A stretch of DNA of 45,762 bases, from the NCBI GenBank assembly GCA_025933775.1, contig JAICZH010000015.1:1-45762 (forward strand). Reading direction: 5' to 3'. Origin of the DNA: Chitinophagaceae bacterium. GTDB lineage: Bacteria > Bacteroidota > Bacteroidia > Chitinophagales > Chitinophagaceae. Under the pieces are notes generated by a model. That model saw only the letters and a program-made list of their open reading frames with translations. It was not told where the DNA came from and ran no database searches. The translations under genes were made by a program, and so were the position numbers. Position 1 is the stretch's first letter; each line of letters starts with the position of its first letter. This document shows, piece by piece, positions 1 to 45,762 of the stretch.

Positions 1-68
1 GAATTATTATTAACTTACAAAAAGGATCGTAAACGGTTTAAACATTTATAAAAAATTATTTCGCTTTT

Positions 69-2702
69 ATGAAGATTATAGATATAAAAATTTTACGCGG
101 TCCCAATTATTGGAGTATCAGAAGAACAAAACTGATACAAATGAAAATTGATTTAGAAGAGATGGAACAAGTGCCTACCAATAAACTGCCCGGCTTTAAA
201 GAAAAACTTGAAAAATTATTACCTTCTCTTTATATACACCGATGCAGCGAAGGTGTGCCCGGTGGTTTTTTATCAAGGGTAAAAGAAGGAACCTGGATGG
301 GACATGTTATTGAGCACGTAGCGCTCGAGCTGCAAACGCTTGCAGGAATGGATATGGGTTTTGGGCGAACAAGAACCACAGGAAAGCATGGCGAATATTT
401 TATTGTATTCGATTATATGGAAGAAGATGCCGGTGTGTTTGCAGCAAAATCTGCATTCAGATTAGTGCAATCTTTAATTGATAATTCGCCTTATAACCTT
501 GAAGAAGAAGTGCAGCAAATGCGCATCATAAGAGAAGATACAAGGCTGGGCCCATCAACCGGAAGTATTGTAGAAGAAGCAGAAAAAAGAGGCATTCCTT
601 ACATTCGATTAAACCAGCAAAGCCTTGTGCAGCTTGGTTATGGCGTACATCAAAAAAGAATCAGGGCAACGGTTGCCAGCACTACATCCAACATTGCTGT
701 GGATATTGCAGGCGATAAAGAAGAAACAAAAAATTTACTTAGCGCAGCAGAAGTTCCGGTACCAAAAGGAATTATTTTGTATGCTGATGAAACAGTGCAA
801 CGTGCCATAGATGCTGTTGGTTTTCCATTTGTAATAAAACCTGTAAATGGAAATCATGGAAAGGGAGCAACCACAAATATTACCACCCCCGAGCAGGCAG
901 AAAAAGCCTTGGACGCTGCAAGAAAATATGGTCGCAGCGTTATCTGCGAAAAATATATCACCGGTTTCGATTTTAGAATTTTGGTTATTAATTTCAAATT
1001 TATTTGCGCAGCGCTTCGCACACCCGCTTCCGTGAAGGGTGATGGAGAACATACGATTGAATGGCTTATTAATGAAACCAATAAAGATCCGCGGCGCGGA
1101 TATGGACATGAAAAAGTTTTAACCCAAATTAAAATTGATGGGTTTACCCAAAAAATTTTAGATGAAAAAGGTTATAATTTGCAAACTATTCCTGCAAAAG
1201 ATGAGCTTGTTTTAGTAAAGCCTACGGCAAATTTATCTACCGGAGGCACATCAACAGATGTAACCGATGAAGTGCATCCTGCAAATATTTTTTTAGCAGA
1301 GCGCATTGCAAAAATTATTGGCTTGGATATTTGTGGAATTGATATTATGGCGTGCAATCTTAAAACGCCATTAACTGAAAATAGCGGTGCAGTGCTGGAA
1401 GTAAATGCTGCACCGGGTTTTCGTATGCATGTGGAACCATCAGAAGGCATTGCACGAAATGCCGCAGAGCCGGTTGTTGAAATGCTTTATCCAAGAGGAT
1501 CCGACGGAAGAATACCCATTATTGCAATAACAGGAACCAATGGTAAAACAACTACAAGCAGATTAACTGCCCATATTTGCAAAACAGCAGGATATAAAGT
1601 TGGATTCACCACTTCTGATGGTGTTTACATTCAAAATGAATTAATGATGAAGGGAGATTGCACCGGCCCTAAAAGCGCTGAATTTGTTTTAAAAGATCCA
1701 ACGGTTGATTTTGCTGTTTTAGAATGTGCGAGAGGTGGTATTTTAAAAAACGGTCTTGCTTTTAGAAATTGCAACATAGCGATTGTAACCAATGTAACTG
1801 CCGACCATATTGGACTTGGAGGGATTGAAACCGTGGAGCAAATGGCTAAAGTAAAACAGGTTTTGCCGGAAACAGTTTTCCGCAATGGCTTTGCAATTTT
1901 AAATGCCGATGATGATTTGGTTTATGCTATGAAAAAAGATCTTGATTGCAACATTGCATTATTTAGTATGGATGAAAACAACAAACGTATAAAAAGGCAT
2001 TGCAGCAAAGGAGGCATTGCAGCAGTTTATGAAAATGATTATGTAACCATCATGAAAGGTAATTGGAAAATACGTGTAGAAAAAGTTTCGGAAATACCCA
2101 TAACTTTTAATGGTAAGGCAACCCATAATATTATGAATACACTGCCCTCGGTTCTTGCTTGTTATCTTTTCAAAAATATAAAAGTGGAAGATATACGGCA
2201 GGCGTTGCATACATTTATTCCATCGGTAATGCAAACGCCCGGAAGGCTTAATGTTTTTCAATTTAAAAATTTTCAATTCATTGCCGACTTTGCACATAAC
2301 CCTGCAGGGTTAACTCTTTTGTGCGATTTTATAAACCGGCTAGATAGCACTTATAAAGTTGGTATCATTAGTGGCACCGGCGATAGGAGAGATGATGACA
2401 TTCGCGAAATAGGAAGAATCTCCGCCAGAAATTTTGATGAAATAATTATAAGGCAAGATAAACATTTGCGAGGGCGCACCGCAGAAGAGATCATAAATTT
2501 ATTGGTAGAAGGCATTAATGAAACTAAGCCCAAAGATATTCCTGTCATCATTTTAAAAAAAGAAAGTGAAGCCATTCAATATGCCTATGATAATGCAAAG
2601 CCCGGTTCCATCGTTACCATCATGTGCGATGTGGTTCCTGATGCATTGGCTTACATAAAAAATTTGAAAGAAGAAGAAGATAAGGAATCCAGCGCTGTTT
2701 AA
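69..2702 (+). CDS. cphA: Cyanophycin synthetase
   Basis: This cytoplasmic ligase makes cyanophycin (multi-L-arginyl-poly-L-aspartate), a nitrogen reserve, by ATP-dependent addition of Asp and Arg. The 877-residue length is normal for the family. An N-terminal domain (about 1-160) precedes an ATP-grasp domain (about 200-470) with a nucleotide-binding segment VIKPVNGNHGKG near residues 255-266. A Mur-ligase-like domain follows, with P-loop TGTNGKTTT and its lysine at residue 493; the C-terminal part carries the Mur-ligase-type FIADFAHNPAG. No cyanophycinase gene lies within the window, but only 68 bases upstream are visible, so a partner could sit just outside. The 80-nt gap to rplY contains a separate promoter-like box. 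The domain order makes another Mur ligase unlikely. Confidence 0.93.
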   Translation: MKIIDIKILRGPNYWSIRRTKLIQMKIDLEEMEQVPTNKLPGFKEKLEKLLPSLYIHRCSEGVPGGFLSRVKEGTWMGHVIEHVALELQTLAGMDMGFGRTRTTGKHGEYFIVFDYMEEDAGVFAAKSAFRLVQSLIDNSPYNLEEEVQQMRIIREDTRLGPSTGSIVEEAEKRGIPYIRLNQQSLVQLGYGVHQKRIRATVASTTSNIAVDIAGDKEETKNLLSAAEVPVPKGIILYADETVQRAIDAVGFPFVIKPVNGNHGKGATTNITTPEQAEKALDAARKYGRSVICEKYITGFDFRILVINFKFICAALRTPASVKGDGEHTIEWLINETNKDPRRGYGHEKVLTQIKIDGFTQKILDEKGYNLQTIPAKDELVLVKPTANLSTGGTSTDVTDEVHPANIFLAERIAKIIGLDICGIDIMACNLKTPLTENSGAVLEVNAAPGFRMHVEPSEGIARNAAEPVVEMLYPRGSDGRIPIIAITGTNGKTTTSRLTAHICKTAGYKVGFTTSDGVYIQNELMMKGDCTGPKSAEFVLKDPTVDFAVLECARGGILKNGLAFRNCNIAIVTNVTADHIGLGGIETVEQMAKVKQVLPETVFRNGFAILNADDDLVYAMKKDLDCNIALFSMDENNKRIKRHCSKGGIAAVYENDYVTIMKGNWKIRVEKVSEIPITFNGKATHNIMNTLPSVLACYLFKNIKVEDIRQALHTFIPSVMQTPGRLNVFQFKNFQFIADFAHNPAGLTLLCDFINRLDSTYKVGIISGTGDRRDDDIREIGRISARNFDEIIIRQDKHLRGRTAEEIINLLVEGINETKPKDIPVIILKKESEAIQYAYDNAKPGSIVTIMCDVVPDALAYIKNLKEEEDKESSAV

Positions 2703-2754
2703 TATCTCTCTTAGCTCAATCAATAATATTCCGCACATTTTCAAATCAATTTCC

Positions 2755-2762
2755 TACCTTTG
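2755..2762 (+). promoter_or_regulatory. Predicted -7 box of rplY promoter
   Basis: TACCTTTG is a perfect match to the Bacteroidota -7 consensus TAnnTTTG and sits 20 nt before the rplY ATG. No clear TTTG -33 box is present at the expected distance, so this is a half-supported promoter. Confidence 0.5.
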
Positions 2763-2782
2763 CGCCTCAAAAAAAATTAATA

Positions 2783-3436
2783 ATGAAATCAATTACCATC
2801 GAAGGACAAATCAGGACCGAATTTGGCAAAGCAGCCACCCGCCAGCTTCGCTCTGAGGAAAAAGTGCCAGGTGTAATTTACGGAGGTGCAAAAGAAATTA
2901 ATTTTTCCGCTCCGGCAACCGCCTTCAAAGGCATTGTTTATACACCCGATTTTATGCTGGCCGAAGTAAAAGTGGATGGAGCATCTTATAAATGTGTATT
3001 AAAAGATTTACAGTTTGATAAGGTAAGTGACCAACTTATTCATGTAGATTTTCTTGAATTGGTCGGCGATAAAAAAGTTACTGTTTCTATTCCTCTTAAA
3101 TTTTCTGGAATACCGGCAGGTGTAAAGGAAGGCGGCAAACTCACTGTAAAAATGAAAGCTTTAAAAGTAAAAACCATTCCTGAAAATTTGCTTGAGCATA
3201 TTGATGTAGATATTACCGAACTTAAATTAAATGAAAATATTCGGGTACAGGATGTAAAAGCAAAGAATATGGAAATCTTAAATTCTCCGCGTATTCCTAT
3301 TGCTTCCGTTGCAATGACAAGACAATTAAAACAGGAAGAAGCTACAGTTACTAAAGAAGCGCCGACAGCTTCCGATGCTGCGAAAGCCGCACCAGAAGCC
3401 AAGCCCGAGGCTGCTGCTCCTGCAAAGAAAAAATAA
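2783..3436 (+). CDS. rplY: 50S ribosomal protein L25 (CTC family)
   Basis: This is the 5S rRNA-binding protein of the large subunit in its long (TL5/CTC) form. Residues about 1-90 are the L25 beta-barrel, starting with IEGQIRTEFGKAATRQLRSE and including VPGVIYGG; residues about 95-180 are the C-terminal CTC domain. The last 35 residues are a low-complexity Ala/Pro/Lys/Glu tail ending in three lysines, a common kind of ribosomal extension in this phylum. The 217-residue length is typical. It has its own promoter-like box and a terminator-like hairpin just downstream, so it is probably monocistronic. Confidence 0.95.
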   Translation: MKSITIEGQIRTEFGKAATRQLRSEEKVPGVIYGGAKEINFSAPATAFKGIVYTPDFMLAEVKVDGASYKCVLKDLQFDKVSDQLIHVDFLELVGDKKVTVSIPLKFSGIPAGVKEGGKLTVKMKALKVKTIPENLLEHIDVDITELKLNENIRVQDVKAKNMEILNSPRIPIASVAMTRQLKQEEATVTKEAPTASDAAKAAPEAKPEAAAPAKKK

Positions 3437-3443
3437 TCTTTTT

Positions 3444-3475
3444 AAAAAATGCCTCTTTTGAATGAGTATTTTTTA
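3444..3475 (+). terminator. Possible rplY terminator
   Basis: An imperfect hairpin pairs AAAAAAT..CTC with GAG.ATTTTTT across an eight-base loop and ends in a T-run, just after the rplY stop. The stem is AT-rich and interrupted, so confidence is moderate. Confidence 0.4.
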
Positions 3476-3501
3476 AAAATTCTTCGGCTTTTATTATAAA
3501 A

Positions 3502-3528
3502 GCAAACTATAAAGTTTGCGTACATTTG
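3502..3528 (+). promoter_or_regulatory. yidC promoter -7 box with adjacent dyad
   Basis: TACATTTG at 3521-3528 matches the Bacteroidota -7 consensus. Immediately upstream lies a perfect 7-bp inverted repeat, GCAAACT and AGTTTGC, around a 4-nt loop (3502-3519), in the spacer between the -33 and -7 positions. The dyad could be an operator or a chance hairpin. Confidence 0.45.
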
Positions 3529-3569
3529 CCAACTTCAAAAAGACTTCTTTTTTGAAATAATTTTTTATT

Positions 3570-5426
3570 ATGGGAATGGATAGAAATACAATTATTGGGT
3601 TTGTGTTGTTAGCAATTTTATTCTTTGGATATTTTTATTATAACAGTCGCGGTAAAGAAGCTTATGAAAAACAACAACAGCATATTAATGATTCACTCGC
3701 CAGGCTAAAACCTCCTATTGATACATCGAAAAGTACTGCAAAAATTACAGATACTACTTCTACGAAACACAATTCTGCTGCAACAAACATTCAACAGGAT
3801 ACTTCTGGTAAAGAACAATTTTTTACCCTTGAAAATAAAGTTCTTAAAATTACATTCACCAATAAAGGAGGACAGCCGCAAAAAATAGAACTGAAAGATT
3901 TTAAAACTTTCGATGGTAAACCGCTTATACTTCAGGATGGAAATTTTAATAATATTTCTTATGCAATAAATACCGGCAATAATCAAACTGCTCAAACATC
4001 GGATTTGCTTTTTACATCAGCAGGGCCACAAAAAAGCCTTGATGGAAAAGATATGCTCAACTTTAGTGTTCAATCGAAAGGCGGACAAAAAATAGAACAT
4101 CAATATATTTTAGGCCCTAATGATTATATGATGGCCTTCAATATTATAATGCAGGGGGCTGATAAATTAATTACGCAAAACACGCTTAACCTTACCTGGC
4201 AATCGAAAGCTAAAAAACAGGAAAAAGATATTGAATGGGAAACACAGCAATCACACATAGATTATGTTGAAAACGGTGAATATGATTTTGAACATCTTTC
4301 AACAGGAAAGACTGATGAAAAAAAACTCGATAAACCGGTTGATTGGGTTGCACTAAAACAACAATTTTTCGCCAGCTCAATTGTTGCAAAAGATAAATTT
4401 GAAAACGCTGATTTAAAATGGGAAGTGCCTGCTGACACCAGCTTACACGTTATTGCCAGGCTTACGGCCAACATGCAATTGAAAGTTCCGCAAAAGCAGG
4501 ATGTATTAATTCCTTTACAAATTTTTTATGGCCCTGGCGATTATAAAATTCTTAAATCTTATGGCAACCAAATGTATAATATGGTTCCGCTCGGCAGTGG
4601 CATTTTTGCTTTTGTAAAATATATTACGAGAGGTTTTATTATGCCTGTGTTTAATTTTTTAAGCAGTAAAATAGCCAGCTTCGGGCTTATCATTGCATTG
4701 CTCACTATTGTTATCAGGTTGCTCATTTCACCGCTTACTTATCAAAGTTATTTAAGTGGTGCAAAAATGAAATTGCTAAAACCGGAGATTGATTCTTTAA
4801 AAACAAAATATGGAGATGATAAGCAGGCATTTGGTATGGAACAAATGAAACTGTTTCGCAGCGCCGGTGTAAATCCGCTTGGAGGCTGTATTCCAGCTTT
4901 ACTGCAGATTCCTATCTTTTTTGGTTTATATTATTTTTTTAATTCCAGTATTGCTTTGCGGGGGCAAAGTTTTTTGTGGGCTAAAGATTTATCCACTTAT
5001 GATTCAATCTATCATATTCCTTTCAATATTCCATTCTATGGCGACCATGTAAGTTTATTTACCATTACAGCCGCCATAACCAGTATGCTAATTTCTATTT
5101 ATGGAATGAGCAATATGCAGGATAACAGTAACCCGGTAATGAAATATCTTCCATATATTTATCCGGTTTTTATGATTGGGTTTTTCAACAGGATGCCGGC
5201 TGCGCTTACCTGGTATTATACTGTTTCCAATGCCATCACATTGCTTATCCAGTTTGTAATACAGAAATATATAATTGATCATGAAAAAATTCTTGCCAAA
5301 TTACATGAAAACAAAAAGAAACCTGTGGCCCAAAATAAATGGCAGGAAAAAATAGCCGCCATGCAGGAAAGCAATAAAAAATTGCAGCAGATGCAACAGA
5401 AAAAAAAGGCGCCGCAAAAAAAATAA
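3570..5426 (+). CDS. yidC: Membrane protein insertase YidC
   Basis: YidC inserts and folds inner-membrane proteins with or without SecYEG. The 618-residue product has the Gram-negative layout. One N-terminal membrane segment (about residues 8-25) is followed by a low-complexity linker and a large periplasmic beta-sandwich domain (to about 345), then the conserved five-helix core. The core contains the groove arginine (R383 in IVIRLLISPL), NPLGGCIPALLQIPIFFGLYYFF and a late YPVFMIGFFNRMPAALTWYY segment. The tail is rich in Lys and Gln, as expected for a ribosome-contacting C-terminus. An ATG two codons in (3576) is an equally possible start. It appears to have its own promoter. Confidence 0.96.
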   Translation: MGMDRNTIIGFVLLAILFFGYFYYNSRGKEAYEKQQQHINDSLARLKPPIDTSKSTAKITDTTSTKHNSAATNIQQDTSGKEQFFTLENKVLKITFTNKGGQPQKIELKDFKTFDGKPLILQDGNFNNISYAINTGNNQTAQTSDLLFTSAGPQKSLDGKDMLNFSVQSKGGQKIEHQYILGPNDYMMAFNIIMQGADKLITQNTLNLTWQSKAKKQEKDIEWETQQSHIDYVENGEYDFEHLSTGKTDEKKLDKPVDWVALKQQFFASSIVAKDKFENADLKWEVPADTSLHVIARLTANMQLKVPQKQDVLIPLQIFYGPGDYKILKSYGNQMYNMVPLGSGIFAFVKYITRGFIMPVFNFLSSKIASFGLIIALLTIVIRLLISPLTYQSYLSGAKMKLLKPEIDSLKTKYGDDKQAFGMEQMKLFRSAGVNPLGGCIPALLQIPIFFGLYYFFNSSIALRGQSFLWAKDLSTYDSIYHIPFNIPFYGDHVSLFTITAAITSMLISIYGMSNMQDNSNPVMKYLPYIYPVFMIGFFNRMPAALTWYYTVSNAITLLIQFVIQKYIIDHEKILAKLHENKKKPVAQNKWQEKIAAMQESNKKLQQMQQKKKAPQKK

Positions 5427-5493
5427 GGCTGCAACTTTTATAATAGTAATATAGTCTTTATGAGTAATTTAGCATAAAAGAATTAAGCTATTA

Positions 5494-6147
5494 ATGAAAA
5501 TTTATAAAACAATATTATTATCAATCTGCGTCTTCACTTCTTTAATTTCTTTTGCACAAAAAAATTTAACAGAAGGAAGCCTTGTATATAATATTTCTGT
5601 AGAAACAGGAAGCCCGCAGCCCAAGATGGCCGACATGCTTGACGGAGCTACCACCACTGTTTATTTAAAAGGTAATCAAAGCCGCAGCGAAATGATAAGC
5701 GGGCTGGGTAGTGAAGCCACTATTTATAACGCTTCCACCAAAAGCGGCGTGATTTTAAAAGATTACAGCGGACAAAAATTAATGATTACACTTACTCCAA
5801 AAGATTGGGAAAAAAATAATACCAAGTACGACGGCATTACTTTTGAAAACACCGGCGAAACTGCACAAATTGCCGGATTTAATTGCCAGAAAGCAATTGC
5901 TAAATTGAAAGACGGCTCTACCTTTACTGTTTATTATACCAAAGAGGTAACGGTTACCAATAAAGATTATGATTACCAGTTTAAAACGTTACCCGGCCTT
6001 GCTGTGCAATATGAAATGCAAAACGGTAAAATGAAATTTAAATTCACTTTGGCAAAAATAAATTATGGTCCCGTTCCTGCATCCAAATTTGAAATACCAA
6101 AATCAGGTTACCGGGTGTTAACTTATGAAGAAGCAAAAAGTAAATAA
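5494..6147 (+). CDS. Exported GLPGLI-like protein
   Basis: A Sec signal peptide covers about residues 1-21, with cleavage after SFA. The mature part resembles the GLPGLI/DUF4412 group of Bacteroidota exported proteins: an early strand with SLVYNISVETGSPQP, a central FNCQKAIAKLKDGSTFTVYYT segment, and KTLPGLAVQYEM, which corresponds to the family's LPGL signature. The product is probably periplasmic or outer-membrane-associated. The biochemical function of these proteins is unknown and nothing in the neighbourhood defines it. It lies 67 nt after yidC, with no clear terminator between them. Confidence 0.75.
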   Translation: MKIYKTILLSICVFTSLISFAQKNLTEGSLVYNISVETGSPQPKMADMLDGATTTVYLKGNQSRSEMISGLGSEATIYNASTKSGVILKDYSGQKLMITLTPKDWEKNNTKYDGITFENTGETAQIAGFNCQKAIAKLKDGSTFTVYYTKEVTVTNKDYDYQFKTLPGLAVQYEMQNGKMKFKFTLAKINYGPVPASKFEIPKSGYRVLTYEEAKSK

Positions 6148-6197
6148 TATTTTCTGCTTTTTAATCTGTATTTATATCTCAAAGATTTTATCACAAA

Positions 6198-6226
6198 TAA
6201 AAAAACCTGCATGATTGCAGGTTTAT
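6198..6226 (-). terminator. Terminator of the minus-strand gene at 6251-6598
   Basis: A perfect 9-bp stem, AAACCTGCA and TGCAGGTTT around a 4-nt loop, is followed on the minus strand by a run of T residues. It lies 25 nt beyond the stop of the small minus-strand gene. On the plus strand it could also stop readthrough from the GLPGLI-like gene, but it has no T-run in that direction. Confidence 0.75.
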
Positions 6227-6250
6227 AAAAAAATTCATCTAAAATTATAA

Positions 6251-6598
6251 TTATTTTTTTGACCTTATCACCAATTTATAACCATCTTGTGGAGTATATT
6301 CAGGGATAAAAACTTTTTGTTTATACGGCAATATATAAATTGTATTTCCTTTTTTGTAAGAAATAAAAGCATCAGAAACCATGCTGTTTCCAATTTGCTC
6401 ATTATTCATAAAAAAACTTCCTTTGTAAACCATGCCCGATTTGAGATTGAAAGCAACTGAGTTTTTTAAAGTTCCTTTAGTTGCAATATTCAACTGAGTT
6501 TTATTTTTTTTCACAAAGCCACCGCGATCGGCTAATGCTATACAGTAAAGCCCTAAAAAAAACAATATAACAAAACCTATTTTTGAATGCTTGTTCAC
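6251..6598 (-). CDS. Small exported protein of unknown function
   Basis: The family is not recognised. The 115-residue product begins with a signal peptide or signal anchor (about residues 7-23, ending ALADRGG). A lysine-rich segment and short beta-like stretches follow (VAFNLKSGMVYKGSFF, NTIYILPYKQKVFIPEYTP). There are no Cys residues apart from one in the signal region, and no catalytic motif is visible. It stands alone between convergent and divergent neighbours, with a strong terminator behind it. An intact frame, a plausible signal peptide and a dedicated terminator support a real gene. Confidence 0.65.
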   Translation of the reverse strand: MNKHSKIGFVILFFLGLYCIALADRGGFVKKNKTQLNIATKGTLKNSVAFNLKSGMVYKGSFFMNNEQIGNSMVSDAFISYKKGNTIYILPYKQKVFIPEYTPQDGYKLVIRSKK

Positions 6599-6737
6599 TT
6601 GATTAACTTTAATTGAATCTTAACAAAGTTACGAAAAATTTATAATAATATAAACCTTTCATCACTTTTTATTTTATATAAACGCAAAAATTATTCTTGT
6701 AGTGTGAATTTTAAAAAAAACTGTAATTTGGTGGTGT

Positions 6738-8168
6738 ATGAAAGAAAATCCCTACCGGCAAGACAGAGAAGAAATGAAAGAACTGCTGTTGCAGTATCAT
6801 AATTTCAAAACTGGTAAGAAATTTAATTTTTTAGAAGAAGAATCTTTTCAAAGAATAATTGAATACTTTGATGAAAATGATAACCTCAATGCTGCGATGG
6901 AGGCAGCCAATTATGCTGTAGAACAATTTCCCTATTCATCCGCACTTCATATAAAAAAAGCGGATATTTTTATTGCAGCGCACCGATATCGGGAAGCCCT
7001 TGTTATACTTGAAAAAGCTGAACTACTCGACAGTAATGATATAAATATTTTTATATTAAAAACTGAAGCACATCTTGCGCTTGACCACCAGGAAAAAGCC
7101 GCACAATTATTAGAAGAAGCTATTCATGTTTTTGAAGGAGAAGAAAAAATGGAATTGCTTTTCGAACTCGCAGATGTGTATGATGACTATGAAGAATTTG
7201 ATAAAGTGTTTAATTGTTTACAATTAATTTTGGAACAAGACCCAACAAATGAAGAAGCCTTGTATAAAATTTGTTTCTGGACAGATTATACCGGAAGAAA
7301 TGAAGAAAGCATAAAATTGCATCAAAAAATCATTGACGAATTTCCTTATTCACAACTCGCCTGGTTCAACCTGGGCGCTGCTTTTCAGGGATTAAAATTG
7401 TATGAAAAATCTATTGACGCTTATCAATATGCCATTGCCATTGATGAAAAATTTGATTATGCCTACCGTAACATTGGCGATGCATATTTGCGATTGCACA
7501 AGTATAAAGAAGCCATTGAAGCGTTGCAAAAAGTTTTGGAACTTTCCATGCCCGAAGAAGTTATTTATGAAGCCTTGGGACATTGTTATGATAAATTAAA
7601 AAATTACGCTCAGGCACGATTCAATTATCGTAAAGCATCTCATCTTAACGCAACGGATAGCCATTTGTACTTTAAAATTGCCGGAACCTACATGAATGAA
7701 GGGCATTGGGACAATGCGATAAAAAATTTAGAAATTGCCATGCGCATTAATAAATCATTGCCCGATCATCATTTAGCATTAGCAAAATGCTACATGCAGC
7801 TTGACAGAATTAAGGATGCCGTAATTCATTTTTCAACATTTATAAAAGCACGACCCAAAAATAATAATGGATGGAAAGAATTAATCAAATGCCTTTACGA
7901 TGCCGAATATTTTGAAGAAGCATTGGAACAAATTTACAATGCACAAAGAAATACAAACTTTAAACCGCTTTTTATTTTTTATAAATCTGCTGTATTATTT
8001 TCGCTCGGAAGATCGAAAGAAGGTCTTTTGCAGCTTGAGCTTGCTATGCAAAAATCTCCCTCATTAATTAAGCAATTTATACAATTAGATCCTTCTTTAT
8101 TGCAACACCAGTCAATTGTTGAATTAATTGCTTCCTATAAAAATAAAAATCCAAGGAAGAAAAAATAA
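6738..8168 (+). CDS. Tetratricopeptide-repeat protein
   Basis: A 476-residue cytoplasmic protein made almost entirely of TPR helices, starting near residue 40. Recognisable TPR units include AWFNLGAAFQGLKLYEKSIDAYQYAIAID and AYRNIGDAYLRLHKYKEAIEALQKVLEL, each shown here by fewer than 34 residues of the repeat. There is no signal peptide, membrane segment or enzymatic domain, and the C-terminus is basic. TPR arrays are protein-protein scaffolds; the partner cannot be deduced from the sequence or neighbours. It lies 69 nt before a well-formed promoter for the next genes, so it is probably transcribed alone. Confidence 0.85.
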   Translation: MKENPYRQDREEMKELLLQYHNFKTGKKFNFLEEESFQRIIEYFDENDNLNAAMEAANYAVEQFPYSSALHIKKADIFIAAHRYREALVILEKAELLDSNDINIFILKTEAHLALDHQEKAAQLLEEAIHVFEGEEKMELLFELADVYDDYEEFDKVFNCLQLILEQDPTNEEALYKICFWTDYTGRNEESIKLHQKIIDEFPYSQLAWFNLGAAFQGLKLYEKSIDAYQYAIAIDEKFDYAYRNIGDAYLRLHKYKEAIEALQKVLELSMPEEVIYEALGHCYDKLKNYAQARFNYRKASHLNATDSHLYFKIAGTYMNEGHWDNAIKNLEIAMRINKSLPDHHLALAKCYMQLDRIKDAVIHFSTFIKARPKNNNGWKELIKCLYDAEYFEEALEQIYNAQRNTNFKPLFIFYKSAVLFSLGRSKEGLLQLELAMQKSPSLIKQFIQLDPSLLQHQSIVELIASYKNKNPRKKK

Positions 8169-8184
8169 GAACATACTGCATCTT

Positions 8185-8215
8185 TTTTGAATATTTGTTT
8201 TACAAAACTATCTTT
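8185..8215 (+). promoter_or_regulatory. comA-aroE promoter
   Basis: TTTG at 8185-8188 and TATCTTTG at 8208-8215, separated by 19 nt, match both boxes of the Bacteroidota housekeeping promoter. The -7 box ends 22 nt before the comA start codon. Confidence 0.7.
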
Positions 8216-8237
8216 GCCGCTTCTCAAAAAATAAAAT

Positions 8238-9011
8238 ATGAATTTTAATCTTTCTCAAATTCCCCAAAGAGTGCCAAAGCCACGCAAGTATGGCCTAACA
8301 ATGGTGATGGACAAAGGACTTAGCGTTGAGGAAGCAAAAAATTTTTTGAGTGCTGCACATCCGCACATTGATATTTTGAAATTGGGTTTTGGAACTGCTT
8401 TCGTAACGCCGAATTTAAAAGCGAAAATTGATTTGTATCAATCTTTTGATATTCCTGTTTATTTTGGCGGTACCCTTTTCGAAGCATTTTTAATAAGAAA
8501 CCAGTTTAATGACTACATAAATCTTTGCAAAGAATTTGGGATAAAATATATGGAAGTAAGCGATGGATCGGTTACGATTCCTCATGCCGAAAAATGCGGC
8601 TACATTGAAAAACTTACCAAACATGGAACTGTATTAAGTGAAGTAGGAAGCAAAGATGCTGCTCATATCATCCCTCCTTATAAATGGATTGAACAAATGA
8701 AAGCAGAGCTGGAAGCCGGCGCCAGCTATGTAATTGCAGAAGCACGCGAAGCAGGCAATGTAGGCATCTACCGCGGCACCGGCGAAGTAAGAGAAGGTTT
8801 GGTGCAGGAAATACTTACTCAAATTCCGCAACAAAAAATTATTTGGGAAGCGCCGCAAAAAGCGCAGCAATTATATTTTCTTGAATTAATTGATTGCAAT
8901 GTAAATCTTGGAAACATAGCGCCCACCGAAGTGATTCCGCTCGAAGCCATGCGCATCGGATTGCGTGGCGATACTTTTCATTTATATCTTAATAAAGAAG
9001 AGGCGCAATGA
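8238..9011 (+). CDS. comA: Phosphosulfolactate synthase family protein (ComA-like)
   Basis: ComA adds sulfite to phosphoenolpyruvate to give (2R)-phospho-3-sulfolactate, the first step of the ComABC route to coenzyme M. The 257-residue product is a TIM-barrel protein with family-like blocks: DILKLGFGTAFV (about 46-57), PVYFGGTLFEAFL, GIKYMEVSDGSVTIP, VLSEVGSKD, YVIAEAREAGNVGIY and a final NLGNIAPTEVIPLEAMRIGLRGDT. A bacteroidete is not expected to make coenzyme M, so the product may feed sulfolactate, sulfopyruvate or cysteate chemistry; sulfonolipids of this phylum are one candidate sink. That is inference. The stop overlaps the aroE start, so the two are translated together. Confidence 0.8.
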   Translation: MNFNLSQIPQRVPKPRKYGLTMVMDKGLSVEEAKNFLSAAHPHIDILKLGFGTAFVTPNLKAKIDLYQSFDIPVYFGGTLFEAFLIRNQFNDYINLCKEFGIKYMEVSDGSVTIPHAEKCGYIEKLTKHGTVLSEVGSKDAAHIIPPYKWIEQMKAELEAGASYVIAEAREAGNVGIYRGTGEVREGLVQEILTQIPQQKIIWEAPQKAQQLYFLELIDCNVNLGNIAPTEVIPLEAMRIGLRGDTFHLYLNKEEAQ

Positions 9012-9775
9012 AATTGTATGGATTAATAGGAAATCCTTTAACGCATTCTTTTTCACAAAAATATTTTACTGAAAAATTTAGCGCAGAAAATATAAACGAT
9101 TGCGTATACCAAAATTTTGAAATAAAAGATCTGCAAAAAGAAATTCCAATATTAAAAAATAATGCTGAATTGTATGGGTTAAATGTTACCATTCCTTATA
9201 AATCGGAAATCATTTCATTTTTAGATATACTTTCTGAAGTGTGCAAAGAAATAAACGCCTGCAATTGCATAAAAATAAATAATGGTAAATGGAAAGGATT
9301 TAATACAGATGTTATTGGTTTTGAAAAATCATTTACACAACTGCTGCAGCCACATCACACTAAAGCCCTGATACTGGGTACTGGCGGGTCTTCCAAAGCA
9401 GTTGCTTATGTTTTAAAAAAATTAAATATTGATTTTTTATTTGTAAATCGTAATAAAAATATTTCTGACGGCATTATCAATTACGAATCCGTAACGACTG
9501 AAATAATTAAAGAATATACCATTGTAATCAATACTACGCCATTGGGCCAGTTTCCTAACGGTGGTGCCTACCCGAAAATTCCTTATGAATATGTTTCGGA
9601 TAAAAATTATTTTTTTGATTTAATTTATAATCCATTTAAAACATTATTTCTTTCAAAAGCTGAAGCGATGGGCGCTGTAATTAAAAACGGAAAAGATATG
9701 CTTGCCATACAAGCCGAAGAAAGCTGGAAGATATGGACACACAAAGAATCCGATACCTCTTCATGCACTTTATAA
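9008..9775 (+). CDS. aroE: Shikimate dehydrogenase
   Basis: AroE reduces 3-dehydroshikimate to shikimate with NADPH in the chorismate pathway. The 255-residue product has the N-terminal substrate domain with GNPLTHSFS (about 8-16) and NVTIPYKSE, whose lysine is K65, and NTDVIGF with D101; these correspond to the catalytic Lys-Asp pair. The nucleotide domain has ILGTGGSSKAV and ends with NGKDMLAIQAEESWKIW. Its ATG lies within the comA stop (ATGA overlap), indicating translational coupling. The rest of the shikimate pathway is not nearby, but chorismate is the substrate of the trp operon at 36.8 kb. Confidence 0.95.
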   Translation: MKLYGLIGNPLTHSFSQKYFTEKFSAENINDCVYQNFEIKDLQKEIPILKNNAELYGLNVTIPYKSEIISFLDILSEVCKEINACNCIKINNGKWKGFNTDVIGFEKSFTQLLQPHHTKALILGTGGSSKAVAYVLKKLNIDFLFVNRNKNISDGIINYESVTTEIIKEYTIVINTTPLGQFPNGGAYPKIPYEYVSDKNYFFDLIYNPFKTLFLSKAEAMGAVIKNGKDMLAIQAEESWKIWTHKESDTSSCTL

Positions 9776-9857
9776 GCTGCATCTATTTATTTAATAAAAG
9801 TTTCTTGCCAAGGCTGCACGCGTAGATATAAAAATTTTAATCCAAAATTTGTAAAAC

Positions 9858-9880
9858 AAAATTGATCTACAATTTTTTTT
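9858..9880 (+). terminator. Possible aroE terminator
   Basis: A short AT-rich stem, AAAATTG and CAATTTT around a 5-nt loop, runs straight into additional T residues about 80 nt after the aroE stop. The pairing is perfect but weak. Confidence 0.4.
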
Positions 9881-9934
9881 ATTAGCATAAATTCTTACAA
9901 ATATTTTTTCAAAATCATATTTTAACTTTAGCAT

Positions 9935-11029
9935 ATGAAAACCGTCGTTATTTTTTTATGCCTTGTATCTGCTGTTTTTATTGCGCATACACAGAATGTA
10001 AATGAATACACGAAAACAAACCCGGCGGCGCTGAATATTCCCGATGCACAAGCCACTTCTACCGGGGATATTGCTGCATACATCAACAATCATTTTAAAA
10101 CTGATGATGAAAAACTTCGCGCTATTTATATATGGATCATCACTCATATACAATACAGTGGCGACAGCATACACAGGATTATTTTAATGGAAGACAGGGA
10201 ACAGTTAGTAACGTTTGCGATGAGAAGAAAAAAAGGTGTTTGCGAAAATTTCGCCGCCATCTTTGATGACTTGTGCCGAAAATGCGGGTTGAAATCTTTT
10301 ATAGTAGAAGGTTATACCAAACAAAATAATTCTTTGGATAAAACATCCCACGCATGGAATATTGTTTTTGCCGGTAACAAATGGTGGCCTTGCGATCCCA
10401 CGTGGGATGCAGGTCAGCCTGATTATACTTACTTTAAAGTATCGCCGGAAGTTTTTATAAAAACCCATTGGCCTTTTGATCCGTTGTTTCAATTGCTCAA
10501 TTATCCTATTACTTATAAAGAGTTTTATAACGGTAACGCATACACGAAAAATAGTACAGCCTATTTCAATTATATGGATTCAATAAATGAATATGAAAAA
10601 TCATCGCCTGTAAAAAAATATGTTTCTGCTTCTTTTCGAATTCAAAATAATGGAGCGCCTTATAAATTAATACGCGACAAACTAAGCCAGTTACGGCTTG
10701 AAGCAGAGCTTATTTATCAGGACAAAGATTCTGCATTATACAACAATGCCGTTGCCGATTACAATAATGCTATAAATAACTTTAATGCTTTTCTTACCTA
10801 TCGCAATAACCAGTTTAAGCCACAAAAAACAGACGCCGAAATACAATCTTTATTTAGCGAAATAGAAAACCGAATAGATTCTGCACGTGCGAATCTGAAA
10901 GAAATAAACCAGTCGAAGGCAATCTTAACTTTAGATACGGGCGATATAGAATACGCATTAAATAATCTTTTGAACCACCTAAATGAACAAAAAACTTTTT
11001 TAAAAAATTATACAGGCAAAACAAAATAA
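9935..11029 (+). CDS. Exported transglutaminase-like protein
   Basis: A signal peptide (about residues 1-19, ending AHTQ) precedes a transglutaminase/cysteine-protease-fold domain. The three residues expected for catalysis are present and in order: C103 in KGVCENFAAIF, H139 in TSHAWNIV and D154 in CDPTWDAG. The following WPCDPTWDAG and ITYKEFY context resembles the KyphoScoliosis/CYK3-like transglutaminase subgroup, common in secreted Bacteroidota proteins. The C-terminal 150 residues look helical and coiled-coil-like, with no known domain. Substrate and role are unknown; the intact triad suggests active peptide-bond chemistry in the periplasm or at the cell surface. Confidence 0.8.
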   Translation: MKTVVIFLCLVSAVFIAHTQNVNEYTKTNPAALNIPDAQATSTGDIAAYINNHFKTDDEKLRAIYIWIITHIQYSGDSIHRIILMEDREQLVTFAMRRKKGVCENFAAIFDDLCRKCGLKSFIVEGYTKQNNSLDKTSHAWNIVFAGNKWWPCDPTWDAGQPDYTYFKVSPEVFIKTHWPFDPLFQLLNYPITYKEFYNGNAYTKNSTAYFNYMDSINEYEKSSPVKKYVSASFRIQNNGAPYKLIRDKLSQLRLEAELIYQDKDSALYNNAVADYNNAINNFNAFLTYRNNQFKPQKTDAEIQSLFSEIENRIDSARANLKEINQSKAILTLDTGDIEYALNNLLNHLNEQKTFLKNYTGKTK

Positions 11030-11094
11030 CTTTATCACTTTCTTTTTTATAAAACAATAATTAATTGATATAAGGAATTTTAAATTCCATCCAT

Positions 11095-11102
11095 TATATT
11101 TG
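11095..11102 (+). promoter_or_regulatory. Predicted -7 box of adk promoter
   Basis: TATATTTG is a perfect TAnnTTTG match 26 nt before the adk ATG. A -33 box at normal spacing is not evident. Confidence 0.5.
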
Positions 11103-11128
11103 ACGTTCACAAAGGATTTTTAGCAAGC

Positions 11129-11713
11129 ATGTTCAATTTAATTTTATTCGGGCCACCGGGAAGCGGAAAAGGTACGCAGTCGGAAAAACTGATTGCCAAA
11201 TATAATCTTAAACATCTTTCCACCGGCGATTTGCTAAGAAGCGAGATTGCAAAAAAAACGACACTTGGTCTTGAAGCAAAAAAATTTATGGACAAGGGAC
11301 AACTGGTTCCTGATGAAGTGGTAATCGGTATGATAAGTACTGCATTAGATCAAAACCCTGATGCGGCGGGTTTTTTATTCGATGGCTTCCCACGTACTTC
11401 CAAACAGGCAGAGGCTTTGGATAATTTGCTAAAGCTAAAAAATCTTTCCATTAATGTAATGCTTGCATTAGATGTAACTGAAGAAGAATTGGTAAAGCGT
11501 TTACTGAAACGCGGTGAAACCAGCGGCCGTCCTGATGATAATAACGACCAGGTAATAAGAACACGCATTCATGAATACCATAAAAAAACTTCACCCGTTG
11601 CCGATCATTATAAAAAATCAAATAAAGTAGTGCTTGTAAAAGGAGAAGGAAGCGTGGATAATATTTTTAATAGTCTTGCAAAAGAAATTGATGTAAGGCT
11701 AGTGAAAGTTTAA
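11129..11713 (+). CDS. adk: Adenylate kinase
   Basis: Catalyses ATP + AMP to 2 ADP in the cytoplasm. The P-loop GPPGSGKGT is at residues 8-16, followed by the AMP-binding HLSTGDLLR and FLFDGFPRT motifs. Between KRLLKRGETSGRPDD and the C-terminal helix there is only a short loop, so this is the short-lid form; at 194 residues it is about 20 shorter than long-lid enzymes such as that of E. coli. The short form is usual in this phylum. It is probably monocistronic. Confidence 0.96.
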   Translation: MFNLILFGPPGSGKGTQSEKLIAKYNLKHLSTGDLLRSEIAKKTTLGLEAKKFMDKGQLVPDEVVIGMISTALDQNPDAAGFLFDGFPRTSKQAEALDNLLKLKNLSINVMLALDVTEEELVKRLLKRGETSGRPDDNNDQVIRTRIHEYHKKTSPVADHYKKSNKVVLVKGEGSVDNIFNSLAKEIDVRLVKV

Positions 11714-11731
11714 AGTGATTTAAAAAAATCT

Positions 11732-11922
11732 TTAAGCTTTTTTTTTATGCCAATCAACCATTTGTTCAAATTTTATTTCGCCGGTAGAAATGGAGATGGT
11801 AAAGTTTGAAAAGGCCTTCCAATTGCAGAGTCCAATAATCCTTCATCTCTTATACCGAACGAACCTCCATATTTTTGAATGGATAATTCATGAAGCTTAA
11901 TAATTTCTTTTTTTAAAATCAT
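11732..11922 (-). pseudogene. Doc (death-on-curing) toxin remnant, core deleted
   Basis: Reading the minus strand from an ATG at 11922, about 40 residues match the N-terminal part of Doc/Fic toxins: KLHELSIQKYGG, GIRDEGLLDSAIGRPFQT. The frame then breaks. In another frame a 22-residue stretch with ISISTGEIKFEQMVDW resembles the extreme C-terminus of Doc (P1 Doc has a TGEI segment at the same place). The central region with the catalytic HxFx(D/N)xNKR motif is absent. The simplest reading is an internal out-of-frame deletion that inactivated the toxin. The start codon overlaps the stop of the antitoxin relic as ATGA, the arrangement of a working toxin-antitoxin operon. Family assignment rests on motif recall, not a search. 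Confidence 0.75.
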
Positions 11923-12107
11923 TGAGCTAATTTTTGCAAAACATTTCCATATTTTGAAACGACTTCTAAAAAAAATGACTCCGCATCAAATTTTGGTTTT
12001 TTTTTCATCGTTAGCTTTTTCAACTACTTTCAAAATAACTTTTAGTTGTTCTTCATTTAGCTTATCCATCTTTTCATTTATTGCTTTTTCATTTCAGCAA
12101 CACTCAT
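11919..12107 (-). pseudogene. Antitoxin remnant with two compensating frameshifts
   Basis: From ATG 12107 the minus strand reads MSVAEMKK and then hits a stop. Restoring one A in a poly-A run gives INEKMDKLNEEQLKVILKVV and then KANDEKK; removing one A at a second poly-A run (about 12001-12009) gives PKFDAESFFLEVVSKYGNVL up to a stop at 11919. The total span (189 nt, 63 codons) is a multiple of three, consistent with one loss and one gain in homopolymers. A 62-residue acidic/basic helical protein directly upstream of and overlapping a doc relic is most simply its antitoxin. The breaks could be sequencing errors in homopolymers, but the toxin damage next door favours real decay. Confidence 0.65.
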
Positions 12108-12177
12108 AATATAAAATTTTATACATCAAACTTAATAAATTATAATAGCATTACTAAATGCATTAACACAACTATGG

Positions 12178-12185
12178 TAATTTTG
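12178..12185 (+). promoter_or_regulatory. Predicted -7 box of the paaZ-like gene
   Basis: TAATTTTG fits TAnnTTTG and lies 17 nt before the ATG at 12203. There is no clear -33 box. Confidence 0.4.
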
Positions 12186-12202
12186 CAGATAAATTTTTGA
12201 CA

Positions 12203-14275
12203 ATGAAATTAGGAAATTATATAACCGGCAATTGGATGGAAGGAGACGGAGACGGGCAGCCACTCTACAATGCAGTGAACAGTGAAATTATTGCAACAGC
12301 TACTACTAAAGGATTAGACTTTGCATCCATACTCGATTACGGAAGAAAAAAAGGAAACCCTGCATTACGAAAAATGACTTTTCATGAAAGAGGAAGAATG
12401 CTCAAAGCTTTGGCGCTTCATTTATTAAAACATAAAGAAAAATTTTATGTGCTTAGTTACAAAACCGGAGCCACGCGAGCAGATAGCTGGGTTGACATTG
12501 AAGGCGGAATCGGAAATCTTTTTTCAAATGCATCGCTGAGAAGAAAATTACCTGATGAAATTTTTGCACTTGATGGAGATAACATAGGGTTGAGCAAGGG
12601 CGGCACTTTCGCAGCGCAACATATTTTACTTCCGAAAGAAGGAGTAGCGGTTCATATCAACGCATTTAATTTTCCCGTGTGGGGGATGCTCGAAAAAATT
12701 GCCGTGAATTTATTGGCAGGTGTGCCCGCAATTGTAAAGCCTGCAACTATTACATCCTATTTAACGGAGGCAGTTGTACGCGAAATCATTGATTCAAAAA
12801 TTTTGCCGGAAGGCGCATTGCAACTAATATGCGGGAACGCCGGAGATATACTCGATCATGTAACATCCCAGGATGTGGTAACCTTTACAGGCTCGGCATC
12901 CACCGGTTTACAATTAAAAGCGAATCAAAATATTTTACAACAAAATGTACCTTTTAATCTGGAAGCCGATTCGTTGAATTGTATTGTACTTGGCGATGAC
13001 GTAACTCCATCCATGCCGGAATGGGATATTTTTATTAAAGAAATACAAAAAGAAATGACATCGAAAGCGGGACAGAAATGTACTGCTATAAGAAGAATTT
13101 TTGTTCCGGAAAATAAAATGGAAGATGTATGGAATGCTATTGGAAAATCATTATCGCAAACAATAATAGGCAATCCGCAAAATGAAAAAGTAAGAATGGG
13201 AGCGCTTGCCGGCAAACAACAAAGAGAAGAAGTAAAAGGACAGATACAGAAATTGTTGGCATCATCACAAATAATTTATGGCAGCATGGATAGTGTTGAA
13301 TTAATTGATGCTGATGCAAACAAAGGCGCTTTTATAAGCCCATTATTATTAATGAATGAAAAACCTTTCATTTCAGAGGAGCCGCACAATGTAGAAGCAT
13401 TTGGGCCGGTGAGCACCATCATGCCTTATAAAAATATGGATGAAGCGATAGCACTTGCTAAAAAAGGTAAAGGTTCATTATGTAGTTCTGTTGTTACATC
13501 AAACAAACAGTTTGCAAAAAATTATATAATGGGAGCAGGCACATTTCATGGAAGAATTTTAGTGCTCAATAGTGAAGATGCAAAAGAAAGCACAGGACAT
13601 GGCTCACCTTTGCCAATGCTTATTCATGGCGGGCCGGGGCGTGCCGGCGGCGGCGAAGAAATGGGCGGCCTGCGTGGAATAAAACATTATATGCAAAGAG
13701 TGGCTGTGCAAGGCTCGCCAACAATGCTTACTGCCATTACTAATGTGTATCAACCTAACGGTAACGGCCACACGAAAACTATTCATCCCTTTAAAAAATA
13801 TTTTGAAGAACTTGAAATAGGTGATCAGTTAATTACCAAAAAAAGAAAAATTACGGCTGAAGATATTGATAAATTTGCTGACCTGAGCGGTGATCATTTT
13901 TATGCGCATATAAAAAAAACAGATTTTACTGATACCATGTTTGAGCAACAGGTGGCGCATGGATATTTTATAATGAGCGCTGCGGCGGGTTTGTTTGTTG
14001 ATAGTTTTGAAAAAAATCCTGTGTTGCTTAATTATGGAATTGATGAATTGCGTTTTACAAAACCGGTTTATGCGGGTCAGGAAATTTATGTTCGCCTAAC
14101 ATGCAAAGAAAAAATTGCGCAGGAATTAAAAGAAATAAATCCTGATGTGCCTTTTAAAAAAGGAAGTGATATACCAAAAGGAATTGTAAAATGGTATGTA
14201 GAAATTTTAGATGAAAGCGAAGAGCCGGTAATTGGCGTTGCTACTATTTTAACGATGGTAAAAAGAAAAAACTAA
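12203..14275 (+). CDS. paaZ: PaaZ-like bifunctional aldehyde dehydrogenase/MaoC enoyl-CoA hydratase
   Basis: PaaZ opens oxepin-CoA and oxidises the resulting semialdehyde in aerobic phenylacetate breakdown. The N-terminal ALDH domain (about 1-520) has the catalytic pair E254 in FNLEADSLN and C293 in AGQKCTAIRR, matching the spacing in the E. coli enzyme. The C-terminal MaoC hot-dog domain (about 540-690) carries FADLSGDHFYAH and VAHGYFIMSAAAG, with the Asp/His hydratase residues. The ATG at 12203 is preferred over an in-frame TTG two codons upstream, because MKLGNYITGNW is the usual ALDH beginning. The paaABCDE monooxygenase genes are not in the window. The enoyl-CoA hydratase gene follows 132 nt downstream and may act with it. 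Confidence 0.87.
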   Translation: MKLGNYITGNWMEGDGDGQPLYNAVNSEIIATATTKGLDFASILDYGRKKGNPALRKMTFHERGRMLKALALHLLKHKEKFYVLSYKTGATRADSWVDIEGGIGNLFSNASLRRKLPDEIFALDGDNIGLSKGGTFAAQHILLPKEGVAVHINAFNFPVWGMLEKIAVNLLAGVPAIVKPATITSYLTEAVVREIIDSKILPEGALQLICGNAGDILDHVTSQDVVTFTGSASTGLQLKANQNILQQNVPFNLEADSLNCIVLGDDVTPSMPEWDIFIKEIQKEMTSKAGQKCTAIRRIFVPENKMEDVWNAIGKSLSQTIIGNPQNEKVRMGALAGKQQREEVKGQIQKLLASSQIIYGSMDSVELIDADANKGAFISPLLLMNEKPFISEEPHNVEAFGPVSTIMPYKNMDEAIALAKKGKGSLCSSVVTSNKQFAKNYIMGAGTFHGRILVLNSEDAKESTGHGSPLPMLIHGGPGRAGGGEEMGGLRGIKHYMQRVAVQGSPTMLTAITNVYQPNGNGHTKTIHPFKKYFEELEIGDQLITKKRKITAEDIDKFADLSGDHFYAHIKKTDFTDTMFEQQVAHGYFIMSAAAGLFVDSFEKNPVLLNYGIDELRFTKPVYAGQEIYVRLTCKEKIAQELKEINPDVPFKKGSDIPKGIVKWYVEILDESEEPVIGVATILTMVKRKN

Positions 14276-14367
14276 ACTAAAAAAAAATTGAATAACCGCT
14301 ATGACACAAGGTCACAATGAATTTGGATTTTATTATTTAAACTGAAATTCTAAAAATAAAATGATTA

Positions 14368-14375
14368 TAACTTTG
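14368..14375 (+). promoter_or_regulatory. Predicted -7 box of the enoyl-CoA hydratase gene
   Basis: TAACTTTG matches TAnnTTTG and lies 32 nt before the ATG. No -33 box is visible. It suggests the hydratase gene is not solely cotranscribed with the paaZ-like gene. Confidence 0.4.
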
Positions 14376-14407
14376 TCATTATAACTACAGATAATCAATT
14401 TAAGCAC

Positions 14408-15175
14408 ATGCCAGACAACGGATACGTAACATCTCACACAGAACATGGAATTACAACCATTGAATTTTTTCATCCTAAAAGCAATTCGCTTCCTTTAAAA
14501 ATTTTAGATGAATTAAGACAGGAAATACATTATGCAGGTTTGCACGATACAAACGTGATTGTGTTGCGAAGCGGCGGCGATGGCGCATTTTGCGCCGGCG
14601 CCAGCTTTGATGAATTAATAAATATTAAAAGTGAAAAAGAAGGGCTTATTTTTTTTATGGGCTTTGCCAACGTTATTAATGCCATGAGAAAATGTAGTAA
14701 ACTGATCATTGGGCGTATTCATGGCAAATGCGTGGGCGGCGGTGTAGGACTTGCAGCAGCCTGCGATTATGCAATTGGAGTAAAAACTGCAGAGGTAAAA
14801 TTAAGCGAGCTTTCAATAGGTATTGGCCCTTTTGTAGTTGGCCCGGCGATTGAAAGAAAGATTGGCCTCGCTGCTTTTAGCCAGCTTGGTATTGATGCTA
14901 CACTTTGGCGAAATGCAGACTGGGCAAAGAAAAAAGGGTTATTTGCGGAAGTTCATGAAACGATTCAAAATATGGATGAATCTGTTTTGCGTTTAGCTAA
15001 TTCGCTTGCACATTCCAATGCCGAAGCTATGACAGAATTAAAAAAGAAATTCTGGGCAGGAACAGAAAACTGGGATGTACTTTTAAATGAAAGAGCTGCT
15101 ATCAGTGGCAAATTGATACTAAGTGATTTTACAAAAAATGCAATTGCAAAATTCAAAATGAAAGCAAATAAATAA
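14408..15175 (+). CDS. Enoyl-CoA hydratase/isomerase family protein
   Basis: A 255-residue crotonase-fold protein. The CoA-binding/oxyanion segment is AFCAGASFDEL (about 58-68), and the second oxyanion segment is GRIHGKCVGGGVGLAAACDYAI (shown across two parts: GRIHGKCVGGG and VGLAAACDYA). A glutamate in KLSELSIGIGP is at the position of the catalytic Glu of hydratases. Crotonases cannot be assigned a substrate from motifs alone. Its position after the PaaZ-like gene suggests acyl-CoA degradation, possibly the phenylacetate or a branched-chain pathway. It is convergent with rfbA, 45 nt away. Confidence 0.85.
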   Translation: MPDNGYVTSHTEHGITTIEFFHPKSNSLPLKILDELRQEIHYAGLHDTNVIVLRSGGDGAFCAGASFDELINIKSEKEGLIFFMGFANVINAMRKCSKLIIGRIHGKCVGGGVGLAAACDYAIGVKTAEVKLSELSIGIGPFVVGPAIERKIGLAAFSQLGIDATLWRNADWAKKKGLFAEVHETIQNMDESVLRLANSLAHSNAEAMTELKKKFWAGTENWDVLLNERAAISGKLILSDFTKNAIAKFKMKANK

Positions 15176-15220
15176 TTTTTTAATTAAAAATTTTTTATAG
15201 CAGAAGGATAAAAAATTCAA

Positions 15221-16078
15221 TTACAATATATCTTTTAAATATTCTCCGTATCCGCTCTTCTCAAATTTTTTTGCAAGAAGATTCAATTGCTCTTTATCAA
15301 TAAATTTCATTCGGTAAGCAATTTCTTCGAGACAACCGATTTTAAATCCCTGCCTTTTTTCTATTACTCTTACAAATTCCGATGCATCGTGCAGCGATTC
15401 AAAAGTTCCTGTATCGAGCCACGCAAAACCCCGATCGAGCACTGCTACTTTTAATTTTTTTTCTAATAAATATTTTCGGTTTACATCAGTGATTTCATAT
15501 TCACCTCTTGCCGAAGGAGCAATATTTTTTGCAATATCAACTACACTGTTATCATAAAAATATAAACCCGGAACTGCATAATTTGATTTGGGTTGCTGCG
15601 GTTTTTCTTCAATGCTTATTGCTATTAAATTTTTATCAAATTCTACCACGCCATATCTTTGCGGATCACTTACGGGATAAGCAAAAATTACAGCGCCATC
15701 AGGGTTTGCTGATCTTTGTAATAAATTTGAAAACCCGCTTCCATAAAAAATATTATCTCCCAAAACCAATGCCACTGCATCTTTACCAATAAATTTTTCA
15801 CCAATTACAAATGCCTGCGCAAGGCCGTTGGGTTTTTTCTGCACTTCATACTGAATGCTACATCCCCATTGGCTTCCATCATTTAATAACCGTTTAAATT
15901 GTTGCTGATCTTCGGGCGTTGTAATAATTAAAATATCTTTTATCCCTGCCAGCATTAAGGTTGAAAGCGGATAATAGATCATCGGCTTATCATAAATTGG
16001 CATTAATTGTTTGCTGATTCCCATTGTGATGGGATATAATCTTGTTCCGCTGCCGCCTGCTAATATTATTCCTTTCAT
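15221..16078 (-). CDS. rfbA: Glucose-1-phosphate thymidylyltransferase
   Basis: RfbA (RmlA) joins dTTP and glucose-1-phosphate to give dTDP-glucose. The 285-residue sequence starts with [17 protein letters not shown], the nucleotide-binding signature, followed by [20 protein letters not shown] and [12 protein letters not shown] with a metal-binding Asp; [12 protein letters not shown] is near the C-terminus. It is the last gene of a four-gene minus-strand set and lies 30 nt after rfbB, which uses its product. No rfbC or rfbD follows, so the final deoxysugar cannot be fixed from this window. Confidence 0.96.
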
Positions 16079-16108
16079 TTAATCATTTAAATTTAAAAAA
16101 CCTTCCGG

Positions 16109-17161
16109 TTATTTTCCATATTGTTGTTCATAATATTTCATGTAAGCCCCGCTGGTAACATCATTCAGCCATTCTTTGTTATTCAAATACCAGTCTATCG
16201 TTTTTGATAAGCCTTCTTCAAATTGAAGTGAAGGGTGCCAGCCCAATTCATTTTCTAATTTAGTTGCGTCTATTGCATACCGTAAATCATGACCCAGCCT
16301 GTCTTTTACAAATGTTATTAATTTTTCTGATGTTCCTTTTTCACGATTAAGTTTTTCATCCATTTGCCTGCAAAGCTCTTTTATAATGTCAATATTTTTC
16401 CATTCATTATGTCCGCCAATGTTATACGTTTCTCCAATTTTTCCTTTATGAAAAATGGCATCAATTGCACGCACATGATCTTCCACAAATAACCAGTCTC
16501 TTACATTTAACCCTTTTCCATAAATGGGCAATGGCTTATTATGAATAATATTATTGATGCAAAGCGGAATTAATTTTTCTGGAAAATGATACGGACCATA
16601 ATTGTTGGAACAATTAGAAACGATAACCGGCAACCGATAGGTATGATAAAATGCTTTTACAAAATGGTCGGAAGATGCTTTGGATGCGGAATACGGACTG
16701 CGAGGATCATAAGCCGTTTCTTCAGTAAAAAATCCTTTTTCGTCAAGGCTGCCATACACTTCATCAGTAGAAATATGATAAAATAATTTATCATCATAAT
16801 TATCTTTCCATCCATCTTTTGCTACCTGTAATAATGAAACTGTGCCTAAAACATTTGTTCTTACAAATGCTAATGGATCATTGATTGAACGATCTACATG
16901 GCTTTCTGCAGCGCAATGCAACACGCCATCAAAATTATATTTTGTAAAAAGTTTTTTTACAAAATCCATGTCTTCTATATCACCTTTTACAAAAGTATAA
17001 TTGGGCTTGTCTTCAATATCTTTTAAATTTTCAAGATTGCCTGCGTAAGTAAGTTTATCAAGATTTATAATTTGATAATCAGGATATTTATTTACAAATA
17101 ATCTTGTAAGATGTGAACCGATAAAACCTGCGCCGCCGGTAATAAGAATATTTTTTTTCAT
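16109..17161 (-). CDS. rfbB: dTDP-glucose 4,6-dehydratase
   Basis: RfbB (RmlB) converts dTDP-glucose to dTDP-4-keto-6-deoxyglucose with bound NAD. Counted from ATG 17161, the Rossmann motif GGAGFIGSH is at 9-17, the Thr-Asp-Glu catalytic triplet at 132-134 (HISTDEVYGS) and the SDR YxxxK at Y157/K161. The extended frame to a GTG at 17179 adds MIKKFL and would overlap the upstream stop; the ATG beginning MKKNILITGGAGF is preferred because it matches the family's start. It sits between wlbA-like and rfbA genes, all in the same direction. Confidence 0.96.
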   Translation of the reverse strand: MKKNILITGGAGFIGSHLTRLFVNKYPDYQIINLDKLTYAGNLENLKDIEDKPNYTFVKGDIEDMDFVKKLFTKYNFDGVLHCAAESHVDRSINDPLAFVRTNVLGTVSLLQVAKDGWKDNYDDKLFYHISTDEVYGSLDEKGFFTEETAYDPRSPYSASKASSDHFVKAFYHTYRLPVIVSNCSNNYGPYHFPEKLIPLCINNIIHNKPLPIYGKGLNVRDWLFVEDHVRAIDAIFHKGKIGETYNIGGHNEWKNIDIIKELCRQMDEKLNREKGTSEKLITFVKDRLGHDLRYAIDATKLENELGWHPSLQFEEGLSKTIDWYLNNKEWLNDVTSGAYMKYYEQQYGK

Positions 17162-17175
17162 TAAAAATTTTTTAA

Positions 17176-18069
17176 TCACGCTTGCCTTATTTTATGAACC
17201 AGGTCAATTGCTTTTTTCGTTTCCGATAAAGGAAACCCTTTTCCTTCTATTATATTTTTATAAGATTGTGTATGCAATTCAGTAAAGCCATCGCTGAATT
17301 CAAAGGACTCTCCATCAATTGATAAATTTCTGAAAGTCCTTTTCCCGGCGGCTTTTGCTTCTGCGGGTAAAGTATTCGCATCAATGCTTAGCATCCAGTT
17401 TACAGAAGCTTTTTCTAATTCAAGATTTCCTGATGCTGTTGTTTTGGTGTGTTCTTTTACATTATTTTCTTTTACATTTCCAAACACCCACATCAGCATA
17501 TCAAAAAAATGAACGCCAATGTTAGTGGCAATGCCACCACTTTTGGTAATATCACCTTTCCAGCTTGCATGATACCAATGGCCGCGTGATGTAATGTATT
17601 GCAAATCCACTTTGTGTTTTTTGCCCGCAGGCGCTGCATCAATTTTTTCTTTTAAAGCAATAATAGAAGGATGCAATCGTAATTGTAAAATAGAAAACAC
17701 CTGCTTGCCGGTTTCTTTTTCAATTTCTTCGAGTGCATCAATATTCCAGGGATTAAGCACCACAGGCTTTTCGCATATAACGTTGGCGCCTATACGCAGT
17801 CCGAAACGAATATGCGCATCATGCAAATAATTAGGACTGCACACGCTTACGTAATCAATTTTTTTTCCTTGTCGTTTTAGTTTTTCCAAATGACGATCGA
17901 AGCGTTCAAACTCTGTAAAAAAATCTGCATCAGGAAAATAACTATCCAATATTCCAACAGAATCATTTTTATCTAAAGCCGCAATTAAATTATTGCCGGT
18001 ATCTTTTATCGCTTTCATGTGTCGCGGCGCTATGTAACCACCGGCTCCTATCAATGCAAAATTTTTCAT
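17176..18069 (-). CDS. wlbA: WlbA-like NAD-dependent sugar dehydrogenase (Gfo/Idh/MocA)
   Basis: The WlbA/WbpB group oxidises the 3-position of UDP-GlcNAcA during synthesis of 2,3-diacetamido uronic acids. The 297-residue protein starts NFALIGAGGYIAPRHMKAI and has the family's CEKPVVLN with lysine K101, then GHWYHASWKGD and GGIATNIGVHFFDML with the active-site His region. The assignment to WlbA rather than another Gfo/Idh enzyme is supported by the next gene upstream, a WlbB-like acetyltransferase 4 nt away. The matching aminotransferase (WlbC/WbpE) is missing from the window. Confidence 0.85.
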   Translation of the reverse strand: MKNFALIGAGGYIAPRHMKAIKDTGNNLIAALDKNDSVGILDSYFPDADFFTEFERFDRHLEKLKRQGKKIDYVSVCSPNYLHDAHIRFGLRIGANVICEKPVVLNPWNIDALEEIEKETGKQVFSILQLRLHPSIIALKEKIDAAPAGKKHKVDLQYITSRGHWYHASWKGDITKSGGIATNIGVHFFDMLMWVFGNVKENNVKEHTKTTASGNLELEKASVNWMLSIDANTLPAEAKAAGKRTFRNLSIDGESFEFSDGFTELHTQSYKNIIEGKGFPLSETKKAIDLVHKIRQA

Positions 18070-18073
18070 TCGT

Positions 18074-18649
18074 CTATTTTATTCTTTTTATACGATTATT
18101 TTCCAATAAATATTCCTGGTTGCTTTCGGGGCACACAGCAATATTATTTTTATCAAAACTTAATTTCATTCCATGCTCACTCATCCATCCTGTATGCCTT
18201 GCCGGATTTCCTACAACTAATGAATAGGGCAATACCTCTTTGGTAACAACTGCGCCGGCGCCGATGAATGCATATTCGCCAATATTATTTCCGCATACAA
18301 TTGTTGCATTGGCACCAATGGAAGCTCCTTTTTTTACAATTGTTTTTTTAAATTCTTCTTTACGACTTACGGCGCTTCTTGGGTTTATTACATTGGTAAA
18401 AACCATTGAAGGGCCAAGAAAAACATCGTCTTCACAAATAACGCCTTCATAAATGGAAACATTATTTTGCACGCGTACATTTTTTCCTAAAATAACTTTT
18501 GGAGAAATCACCACATTTTGCCCGATGTTGCAATTTTCGCCAATAATGCATCCTTTCATAATATGACAAAAGTGCCAAACTTTAACGCCAGCGCCAATTT
18601 CACAGCCTTCATCAACAAAAGAACTGGGATGTATAAAATATTTTTCCAT
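18074..18649 (-). CDS. wlbB: WlbB/WbpD-like UDP-sugar N-acetyltransferase
   Basis: A left-handed parallel beta-helix acetyltransferase of 191 residues with hexapeptide repeats, for example [19 protein letters not shown] and later [20 protein letters not shown]. The HFCHI segment and [19 protein letters not shown] are characteristic of the WbpD/WlbB group, which acetylates the 3-amino group of UDP-2-acetamido-3-amino-uronate. The family uses acetyl-CoA. It is the first gene of the minus-strand sugar set and overlaps none of its neighbours. The product probably goes into O-antigen or capsule. Confidence 0.88.
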
Positions 18650-18665
18650 TTTTTTAAAATGTGCG

Positions 18666-18673
18666 CAAAGTTA
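18666..18673 (-). promoter_or_regulatory. Predicted -7 box of the wlbBA-rfbBA set
   Basis: On the minus strand TAACTTTG matches TAnnTTTG, 16 nt before the wlbB ATG. It would drive all four sugar genes; no clear -33 box. Confidence 0.45.
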
Positions 18674-18735
18674 GCAAACAATTATTTTTTTGATAATATA
18701 TTTTAAATAGTTTTTTGCTCGTGTAACTTCGCAAC

Positions 18736-20637
18736 ATGCATTACGCTTCAATAGAAAATTTAAGTAAATCATTCGGGATAAGAAAACTTTTTAACGCTAT
18801 CAGCTTTCATGTGGAAGAAGGAGATAAAATTGCTTTTGTTGCGCGCAATGGAAGCGGAAAATCTACACTTTTAAAAATAATTGCGGGCCTCGATTCGCCG
18901 GATGACGGAACCGTTTGGATACATAAAGATGTAAAAGTAATCATGCTGCAGCAGGATACTTTTTTTGATAATAATAAAACTATTTGGGATAATATTTTAA
19001 ACATTGATAACCCCGTTGTGCAATTGGTAAAAGAATATGAAATGATGATGGAAGAAAATGTGCATGATGAAAATCGTATAAGCGTTACCGTTAGTAAACT
19101 TACAGAAGCCAACGCGTGGAATTTTGAAAGCGATTTAAAACAAATTCTTGGTAAATTAAATATTCATCATCTCAATGAACCCATAAAAAATTTAAGCGGG
19201 GGACAACGCAAAAGAGTAGCGCTGGCGCAGGCTTTAATTGAAGCGCAATTGCACGAAGGAAAATGTTTATTAATTCTTGATGAACCAACAAATCATCTGG
19301 ATGTGGAAATGATAGAATGGCTTGAAAATTTTTTATCAACTAATAAAAGCACTTTGCTTTTGGTAACGCACGATCGTTATTTTTTAGATGCAGTTTGTAA
19401 TGAAATTATTGAGCTTGATGATGAAAAATTGTATGTGTACAAAGGAGATTATGATTATTTTTTAGAACAAAAATCTTTACGGCTTGATGTGCAGCAAAGT
19501 GAATTATTAAAAGATAAAAATATTTATCGCAAAGAATTAGAATGGATGCGCAAGCAACCAAAAGCACGTACTACAAAATCCAAAAGCAGGCAGGATGCAT
19601 TTGTTGAAGTAAAAGAAAGAGTGAGCCAGCGAAAAGAAATTGCTGAAGTTTCTTTGCGAATGAAAATGACCAGGCTTGGCGGCAAAGTGCTTGAGATGAA
19701 AAAAGTATATAAACATTTTGATGATAAAATTATTTTGAAAGGATTTGATTATACATTTAAAAAAGGTGAACGCATAGGAATTGTTGGTAAAAACGGAACC
19801 GGCAAATCCACATTTTTAAAAATTGCATTGGGAACTATTTTACCCGACAGCGGAAAAATTAATCATGGCGATACGGTGGTGTTTGGAAATTTTGCACAGG
19901 AAGGTTTGCAATACAAAGAAGATAAAAGAGCGATTGAATATGTAAAAGATTTTGCAGAATTTTTTCCATTGGCAGATGGAAGTAAAATAAGTGCAACACA
20001 GTTTATGGAGAAATTTGGTTTTACTGCGCAACAACAATTTACACCGTTAAGTAAATTGAGCGGCGGCGAAAAAAGAAGATTGCATTTATTAAGTATCTTA
20101 TTTCGTAATCCCAACTTTTTAGTGCTCGATGAACCAACGAATGATTTGGATTTAGAAACGTTGCGAACACTTGAAGAATTTTTGCAGGACTTTCCAGGTT
20201 GTTTGTTAATCGTAAGCCACGACCGGTATTTTATGGATAGATTGATTGATCATCTTTTTGCTTTTGAAGGCAATGGAATTATTAAAGATTTTCCCGGTAA
20301 TTACAGTCAATACAGGATTTGGAAGGAATCTGAAAACAATAGGCAAGAGTCAATGGGCAATAAGCAATGGATAATAAACAATGAAAAACAAAAAATAAAT
20401 TTTAATCAGGATCAGTCAGCAAATAAAAAAATTTCTTTTAAAGAAAAACATGAATTTGAATTGCTCGAAAAAGAAATTCCTGCTTTGGAAAAAGAAAAAG
20501 AATTATTACAAGTAAAATTAAATAATGACTCTTTGGATTTTGAAAAGCTTCAATCTATGTCGGAAAGAATTAATGAAATAATTCTTCTTCTCGATAAAAA
20601 AGAAATGCGATGGCTTGAATTAAGTGAAAAAATTTAA
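18736..20637 (+). CDS. ABC-F family ATPase (Uup-like)
   Basis: A soluble ABC-F protein with two nucleotide-binding domains and no membrane segment; relatives act on the ribosome. Domain 1 has P-loop ARNGSGKST (about 36-44), signature LSGGQRKRVALAQAL and Walker B LLILDEPTNHLD. Domain 2 has GKNGTGKST, LSGGEKRRLH and LVLDEPTNDLD. The first P-loop has Ala where Gly is usual. The linker WMRKQPKARTTKSKSRQ fits Uup, and a C-terminal coiled coil (about 570-633) completes that pattern. Residues about 534-550, just before the coil, are encoded by a tandem array of heptamers, absent from the expected domain plan. Uup relatives affect transposon excision and ribosome function; the exact role here is unknown. 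Confidence 0.92.
   Translation: MHYASIENLSKSFGIRKLFNAISFHVEEGDKIAFVARNGSGKSTLLKIIAGLDSPDDGTVWIHKDVKVIMLQQDTFFDNNKTIWDNILNIDNPVVQLVKEYEMMMEENVHDENRISVTVSKLTEANAWNFESDLKQILGKLNIHHLNEPIKNLSGGQRKRVALAQALIEAQLHEGKCLLILDEPTNHLDVEMIEWLENFLSTNKSTLLLVTHDRYFLDAVCNEIIELDDEKLYVYKGDYDYFLEQKSLRLDVQQSELLKDKNIYRKELEWMRKQPKARTTKSKSRQDAFVEVKERVSQRKEIAEVSLRMKMTRLGGKVLEMKKVYKHFDDKIILKGFDYTFKKGERIGIVGKNGTGKSTFLKIALGTILPDSGKINHGDTVVFGNFAQEGLQYKEDKRAIEYVKDFAEFFPLADGSKISATQFMEKFGFTAQQQFTPLSKLSGGEKRRLHLLSILFRNPNFLVLDEPTNDLDLETLRTLEEFLQDFPGCLLIVSHDRYFMDRLIDHLFAFEGNGIIKDFPGNYSQYRIWKESENNRQESMGNKQWIINNEKQKINFNQDQSANKKISFKEKHEFELLEKEIPALEKEKELLQVKLNNDSLDFEKLQSMSERINEIILLLDKKEMRWLELSEKI
20335..20383 (+). repeat. Seven imperfect tandem heptamers inside the ABC-F gene
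   Basis: Seven units of exactly 7 nt follow each other, for example GGCAATA and AGCAATG, with consensus NNCAATN. They encode a Gln/Asn/Met-rich stretch in an otherwise ordinary linker. Related units occur at 33885-33940, 35134-35174 and 44802-44836. Confidence 0.75.
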
Positions 20638-20646
20638 TTGCATAAC

Positions 20647-21162
20647 TCACTTCGGTAACTTCATTTTATAATACGCAATCTTTTCTTTCATGCTCATTCT
20701 TGCATACCGAGGCGATGGCGAGGGAAGACATTCACCATGTTTTGTTTCGGAAAATATTTTTACAAAATGTTTTTCCACAAACCTGCTTGTAAAAAAAATG
20801 TGCTGAAATGAAGTGTGCGCTAAAATTTTTTTAATCACTTTATCATTGTAAACAATCACTTCAAGATTGGTATCGGAATTATTACTTGCATTTCTTCTTG
20901 CCTGCAAAATAATATCTGCAATGGCAATTCCTTTTTCAGAAAATAATTGTTTTTTATCTGCGGCAGTTTTTAATTCCATGTTGTACACGCCTGAAATAAT
21001 ATTCCAAAACTGGTTGCGCTTTGTTCCATAAAACCAATCGTTTTTGTTTAATTTTTTTTGAGTAATATCTCTGCCAGGGAAACTTCCAACAATGAGTGCT
21101 GTTGCACCTTTTGGAACAAATGGTTTGAAAGGATGTGTTTCAATTTCAGTCATTAAAATCAT
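20647..21162 (-). CDS. Uracil-DNA-glycosylase superfamily protein (hypoxanthine-DNA-glycosylase-like)
   Basis: A 171-residue protein with the UDG-fold pattern. An N-terminal VGSFPGRDI resembles motif 1 (G-x-x-PG), NDWFYGTKRNQFWNIIS the helix common to MUG/HDG-like members, and FFTSRFVEKHF is in the region of motif 2. HDG-like enzymes excise deaminated adenine (hypoxanthine) or uracil from DNA. I cannot separate the subfamilies without alignment. An ATG three codons in (21153) is an equally good start. It is convergent with the ABC-F gene (9 nt apart) and lies downstream of recA behind a terminator, so it is likely expressed separately. Confidence 0.75.
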   Translation of the reverse strand: MILMTEIETHPFKPFVPKGATALIVGSFPGRDITQKKLNKNDWFYGTKRNQFWNIISGVYNMELKTAADKKQLFSEKGIAIADIILQARRNASNNSDTNLEVIVYNDKVIKKILAHTSFQHIFFTSRFVEKHFVKIFSETKHGECLPSPSPRYARMSMKEKIAYYKMKLPK

Positions 21163-21207
21163 TTTGAGTAGCTATTAAAATTATTTTACATTATTTAATT
21201 TAAGAAA

Positions 21208-21239
21208 ATAAAAAAGCCATCCTTTGAAAGATGGCTTAT
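21208..21239 (-). terminator. recA terminator
   Basis: An 8-bp perfect stem, AAGCCATC and GATGGCTT with an 8-nt loop, is followed on the minus strand by a T-run. It begins about 20 nt after the recA stop. Confidence 0.8.
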
Positions 21240-21256
21240 TAAAAAGTTTTATAAAT

Positions 21257-22294
21257 TTATTCTGCATTCATCTCTGCAATCTTGGTTCTTATTTTTCCTT
21301 CAAGCTCAGCAGCAAGTTCAGGATTATCTGTCAACAATTGTTTTACGGCATCGCGGCCTTGCCCAAGCTTTGTAGTATCATAACTAAACCAGCTTCCGCT
21401 TTTTTGAATAATATTCATTTCAACACCCATATCAATTATTTCTCCTGTTTTTGAAATACCGTTTCCGAAAATTATATCAAACTCTGCAATGCGAAATGGC
21501 GGGGCCACTTTGTTTTTTACCACTTTTACTTTTACACGATTGCCTATTGATTCGTCCCCGTCTTTTATTTGCGCAAGCCTTCGAATATCCAATCTTACTG
21601 ATGAATAAAACTTTAATGCATTGCCACCTGTTGTTGTTTCGGGATTGCCAAACACAATTCCTATTTTATCGCGCAACTGATTTATAAATATGCAACAGCA
21701 ATTTGTTTTACTTATGGTAGCAGTAAGTTTTCTTAAAGCCTGGCTCATCAGCCGTGCCTGCAATCCCATTTTACTATCGCCCATTTCGCCTTCCAGCTCG
21801 CCCTTTGGAACCAGCGCTGCTACTGAATCTATCACTACTACGTCCAATGCGCCGGAAAGTATTAAGCGATCTGCAATTTCCAATCCTTGTTCTCCATAAT
21901 CGGGCTGGCTTATTAAAAGATTATCCACATCTACTCCTAATCGTTTTGCATAAGCGCTGTCAAATGCATGTTCCGCATCTATGATGGCGCACATACCGCC
22001 TTTCTTTTGCGCTTCTGCAATTACATGAATTGCCAATGTTGTTTTCCCCGAAGATTCGGGACCATAAATTTCTACTACACGTCCCTTTGGTAGTCCGCCA
22101 ATTCCCAAAGCCACATCAAGCCCGATTGAGCCGGTTGAAATCACTGCCTGAGGCTCCTGCGAGCGTTCATTCATCATCATTACGCTGCCTTTTCCAAAGT
22201 CTTTATCTATCTTATCAATAGTAAGACGGAGCGCTTTTAATTTTTCTGAATTTTTATCAATGCTTTTCTCAGCATTTTTTTCAGTATTTGCCAT
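21257..22294 (-). CDS. recA: Recombinase RecA
   Basis: RecA forms filaments on single-stranded DNA and drives strand exchange and SOS co-protease activity. The 345-residue product has the Walker A GPESSGKT at 78-85, [39 protein letters not shown] with loop L1, [29 protein letters not shown] with loop L2 (given here as [13 protein letters not shown] and [13 protein letters not shown]), and a short acidic/basic C-terminus. Length and motifs are intact. A terminator follows, and a -7 promoter box lies about 47 nt before the start. No LexA-type box was recognised in the upstream region. Confidence 0.98.
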
Positions 22295-22340
22295 AAATGA
22301 TTAATTGAAATTTATTAAAAATGTAAAGTTATCAGTTGCG

Positions 22341-22348
22341 CAAAGATA
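22341..22348 (-). promoter_or_regulatory. Predicted -7 box of recA promoter
   Basis: On the minus strand TATCTTTG matches TAnnTTTG. A TTG occurs 15 nt upstream of it, closer than the usual 19 nt, so the -33 assignment is doubtful. Confidence 0.5.
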
Positions 22349-22482
22349 TATATTATAAGTTATCAACACTAATTTATTTAGTATTTTTTGTGAATAAATT
22401 TAGTTAGATGATTTTGATTTTAAAATGAAATTTTACAAAATAAAAAATTAGTCTTTAATTTTAATTTATAGAATCCAGGAAG

Positions 22483-23289
22483 ATGAAATTTCATGCATTA
22501 CTATCTTTTGCTGCTCTCGTTTTTTTTTCGTGTGGGGAGGGTTTACAAAAAGAAAACACAGTTTTGGTACAAGATACTACAAAGATACAGGATACCATAA
22601 TTGTAAAAGATTCGATACTTAATTCTTCACTTGCCGATAGTGTTCCTACAGGCGCTTTTCAGGGAATTTTCCCCTGTACTGATTGCGATGGAATACAGCA
22701 AACCATTTTGTTTAATAATGATAAAACTTTTAAAGAAGAGCAAATGATCTGGAGTAAAAATGAATCGCCAAAAATGAGTACCGGAAACTGGCAAAGAAAA
22801 AATGGAAGAATTATATTGAGCCAAAATAATACACCTGTGATGGAATTAATAAAAAAAGAAGACACTTTATTTGCAGTAAATATTAATGGAGTTATCATTA
22901 ATAATTCATCAAAGTATGCGCTTATTAAAAGACCTCTTGCAGGCGCCAGTCCGCTATGGGATAAAAAAAGATTGCAGGGTATAAACTTTGCAGCCTCCGG
23001 CAACGAGCCTTTCTGGAGCCTGGAAATTGACTACGAAAAATCCATTTCATTTAAACTGGCAGATTGGAAAAAACCTGTAATTACCGGAATTGAAAAGCCT
23101 GTATTAAATAAAGACAGCATTTTTTATAAACTTAAAAGGGATACTACCAAATGGAGCATTACTATTTTTCCGCAATTTTGCAATGATGGTATGAGTGATT
23201 ATTTATACCAGTATAAAGTAAATGTAAATTATAACGGAATACTTTATAAAGGTTGCGGCATCATGCTCTCAAAAAAAAATTATCAATAA
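22483..23289 (+). CDS. NlpE-like lipoprotein with COG3650-type C-terminal domain
   Basis: A lipoprotein signal ends in FFSC with the lipidated cysteine at residue 17. A serine/threonine/valine-rich linker leads to an NlpE N-terminal-like domain (about 55-145) with FPCTDCDGIQQTILF, a C65-x-x-C68 motif as in NlpE, and ending TGNWQRKNGRIILSQ. The C-terminal part (about 165-268) opens GINFAASGNEPFWSLEI, resembling the COG3650 'NEPFW' domain found fused to NlpE and META proteins. NlpE is tied to copper tolerance and envelope stress in E. coli; that role is not shown here. It is divergent from recA. Confidence 0.8.
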   Translation: MKFHALLSFAALVFFSCGEGLQKENTVLVQDTTKIQDTIIVKDSILNSSLADSVPTGAFQGIFPCTDCDGIQQTILFNNDKTFKEEQMIWSKNESPKMSTGNWQRKNGRIILSQNNTPVMELIKKEDTLFAVNINGVIINNSSKYALIKRPLAGASPLWDKKRLQGINFAASGNEPFWSLEIDYEKSISFKLADWKKPVITGIEKPVLNKDSIFYKLKRDTTKWSITIFPQFCNDGMSDYLYQYKVNVNYNGILYKGCGIMLSKKNYQ

Positions 23290-23343
23290 ATATGAAAACG
23301 ATTATTTTATAAAATTTACTTACTAACATTGAGTGCTAATTTA

Positions 23344-23778
23344 TTATTCATAATCTGGAAAGTAATCAATTTCAAAAAATTGTTTTTCTTTTTTTTGAAA
23401 TCCAAAACAATAACTTCCATTGGTAATTAAAAGATATGGTGCCTGCAGGGTAATGTGATAACGAAGAATTTGTTCCAGCGTTTTTTCGGAAAGAGATACT
23501 TTCATTTCTTTGCATTCAATTATCATAAAGGGCGATGCGTTTCTGGTGTACACTACAACGTCGCAACGCTTCGATAGCTCGCCTAATTTAATTTCTTTTT
23601 CGACAGCGATTAATGAAACCGGATATTTTTTTAAAACAAGATATTGAATCATATTTTGCCGTACCCATTCTTCGGGCGAAAGTTGCAGCCATTTTTTTCT
23701 CACAATATCAAAAATCTCGTGCGTGCCCGACCGTTGTCTTATATTAAGTTGTTGTTTAGGAAATTCTATTTTTATCAT
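23344..23778 (-). CDS. Orphan HsdR N-terminal (PD-(D/E)xK-like) domain protein
   Basis: The 144-residue protein consists of a single restriction-endonuclease-like fold as in the HSDR_N_2 family: a helical start, then EKEIKLGELSKRCDVVVYT with Asp at about residue 73, and PFMIIECKEM with the E-x-K pair at about 88 and 90. The residues needed for metal-dependent nuclease chemistry are therefore present. No methylase, specificity subunit, helicase or motor domain is nearby. Such stand-alone proteins are common in Bacteroidota and uncharacterised. The start is the ATG (MIKIEF); an in-frame TTG two codons upstream is less likely. Confidence 0.75.
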   Translation of the reverse strand: MIKIEFPKQQLNIRQRSGTHEIFDIVRKKWLQLSPEEWVRQNMIQYLVLKKYPVSLIAVEKEIKLGELSKRCDVVVYTRNASPFMIIECKEMKVSLSEKTLEQILRYHITLQAPYLLITNGSYCFGFQKKEKQFFEIDYFPDYE

Positions 23779-23900
23779 GATCAATTTTTAATTGCAATAA
23801 TTTTTTTCTTAAAACGTGATTCTATATTTACAAATCTAAATCATCAATCTAAAATTGTATTTTTATTCATATTAAAATAATAAGCACGGACTTAAAAAAT

Positions 23901-24671
23901 ATGAAAACAAAAAAAGAAATTGTGAACAACTGGCTTCCGCGCTATACCGGCGAGAAGCTGGAAAATTTTGGTGAATATATTTTGCTTACCAATTTCAGCA
24001 ACTATGTAAAAATGTTTGCCGACATACACAAAGTAAAAGTGGTAGGCGCTGATAAAGCCATGCAATGCGCCACTGCTGCCGATATTACGATTATTAATTT
24101 TGGAATGGGAAGCCCGGGCGCCGCCACCATTATGGATTTACTAAGCGCAATAAATCCTAAAGCAGTTTTATTTTTAGGAAAATGTGGCGGATTAAAAAAA
24201 AGAAATAAAATCGGAGATCTCATTTTGCCCATTGCAGCCATACGAGGCGAGGGAACCTCCAATGATTATTTCCCGCCGGAAGTGCCGGCCCTGCCTGCTT
24301 TTGCATTACAAAAAGCTATTTCAACAACTATTCGCGATCATGCATTTGATTATTGGACGGGCACCGTTTACACTACCAACCGTAGGGTGTGGGAACACGA
24401 TGATGTATTAAAAGCTTACTTAGAAAAAATAAGAGCTTATGCAATTGATATGGAAACAGCCACGATTTTCACGGTGGGTTTTTTTAATAAAATCCCAACG
24501 GGCGCTTTATTGTTAGTGAGCGATTCGCCCATGATTCCTGAAGGAGTAAAAACAACTCAAAGTGATGCAAACGTAACGGCGCAATTTGTAGAAAGGCATT
24601 TAAGAATTGGAATTGAATCTTTAAAACAATTAATCAATAACGGGCTTACTGTGCGACATTTGAAATTTTAA
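23901..24671 (+). CDS. amn: AMP nucleosidase
   Basis: Splits AMP into adenine and ribose-5-phosphate. The 256-residue sequence matches the short Bacteroidota form in the nucleoside phosphorylase fold: ITIINFGMGSPGAATIMDLL (about 69-88), KAVLFLGKCGGLKKR, then YAIDMETATIF with the ribose-binding Met-Glu and LLLVSDSPMIPEGVKT with the base-contacting Asp. The larger E. coli Amn has an extra N-terminal domain that is missing here. It stands alone between minus-strand genes. Confidence 0.88.
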   Translation: MKTKKEIVNNWLPRYTGEKLENFGEYILLTNFSNYVKMFADIHKVKVVGADKAMQCATAADITIINFGMGSPGAATIMDLLSAINPKAVLFLGKCGGLKKRNKIGDLILPIAAIRGEGTSNDYFPPEVPALPAFALQKAISTTIRDHAFDYWTGTVYTTNRRVWEHDDVLKAYLEKIRAYAIDMETATIFTVGFFNKIPTGALLLVSDSPMIPEGVKTTQSDANVTAQFVERHLRIGIESLKQLINNGLTVRHLKF

Positions 24672-24698
24672 ATTTTGTTTAGTCATCTGTTTAAATGA

Positions 24699-24791
24699 TT
24701 AATTAAAATCAAGCCCACCGCAGTTTACGCCATAGTTCAACCCATTGATGGCCGTTTCTTTACCCCAACCTATTACAAATTTACTGCGCAT
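24699..24791 (-). other. Possible 30-codon ORF or gene remnant
   Basis: From an ATG at 24791 the minus strand encodes 30 residues, with the segments FVIGWGKETAINGLNYG and NCGGLDF, before a TAA. The frame is open eight more codons upstream (YYDKKILSG). The composition looks protein-like rather than random AT-rich DNA. It lies beyond the sprA terminator. No homology is claimed. Confidence 0.25.
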
Positions 24792-24830
24792 CCCCGACAA
24801 GATTTTTTTGTCATAATATTAGAAAATGAA

Positions 24831-24862
24831 AAAGGTTTCAATTTAAGTAATTGAAAACCTTT
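24831..24862 (-). terminator. Probable sprA terminator
   Basis: AAAGGTTTCAATT and AATTGAAAACCTTT pair with one bulged A around a 5-nt loop. On the minus strand the stem is followed by a broken T-run, about 57 nt after the sprA stop. Confidence 0.6.
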
Positions 24863-24918
24863 GGCAGTATATATTTCGAAAGATTCTACCAACCATTTGG
24901 CAACATTCTCAAAAATAA

Positions 24919-27900
24919 TTATTGTGCCAACGAAATTCTTACCTGCACGCCGGCACGTGTATCAACCGTAGGTGGTGATGACGAAATGTATGGATTTACC
25001 CTTCTTTGTTCAAAATATAATTTTACTTGCACACGGTTGTTTATGTAATAATTTATAGTAGGATTTATTGTAATTTCTTTGCTGCCATTGGTTGCAAAGG
25101 CGCTGTTTTGATCGAGCCGGCTATTGGAGCTTACATTATCCCGCAACGAAAAATCGAGCCGGAACTGAATTTCATTATCTAGTTTTTTACTATCCTTTTT
25201 CGTGAAAGGCACTTTAAATGGAAGCTTTAAACCGCGTTTGCGGAAGCCACCGCCAAATGTAAATTCTGTTGACCTTACTTCGCTAAGCTGATAATCAATA
25301 AGGCTTAGGCTTAGCTGACGTTGTTTGGTATAATCAAACTTCAGGCTCAGATTATTGGTAAAGGTCATATCAATTCCCAGCAACGGGGCAAACTGTTCCT
25401 GTATAGTGATGTTGGGAACTAAAAAGAAAGGAATGTAATTGTTGTTTCCGGCAGTAGTATCAATAAACGAAGGATAGCCGAATCTTGAAACATCCTGGTA
25501 GTCTAATGCCGAAGTGAAACTGTTCATTCCTAGACTTCCGTTATACGCATGAGTGAGCGAAAAATTGGAAAATATTTTATCAAGGCCTGGTATTCTATTT
25601 AACCCGTTGTAGGTAATTCGCCAGTTTGGCTTAGGTAAAATATTTTTAAAGGGATTGGATTTGAGATTGGAATTATTTTGTTTTATCAATGAAACTTTAG
25701 TGGGGTCCTGGCCTGTATATGCTGCAATGAATGCGGGAACTAAAACATCAACCGAATATCTTCCATATCCCAAAGCGTAACCATCGTTAGTAATGGGGTT
25801 GCCTTGCAATTTATTATAAGTATTTAACAGGCCTAATCTTTTTGATAATATTTCCCGGTAATTTTCAAATTTCAAAAAAGTAACCGATATCTGGTTAGGG
25901 TCAAACTTTTCAAAAAGCGTATTAAATGCAATGTAACTTACATTGAAGCCACCTTGAATGTAGGGGCTTAAATGAGAAAAATGATTTCCTGTTCCGGTGG
26001 TGTCTTTAAAAGTTTCCGAATAATTTTTTGAAAAAGTTTTATCAATATTTATATCAATCGTTAAATCCGAAACCGGCTCCAACTGTGCAGACGCGGAAAT
26101 TTTTTGATCAAAGCTCTGAACAAATAAATCATTAAAATTTGAGTCCCGGGTTATAAGCCCTCTTCGGGCAGCTTTGTTCAGCCAGTTGCTATCGGGTTGT
26201 TTTCCTAAAATAAAATCAAAACCCGGCGACATACTTCTGAAATCCTCTCCTAAAATTTGTGTGCTATCAGTATAACCTGGCAACCGCGTATGACTGTTTT
26301 GCGAAACCGTTGCATTGATAGATTTAATGCTGGTGAGTAATTTGCCAAAAAATCTTGCCGCTCCATTTACTTCAGGAAGCGCATTATTATTTTTTGGTTT
26401 TACTGTTACATTATTTTTTTGATTATTTTTTTTTGCTGCGGAAGTATCTGTTTCTTTTCGTTGCCGTGGTTGATCAATAGCACGCAGCCATTTTGATTTA
26501 TTATAAAGTTTTGTAAAATCAAGCTGAAGATTGGCTTCTTCCTGCTGCCCGTTTTCTAAAAAGTTACCTAAGTTTACTGCAAGCCTTGAAGCGCCAATCC
26601 ACTGGTAATTGGCCGTGTATCCTAAACGTAACGTTGTCCAATCGGTTAACGGAAATTTATTGAGCGGTACATTGTACGAAAAATTAATAGCCTGTGTAAA
26701 TACAGTATTACGGCCACCTGAAAAGAAATTTCTTAATACAGTATCTTCCTTTGCTTTTGTGTCCAGTCTTCCATACGGCTCATCTACCCTGGCATTGTTG
26801 AGTGCTGTATAATCAATATTGAAAGAATGGGTAAGATCCCATCGTACAATATAATTTCTGTCGAAAGTAAAATACTTATCAAACGTTTCGGGAATTACAT
26901 ATTTATCTTCTCCAATGCTTCTTGGTTTTATTACTCCGAATTGCCTGAAAATATCTGCTCTAAAACTAATTTGCGAAGGAAGGGGATTAATATTAAAATC
27001 TTTAATCAGATCGAACCAATGTGTTTTTGTTTTTTTAAATAATTTTTTAAAAGGTTCAAAATATTTTGGCTGAGGTGTATAATTATATCCAATGCCACCC
27101 CGCTGTTTTGTAACATTATTATATTCAATAAGCGGATTGTGAGCTTCTGTTTTGGTATAAGAATAACTAAGGTCGATATTTTCAATATCCCATGGCTTTG
27201 GTTTTTTATTATTCGTTCGATTTTTATGAACGTTGGTAAAAGTGATGGTTTTGGTGGAAACAAAGTCAACTGCATTTTTTCTGATGGAATCTCTTTCTCC
27301 TCTTGGCGCCTGTTTTAGCTTTTGTTTTAAAGTAATATCCATGTCATAAGGATCATATTCAGGAGTACTTACTGCTTCTGAATAGCTTGCATAAAAAGGA
27401 ATTGATAATGCCGCTTTGCTTGGCAAGAGTTTACCAAGTTCCAGGTTAGTAGCTGCATCAAATTGTAAAAAATAATCTTTAAATCTTTCATCTACTCGTT
27501 GTTCCAAAGTTCCGAAACCATTGCTGTGTGTATTAGCAGAAAGAGAGATGGTGCCAAGGTCTGAAAGGTTTGCATCCACCCGGGCTAATGAAGCCCAGCC
27601 GCCTTTTTCATCGAGAGAAGAAAGACGTAATTCATTAAACCAAAGCTCACCACATGCAGAGCCACCACTTACATTTTTTACCCCCATTAAAATGCCTGTT
27701 ACCTGGCCAAGATTTGGATTACCGATAATCGAATAGGTTTGCCCATTGGTCTGTAATTGCGAGTATAAAGTATTAATAGGATAGGTAGATAAATTTCTTG
27801 TGTTCTTTAGTTTAGTAAGCGCATCCAGGTCGAGATCGAGGTTATTTTGTTGTATCCAAAGCGTATCATTGTATTCCTTACTGTCGGGATTGAACCCGCT

Positions 27901-30900
27901 ATTTAAAGGAGTAAGTTTTAATGGAATTTTTACTTCATAATAATTGGAAACAAAATCACTTCCTATTCTTATTATTGCTACAAGGTCATTATTATTGAGT
28001 ACGCTTTGTGGATTTCTTTCAGCATGAATGTACATTTGCAGTTTGCGAAACTGTCTTAAATCTCTGTTAGCAAAGGTTTGAAAAACGGCCTTGCCATCAT
28101 TTTGATTAAGCCCGCAGAATTGTAATGTAAGTGATTGTTCATTTTCTAATAAGGTTACTCCGTTGTTGCTTTGTGTTTGTACCCTTTTTATAGCATCCGG
28201 TGTACGATAGGGTAAGGGTGATCTCTTATCATTCTCTTCAATATTTACAGCGCCCACATTAAAGTCGTTCGTTACTTCCGGACTATAATTACCTGTGGTA
28301 TCTAATTTAAATTGAAACTTTCTCCACGTGTTTCTTACCAATGCAAGTTTTCCAAACCGCACTACTACACTATCATCAAAGCCGGTTAAGAACATTCGTA
28401 TAAATCGTATTGATTTAAAATCGGGAATATTTCCGATTTTTTTATTATAACCTTCTATTGGAATTCTAAGCTGGTACCATGTTTCAGGCCGGGACGTACC
28501 ATCAACGAGTTTTACAGTAACCACTTTTTTATCTACAATAAAATTTTGTCCAATATTCATCTCCGGATTTGTGGGAGGCTTCAGATCAACAGCATATTGA
28601 AAATATTCTTCTGTTTCATTAAGCGTATTATCGCGGTTTAAATCTTCCTGGTCAGGATACAGAGTGGCAGCAGTGGAAAATTGTGAATTATTATCAGCAA
28701 TAGGAGAATTGCCCTGCGGACCATTATAATTTTTATAACGATTTAAAATATTCGCATTTTCTGCGTCAAGATCATTGCCGCGATAATAGTGATAATTATC
28801 AGAAGAAGGATCGGCCAAAGCTTCTTTATAAGCTTCCGAACCCGTACCAAAATTAGTTGCGAGTACATTTAAATAATCATTTCTTCTTTTTGAAACCTCT
28901 GCGCTGTCTGTTAATCCATCAAAACCCACATCCTGGTAAGGCCTGTCTTTGGGATCATTGCTAAATGCATTGGTAACCTGTGTTGGATTTCGAGGCACCA
29001 CTCCCCAAATAGATGTATCAACTTGTGCTGGAAGATTGGGTGTAGGAAGCCCGTTTTCATAAAATCTTCTTGAATCTTTTAATACATCTTCTGAAATATT
29101 ACCAAGGTTTATATAAAATTTACCGCCATTACTTGTAGGATTATTTATAAAAGGATCTTGTATCCAACACTCGATATATTCTACATTGGCGCTTTCAAAA
29201 TCAGTTTGGTCAATGCTTCTCATGAGGCCACCCCACCGTTTAGAAGGATTAAGCAATTTACCTGATGCAGTAACATCTGCTGCAGAAGCATCATAGTTAT
29301 ATGGTCCCCTATCAGAAGGATAATAAGCAAGATCAAAAGTGATTAACTGGTTCTGGCCAAAGTCGGTTGTAATTTGGGGAAAAATTTCAGTTTGAGAAAT
29401 AGCGCGTACTCTTGGATCGGAAAGTGCAGTTTTATTTCCCCTCAAAGGATTATTTATATTTTTAGGATCTTGCAAAGTAGGTTCTATTTGATACCATGCA
29501 ATTTTTGCCCTGTTTTTTCCATAATCTAAATTATCATTGTTGGCGGCTTCAGGAAATAAAAGATTACCGCTTGAATCGGTAGCGCCAAAGGGAGTGGATG
29601 CCAAAGCCCAGCTAATGGGAGGGAAGCGAAGATCAATATCACTTTTGCTGCCTTCGAAATCATCAATGTACACAACACCATTACTTCCTTTTCCTATTTG
29701 GGGAGCATGGCCTGGTTTTAAATAAGCAGCCTCGGCATAAGCATTTATTGCCGATGGCGCAGTAGTCTTATAAAATGGAAGTTTATCTAATAGCTTAGTT
29801 AATCGTGGAATATCTTTATGATAATTTCCATCCAAGCCAAACATAGTATTTCGTATGGGATCTTCTCCATAATCAACCTTAGTAAAGAAAGGCCTTTCAC
29901 TTAATCGCACAATGGTGCCGCCAATAGTTAATTGCTCTTTGGCTGTATTTTTAGCCTGATAATCTAAGCGAAGGCCTAAATAACTTTTTTGTTGAAGTCC
30001 ATAAGCTGCGTTATTTTCAAAATTAACTTGTACCGGCACTCCTGCATTTATAATTGCCTGGTTAATTATTTTAATGGTTCCAAGATCGTAGTTAATGGTG
30101 TAATCTACATTCTCATGCAGTGTTTGACCTCCGGCACTTACTGTTACCGAGCCGGGGGGAATATTGTATCCGATGCTTATATCTGATGACGAAGATGTTT
30201 TTGCCGATCCTTGTAATACAAACCTGTCAAGATTGGGAAATTGTTGCTGTGCCACCACTTTTATTGAATCATATAATGGATAATACAAACTATCTTTTGC
30301 AAGTGTTGTATCACTAAAAACTTTTGGAGCAAGATCGCGCCCAAATGGTTCTAATAGCGGGAAAATAACCCGGCTGTATTGAGGAAGAACGGTATATCCC
30401 TGTACAAAATCAAAAACACCATCGGGTTGTGGATCATTTTGATTATTGAGCCTGTCAAGATTTTCTAAAGTTAAAATAGGAGTGCCCAAATTAAGATCGC
30501 CGAAAGGAAGGTATCTTTTTGCTCCCAGCCCTGGTTGTTCATATAATACATTCAACATAAAATCCTGTGGATCGAGTGTTCCAAAACCTACACTGTACAC
30601 GTTTTTCATCATTAATTGCCATATAGGAAGATTAGGACGTTGTGAAGTGGCTTTTAATAATTTTAAAAATAAAATCTTTTGATTTGCAGAAGTAGAGTCA
30701 GGCGGTACATCCTGCGAAAATTCACCTACCTGGTAAATTCTTCCATTGTAAGAATATTGATATGCAACCGCAAGCACTTCGTCGGGCTGTAATGGCTGGC
30801 TTAAAGATAAAAAACCCACTTTTGCATTGTAGATATATTGACTGGAATCTAATTTCCGTGCAAAAGTTTTTTCAAAATCCTGAACAGGGCTTAATCCCAT

Positions 30901-32133
30901 TGCATTTTGCAATTGGTTGGTGATAAGAGCTCCGTCTCTGCTATTAGGATTGCTGATAATATCTCTGTATTCAGAATTGGTATTATTATCCGGCAAACTT
31001 CCGGTAACTGTAAATGGATGGTAAGGATTGTTTTCGCCTAAATCCATAAGTCCTACAATTTCTCTCGCATTGGTGGTAGATCCATTTTTATTGGTTACCC
31101 ATACTTCCAATCTTAAAATATTTACAGGAGTGATTACTGCCGGTAAATTGCTCATCACTTTATTGTAATTATTTTTAAAATATTGGCCCAATAAAAAATG
31201 CCGGTTCTCCTCATAATCATCAGCTTTAAATTCAAATTGCTGCGCCGCGCTTCCTCCTTGCAAATTTACAGATTGCCTCTGGGATCTCTGATCGGCTAAA
31301 ATTCCGGTTATAAAAAGTTTTCCGAATTGTAACTGCGTTTTTAATCCAAATAAAGATTGTGCTCCTGGAATTAATGTACTTCTTGATGGGAATGAAACGT
31401 TTCCTGCCTCGAAGCGTTTTAATATTTCATCATCCTTTCCGGTGTAATCCAGTTTTAATTGGTTAGTAAAATCAAAGTTGGCAAGTGTATTATAACTGAT
31501 TGGAAATTTAAGTTTGTCGCCTATGTTGGCGTTTATATTTAGTTGGGTGGCCATGTCAAAATCGAGACCTCCATTTTTTCTGGCTCTTTCCGCAAGAGTT
31601 GGGTTTTTAATGTTTTGCCCTTGATATCCTGCTGTAATATCAACATTTCCCTGTGGCTCTATAATAATTTTTCCATTACCAAATAGCCGGTTAAAAAGAT
31701 TGTCGTAAACATTAAGCTTGGGCTTTATCTGGCCCCGGTTCAATATATTAAGCGTGTTGGCACGTTTTCTAAAATAATCTGTTTGGGCTTTTTGGCTTTC
31801 TATCTCCATAAATTCATCGTAAGTATAAGTTGTAGGAGTACGATAATATTTATTGCCGATCTTTTCATAAACGGTATATCGTTTTGTTGCGGGATCGTAA
31901 GCAATAGAGTCTGTAATGTTAGATGGCTTGGCTAAATCAAAAGGGCTTCTTTGGTTTGAAAAAAAATCTCCTCGTGTATCATAAATTGGGTAAGGAAGAG
32001 AATCATTAAAACGAAGTGAGGTGGTATCTTGTGCGAAGGTTTTATTGACGCTTATAAATGAAAATATAATCCCGCAAATGCAAGCCACAATCAACCCAAA
32101 AAAATTAGGAGCCAGATTTTTTTTAAACAACAT
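24919..32133 (-). CDS. sprA: Cell surface protein SprA (type IX secretion translocon)
   Basis: SprA is the giant outer-membrane barrel through which type IX secretion substrates cross, and is required for gliding in flavobacteria. The 2404-residue length fits the family. A signal peptide (about 1-35, ending KTFAQ) is followed by repeated beta-barrel and plug-like segments, including AYAEAAYLKPGHAPQIGKG with YIDDFEGSKSDIDL, and GELWFNELRLSSLDEKGGWA, both typical of the family. The protein ends in a barrel strand RAGVQVRISLAQ. It lies 27 nt after ruvA, so the two are probably cotranscribed, an arrangement common in the phylum. The other T9SS genes are elsewhere. No internal stop or shift was seen. 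Confidence 0.96.
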   Translation of the reverse strand: MLFKKNLAPNFFGLIVACICGIIFSFISVNKTFAQDTTSLRFNDSLPYPIYDTRGDFFSNQRSPFDLAKPSNITDSIAYDPATKRYTVYEKIGNKYYRTPTTYTYDEFMEIESQKAQTDYFRKRANTLNILNRGQIKPKLNVYDNLFNRLFGNGKIIIEPQGNVDITAGYQGQNIKNPTLAERARKNGGLDFDMATQLNINANIGDKLKFPISYNTLANFDFTNQLKLDYTGKDDEILKRFEAGNVSFPSRSTLIPGAQSLFGLKTQLQFGKLFITGILADQRSQRQSVNLQGGSAAQQFEFKADDYEENRHFLLGQYFKNNYNKVMSNLPAVITPVNILRLEVWVTNKNGSTTNAREIVGLMDLGENNPYHPFTVTGSLPDNNTNSEYRDIISNPNSRDGALITNQLQNAMGLSPVQDFEKTFARKLDSSQYIYNAKVGFLSLSQPLQPDEVLAVAYQYSYNGRIYQVGEFSQDVPPDSTSANQKILFLKLLKATSQRPNLPIWQLMMKNVYSVGFGTLDPQDFMLNVLYEQPGLGAKRYLPFGDLNLGTPILTLENLDRLNNQNDPQPDGVFDFVQGYTVLPQYSRVIFPLLEPFGRDLAPKVFSDTTLAKDSLYYPLYDSIKVVAQQQFPNLDRFVLQGSAKTSSSSDISIGYNIPPGSVTVSAGGQTLHENVDYTINYDLGTIKIINQAIINAGVPVQVNFENNAAYGLQQKSYLGLRLDYQAKNTAKEQLTIGGTIVRLSERPFFTKVDYGEDPIRNTMFGLDGNYHKDIPRLTKLLDKLPFYKTTAPSAINAYAEAAYLKPGHAPQIGKGSNGVVYIDDFEGSKSDIDLRFPPISWALASTPFGATDSSGNLLFPEAANNDNLDYGKNRAKIAWYQIEPTLQDPKNINNPLRGNKTALSDPRVRAISQTEIFPQITTDFGQNQLITFDLAYYPSDRGPYNYDASAADVTASGKLLNPSKRWGGLMRSIDQTDFESANVEYIECWIQDPFINNPTSNGGKFYINLGNISEDVLKDSRRFYENGLPTPNLPAQVDTSIWGVVPRNPTQVTNAFSNDPKDRPYQDVGFDGLTDSAEVSKRRNDYLNVLATNFGTGSEAYKEALADPSSDNYHYYRGNDLDAENANILNRYKNYNGPQGNSPIADNNSQFSTAATLYPDQEDLNRDNTLNETEEYFQYAVDLKPPTNPEMNIGQNFIVDKKVVTVKLVDGTSRPETWYQLRIPIEGYNKKIGNIPDFKSIRFIRMFLTGFDDSVVVRFGKLALVRNTWRKFQFKLDTTGNYSPEVTNDFNVGAVNIEENDKRSPLPYRTPDAIKRVQTQSNNGVTLLENEQSLTLQFCGLNQNDGKAVFQTFANRDLRQFRKLQMYIHAERNPQSVLNNNDLVAIIRIGSDFVSNYYEVKIPLKLTPLNSGFNPDSKEYNDTLWIQQNNLDLDLDALTKLKNTRNLSTYPINTLYSQLQTNGQTYSIIGNPNLGQVTGILMGVKNVSGGSACGELWFNELRLSSLDEKGGWASLARVDANLSDLGTISLSANTHSNGFGTLEQRVDERFKDYFLQFDAATNLELGKLLPSKAALSIPFYASYSEAVSTPEYDPYDMDITLKQKLKQAPRGERDSIRKNAVDFVSTKTITFTNVHKNRTNNKKPKPWDIENIDLSYSYTKTEAHNPLIEYNNVTKQRGGIGYNYTPQPKYFEPFKKLFKKTKTHWFDLIKDFNINPLPSQISFRADIFRQFGVIKPRSIGEDKYVIPETFDKYFTFDRNYIVRWDLTHSFNIDYTALNNARVDEPYGRLDTKAKEDTVLRNFFSGGRNTVFTQAINFSYNVPLNKFPLTDWTTLRLGYTANYQWIGASRLAVNLGNFLENGQQEEANLQLDFTKLYNKSKWLRAIDQPRQRKETDTSAAKKNNQKNNVTVKPKNNNALPEVNGAARFFGKLLTSIKSINATVSQNSHTRLPGYTDSTQILGEDFRSMSPGFDFILGKQPDSNWLNKAARRGLITRDSNFNDLFVQSFDQKISASAQLEPVSDLTIDINIDKTFSKNYSETFKDTTGTGNHFSHLSPYIQGGFNVSYIAFNTLFEKFDPNQISVTFLKFENYREILSKRLGLLNTYNKLQGNPITNDGYALGYGRYSVDVLVPAFIAAYTGQDPTKVSLIKQNNSNLKSNPFKNILPKPNWRITYNGLNRIPGLDKIFSNFSLTHAYNGSLGMNSFTSALDYQDVSRFGYPSFIDTTAGNNNYIPFFLVPNITIQEQFAPLLGIDMTFTNNLSLKFDYTKQRQLSLSLIDYQLSEVRSTEFTFGGGFRKRGLKLPFKVPFTKKDSKKLDNEIQFRLDFSLRDNVSSNSRLDQNSAFATNGSKEITINPTINYYINNRVQVKLYFEQRRVNPYISSSPPTVDTRAGVQVRISLAQ

Positions 32134-32160
32134 CCCACTATTAATTAAGGTAGATTTCGC

Positions 32161-32745
32161 TCAAATGGCTTTTAGGGCTTTTTTTATTAATTCTTCAAGG
32201 TTGTTTATTGTTGGATTGGAAATTACGATTTTTTTAATTGACTGTTCAGCAACCGGCTTTCCTATTCCGAGCGCTACTAATGCATTTAACGCATCTTGCT
32301 CCAAAGTATTGCCATCCTTTACCTGTAAAGATGAAGCCGATGGTAACTTTATCATTTTATCTTTTAGCTCAAGTACCAGCCGTTCTGCAGTTTTTTTCCC
32401 AATTCCTTTTACACTTTCCAGCAGCCCGGCATTATTTTGTGCAATGGCTTTGCTTATTTCATCAGGCTTCATATTAGACAGCATCATTCTTGCAGTTGCT
32501 GCACCTACGCCGGAAACACTTATTAACAGTACAAACATTTCTTTTTCCAGCAAATCAAAAAAACCATACAAGATATGTGCATCTTCTTTTACCTGCAGAT
32601 AGGTATATAATTTTCCTTCGGTTAAATTTTGAATGCTCGAATATGTATTCAGGCTTATATTCACTTCATATCCTACGCCCTGCACATCCACATATACAAC
32701 CGCAGGATTTTTATAAGAAAATTTTCCCGATAAATATGCTAACAT
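32161..32745 (-). CDS. ruvA: Holliday junction branch migration protein RuvA
   Basis: RuvA binds Holliday junctions and loads the RuvB motor. The 194-residue product has the N-terminal OB domain (MLAYLSGKFSYKNP, VYVDVQGVGYEVNISLNTY), two helix-hairpin-helix motifs (VLLISVSGVGAATARMMLS and LESVKGIGKKTAERLVLEL) and the C-terminal RuvB-contacting domain (DALNALVALGIGKPVAEQSI). All parts are intact. It precedes sprA in the same direction with a 27-nt gap. Confidence 0.97.
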   Translation of the reverse strand: MLAYLSGKFSYKNPAVVYVDVQGVGYEVNISLNTYSSIQNLTEGKLYTYLQVKEDAHILYGFFDLLEKEMFVLLISVSGVGAATARMMLSNMKPDEISKAIAQNNAGLLESVKGIGKKTAERLVLELKDKMIKLPSASSLQVKDGNTLEQDALNALVALGIGKPVAEQSIKKIVISNPTINNLEELIKKALKAI

Positions 32746-32879
32746 GATTTTTTAAAGAGCGCCAAAAATAAGTAATTCATTTTAATGAAGCCGATATAAA
32801 ATATTCCCTTTTTTAATTTGAGAATTGAATAATAAAGTAATTTGTATTTTTATCTCTTCATAAAAACATGAAAAGATAA

Positions 32880-33881
32880 ATGAATAATAAAATTTCAGCT
32901 GCTATTACAGCAGTCGGTGGATATGTTCCTGAGTATCGCCTCACCAATGCCGAATTGGAAACCATGGTAGAAACCAATGATGAATGGATAAAAACGAGAA
33001 CTGGGGTTGAAGAAAGAAGAATTTTAAAAGGAGAAAATAAAGGTGTTTCTGAAATGGCCGTGCCTGCTGTATTGCAGCTTTGTAAAAATAGAGGAATTGA
33101 TCCGGTTGAAATAGATTGTCTTATATGCTGCACAGTTACGCCAGATATGACTTTTCCTGCAACAGCAAATATCATTACTTATAAAACAGGCGCCGTAAAT
33201 GCTTTTGGTTTTGATCTTTCTGCTGCCTGTTCGGGATTTTTGTTTGGAGTTACTACCGGCACATCATTCATTGAAAGCGGACGTTATAAAAAAGTAGTAG
33301 TAGTGGGCACAGATAAAATGAGCGCCATTGTTGATTACAGCGATCGTAAAACCTGCGTTCTTTTTGGCGATGGTGCCGGCGCCATTCTATTAGAGCCTAA
33401 TGTAGAAGGATACGGCGTACAGGATAGTTTATTAAAAACTGATGGTAGCGGCGTGGAGTATTTGAAAATGGTTGCTGGTGGCTCTGTAAAGCCGGCCTCC
33501 GTAGAAACCGTAATAGCGAAAGAACATTATATTTACCAGGAAGGGCCGGCGGTATTTAAGTTTGCTGTAAAAGGAATGGCCGATGTTTCTTATGAACTTT
33601 TACAAAGAAATCATTTAACGGGCGATGATATTGCATGGCTGGTTCCTCACCAGGCCAATAAAAGAATTATTGATGCAACAGCCAATCGTATGGGATTGAG
33701 CATGGATAAAGTAATGCTGAATATTCAGCGATACGGAAACACCACATCAGCTACCATTCCATTGTGTCTGTGGGAATGGGAAAAACAATTAAAAAAGGGC
33801 GATCTTATTGTGCTCGCAGCCTTTGGTGGCGGATTTACATGGGGCGCTACTTTGGTGAAATGGGCGTATGATACCGAGTAA
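32880..33881 (+). CDS. fabH: Beta-ketoacyl-ACP synthase III
   Basis: FabH starts fatty acid synthesis by condensing acetyl-CoA (or branched acyl-CoA) with malonyl-ACP. The 333-residue product has the complete triad: C117 in LSAACSGFLFG, H257 in VPHQANKRI and N287 in YGNTTSAT. The family's TNDEWIKTRTGVEERRI motif is at about 32-48. The acyl-donor preference cannot be read from the sequence, although branched starters are common in this phylum. An ordinary ATG starts it. There is a heptamer repeat array directly after its stop. Confidence 0.95.
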   Translation: MNNKISAAITAVGGYVPEYRLTNAELETMVETNDEWIKTRTGVEERRILKGENKGVSEMAVPAVLQLCKNRGIDPVEIDCLICCTVTPDMTFPATANIITYKTGAVNAFGFDLSAACSGFLFGVTTGTSFIESGRYKKVVVVGTDKMSAIVDYSDRKTCVLFGDGAGAILLEPNVEGYGVQDSLLKTDGSGVEYLKMVAGGSVKPASVETVIAKEHYIYQEGPAVFKFAVKGMADVSYELLQRNHLTGDDIAWLVPHQANKRIIDATANRMGLSMDKVMLNIQRYGNTTSATIPLCLWEWEKQLKKGDLIVLAAFGGGFTWGATLVKWAYDTE

Positions 33882-33884
33882 AAT

Positions 33885-33940
33885 AGTCAATACACAATAT
33901 GCCTTGGCAATTATGCAATAATCAATTGGCAATAATCAAA
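33885..33940 (+). repeat. Eight imperfect heptamers downstream of fabH
   Basis: Units such as AGTCAAT, ATGCAAT and TGGCAAT follow one another in 7-nt steps, starting 4 nt after the fabH stop. One unit lacks CAAT and one is displaced by a base, so the array is degenerate. It is the same family as the arrays in the ABC-F gene, in pdxJ and before ffs. Confidence 0.65.
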
Positions 33941-34008
33941 ATTGGTTAAAAATATCTACTTTATAAATCTATTTTATGTATGCCAGATGATAGTATAACG
34001 GTGATGGA

Positions 34009-34100
34009 TAAACGCAGTTTTAAAAATATATTTATGAGATTATATGTAAGATAACTTTTATAAAAATAAATTAACTAACAGTTACGTGTAAACGCAGTTT
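34009..34100 (+). repeat. Paired 12-bp direct repeat
   Basis: TAAACGCAGTTT occurs at 34009-34020 and again at 34089-34100, exactly 80 nt apart, each followed by an A-rich tract. The remaining intergenic bases (33941-34166) show no gene. Confidence 0.5.
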
Positions 34101-34166
34101 GAAAATAATGTCTTGTAAATAATTATTAAAAATATAATTAAAAAACAGAATGATAGAAAGAAAATT

Positions 34167-35054
34167 ATGTACCAATCAATTTTTTTAAAAGATCTAAAAC
34201 TTCCCGAAGTAGCGGGTTTTTTAAACTACATTATTGCACCGCGTCCTATTTGTTTTGCATCTACTGTTGATTCAAAAGGAAATAATAATCTCAGCCCGTT
34301 TAGTTATTTTAATTTATTCAGCGTTAATCCGCCGATAATTATTTTTTCACCATCCAGAAGAGGAAGAAATAATACCACCAAACATACTTATGCAAATTTA
34401 TTGCAAGTTCCTGAAGTGGCTGTAAACATTATAAGCTATGATATGGTGCAGCAGGTAAGCCTTGCCAGTTGCGAGTTTCCGAAAGAAACAGATGAATTTA
34501 TAAAGGCTGGATTTACTAAAGTTCCCTCACAAATTATAAAGCCACCAAGAGTAAAAGAAAGTCCTGTACAACTCGAATGCAAGGTAATTGAAATAAAATC
34601 TTTAGGAACGCAGGGAGGTGCAGGCAATCTTATAATAAGTGAAATATTGCTGATGCACATTAATGAAACTATTTTGGGTGATAATGGAAAAATTGATCAA
34701 AGAAAATTGGATTTGGTAGCACGACTTGGCGGCAACTGGTATGCAAGAGTGAATGCCAATAATTTATTTGAAATTGAAAAACCAAATACACAATTAGGAA
34801 TCGGAATTGATAATCTTCCTTCCGAAATAAAAAATAGTAAAATTCTTACCGGCAATCATTTGGGGCAATTGGCCAATGTATATGAATTGCCATTTATTGA
34901 TCCTTTGTTTGAAGATGAAAAATTGAAAAATATTTTTCAATATTATTCAACAAATCCTGAAGAAATGGAAAAAGAGTTGCATGAGTATGCTGCTGCTTTA
35001 CTCGATGCAGGCAAAGTACACAAAGCCTGGCAAGTGTTATTGGCCTTTTCCTGA
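34167..35054 (+). CDS. Flavin reductase-like FMN-binding protein
   Basis: A 295-residue protein whose first 200 residues match the flavin-reductase-like split-barrel family: VAGFLNYIIAPRPICFASTVD (shown in part), NNLSPFSYFNLFSVNPPIIIFSPS and VNIISYDMVQQVSLAS. Residues from about 100 continue with ESPVQLECKVIEIKSLG and GNLIISEILLMHI, normal for the family. The C-terminal 90 residues are an extension. Relatives reduce FMN/FAD with NAD(P)H or simply bind FMN; the partner oxygenase is unknown. The start at the ATG beginning MYQSIFL is the only good one. Confidence 0.82.
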   Translation: MYQSIFLKDLKLPEVAGFLNYIIAPRPICFASTVDSKGNNNLSPFSYFNLFSVNPPIIIFSPSRRGRNNTTKHTYANLLQVPEVAVNIISYDMVQQVSLASCEFPKETDEFIKAGFTKVPSQIIKPPRVKESPVQLECKVIEIKSLGTQGGAGNLIISEILLMHINETILGDNGKIDQRKLDLVARLGGNWYARVNANNLFEIEKPNTQLGIGIDNLPSEIKNSKILTGNHLGQLANVYELPFIDPLFEDEKLKNIFQYYSTNPEEMEKELHEYAAALLDAGKVHKAWQVLLAFS

Positions 35055-35133
35055 AAAATTAATTAATCTTAAAGTTTTAAATTCAATAAAAAATTATTGC
35101 ATTATTTAAATGTTTCTTTGTTTGAATTTTAAT

Positions 35134-35174
35134 CTATTGCCAATTCTTATTGCCAATTGCTGATTGCCTATTGT
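35134..35174 (+). repeat. Heptamer array overlapping the ffs promoter
   Basis: Units with consensus NNATTGC (the complement of the arrays elsewhere), such as CAATTGC, TGATTGC and CTATTGC, run in near 7-nt steps with one 6-nt unit. The TTG of the predicted ffs -33 box lies inside one unit. Confidence 0.65.
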
Positions 35175-35186
35175 TTTCTATATTTG
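35157..35186 (+). promoter_or_regulatory. ffs (SRP RNA) promoter
   Basis: TTG at 35157-35159 and TATATTTG at 35179-35186 are separated by 19 nt, as expected for the Bacteroidota housekeeping promoter, and the -7 box ends 4 nt before the closing stem of the SRP RNA. Confidence 0.75.
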
Positions 35187-35190
35187 CGCC

Positions 35191-35291
35191 GGCAAGTCTT
35201 ATACGGCCAGCTCCTGCAGAACTCCCCCAGGATCGGAAGGTAGCAAGGGTATGTGGTTGAGCGGTGCGATGTAAGTAACTTGCCTTTTTTT
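35191..35291 (+). ncRNA. ffs: Signal recognition particle RNA (4.5S-type)
   Basis: The small SRP RNA binds Ffh and directs signal-bearing ribosomes to the membrane. The ends pair as GGCAAGT (35191-35197) with ACTTGCC (35278-35284). The apical domain has the conserved symmetric-loop sequence in two parts, CCCAGGATCGGAAGG and TAGCAAGGGT, including the GGAA-type tetraloop. The roughly 94-nt length fits the bacterial small SRP class. A T-run directly after the closing stem acts as terminator. It is flanked by an ordinary promoter and is not part of a protein gene. Confidence 0.92.
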
Positions 35292-35374
35292 ATACACAAA
35301 CCTGACAGTCGGCAACTATCTAAACTTCTAAAACTTCTAAACTTTCTGTACAAATAGTCCTCAACACGAAACCT

Positions 35375-35382
35375 TATCTTTG
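35375..35382 (+). promoter_or_regulatory. Predicted -7 box of the transaldolase-family gene
   Basis: TATCTTTG matches TAnnTTTG and lies 32 nt before the start codon; no -33 box was seen. Confidence 0.45.
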
Positions 35383-35414
35383 CATAATAATTTAATATTT
35401 AAAAAAAATTAATC

Positions 35415-36071
35415 ATGAAATTTTTTATTGATACCGCCAATCTTAATCAGATAAAAGAAGCACATGACCTCGGTATATTGGATGGCGTTACTACCAATCC
35501 CACTTTAATGGCCAAAGAAGGAATCAAAGGACAAGAAGCCGTAAACAATCATTATAAAACCATTTGCGAAATAGTAGGCAATGGCGATGTAAGCGCAGAA
35601 GTAACAGTAGTAGATTTTAAAACAATAATTGAGCAGGGAAAAAAACTTGCAGCGCTTCATAAAAATATTGTGGTAAAAGTGCCCATGATACCAGATGGAG
35701 TGAAAGCAATTAAATATTTTACCGATAACGGAATTCGTACCAATTGTACTTTAATTTTTAGCGCCGGGCAGGCAATGCTTGCTGCAAAAGCAGGCGCAGC
35801 TTATGTTTCACCGTTTATCGGCAGAATAGATGATAGCGGATGGGATGGCATCGAACTTATTCAACAGATTGCACATATTTTTTCTATACAAGAAATTAAT
35901 TCGCAAATTTTAGCGGCTTCTATTCGTAATTCATTGCATATTATCAAATGCGCGGAAGCAGGCGCGAATGTGTGTACCTGCCCGCTCGATGCAATTTTGG
36001 GATTAACCAAACATCCATTAACCGATATTGGTTTAGCAAAATTTACAGAAGACGCAAAAAAGTTTCAATAA
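35415..36071 (+). CDS. fsa: Transaldolase-family aldolase (fructose-6-phosphate aldolase type)
   Basis: A 218-residue class I aldolase of the short transaldolase/Fsa (MipB/TalC) group. It has the N-terminal KFFIDTANLNQIKEA and GVTTNPTLMAKEG motifs and the Schiff-base lysine K88 in IVVKVPMIPDG. SILAASIRN-type residues appear as ILAASIRNSLH, and NVCTCPLDAI is near the end. Some members are transaldolases of the pentose phosphate pathway, and others are fructose-6-phosphate aldolases; motif inspection cannot separate them. In Bacteroidota without a long-form transaldolase this one may serve the pentose pathway. Confidence 0.88.
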   Translation: MKFFIDTANLNQIKEAHDLGILDGVTTNPTLMAKEGIKGQEAVNNHYKTICEIVGNGDVSAEVTVVDFKTIIEQGKKLAALHKNIVVKVPMIPDGVKAIKYFTDNGIRTNCTLIFSAGQAMLAAKAGAAYVSPFIGRIDDSGWDGIELIQQIAHIFSIQEINSQILAASIRNSLHIIKCAEAGANVCTCPLDAILGLTKHPLTDIGLAKFTEDAKKFQ

Positions 36072-36122
36072 AAACGCCGGATATTTTTTAGAAGAATATT
36101 TTATTTTTTGTTTTCGAAAAAA

Positions 36123-36530
36123 TTAATTTTTTCTTTTACGCGGCTCATTTGAATTTGGTTCATTCATAATCTCTTCCAAAGTTTTTAATTTCTCATCAGG
36201 CTTTTTTTTGATGTACATAGTAAACTCTTTATACACAGAAGGATTTGTTTTCAGCGTAGCTTTTATGGTTACTTTTTCTTTTTTAAAACCCGGATCAATC
36301 CAGAGGCTGTTGCCAAAAAATTTTCCGTCTGAAGAAGTAAAATTTATATCAGTAGTGTCCAACGGAATGAACCTGCCATTGGATAACTTTCCATCAATAT
36401 TTATATAATTGTACGTCCCTTTTTTTAAACTGTCGGTGTATAAATGCACATACATATTGTCAATCTTCTGCGCTTTTGTTTTTACCGAAAACATAAATAA
36501 TAAAAATGAAAATAATAAAATCCGCTTCAT
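36123..36530 (-). CDS. Small exported protein of unknown function
   Basis: The family is not recognised. The 135-residue product starts with a clear signal peptide (MKRILLFSFLLFMFSVKTKAQ). A single beta-rich domain follows, with DNMYVHLYTDSLKKGTYNYI and KKEKVTIKATLKTNPSVYKE; the latter resembles Ig-like folds. A lysine/arginine/glutamate-rich tail ends it. No cysteines or catalytic residues are evident. It faces the fsa gene 51 nt away and is divergent from the trp leader. It is probably periplasmic or surface-exposed. Confidence 0.7.
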   Translation of the reverse strand: MKRILLFSFLLFMFSVKTKAQKIDNMYVHLYTDSLKKGTYNYINIDGKLSNGRFIPLDTTDINFTSSDGKFFGNSLWIDPGFKKEKVTIKATLKTNPSVYKEFTMYIKKKPDEKLKTLEEIMNEPNSNEPRKRKN

Positions 36531-36623
36531 TGAAATATTTTGTTATTAGATTTAAAAATGTATAACCAGGTTGCCTTGTTGTTTTTCATCAGACGATAAA
36601 TTACAGAAGAAGTAAAATAAAAA

Positions 36624-36655
36624 TTTGTTATTTAAATTTTTTCATTACATCTTTG
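36624..36655 (+). promoter_or_regulatory. Candidate trp operon promoter
   Basis: TTTG at 36624-36627 and CATCTTTG at 36648-36655 (one mismatch to TAnnTTTG) are 20 nt apart. The start of transcription would then fall a few bases before the leader peptide ATG at 36664. Supported only by consensus match and position. Confidence 0.4.
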
Positions 36656-36663
36656 CTGCTCAA

Positions 36664-36711
36664 ATGAAAATTAATAATACATATAACAGTTGGTGGCACT
36701 CAATCTCCTGA
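36664..36711 (+). CDS. trpL: trp operon leader peptide
   Basis: A 15-codon ORF, MKINNTYNSWWHSIS, contains two adjacent Trp codons at 36691-36696. Their position matches the classical leader peptides where ribosome stalling at Trp codons reports charged tRNA-Trp. The stop lies within the first downstream hairpin, and the ORF is followed by competing stems ending in a terminator just before trpE. Two adjacent Trp codons in 15 are very unlikely by chance in this AT-rich DNA. It is too short for ordinary gene finders. Confidence 0.85.
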   Translation: MKINNTYNSWWHSIS

Positions 36712-36780
36712 TTGTGCCGTAAAGCTTTATTTGTATTTTTATAAAATAAATTATTTCCCGGCACATAGCCGGGTTTTTTA
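36695..36780 (+). promoter_or_regulatory. trp transcription attenuator
   Basis: Three mutually exclusive pairings can be drawn. 1:2 pairs GGCAC and AATC (36695-36705, two bases bulged) with GATT and GTGCC (36710-36718). 2:3 pairs TGTGCCG (36713-36719) with CGGCACA (36759-36765), seven perfect pairs. 3:4 pairs CCCGGC (36757-36762) with GCCGGG (36768-36773) and is followed by TTTTTT, an intrinsic terminator. Strand 2 is shared by the first two pairings, and strand 3 by the last two. A ribosome stalled at the Trp codons would cover strand 1, allow 2:3 and prevent termination; rapid translation would allow 1:2 and 3:4. The run ends 3 nt before the trpE ATG. Confidence 0.85.
36757..36779 (+). terminator. 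Attenuator terminator hairpin before trpE
   Basis: The six-base GC-only stem (CCCGGC/GCCGGG) with a 5-nt loop and six T residues is an ordinary intrinsic terminator, but it lies upstream of the operon, immediately before trpE. Confidence 0.9.
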
Positions 36781-36782
36781 TT

Positions 36783-38201
36783 ATGAAGAAAATAGATTTA
36801 ACAACTACTTACAAAAAATTATTGGCGGATGTTTATACACCCGTTGGAATTTATCTGCGGCTGCGCGATCGTTTTCGCGATACTATTTTGCTCGAAAGCA
36901 CCGACTTTCATGTAGGTGAAAATAGTTTTTCTATCATTGGCATCAATGCCATTGCAGGAATTGAAATAAGTAATTACGATGAAATTGAATTCAAACTTCC
37001 ATCGCATAATATTGAAAAAATTGCAATTACAAAAGATACCAATGTTACCGATGAGCTTTGGAAATTTATGCAGCATTTTAATGTAATTGAAAATGCCAAG
37101 CCTCCTGTAGGCAAGGCCCAGGGCTTATTTGGCTATACTACTTATGATGCCATACAGTTTTTTGAAGATATAAAATTCACATCTCACAAATCCCAATTCA
37201 CACCGCAGATTCCATTAATACGTTATCGCCTCTATCAATATGTTATTGTTATTAATCATTTTAAAGATGAATTATTTATTTGCGAAAATCATATAAATGG
37301 AATTGAAAGTGATGTAGAAATAATTGAGAGCCTTATAAAGAGTAAAGACGTTCCTGCGTATCCGTTTTCTTCTTTGCAAAATGAAACATCGCCGTTAACC
37401 AATGATGATTACATCGAGATGGTAAAAAAAGGAATTAATGCCTGTGCAAGAGGCGATGTTTTTCAGGTGGTATTGAGTCGTAAGTTTATGCAAAAATTTT
37501 CCGGCGATGAATTTAATGTGTATCGCTCACTAAGAAATATAAACCCAAGCCCATATCTTTTTTATTTTGATTATGGTGATTATCGTTTGTTTGGCAGCAG
37601 TCCCGAAAGCCAGTTGATTGTGCAAAATCATACTGCAGTGGTACATCCTATTGCCGGCACTTTCAGGCGCACGGGTAATGATGCAGTTGACGAAGAGCTT
37701 GCAGAAAAATTAGCAAAAGATAAAAAAGAAAATGCAGAACATGTGATGTTGGTTGATCTTGCACGAAATGATTTGAGCCGTTCTTGCCATGATGTAAAAG
37801 TTACCCGTTTTTGTGAAGTGCAATATTTTTCGCACGTAATTCATTTAGTAAGCGAAGTAAAAGGTAAGGTTGATGAAAATACCAATCCATTTAATTTATT
37901 GGGAACTACTTTTCCTGCAGGCACATTAAGCGGAGCGCCGAAGTATAAAGCGATGCAGCTTATTGATGCATTTGAAAAACAACCGAGAGGATATTATGGA
38001 GGTTGTATTGGCTTCGTTGGTTTTAATGAGAGCATTAACCATGCAATTATGATACGAACTTTTTTGAGTAAAGAAAACAATCTTATTTACCAGGCCGGAG
38101 CAGGAATTGTATTTGCATCTAACCCAGCAAGTGAGTTGCAGGAAGTAACTAATAAATTGAATGCGCTTACATTGGCAATTACTTCAGCAGAAAAAATTTA
38201 G
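36783..38201 (+). CDS. trpE: Anthranilate synthase component I
   Basis: TrpE makes anthranilate from chorismate using ammonia from TrpG. The 472-residue product has the N-terminal Trp-feedback domain, with LLESTDFHVGENSFSIIGI in the region of the Trp-binding LLES motif (about 38-56). The chorismate domain has SPYLFYFDYGDYRLFGSSPE (about 258-277), HPIAGTFRRTGND, HVMLVDLARNDLSR and TFPAGTLSGAPK. All are intact, so feedback inhibition by Trp is likely in addition to attenuation. The ATG is the first good start after the attenuator. trpG follows 3 nt later. The pabB alternative is less likely because of the operon context. Confidence 0.96.
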   Translation: MKKIDLTTTYKKLLADVYTPVGIYLRLRDRFRDTILLESTDFHVGENSFSIIGINAIAGIEISNYDEIEFKLPSHNIEKIAITKDTNVTDELWKFMQHFNVIENAKPPVGKAQGLFGYTTYDAIQFFEDIKFTSHKSQFTPQIPLIRYRLYQYVIVINHFKDELFICENHINGIESDVEIIESLIKSKDVPAYPFSSLQNETSPLTNDDYIEMVKKGINACARGDVFQVVLSRKFMQKFSGDEFNVYRSLRNINPSPYLFYFDYGDYRLFGSSPESQLIVQNHTAVVHPIAGTFRRTGNDAVDEELAEKLAKDKKENAEHVMLVDLARNDLSRSCHDVKVTRFCEVQYFSHVIHLVSEVKGKVDENTNPFNLLGTTFPAGTLSGAPKYKAMQLIDAFEKQPRGYYGGCIGFVGFNESINHAIMIRTFLSKENNLIYQAGAGIVFASNPASELQEVTNKLNALTLAITSAEKI

Positions 38202-38204
38202 AAA

Positions 38205-38786
38205 ATGAAAATTTTAATTTTTGATAATTATGATTCTTTCACTTACAACCTGGTGCATGTGGTAGAAAAAATAATTCATGATAAAGTAGATGTATTTCGA
38301 AATGATAAAATTTCTCTTGAAAAAATAAATGAATACGATAAAATAATTTTATCACCAGGTCCCGGTCTTCCTTTCGAATCAGGATTACTATTGCCACTTA
38401 TAAAAAAATATGCATCTTCCAAATCCATACTGGGTGTATGTTTGGGGCAGCAGGCAATTGGCGAAGCATTTGGCGGAAGCCTTATTAATTTAAGCACCGT
38501 GTATCATGGAGTGGCTACAAAAATTAAAGTAAATCCAAAAAGAATAAAATCAAAAAATGATATTTTTAATTCATTGAGTGATGAACTGGAAGTTGGCCGT
38601 TATCATTCATGGATTGTAAGTGATAAAAATTTTCCGAAAGAACTTGAAGTAACTGCCGAAGATGAAAATGGTTACATCATGGGTTTGCGTCATAAAACTT
38701 TTGATGTGCAGGGTGTACAGTTTCATCCTGAAAGTGTATTAACGCCAATGGGCGAGCAAATGATTAAAAACTGGTTAGATGTCTGA
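38205..38786 (+). CDS. trpG: Anthranilate synthase component II (glutamine amidotransferase)
   Basis: The glutaminase subunit that supplies ammonia to TrpE. The 193-residue class I amidotransferase has LSPGPGLPFESG, nucleophile C79 in GVCLGQQAIG, and H174/E176 in VQFHPESV, a full triad. The enzyme of this type is often shared with PabB (folate), but here it lies 3 nt after trpE in a Trp-regulated operon. A gap of about 100 nt without an obvious promoter follows before trpD. Confidence 0.95.
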   Translation: MKILIFDNYDSFTYNLVHVVEKIIHDKVDVFRNDKISLEKINEYDKIILSPGPGLPFESGLLLPLIKKYASSKSILGVCLGQQAIGEAFGGSLINLSTVYHGVATKIKVNPKRIKSKNDIFNSLSDELEVGRYHSWIVSDKNFPKELEVTAEDENGYIMGLRHKTFDVQGVQFHPESVLTPMGEQMIKNWLDV

Positions 38787-38887
38787 ACTGGGATTTATAG
38801 GATGTTTGAGGAGATATTTGGATTCATTTATTAAATATGTATTATGGCTGATTTTAAATATGGGGAAATAATAAAAAATAATTGACA

Positions 38888-39880
38888 GTGAGAGAAATTC
38901 TTACATATTTATTTGAACATAAAACTTTATCAAGAGATAAAGCAAAGGAAATATTGGTAAATATTTCCAAAGGAATTTATTCTGAAGCTGAGATTGTTTC
39001 TTTCATAACGGTGTACCTTATGCGAAGTATTACCATTCCTGAGTTACTTGGCTTTCGCGATGCATTGATTGAATTGTGTGTGCCTGTAAACCTAAAGCCA
39101 TTCAGCGTTCTGGACATTGTAGGCACCGGCGGCGATGGAAAAAATACTTTTAATATTTCTACATTAAGTTGTTTTATTGTTGCAGGAACCGGGCAAAAGA
39201 TTGCGAAGCATGGCAATTATGGCGCTTCATCAATAAGCGGAGCAAGCAATGTAATGGAAATGCATGGTTATAAATTTTCATCTGATAATAAAAAATTATT
39301 GAATGAAGTTGATAAAGCAAATATTTGTTTTATGCATGCACCTTTATTTCATCCAGCATTAAAAGTTGTGGGCGCCGTAAGAAAAAATTTAGGTGTACGT
39401 ACATTTTTTAATATGCTTGGGCCAATGGTAAATCCAGCGCTGCCCGAAGTGCAGGTTATTGGTGTGTATAATCTGGAGATGGCCCGCATTTATTCTTATC
39501 TGCTGCAGCAATCAAATGCAAAATTTACAATCGTTCACAGCCTCGATGGTTATGATGAAATTTCATTAACCGGCGATGCAAAAGTGATTACCAATAATGG
39601 AGAAAAAATTTATGCTGCAGAAGATTTAGGAAAAAGAATGGTAAGCCCAGAAGATATTCATGGCGGCAACTCAACAGAAGAAGCCGCGAAAATATTTTTG
39701 AAAATTTTAAAAGGCGAAGGAAGCTGGGCGCAAAATGCAGTAGTAATCGCAAATGCAGCAGTGGCGCTGTTTGCCACCGGAAATTTCCCTGATTACGAAC
39801 GTTGTTATGAGTTAGCTGTAGAAAGTTTGGAGAGTGGAAAAGCCTATCAGTCATTTGAAAAATTAATAAATCTTCAATGA
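38888..39880 (+). CDS. trpD: Anthranilate phosphoribosyltransferase
   Basis: Transfers phosphoribosyl from PRPP to anthranilate. The protein (330 residues from the chosen start) has the glycine-rich PRPP motif DIVGTGGDGKNTFNIST, KHGNYGASSISGASNVME and NMLGPMVNPA. No ATG fits. A stop codon directly precedes a TTG at 38882, and GTG at 38888 gives MREILTYLFEHKTLSR, which matches the usual beginning of the family, so GTG is preferred. The stop overlaps the trpC ATG (ATGA), indicating translational coupling. Confidence 0.94.
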   Translation: MREILTYLFEHKTLSRDKAKEILVNISKGIYSEAEIVSFITVYLMRSITIPELLGFRDALIELCVPVNLKPFSVLDIVGTGGDGKNTFNISTLSCFIVAGTGQKIAKHGNYGASSISGASNVMEMHGYKFSSDNKKLLNEVDKANICFMHAPLFHPALKVVGAVRKNLGVRTFFNMLGPMVNPALPEVQVIGVYNLEMARIYSYLLQQSNAKFTIVHSLDGYDEISLTGDAKVITNNGEKIYAAEDLGKRMVSPEDIHGGNSTEEAAKIFLKILKGEGSWAQNAVVIANAAVALFATGNFPDYERCYELAVESLESGKAYQSFEKLINLQ

Positions 39881-40659
39881 ATATTCTTGATACGATAATT
39901 GCAAAAAAGAAAATGGAAGTGGCAGAAAGAAAAAAAAATAAAAGTATTTCTGAATTGGGAAAAGGACCATTTTTTAAAAATGAAACGTTATCTTTTAAAG
40001 ATTATTTATTAAGAGAAGATAAAACAGGTATCATTGCTGAGTTCAAAAGAAGATCGCCATCAAAAGGAATTATAAACGATACATCATCTGTTGCTGAAGT
40101 AACAACCGCTTATGCGAAATATGGAGCCAGCGCCATTTCTATTCTTACTGATGAAAAATTTTTTGGCGGTTCATTGAATGATTTGTTGGAAGCAACAATA
40201 AATGAAGTTCCGTTATTGAGAAAAGATTTTATTATTGACGAATACCAATTAATGGAATCGAAGGCTTATGGCGCCGAAGTAATTTTGTTGATTGCGGCGT
40301 GCCTTACTAAAGATGAAGTAAAAGATTTATCTTCTTTTGCAAAAAAAATAGGTTTGAATGTATTGCTCGAGATTCATAACGAAACCGAGCTGGAGCATAT
40401 TTGTAATGATGTAGATGTGGTGGGAGTTAACAATCGTGATTTAAAAAGTTTCACTGTTGACATCAATCGTTCTTTAGCGCTGAGCAAAAAATTTCCTGCA
40501 GATAAAATAAAAATTTCAGAAAGCGGAATTGATAATATTGATTCAATAAAACTTTTAAAACAAAATGGATTTAAAGGTTTTTTAATTGGTGAAAAATTTA
40601 TGAAAGCGAAAAATCCCGGACTTGCATTTCAAAAATTTGTAGAAGAGTTAAATAAATAA
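39877..40659 (+). CDS. trpC: Indole-3-glycerol phosphate synthase
   Basis: Closes the indole ring from CdRP. The 260-residue TIM-barrel protein has IIAEFKRRSPSKG (catalytic Lys region), SILTDEKFFGGSLNDL, VPLLRKDFIIDEYQL, GVNNRDLKSFTVD and ISESGI near the end. It is a stand-alone TrpC; TrpF is a separate gene 60 nt downstream, unlike the enterobacterial fusion. The start overlaps the trpD stop. Confidence 0.96.
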   Translation: MNILDTIIAKKKMEVAERKKNKSISELGKGPFFKNETLSFKDYLLREDKTGIIAEFKRRSPSKGIINDTSSVAEVTTAYAKYGASAISILTDEKFFGGSLNDLLEATINEVPLLRKDFIIDEYQLMESKAYGAEVILLIAACLTKDEVKDLSSFAKKIGLNVLLEIHNETELEHICNDVDVVGVNNRDLKSFTVDINRSLALSKKFPADKIKISESGIDNIDSIKLLKQNGFKGFLIGEKFMKAKNPGLAFQKFVEELNK

Positions 40660-40719
40660 TTTAATTCGTGCAATCAGTGCCAAATTATATTTATAAAAGT
40701 TAGTGTAATAAAAAATAAA

Positions 40720-41364
40720 ATGAAATTAAAAGTTTGTGGCATTACGCAGTTGAAGCAGTTGAAACAATTAGACAAGGTTGGTGTAAGCTACGCCGGGCTT
40801 ATCTTTTATCCATACTCCGAAAGATGCATGATTGAAAAATTAAAAGCAGAAGATATAAAACAATTGCAATTGTCATTACAAAAAGTTGGCGTGTTTGTAA
40901 ATGCAAAGGAAGATTTTATTATGAGCCAGGTTGAAAAATTTAATTTAGATGTTGTGCAATTGCATGGTGATGAAACGCCCGGATTTTGTAAGCTCATCAG
41001 CGATCGTGTTACCGTTTCAAAAGCTTTTAGAATTACACAAACCAATGAGCAAAATATTGACTGGATGCTGAGACCTTATGAAGAATTTTGTGATTATTAT
41101 CTTTTCGATACCAATCGTAAAAATGCTTATGGAGGAACCGGAGAAAAATTTGATTGGAAAATTTTGCAGCAAAATAAAATCAATAAACCATTTTTTTTAA
41201 GCGGCGGAATCGGCGACAATGATATTGAAAAACTCAAAACATTTGAACATCCTTTTTTCTATTGCATTGATATCAACAGCAGGGTGGAAGTTTCGCCCGG
41301 CGTAAAAGATATGAAAGCTGTAACACACATCGCAGAAGAATTAGTAGAAAAAAAATATAACTGA
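40720..41364 (+). CDS. trpF: Phosphoribosylanthranilate isomerase
   Basis: Isomerises PRA to CdRP, the step before TrpC. The 214-residue TIM-barrel protein has catalytic Cys in KVCGIT (residue 5), VQLHGDE, DTNRKNAYGGTGEKFDW, FFLSGGIGDNDIEKL and the C-terminal Asp in CIDINSRVEVSPGVKD. The 60-nt gap after trpC has no clear promoter, and trpB follows 12 nt later, so it is within one operon. Confidence 0.95.
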   Translation: MKLKVCGITQLKQLKQLDKVGVSYAGLIFYPYSERCMIEKLKAEDIKQLQLSLQKVGVFVNAKEDFIMSQVEKFNLDVVQLHGDETPGFCKLISDRVTVSKAFRITQTNEQNIDWMLRPYEEFCDYYLFDTNRKNAYGGTGEKFDWKILQQNKINKPFFLSGGIGDNDIEKLKTFEHPFFYCIDINSRVEVSPGVKDMKAVTHIAEELVEKKYN

Positions 41365-41376
41365 TCAAAGTAAATA

Positions 41377-42570
41377 ATGAAAACAAAAGAAATTTTTGAA
41401 GTGGATAAAAAAGGCTACTACGGCGAGTTTGGTGGCGCATATATTCCGGAGATGTTGCATAAAAATGTTGAACATCTCCAAAAAAATTATTTGAAAATTA
41501 TTAAGAAAAAAAATTTTAAAAAAGAATTTAATGCTTTATTAAAAGATTATGCCGGCAGGCCAACGCCATTATATTTTGCAAGGCGATTAAGTGAAAAATA
41601 TAACACAAACATTTATTTAAAACGTGAAGACCTTTGCCACACCGGCGCTCATAAAATTAATAACACTATCGGGCAAATTTTATTAGCGGAGTTGCTCGGT
41701 AAAAAAAGAATTATTGCAGAAACAGGAGCAGGCCAGCATGGCGTTGCTACTGCAACAGTTTGCGCATTGAAAGGGCTTGAATGCATTGTATATATGGGCG
41801 AAAAAGATATGGCACGGCAAGCGCCTAATGTAGCAAGAATGAAAATGCTGGGAGCAAAAGTAATACCGGCAACAAGCGGAAGCAAAACGCTGAAAGACGC
41901 TACCAATGAGGCTATCCGCGATTGGATTAATAACCCCGATGATACGCATTATATAATTGGAAGCGTGGTAGGCCCGCATCCATATCCTGATATGGTTGCG
42001 CGTTTTCAAAGTGTGATAAGTAAAGAAATTAAAAAACAATTAAAAGAAAAAACAGGAAATCAATTTCCTGATTTTGTGATTGCATGTGTTGGCGGAGGAA
42101 GCAATGCAGCGGGCGCTTTTTATCATTTCTTAAATCATAAATCTGTTGAGCTTATTGCTGTGGAAGCAGCCGGAAAAGGAATTGACAGCGGCATGAGCGC
42201 TGCCACCACTCAATTGGGCACCAACGGAATTTTGCATGGAAGTAAAAGCCTTGTGATGCAAACTGAAGATGGCCAGGTTATAGAGCCACACAGCATTTCA
42301 GCCGGCCTTGATTATCCCGGCATCGGCCCGATGCATGCCCATTTATTTACAAGCAAGCGCGCAACATTTATGAACGCAACAGATGAAGAAGCTTTGCAAT
42401 CTGCATTTGAATTGGCAAAGCTTGAAGGAATTATTCCTGCATTGGAATCGGCTCATGCACTTTATGTTTTAAATAAAATAAAATTTAAAAAAGATAATGT
42501 TGTAATTGTAAACCTGAGTGGAAGAGGAGATAAAGATATGGATACGTATATGAAATACATTTCGCTTTAG
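41377..42570 (+). CDS. trpB: Tryptophan synthase beta chain
   Basis: Condenses indole with serine using PLP. The 397-residue product has the PLP lysine K93 in HTGAHKINN, the phosphate-binding [21 protein letters not shown], and [14 protein letters not shown]. The length and the N-terminal [14 protein letters not shown] are those of TrpB1. A perfect-arm palindrome lies just after its stop, before trpA. Confidence 0.97.
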
Positions 42571-42574
42571 CACA

Positions 42575-42607
42575 AAACCTATAAGGTTTTGAAAACCTTA
42601 TAGGTTT
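42575..42607. repeat. 33-bp palindrome between trpB and trpA
   Basis: AAACCTATAAGGTTTT (42575-42590), one central G, and its exact complement (42592-42607) form a 16-bp perfect inverted repeat. It begins 4 nt after the trpB stop and ends 15 nt before the trpA ATG. A loop of one base cannot close, so the RNA form would have a slightly larger loop. It may be a REP-like interspersed element, an mRNA stability element or a weak terminator. Confidence 0.85.
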
Positions 42608-42622
42608 CAAAAAATTGAATGG

Positions 42623-43390
42623 ATGAACAGGATAAAAAAATTATTTTCTGAAAAAAATAAAAACATTGTAAGCATTTATTTTACTGCAGGCTTTCCCTTG
42701 CCGAATGATACGCACATAATTCTTGAAGCATTACAAAAGCATGGAGCAGATTTGGTAGAAGTGGGCATGCCGTACAGCGATCCATTGGCCGACGGGCCTG
42801 TAATACAACAGAGCGATGCTGTTGCATTGCATAACGGGATCACGATTAAAAAACTTTTGGAACAATTGCATCAAATAAAAAATCGTATAACCATCCCCGT
42901 TATATTGATGGGATATTTAAATCCTGTGTTGCAATATGGCATAGAAAAATTTTGCAACGATGCACATGATGCAGGTGTGGATGGAATTATTTTGCCTGAT
43001 CTTCCTTTGCACGAATATGAAACTGAGTATAAAAAATTTTTTGAAAAAAATAATCTTGATTTTACATTTTTAATAACTCCTGAAACAAGTGAAAAAAGAA
43101 TCAGGAAAATTGATGCAATTAGCAAAGGTTTTATTTATGCAGTTTCATCTTCTTCCATTACCGGAATCAATAAAGATATAAATAAACAACAAAAATATTT
43201 TCAAAAGCTTGAAGAAATGAATCTTAAAAATCCAGTGCTGGTTGGGTTTGGAATAAAAGATAATAAAACATTTTCCGAAGCGTGCAAACACACAGCAGGC
43301 GCTATTATTGGCACTGCATATATTAAAGTCATAGAAAAAAGCGTTAATATTGATGAGGATACAAAAATATTTCTTAATTCAATTTTGTAG
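42623..43390 (+). CDS. trpA: Tryptophan synthase alpha chain
   Basis: Splits indole-3-glycerol phosphate to indole and glyceraldehyde-3-phosphate. The 255-residue product has catalytic E46 in LVEVGMPYSDP and D57 in DPLADGPV, corresponding to Glu49 and Asp60 of the Salmonella enzyme. TAGFPLPNDT, VDGIILPDLPLHEYE and the LVGFGIKD phosphate loop are also present. It is the last gene of the trp operon. No strong terminator was seen in the 66-nt gap to the next gene. Confidence 0.97.
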   Translation: MNRIKKLFSEKNKNIVSIYFTAGFPLPNDTHIILEALQKHGADLVEVGMPYSDPLADGPVIQQSDAVALHNGITIKKLLEQLHQIKNRITIPVILMGYLNPVLQYGIEKFCNDAHDAGVDGIILPDLPLHEYETEYKKFFEKNNLDFTFLITPETSEKRIRKIDAISKGFIYAVSSSSITGINKDINKQQKYFQKLEEMNLKNPVLVGFGIKDNKTFSEACKHTAGAIIGTAYIKVIEKSVNIDEDTKIFLNSIL

Positions 43391-43431
43391 CCTGATGTGT
43401 CTGTATAAAAGTTTGTTTAACCAAAAAAAAT

Positions 43432-43439
43432 TAAATTTG
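43432..43439 (+). promoter_or_regulatory. Predicted -7 box of the TlpA-like gene
   Basis: TAAATTTG matches TAnnTTTG 17 nt before the start codon; TTTG at 43412-43415 lies only 16 nt upstream, closer than usual. Confidence 0.45.
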
Positions 43440-43456
43440 TTACTCAATAAAAAATC

Positions 43457-44515
43457 ATGAAAAAAATATGTATACTTTTTGTGGCGATTCCTTTTTTAAG
43501 TTTTTCACAAACAAAAAAGAAGGCTGAAATACCCGCCGATAAAGGCTTTACAATTACGGGAAATGTAACTGGATTTGCAGATGGCACTTCGGTTTCTTTT
43601 TTAAACGATCAAACCGGGCAGCCTGAAAAACAAACAACTATTGAAAAAGGAAAGTTTGTTATTAAAGGAGAAATGCCTCAGCCGTATTTTAAAGTTTTAA
43701 TTTTTAATGATCAGCCGCCTGCGGTTCCTATATTTTTGGATAACAGTAATATAAAAATAAAAGGCGATAAAAATGCATTGGATCAACTTTCCATTACAGG
43801 TTCTCCTTCGCATGATCAGTACATGGAATATACCAATGCACTCAAGCCTTATGAAAAAATATTTGGAGATAATGCCGTGTATGATTCCGATGCAACAAAT
43901 GCTGTAAAAAAAATAAGTACAGATTTTGTAAAAAAACATCCCGGCTCGTACGTAGCGCCGCTGGCAATTATACGACTGATACAGGTAAGTGAAGATGGCG
44001 CAAAGACAGAAGAATTATATAAGCTGATGAATGCACCCGTTCAACAGAGCGCTTTAGGTCAATATGCCAATCAGCAAATACAACTATCGAAAATAAATCC
44101 GATCGGTTCTGTTGTAAAAGATTTTTCGCAAAATGATACTGCAGGTAATCCGGTAAAAATTTCTTCTTTCAGAGGTAAATATGTATTGCTTGATTTTTGG
44201 GCAAGCTGGTGCAGGCCGTGCCGTATGGAAAATCCGAATGTTGTGGCAGCATATAATAAATTTCATGATAAAAATTTTACCATTCTGAGTGTATCACTCG
44301 ATCAGGCAAAACCTTCATGGATAGATGCAATTAAAATGGATGGATTAAATTGGAATCATGTAAGCGACCTGAAAGGGTGGAATAATGAAGTGGCTGCACT
44401 TTTTCACATTACACAAATACCGCAAAATCTTTTAATTGATCCTGATGGAAAAATTATTGCAAAGAATTTAAGAGGACCTGTTCTGGAAAATAAATTGAAT
44501 CAGATTTTCAAATAA
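43457..44515 (+). CDS. Exported TlpA-like thiol-disulfide protein with DUF4369-type N-terminus
   Basis: A 352-residue exported protein. After a signal peptide (about 1-18, SLSFS-Q type: ...FLSFSQ) comes a DUF4369-like beta domain (about 30-125) with FTITGNVTGFADGTSVSFL and a helical middle. A thioredoxin-fold domain (about 218-352) follows, with the redox pair C252/C255 in FWASWCRPCRMENP and the cis-Pro loop ITQIPQNLLIDPDG. This layout is common in Bacteroidota periplasmic thiol reductases/peroxiredoxin-like proteins. The substrate is unknown. It lies after trpA but has its own promoter-like box and a good terminator. Confidence 0.87.
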   Translation: MKKICILFVAIPFLSFSQTKKKAEIPADKGFTITGNVTGFADGTSVSFLNDQTGQPEKQTTIEKGKFVIKGEMPQPYFKVLIFNDQPPAVPIFLDNSNIKIKGDKNALDQLSITGSPSHDQYMEYTNALKPYEKIFGDNAVYDSDATNAVKKISTDFVKKHPGSYVAPLAIIRLIQVSEDGAKTEELYKLMNAPVQQSALGQYANQQIQLSKINPIGSVVKDFSQNDTAGNPVKISSFRGKYVLLDFWASWCRPCRMENPNVVAAYNKFHDKNFTILSVSLDQAKPSWIDAIKMDGLNWNHVSDLKGWNNEVAALFHITQIPQNLLIDPDGKIIAKNLRGPVLENKLNQIFK

Positions 44516-44528
44516 ACGGCCTTCCAGA

Positions 44529-44551
44529 CCCCCTCGAGCGAGGGCTTTTTC
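44529..44551 (+). terminator. Terminator of the TlpA-like gene
   Basis: CCCTC and GAGGG pair around a 4-nt loop (44531-44544), followed by CTTTTT, 14 nt after the stop. This is a strong, GC-rich intrinsic terminator. Confidence 0.8.
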
Positions 44552-44571
44552 AGCAATATTTAAATTCGCAG

Positions 44572-45315
44572 CTATTTGTCAATTGAGCAATTTTCACATT
44601 GCAATTGTCTCTTATACATTTGCACTGCATTTTCCAAACCAAAATATAATGCATCACTGATTAGTGCATGGCCAATGGAAACTTCGAGCAGGCCAGTAAT
44701 ATTTTGCGAAAAATATTTTAAATTATGTAAATCAAGATCGTGGCCGGCATTGATTCCTAAGCCCAGCTCGTTTGCTTTTTTTGCAGCTAAAACATATTGT
44801 TGTATTGCTAATTGCTGATTGCCTATTGCATATTGCTTCGCATAATCTTCCGTGTATAATTCAATGCGATCAGTTCCGGTTTCTTTTGCTCCGATAATCA
44901 TTTCAACATCGGGATCAACGAATATGGATACACGAATATTTTCTTTTTTAAAAACAGAAATTATTTCAATTAAATACTCTTTATTTTTTTTTGTATCCCA
45001 TCCATGATCGGAAGTAAGTTGACCTTCTGCATCGGGAACGAGCGTTACCTGGTCGGGTTTATTGGCAAGCACAAGATCAACAAATTTTTGTTCTTTGGGA
45101 TTGCCTTCAATATTAAATTCGGTCGTGATAATCTTTTTGAGTTCATAAACATCTGCATAACGAATATGTCTTTCATCAGGCCTTGGATGAACTGTTATTC
45201 CATCTGCGCCAAAATTCTGGAGATCAATAGCAGCCTTTATTACATCCGGATTATTGCCACCGCGTGAATTGCGCAGCGTAGCAATTTTATTTATATTAAC
45301 GGAGAGTTTGGTCAT
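44572..45315 (-). CDS. pdxJ: Pyridoxine 5'-phosphate synthase
   Basis: Condenses 1-deoxyxylulose-5-phosphate with 3-amino-2-oxopropyl phosphate to pyridoxine phosphate. The 247-residue TIM-barrel product begins LSVNINKIATLRNSRGG and has DGITVHPRPDERHI, VTLVPDAEGQLTSDHGWD, GTDRIELYTEDYA and LGLGINAGHDLDLHNL, with the active-site residues in place. Between the last two, residues about 160-171 (AIGNQQLAIQQY) are encoded by an array of heptamers and are an unusual segment for the family. The frame is intact. It has its own promoter-like box. Confidence 0.94.
   Translation of the reverse strand: MTKLSVNINKIATLRNSRGGNNPDVIKAAIDLQNFGADGITVHPRPDERHIRYADVYELKKIITTEFNIEGNPKEQKFVDLVLANKPDQVTLVPDAEGQLTSDHGWDTKKNKEYLIEIISVFKKENIRVSIFVDPDVEMIIGAKETGTDRIELYTEDYAKQYAIGNQQLAIQQYVLAAKKANELGLGINAGHDLDLHNLKYFSQNITGLLEVSIGHALISDALYFGLENAVQMYKRQLQCENCSIDK
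44802..44836 (-). repeat. Five tandem heptamers inside pdxJ
   Basis: On the minus strand five successive 7-nt units all read GCAATNN, for example GCAATAG and GCAATCA. They encode a Gln/Asn/Ala-rich insertion in a surface region of PdxJ. This is the cleanest of the four arrays. Confidence 0.8.
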
Positions 45316-45362
45316 TATTTTTTTATAAATAAAAGAAAGGTTTAAAAAAATTATGTGTTAAA

Positions 45363-45370
45363 CAAAGTTA
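45363..45370 (-). promoter_or_regulatory. Predicted -7 box of pdxJ promoter
   Basis: On the minus strand TAACTTTG matches TAnnTTTG, 47 nt before the pdxJ start. No -33 box is visible at normal spacing. Confidence 0.4.
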
Positions 45371-45449
45371 TGTATGAATTTTGAAGTAGGGTTTTGATTT
45401 TATAATTGAATACAGAAAATGGTAACTATTAAATTTTAAATAAAACATT

Positions 45450-45497
45450 TCAACAATAAAACAATAAAAACAATTAATCAATTTATCAATTCAACAA
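45450..45497 (+). repeat. CAAT-rich array between pdxJ and the lipoprotein
   Basis: Six CAAT words recur at 8-9 nt steps, such as AAAACAAT, TTATCAAT and TCAACAAT. Its period differs from the heptamer arrays. The rest of the 373-nt gap (45316-45688) shows no gene, RNA or clear plus-strand promoter. Confidence 0.5.
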
Positions 45498-45688
45498 TGT
45501 AACTATTTAACCCATGATGCCGCGAAGCCATCGCAATTATTTTAGTAAAATGGATTGAAAAAGAGAAATAAGCACTTTCGTTAATAACATTTCACTTTAT
45601 CCTGAATAAAACTTATTTTAGTAATTGCTATCACTATTTCTCTCACCTGCAGTCCTCCCTTTTTTTTTAATTTTTAAAATAATAATTA

Positions 45689-45762
45689 ATGAAAAAAATT
45701 TCTTTTCTGTTAATGGTAACTGCCATTACTTTTTCCTGTAATAATTCGAAAAAACAGGAAGC
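45689..45762 (+). CDS. Lipoprotein, 5' end only
   Basis: From ATG 45689, 24 codons are visible before the window edge. They encode a lipoprotein signal: Lys-rich start, hydrophobic core and a lipobox FSC with the cysteine at residue 17, followed by NNSKKQEA. The function cannot be read from the signal peptide alone. The gene continues beyond the window. Confidence 0.6.
   Translation, partial: MKKISFLLMVTAITFSCNNSKKQE

Follow-up and report, generated by a model that had tools for sequence, protein, structure and literature searches.

The trpEGDCFBA operon in the window, which is the whole 45,762-nt stretch of Chitinophagaceae DNA that was analysed, is very probably controlled by a classical ribosome-mediated transcription attenuator. 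This reading had already been put forward in the first-pass annotation, and it was upheld as the best one by the anatomy of the region, by the conservation of its Trp codons and by the co-variation of its stems. The genome holding the window comprises 3.25 Mb in 197 contigs. Sequence reading and NCBIfam profile matches placed the leader-to-terminator region (36664–36779) at the head of seven genes on the + strand. These were trpE, encoding anthranilate synthase component I (36783–38201; best match TIGR00564, 402.7 bits, under the cut-off of 517.7), trpG (38205–38786; TIGR00566), trpD (38882–39880; TIGR01245), trpC (39877–40659; NF001377), trpF (40720–41364; best match NF002298, under its cut-off), trpB (41377–42570; TIGR00263) and trpA (42623–43390; TIGR00262), the matches of trpG, trpD, trpC, trpB and trpA being over their cut-offs. 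TrpE was 49–85% identical to its counterparts in 12 aligned relatives. Elsewhere in the window, an ORF of 2404 aa was found at 24919–32133 on the - strand, and a Bacteroidales small SRP RNA was found by Rfam at 35183–35289 on the + strand (86.1 bits).

Anatomy of the leader and the proposed switch

A leader peptide of 15 residues with tandem Trp codons had been claimed upstream of trpE, and the corresponding ORF, MKINNTYNSWWHSIS, was found at 36664–36711 on the + strand (15 codons, ATG at 36664, stop codon TGA at 36709–36711). Its two adjacent TGG codons occupy 36691–36693 and 36694–36696. The 1:2 hairpin (36695–36718; strand 1 at 36695–36705, strand 2 side at 36710–36718) starts inside the second Trp codon, as the claimed overlap required; it pairs GGCAC, a TC bulge and AATC with GATT GTGCC, and the energy for 36691–36719 was -10.1 kcal/mol. 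The antiterminator proved to be a perfect 7-bp helix between TGTGCCG (strand 2, 36713–36719) and CGGCACA (strand 3, 36759–36765), according to the fold and to helix counts. The 3:4 terminator hairpin at 36757–36773 is equally as described, with GC-only arms (CCCGGC at 36757–36762 and GCCGGG at 36768–36773), the loop ACATA and a T6 run at 36774–36779. The region before the trp operon combines a short ORF that carries tandem Trp codons, a 1:2 hairpin beginning at these codons, and mutually exclusive 2:3 and 3:4 pairings followed by a U run.

The fold of 36640–36800 had a z-score of -3.1, with 2 of 200 shuffles equally stable, and the part from the leader ATG to the T run had a z-score of -4.2 against 100 shuffles. 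When the RNA was folded without a ribosome, the 1:2 and 3:4 hairpins were formed. When it was masked up to 36706, so that strand 1 was covered, the antiterminator was the best structure (-17.5 kcal/mol), and when it was masked up to 36724, so that strand 2 was covered, the terminator was the best structure (-14.0 kcal/mol). From the coordinates and these masked folds, a ribosome positioned on the stop codon of the leader would reach strand 2 and one on the Trp codons would reach strand 1, the footprint length being that generally known for ribosomes.

In E. coli, ribosome stalling, its coupling to transcription and the resulting response to tryptophan form the established paradigm of trp attenuation. 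By analogy, transcription of the operon would start near 36660, and translation of the leader ORF would begin close to the RNA 5' end. When Trp-tRNA is ample, the ribosome would reach the UGA codon at 36709 and cover strand 2, whereupon the 3:4 hairpin would form and the RNA would end after about 120 nt. With scarce Trp-tRNA, the ribosome would stall on the two UGG codons and cover strand 1; strands 2 and 3 would then pair, the terminator would be blocked and the operon would be transcribed.

The first-pass annotation had also put the end of the U run 3 nt from the trpE ATG and had described the terminator as abutting trpE. The distance was confirmed (T run to 36779, ATG at 36783), and the abutment is real at this locus; it is not conserved, since the gap ranged from 3 to 157 nt across 42 leaders of the family. 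An additional control of trpE translation by the terminator was considered, in which the 3:4 hairpin in read-through RNA would occlude the trpE start because 9 nt separate its 3' arm from the ATG. Besides the 3-nt distance in the window, this reading may draw on the gaps of 3–5 nt seen in 7 of the 42 leaders, namely those of six same-genus loci (L001, L003, L004, L005, L006 and L008) and of L024. However, among 15 same-genus loci, measured from the T run to the TrpE match, six had gaps of 3–5 nt, eight of 11–18 nt and one of 50 nt, while the leader, the strands and the T run were retained. Furthermore, at L204 in the same genome, a terminator that is not related to this one also adjoins the next ATG, so that abutment may reflect mere compactness. 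Such a role in translation is possible but was judged unlikely, and because the gap varies among relatives, it would not be a conserved part of the design.

At L204 (930–957, on contig C48), the hairpin and T run lead directly into the ATG of a 230-aa ORF, a putative endonuclease III; in this genome, terminators that adjoin start codons may be no rarity. At the same-genus locus with the 50-nt gap (L007), the T run is followed by a three-codon ORF, ATG TTG AAT TGA.

Conservation and co-variation among relatives

Relatives were found to retain the WW or WWW codons: all 30 trpE loci read and 73 of 79 named loci had them. The 30 loci were those among the matches listed, namely the window and 29 relatives (L001 and L003–L031), and the count does not include three genomes with trpE-level matches (G008, G020 and G051). 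In 26 of these loci, no more than 260 nt separated the WW or WWW ORF from the TrpE match downstream of it; in the remaining four, the ORF lay within 900 nt, at -287 (L016), -472 (L018), -351 (L030) and -577 (L028, where TrpE was matched only from residue 140); the shuffle control given below applies to the 400-nt range of the named loci and not to this 900-nt range.

The 80 named loci were the best TrpE matches among at least 586 relatives, an uneven sample in which Chitinophagaceae-type records are foremost; those of Terrimonas or Flavihumibacter strains, L054 and L057, both have WWW leaders. It also includes records of Flavobacteriaceae, Chryseobacterium and Pedobacter as well as Cytophagales-type and Bacteroidales-type ones. 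At least 150 nt of upstream sequence was available for 79 of them (L091, with 5 nt, was left out). A WW ORF was present within 400 nt in 73 of the 79 and started with ATG in 72, whereas dinucleotide shuffles gave an ATG-started WW ORF in 19 of 1580 cases. Two of the 73 are doubtful: the ORF of L121 has a GTG start, and L086 was counted for an IWLWWG-type ORF while its nearer ORF reads NWSWRW. Six loci lacked a WW ORF over this distance: in L112 a WWW lies farther away, at -581; WLW occurs in L120 and, as judged by eye, also in L122; visual inspection gave WHW in L103 and a single Trp in L072; and L099 had none. The last of these belongs to a record titled Alphaproteobacteria bacterium MAG11; its TrpE is 53% identical, no Trp-rich leader ORF was seen within 900 nt, and the contig is possibly mis-binned.

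The stems were compared in the 42 Chitinophagaceae-type leaders and, in closer detail, in 15 close sequences. The 42-leader set does not contain L025, L026 and L073 (terminator not clearly recognised by the script), L071 (the same record as L022), L072 (no WW ORF), L016, L018 and L028 (leader more than 260 nt away) and L029–L031 (outside the family). Strand 3 was found to co-vary with both strand 2 and strand 4, as would be expected of an attenuator. In the 42 leaders, the terminator arm started 83–100 nt past the leader ATG, and in 40 of them the best complement of strand 3 lay 12–18 nt past the Trp codons. This complement was better than in shuffles of the intervening DNA (p ≤ 0.05) in 25 of 42 leaders, where about 2 were expected, and no better at that threshold in the other 17. 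From leader to leader, strand 2 changed from GUGCCG and GUGUCG to CGGGGCU and CGGGGU, and strands 3 and 4 largely tracked it. Because strand 2 was confined to 9–30 nt past the Trp codons in this comparison, its positions there are not independent evidence; the result of 12–18 nt was obtained without such confinement.

In the 15 close sequences, 93.3% of the cells of the 2:3 helix were paired, against 24–43% when the strands were slid by 1–3 columns, and both the covariation score and the number of double-change cells exceeded those of 500 of 500 shuffles. One C-G pair was replaced by U-A in three sequences, which are near relatives, so that a single event is possible. Strand 4 changed together with strand 3 in two of these three (L010 and L011), so that both partners there track the same base of strand 3; in L009, strand 4 did not track the change. 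Other counts on this set weigh against the 2:3 helix: a double change occurred in only 1 of 6 pairs (244 of 500 shuffles did as well), the pair-type count did not exceed that of the shuffles (455 of 500), and one pair failed in 6 of the 15 sequences. In the 3:4 helix, both sides had changed in 4 of 7 pairs across the 42 sequences. The top pair of the 1:2 hairpin showed a double change from C-G to G-C in 4 of the 15 sequences, likewise near relatives and possibly one event. RNAalifold predicted only the 1:2 hairpin and part of 3:4 from the alignment of 15 sequences (A2) and only 3:4 from that of 42 (A3). Since loop lengths differ, the terminator arms were out of register in these MAFFT alignments, and the helices were therefore counted separately.

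These data also bear on two readings in which ribosome stalling plays no part. That the same terminator is driven by another Trp-sensing leader, a T-box or a TRAP-type protein-bound leader, is very improbable: nothing was seen that favours it, neither a T-box nor any other cis element reached its gathering score in the window, where the small SRP RNA was the sole Rfam match, and the Trp codons belong to the small number of columns that do not vary in the 42-sequence alignment. Even less probable is a chance terminator of an upstream unit with a spurious ORF and no regulatory role, for although AT-rich DNA commonly has short ORFs and T-rich hairpins and the nearest larger upstream ORF (36123–36530) lies on the opposite strand, chance is excluded by the conservation of the leader across relatives far beyond that in shuffles, by the co-variation of strands 2, 3 and 4 and by the narrow offsets from the Trp codons to strand 2 and from the leader ATG to the terminator.

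Relation to known trp leaders

Attenuation in bacteria was reportedly the subject of an article by Lopatovskaya et al. in 2010. The first-pass annotation had suggested that the trp attenuator of the window extends the range of this mechanism to Bacteroidetes. This suggestion fails, because Rfam already holds RF01692, the "Bacteroidete tryptophan peptide leader RNA" (Bacteroid-trp), which according to Table 1 of Weinberg et al. 2010 (PMC2864571) originates there, and because attenuation in F. psychrophilum has already been inferred. For the latter species, the available parts of two reports describe a Bacteroid-trp element before the trp operon (PMC6414381) and clues to leader-peptide attenuation before amino-acid operons, with conserved elements at pheA and hisG (PMC9723704). 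These suspected attenuators resemble that of the window in their phylum and in the leader-peptide attenuation inferred for them, but they belong to another family than Chitinophagaceae, and the parts available deal neither with that family nor with the distance from promoter to leader. No article on leader-peptide attenuators of Chitinophaga was found among the open-access articles searched.

RF01692, with a gathering cut-off of 49 bits, did not match the window at that score, nor did it match 36500–36900 at E ≤ 5, the trp locus in a search of the same genome at E ≤ 10, or any of the 20 Chitinophagaceae-type loci scanned (L051–L070) at the cut-off. It matched 15 of the 80 named trp loci (L091 had no room for a match), whereas a WW leader ORF was present in 73 of 79, so that annotation by RF01692 misses most of these leaders. 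Among 198 sampled genomes of the phylum, 17 were matched, 15 of them over the cut-off and all in one family; the control genome of Bacteroides ihuae was matched as well. All 17 RF01692-matched loci that were read had a WWW leader ORF and a terminator with a T run, as in the window type, but the leader peptides are unlike, for example NNTWWWNNLRQTS as against NNTYNSWWHSIS or WWWHTNSxRGL.

A model, R1, was built from the 42 Chitinophagaceae-type leaders of the family to which the window belongs. Each of the 17 RF01692-matched loci was matched by it with E < 0.001; 16 scored higher than the best off-target match (27.6 bits), and one, L034, scored just below it (27.2 bits). Because R1 matched all of these loci, RF01692 and the window-type leader appear to belong to a single wider family. 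Among 147 genomes of the window's family, some of which had supplied leaders to R1, the model matched 104 at E ≤ 0.001 and 96 at E ≤ 1e-5. Under stricter filters, 43 of the 147 had no match, a count made irrespective of whether a trp operon is present. Away from the trp operon, R1 had two further matches in the window's own genome (E 2e-4 and 6e-4), and matches as weak as these can be false. The former, on contig C48, was rejected, as L204 holds only the terminator before the 230-aa ORF and no Trp leader; three similar weak matches were seen in other genomes (L205–L207).

The leader shares with E. coli trpL (RF00513, Trp_leader) the Trp codons at strand 1, the 1:2, 2:3 and 3:4 pairings, the T run and the same logic. 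It differs in that its terminator lies 3 nt from trpE and its 5' UTR is predicted to be 3–4 nt long, whereas E. coli trpL has a longer 5' UTR with a Shine-Dalgarno site. In a permissive search, RF00513 matched over the whole model with 27.4 bits (E 0.0014), below its gathering score of 41. PrrF (34.7 bits, cut-off 90), rseX (31, cut-off 50) and GadY (25, cut-off 45) were also returned by the permissive Rfam search and were rejected, all being under their cut-offs; the alignments of PrrF and rseX, both of which outscore Trp_leader, rest largely on the terminator and on AT-rich stretches.

A trp attenuator RNA, rnTrpL, is also present in Sinorhizobium meliloti, a member of a different phylum. 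In the available part of the report on it, rnTrpL is leaderless, its 5' end at the leader ATG being stated as known (PMC7298713), whereas the short 5' UTR of the window leader is predicted from promoter position only, although it recurs at his and phe leaders. Since a leaderless trp attenuator RNA is thus on record, the trait as such is not new.

Promoter placement and leaders of other operons

A candidate -33 element, TTTG, was recognised at 36624–36627 (+ strand) from the sequence and from the position profile of TTTG in the leaders. It is followed after 20 nt by a candidate -7 element, CATCTTTG, at 36648–36655 (+ strand), which has one mismatch to the consensus TAnnTTTG and ends 8 nt before the leader ATG. 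In the profile, TTTG peaked 35–36 nt before the ATG, 28 nt upstream of a second peak at 7–8 nt. In the available parts of the published work, the box of F. psychrophilum spans -12 to -5 (PMC9723704), and transcription in F. johnsoniae starts 4–5 nt past the box. With this spacing, the position of the box predicts a start at 36660–36661 and hence a 5' UTR of 3–4 nt.

The placement of the box recurs. TTTG ended 6–9 nt before the leader ATG in 36 of 43 Chitinophagaceae-type trp leaders, against 6.9% of 4300 shuffles (the set does not contain L016, L018, L028 and L072, missed by the first scan, the duplicate L071, and L019 and L052, with less than 45 nt upstream). By the same measure, 1 of 21 larger genes of the window, hand-picked from 45 ORFs, had TTTG 6–9 nt before its start, and with a motif stricter than that used for leaders, none of the 21 had it closer than 17 nt. 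In 113 leaders of the phylum, the nearest TTTG lay at 4–10 nt in 61, at 13–24 nt in 37 (many of them Flavobacteriaceae-type records) and farther away in 9; in 6 it was not found in 60 nt.

Leaders of other amino-acid operons were also studied. In the window's own genome, a His-rich ORF, MKQTTHIHHHHFLPKGKLR, precedes hisG (L132, contig C179), and a Phe-rich ORF, MNHTKAYFFFYFSYYFKNSAGCFC, precedes pheA, the prephenate dehydratase gene (L153, contig C17). As raw counts, HHH ORFs were seen in 17 of 18 hisG loci read and Phe-rich ORFs in 16 of 18 pheA loci read, 20 loci having been returned for each gene, and terminators after the his and phe ORFs were recognised by eye. Of 28 ilvD loci returned, 17 were read, and none of these showed a credible Ile/Leu/Val-rich leader. 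The distance from TTTG to the ATG was 7–9 nt in 13 of the 17 hisG leaders and 17–19 nt in 3, while 1 had no TTTG; in the 16 pheA leaders it was 7–8 nt in 10 and 10–12 nt in 6.

Three Bacteroidales-type loci (L082, L089 and L116) have a second short Trp-rich ORF, with the core INTIWLPWWGLL, followed by a hairpin and a T run. It stands in tandem before the WWW attenuator, its ATG lying 143–159 nt upstream of that of the WWW leader. R1 was searched in two of these loci and matched the tandem element weakly (E 0.003 in L089, 0.07 in L082). A degenerate DNA pattern for its IWLPWWG had no match in 296 genomes of the phylum. While the WWW leaders vary, the core is identical in all three loci, and the tandem ORF could therefore be a nascent-chain sensor.

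Short 5' UTRs are uncommon in the phylum: about 3.7% are below 10 nt in B. thetaiotaomicron and, in the portions of the reports that were available, 87% exceed 10 nt in F. johnsoniae and 5.5% of F. psychrophilum transcripts are leaderless (PMC9723704). As 5' UTRs are mostly longer, the attenuators appear to form a class in which they are unusually short. It appears somewhat more probable than the contrary, judging from box positions, that in Chitinophagaceae, and in part of the phylum, the attenuators of the trp, his and phe operons use near-leaderless transcripts, with the ORF about 3–4 nt from the 5' end. The placement of a sigma-A type -7 box mostly 7–8 nt before the leader ATG in all three kinds of attenuator is possibly new.

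Because the mechanism is textbook knowledge and its presence in the phylum is on record, the window locus alone adds one member to a known group. Its wider interest lies in the many leaders that RF01692 misses and in the way in which ribosomes would be loaded. For attenuation to work, a ribosome must be loaded early enough to race RNA polymerase, and in Bacteroidota this loading takes place without Shine-Dalgarno pairing; the available text of one study states that Bacteroidia ribosomes do not recognise Shine-Dalgarno sequences (PMC9976891). The recurrent distance from box to ATG predicts how Bacteroidota would load them in time, namely by near-leaderless initiation. If this is true, early, Shine-Dalgarno-independent ribosome loading would be a design rule of these attenuators in a phylum where ordinary mRNAs are mostly leadered.
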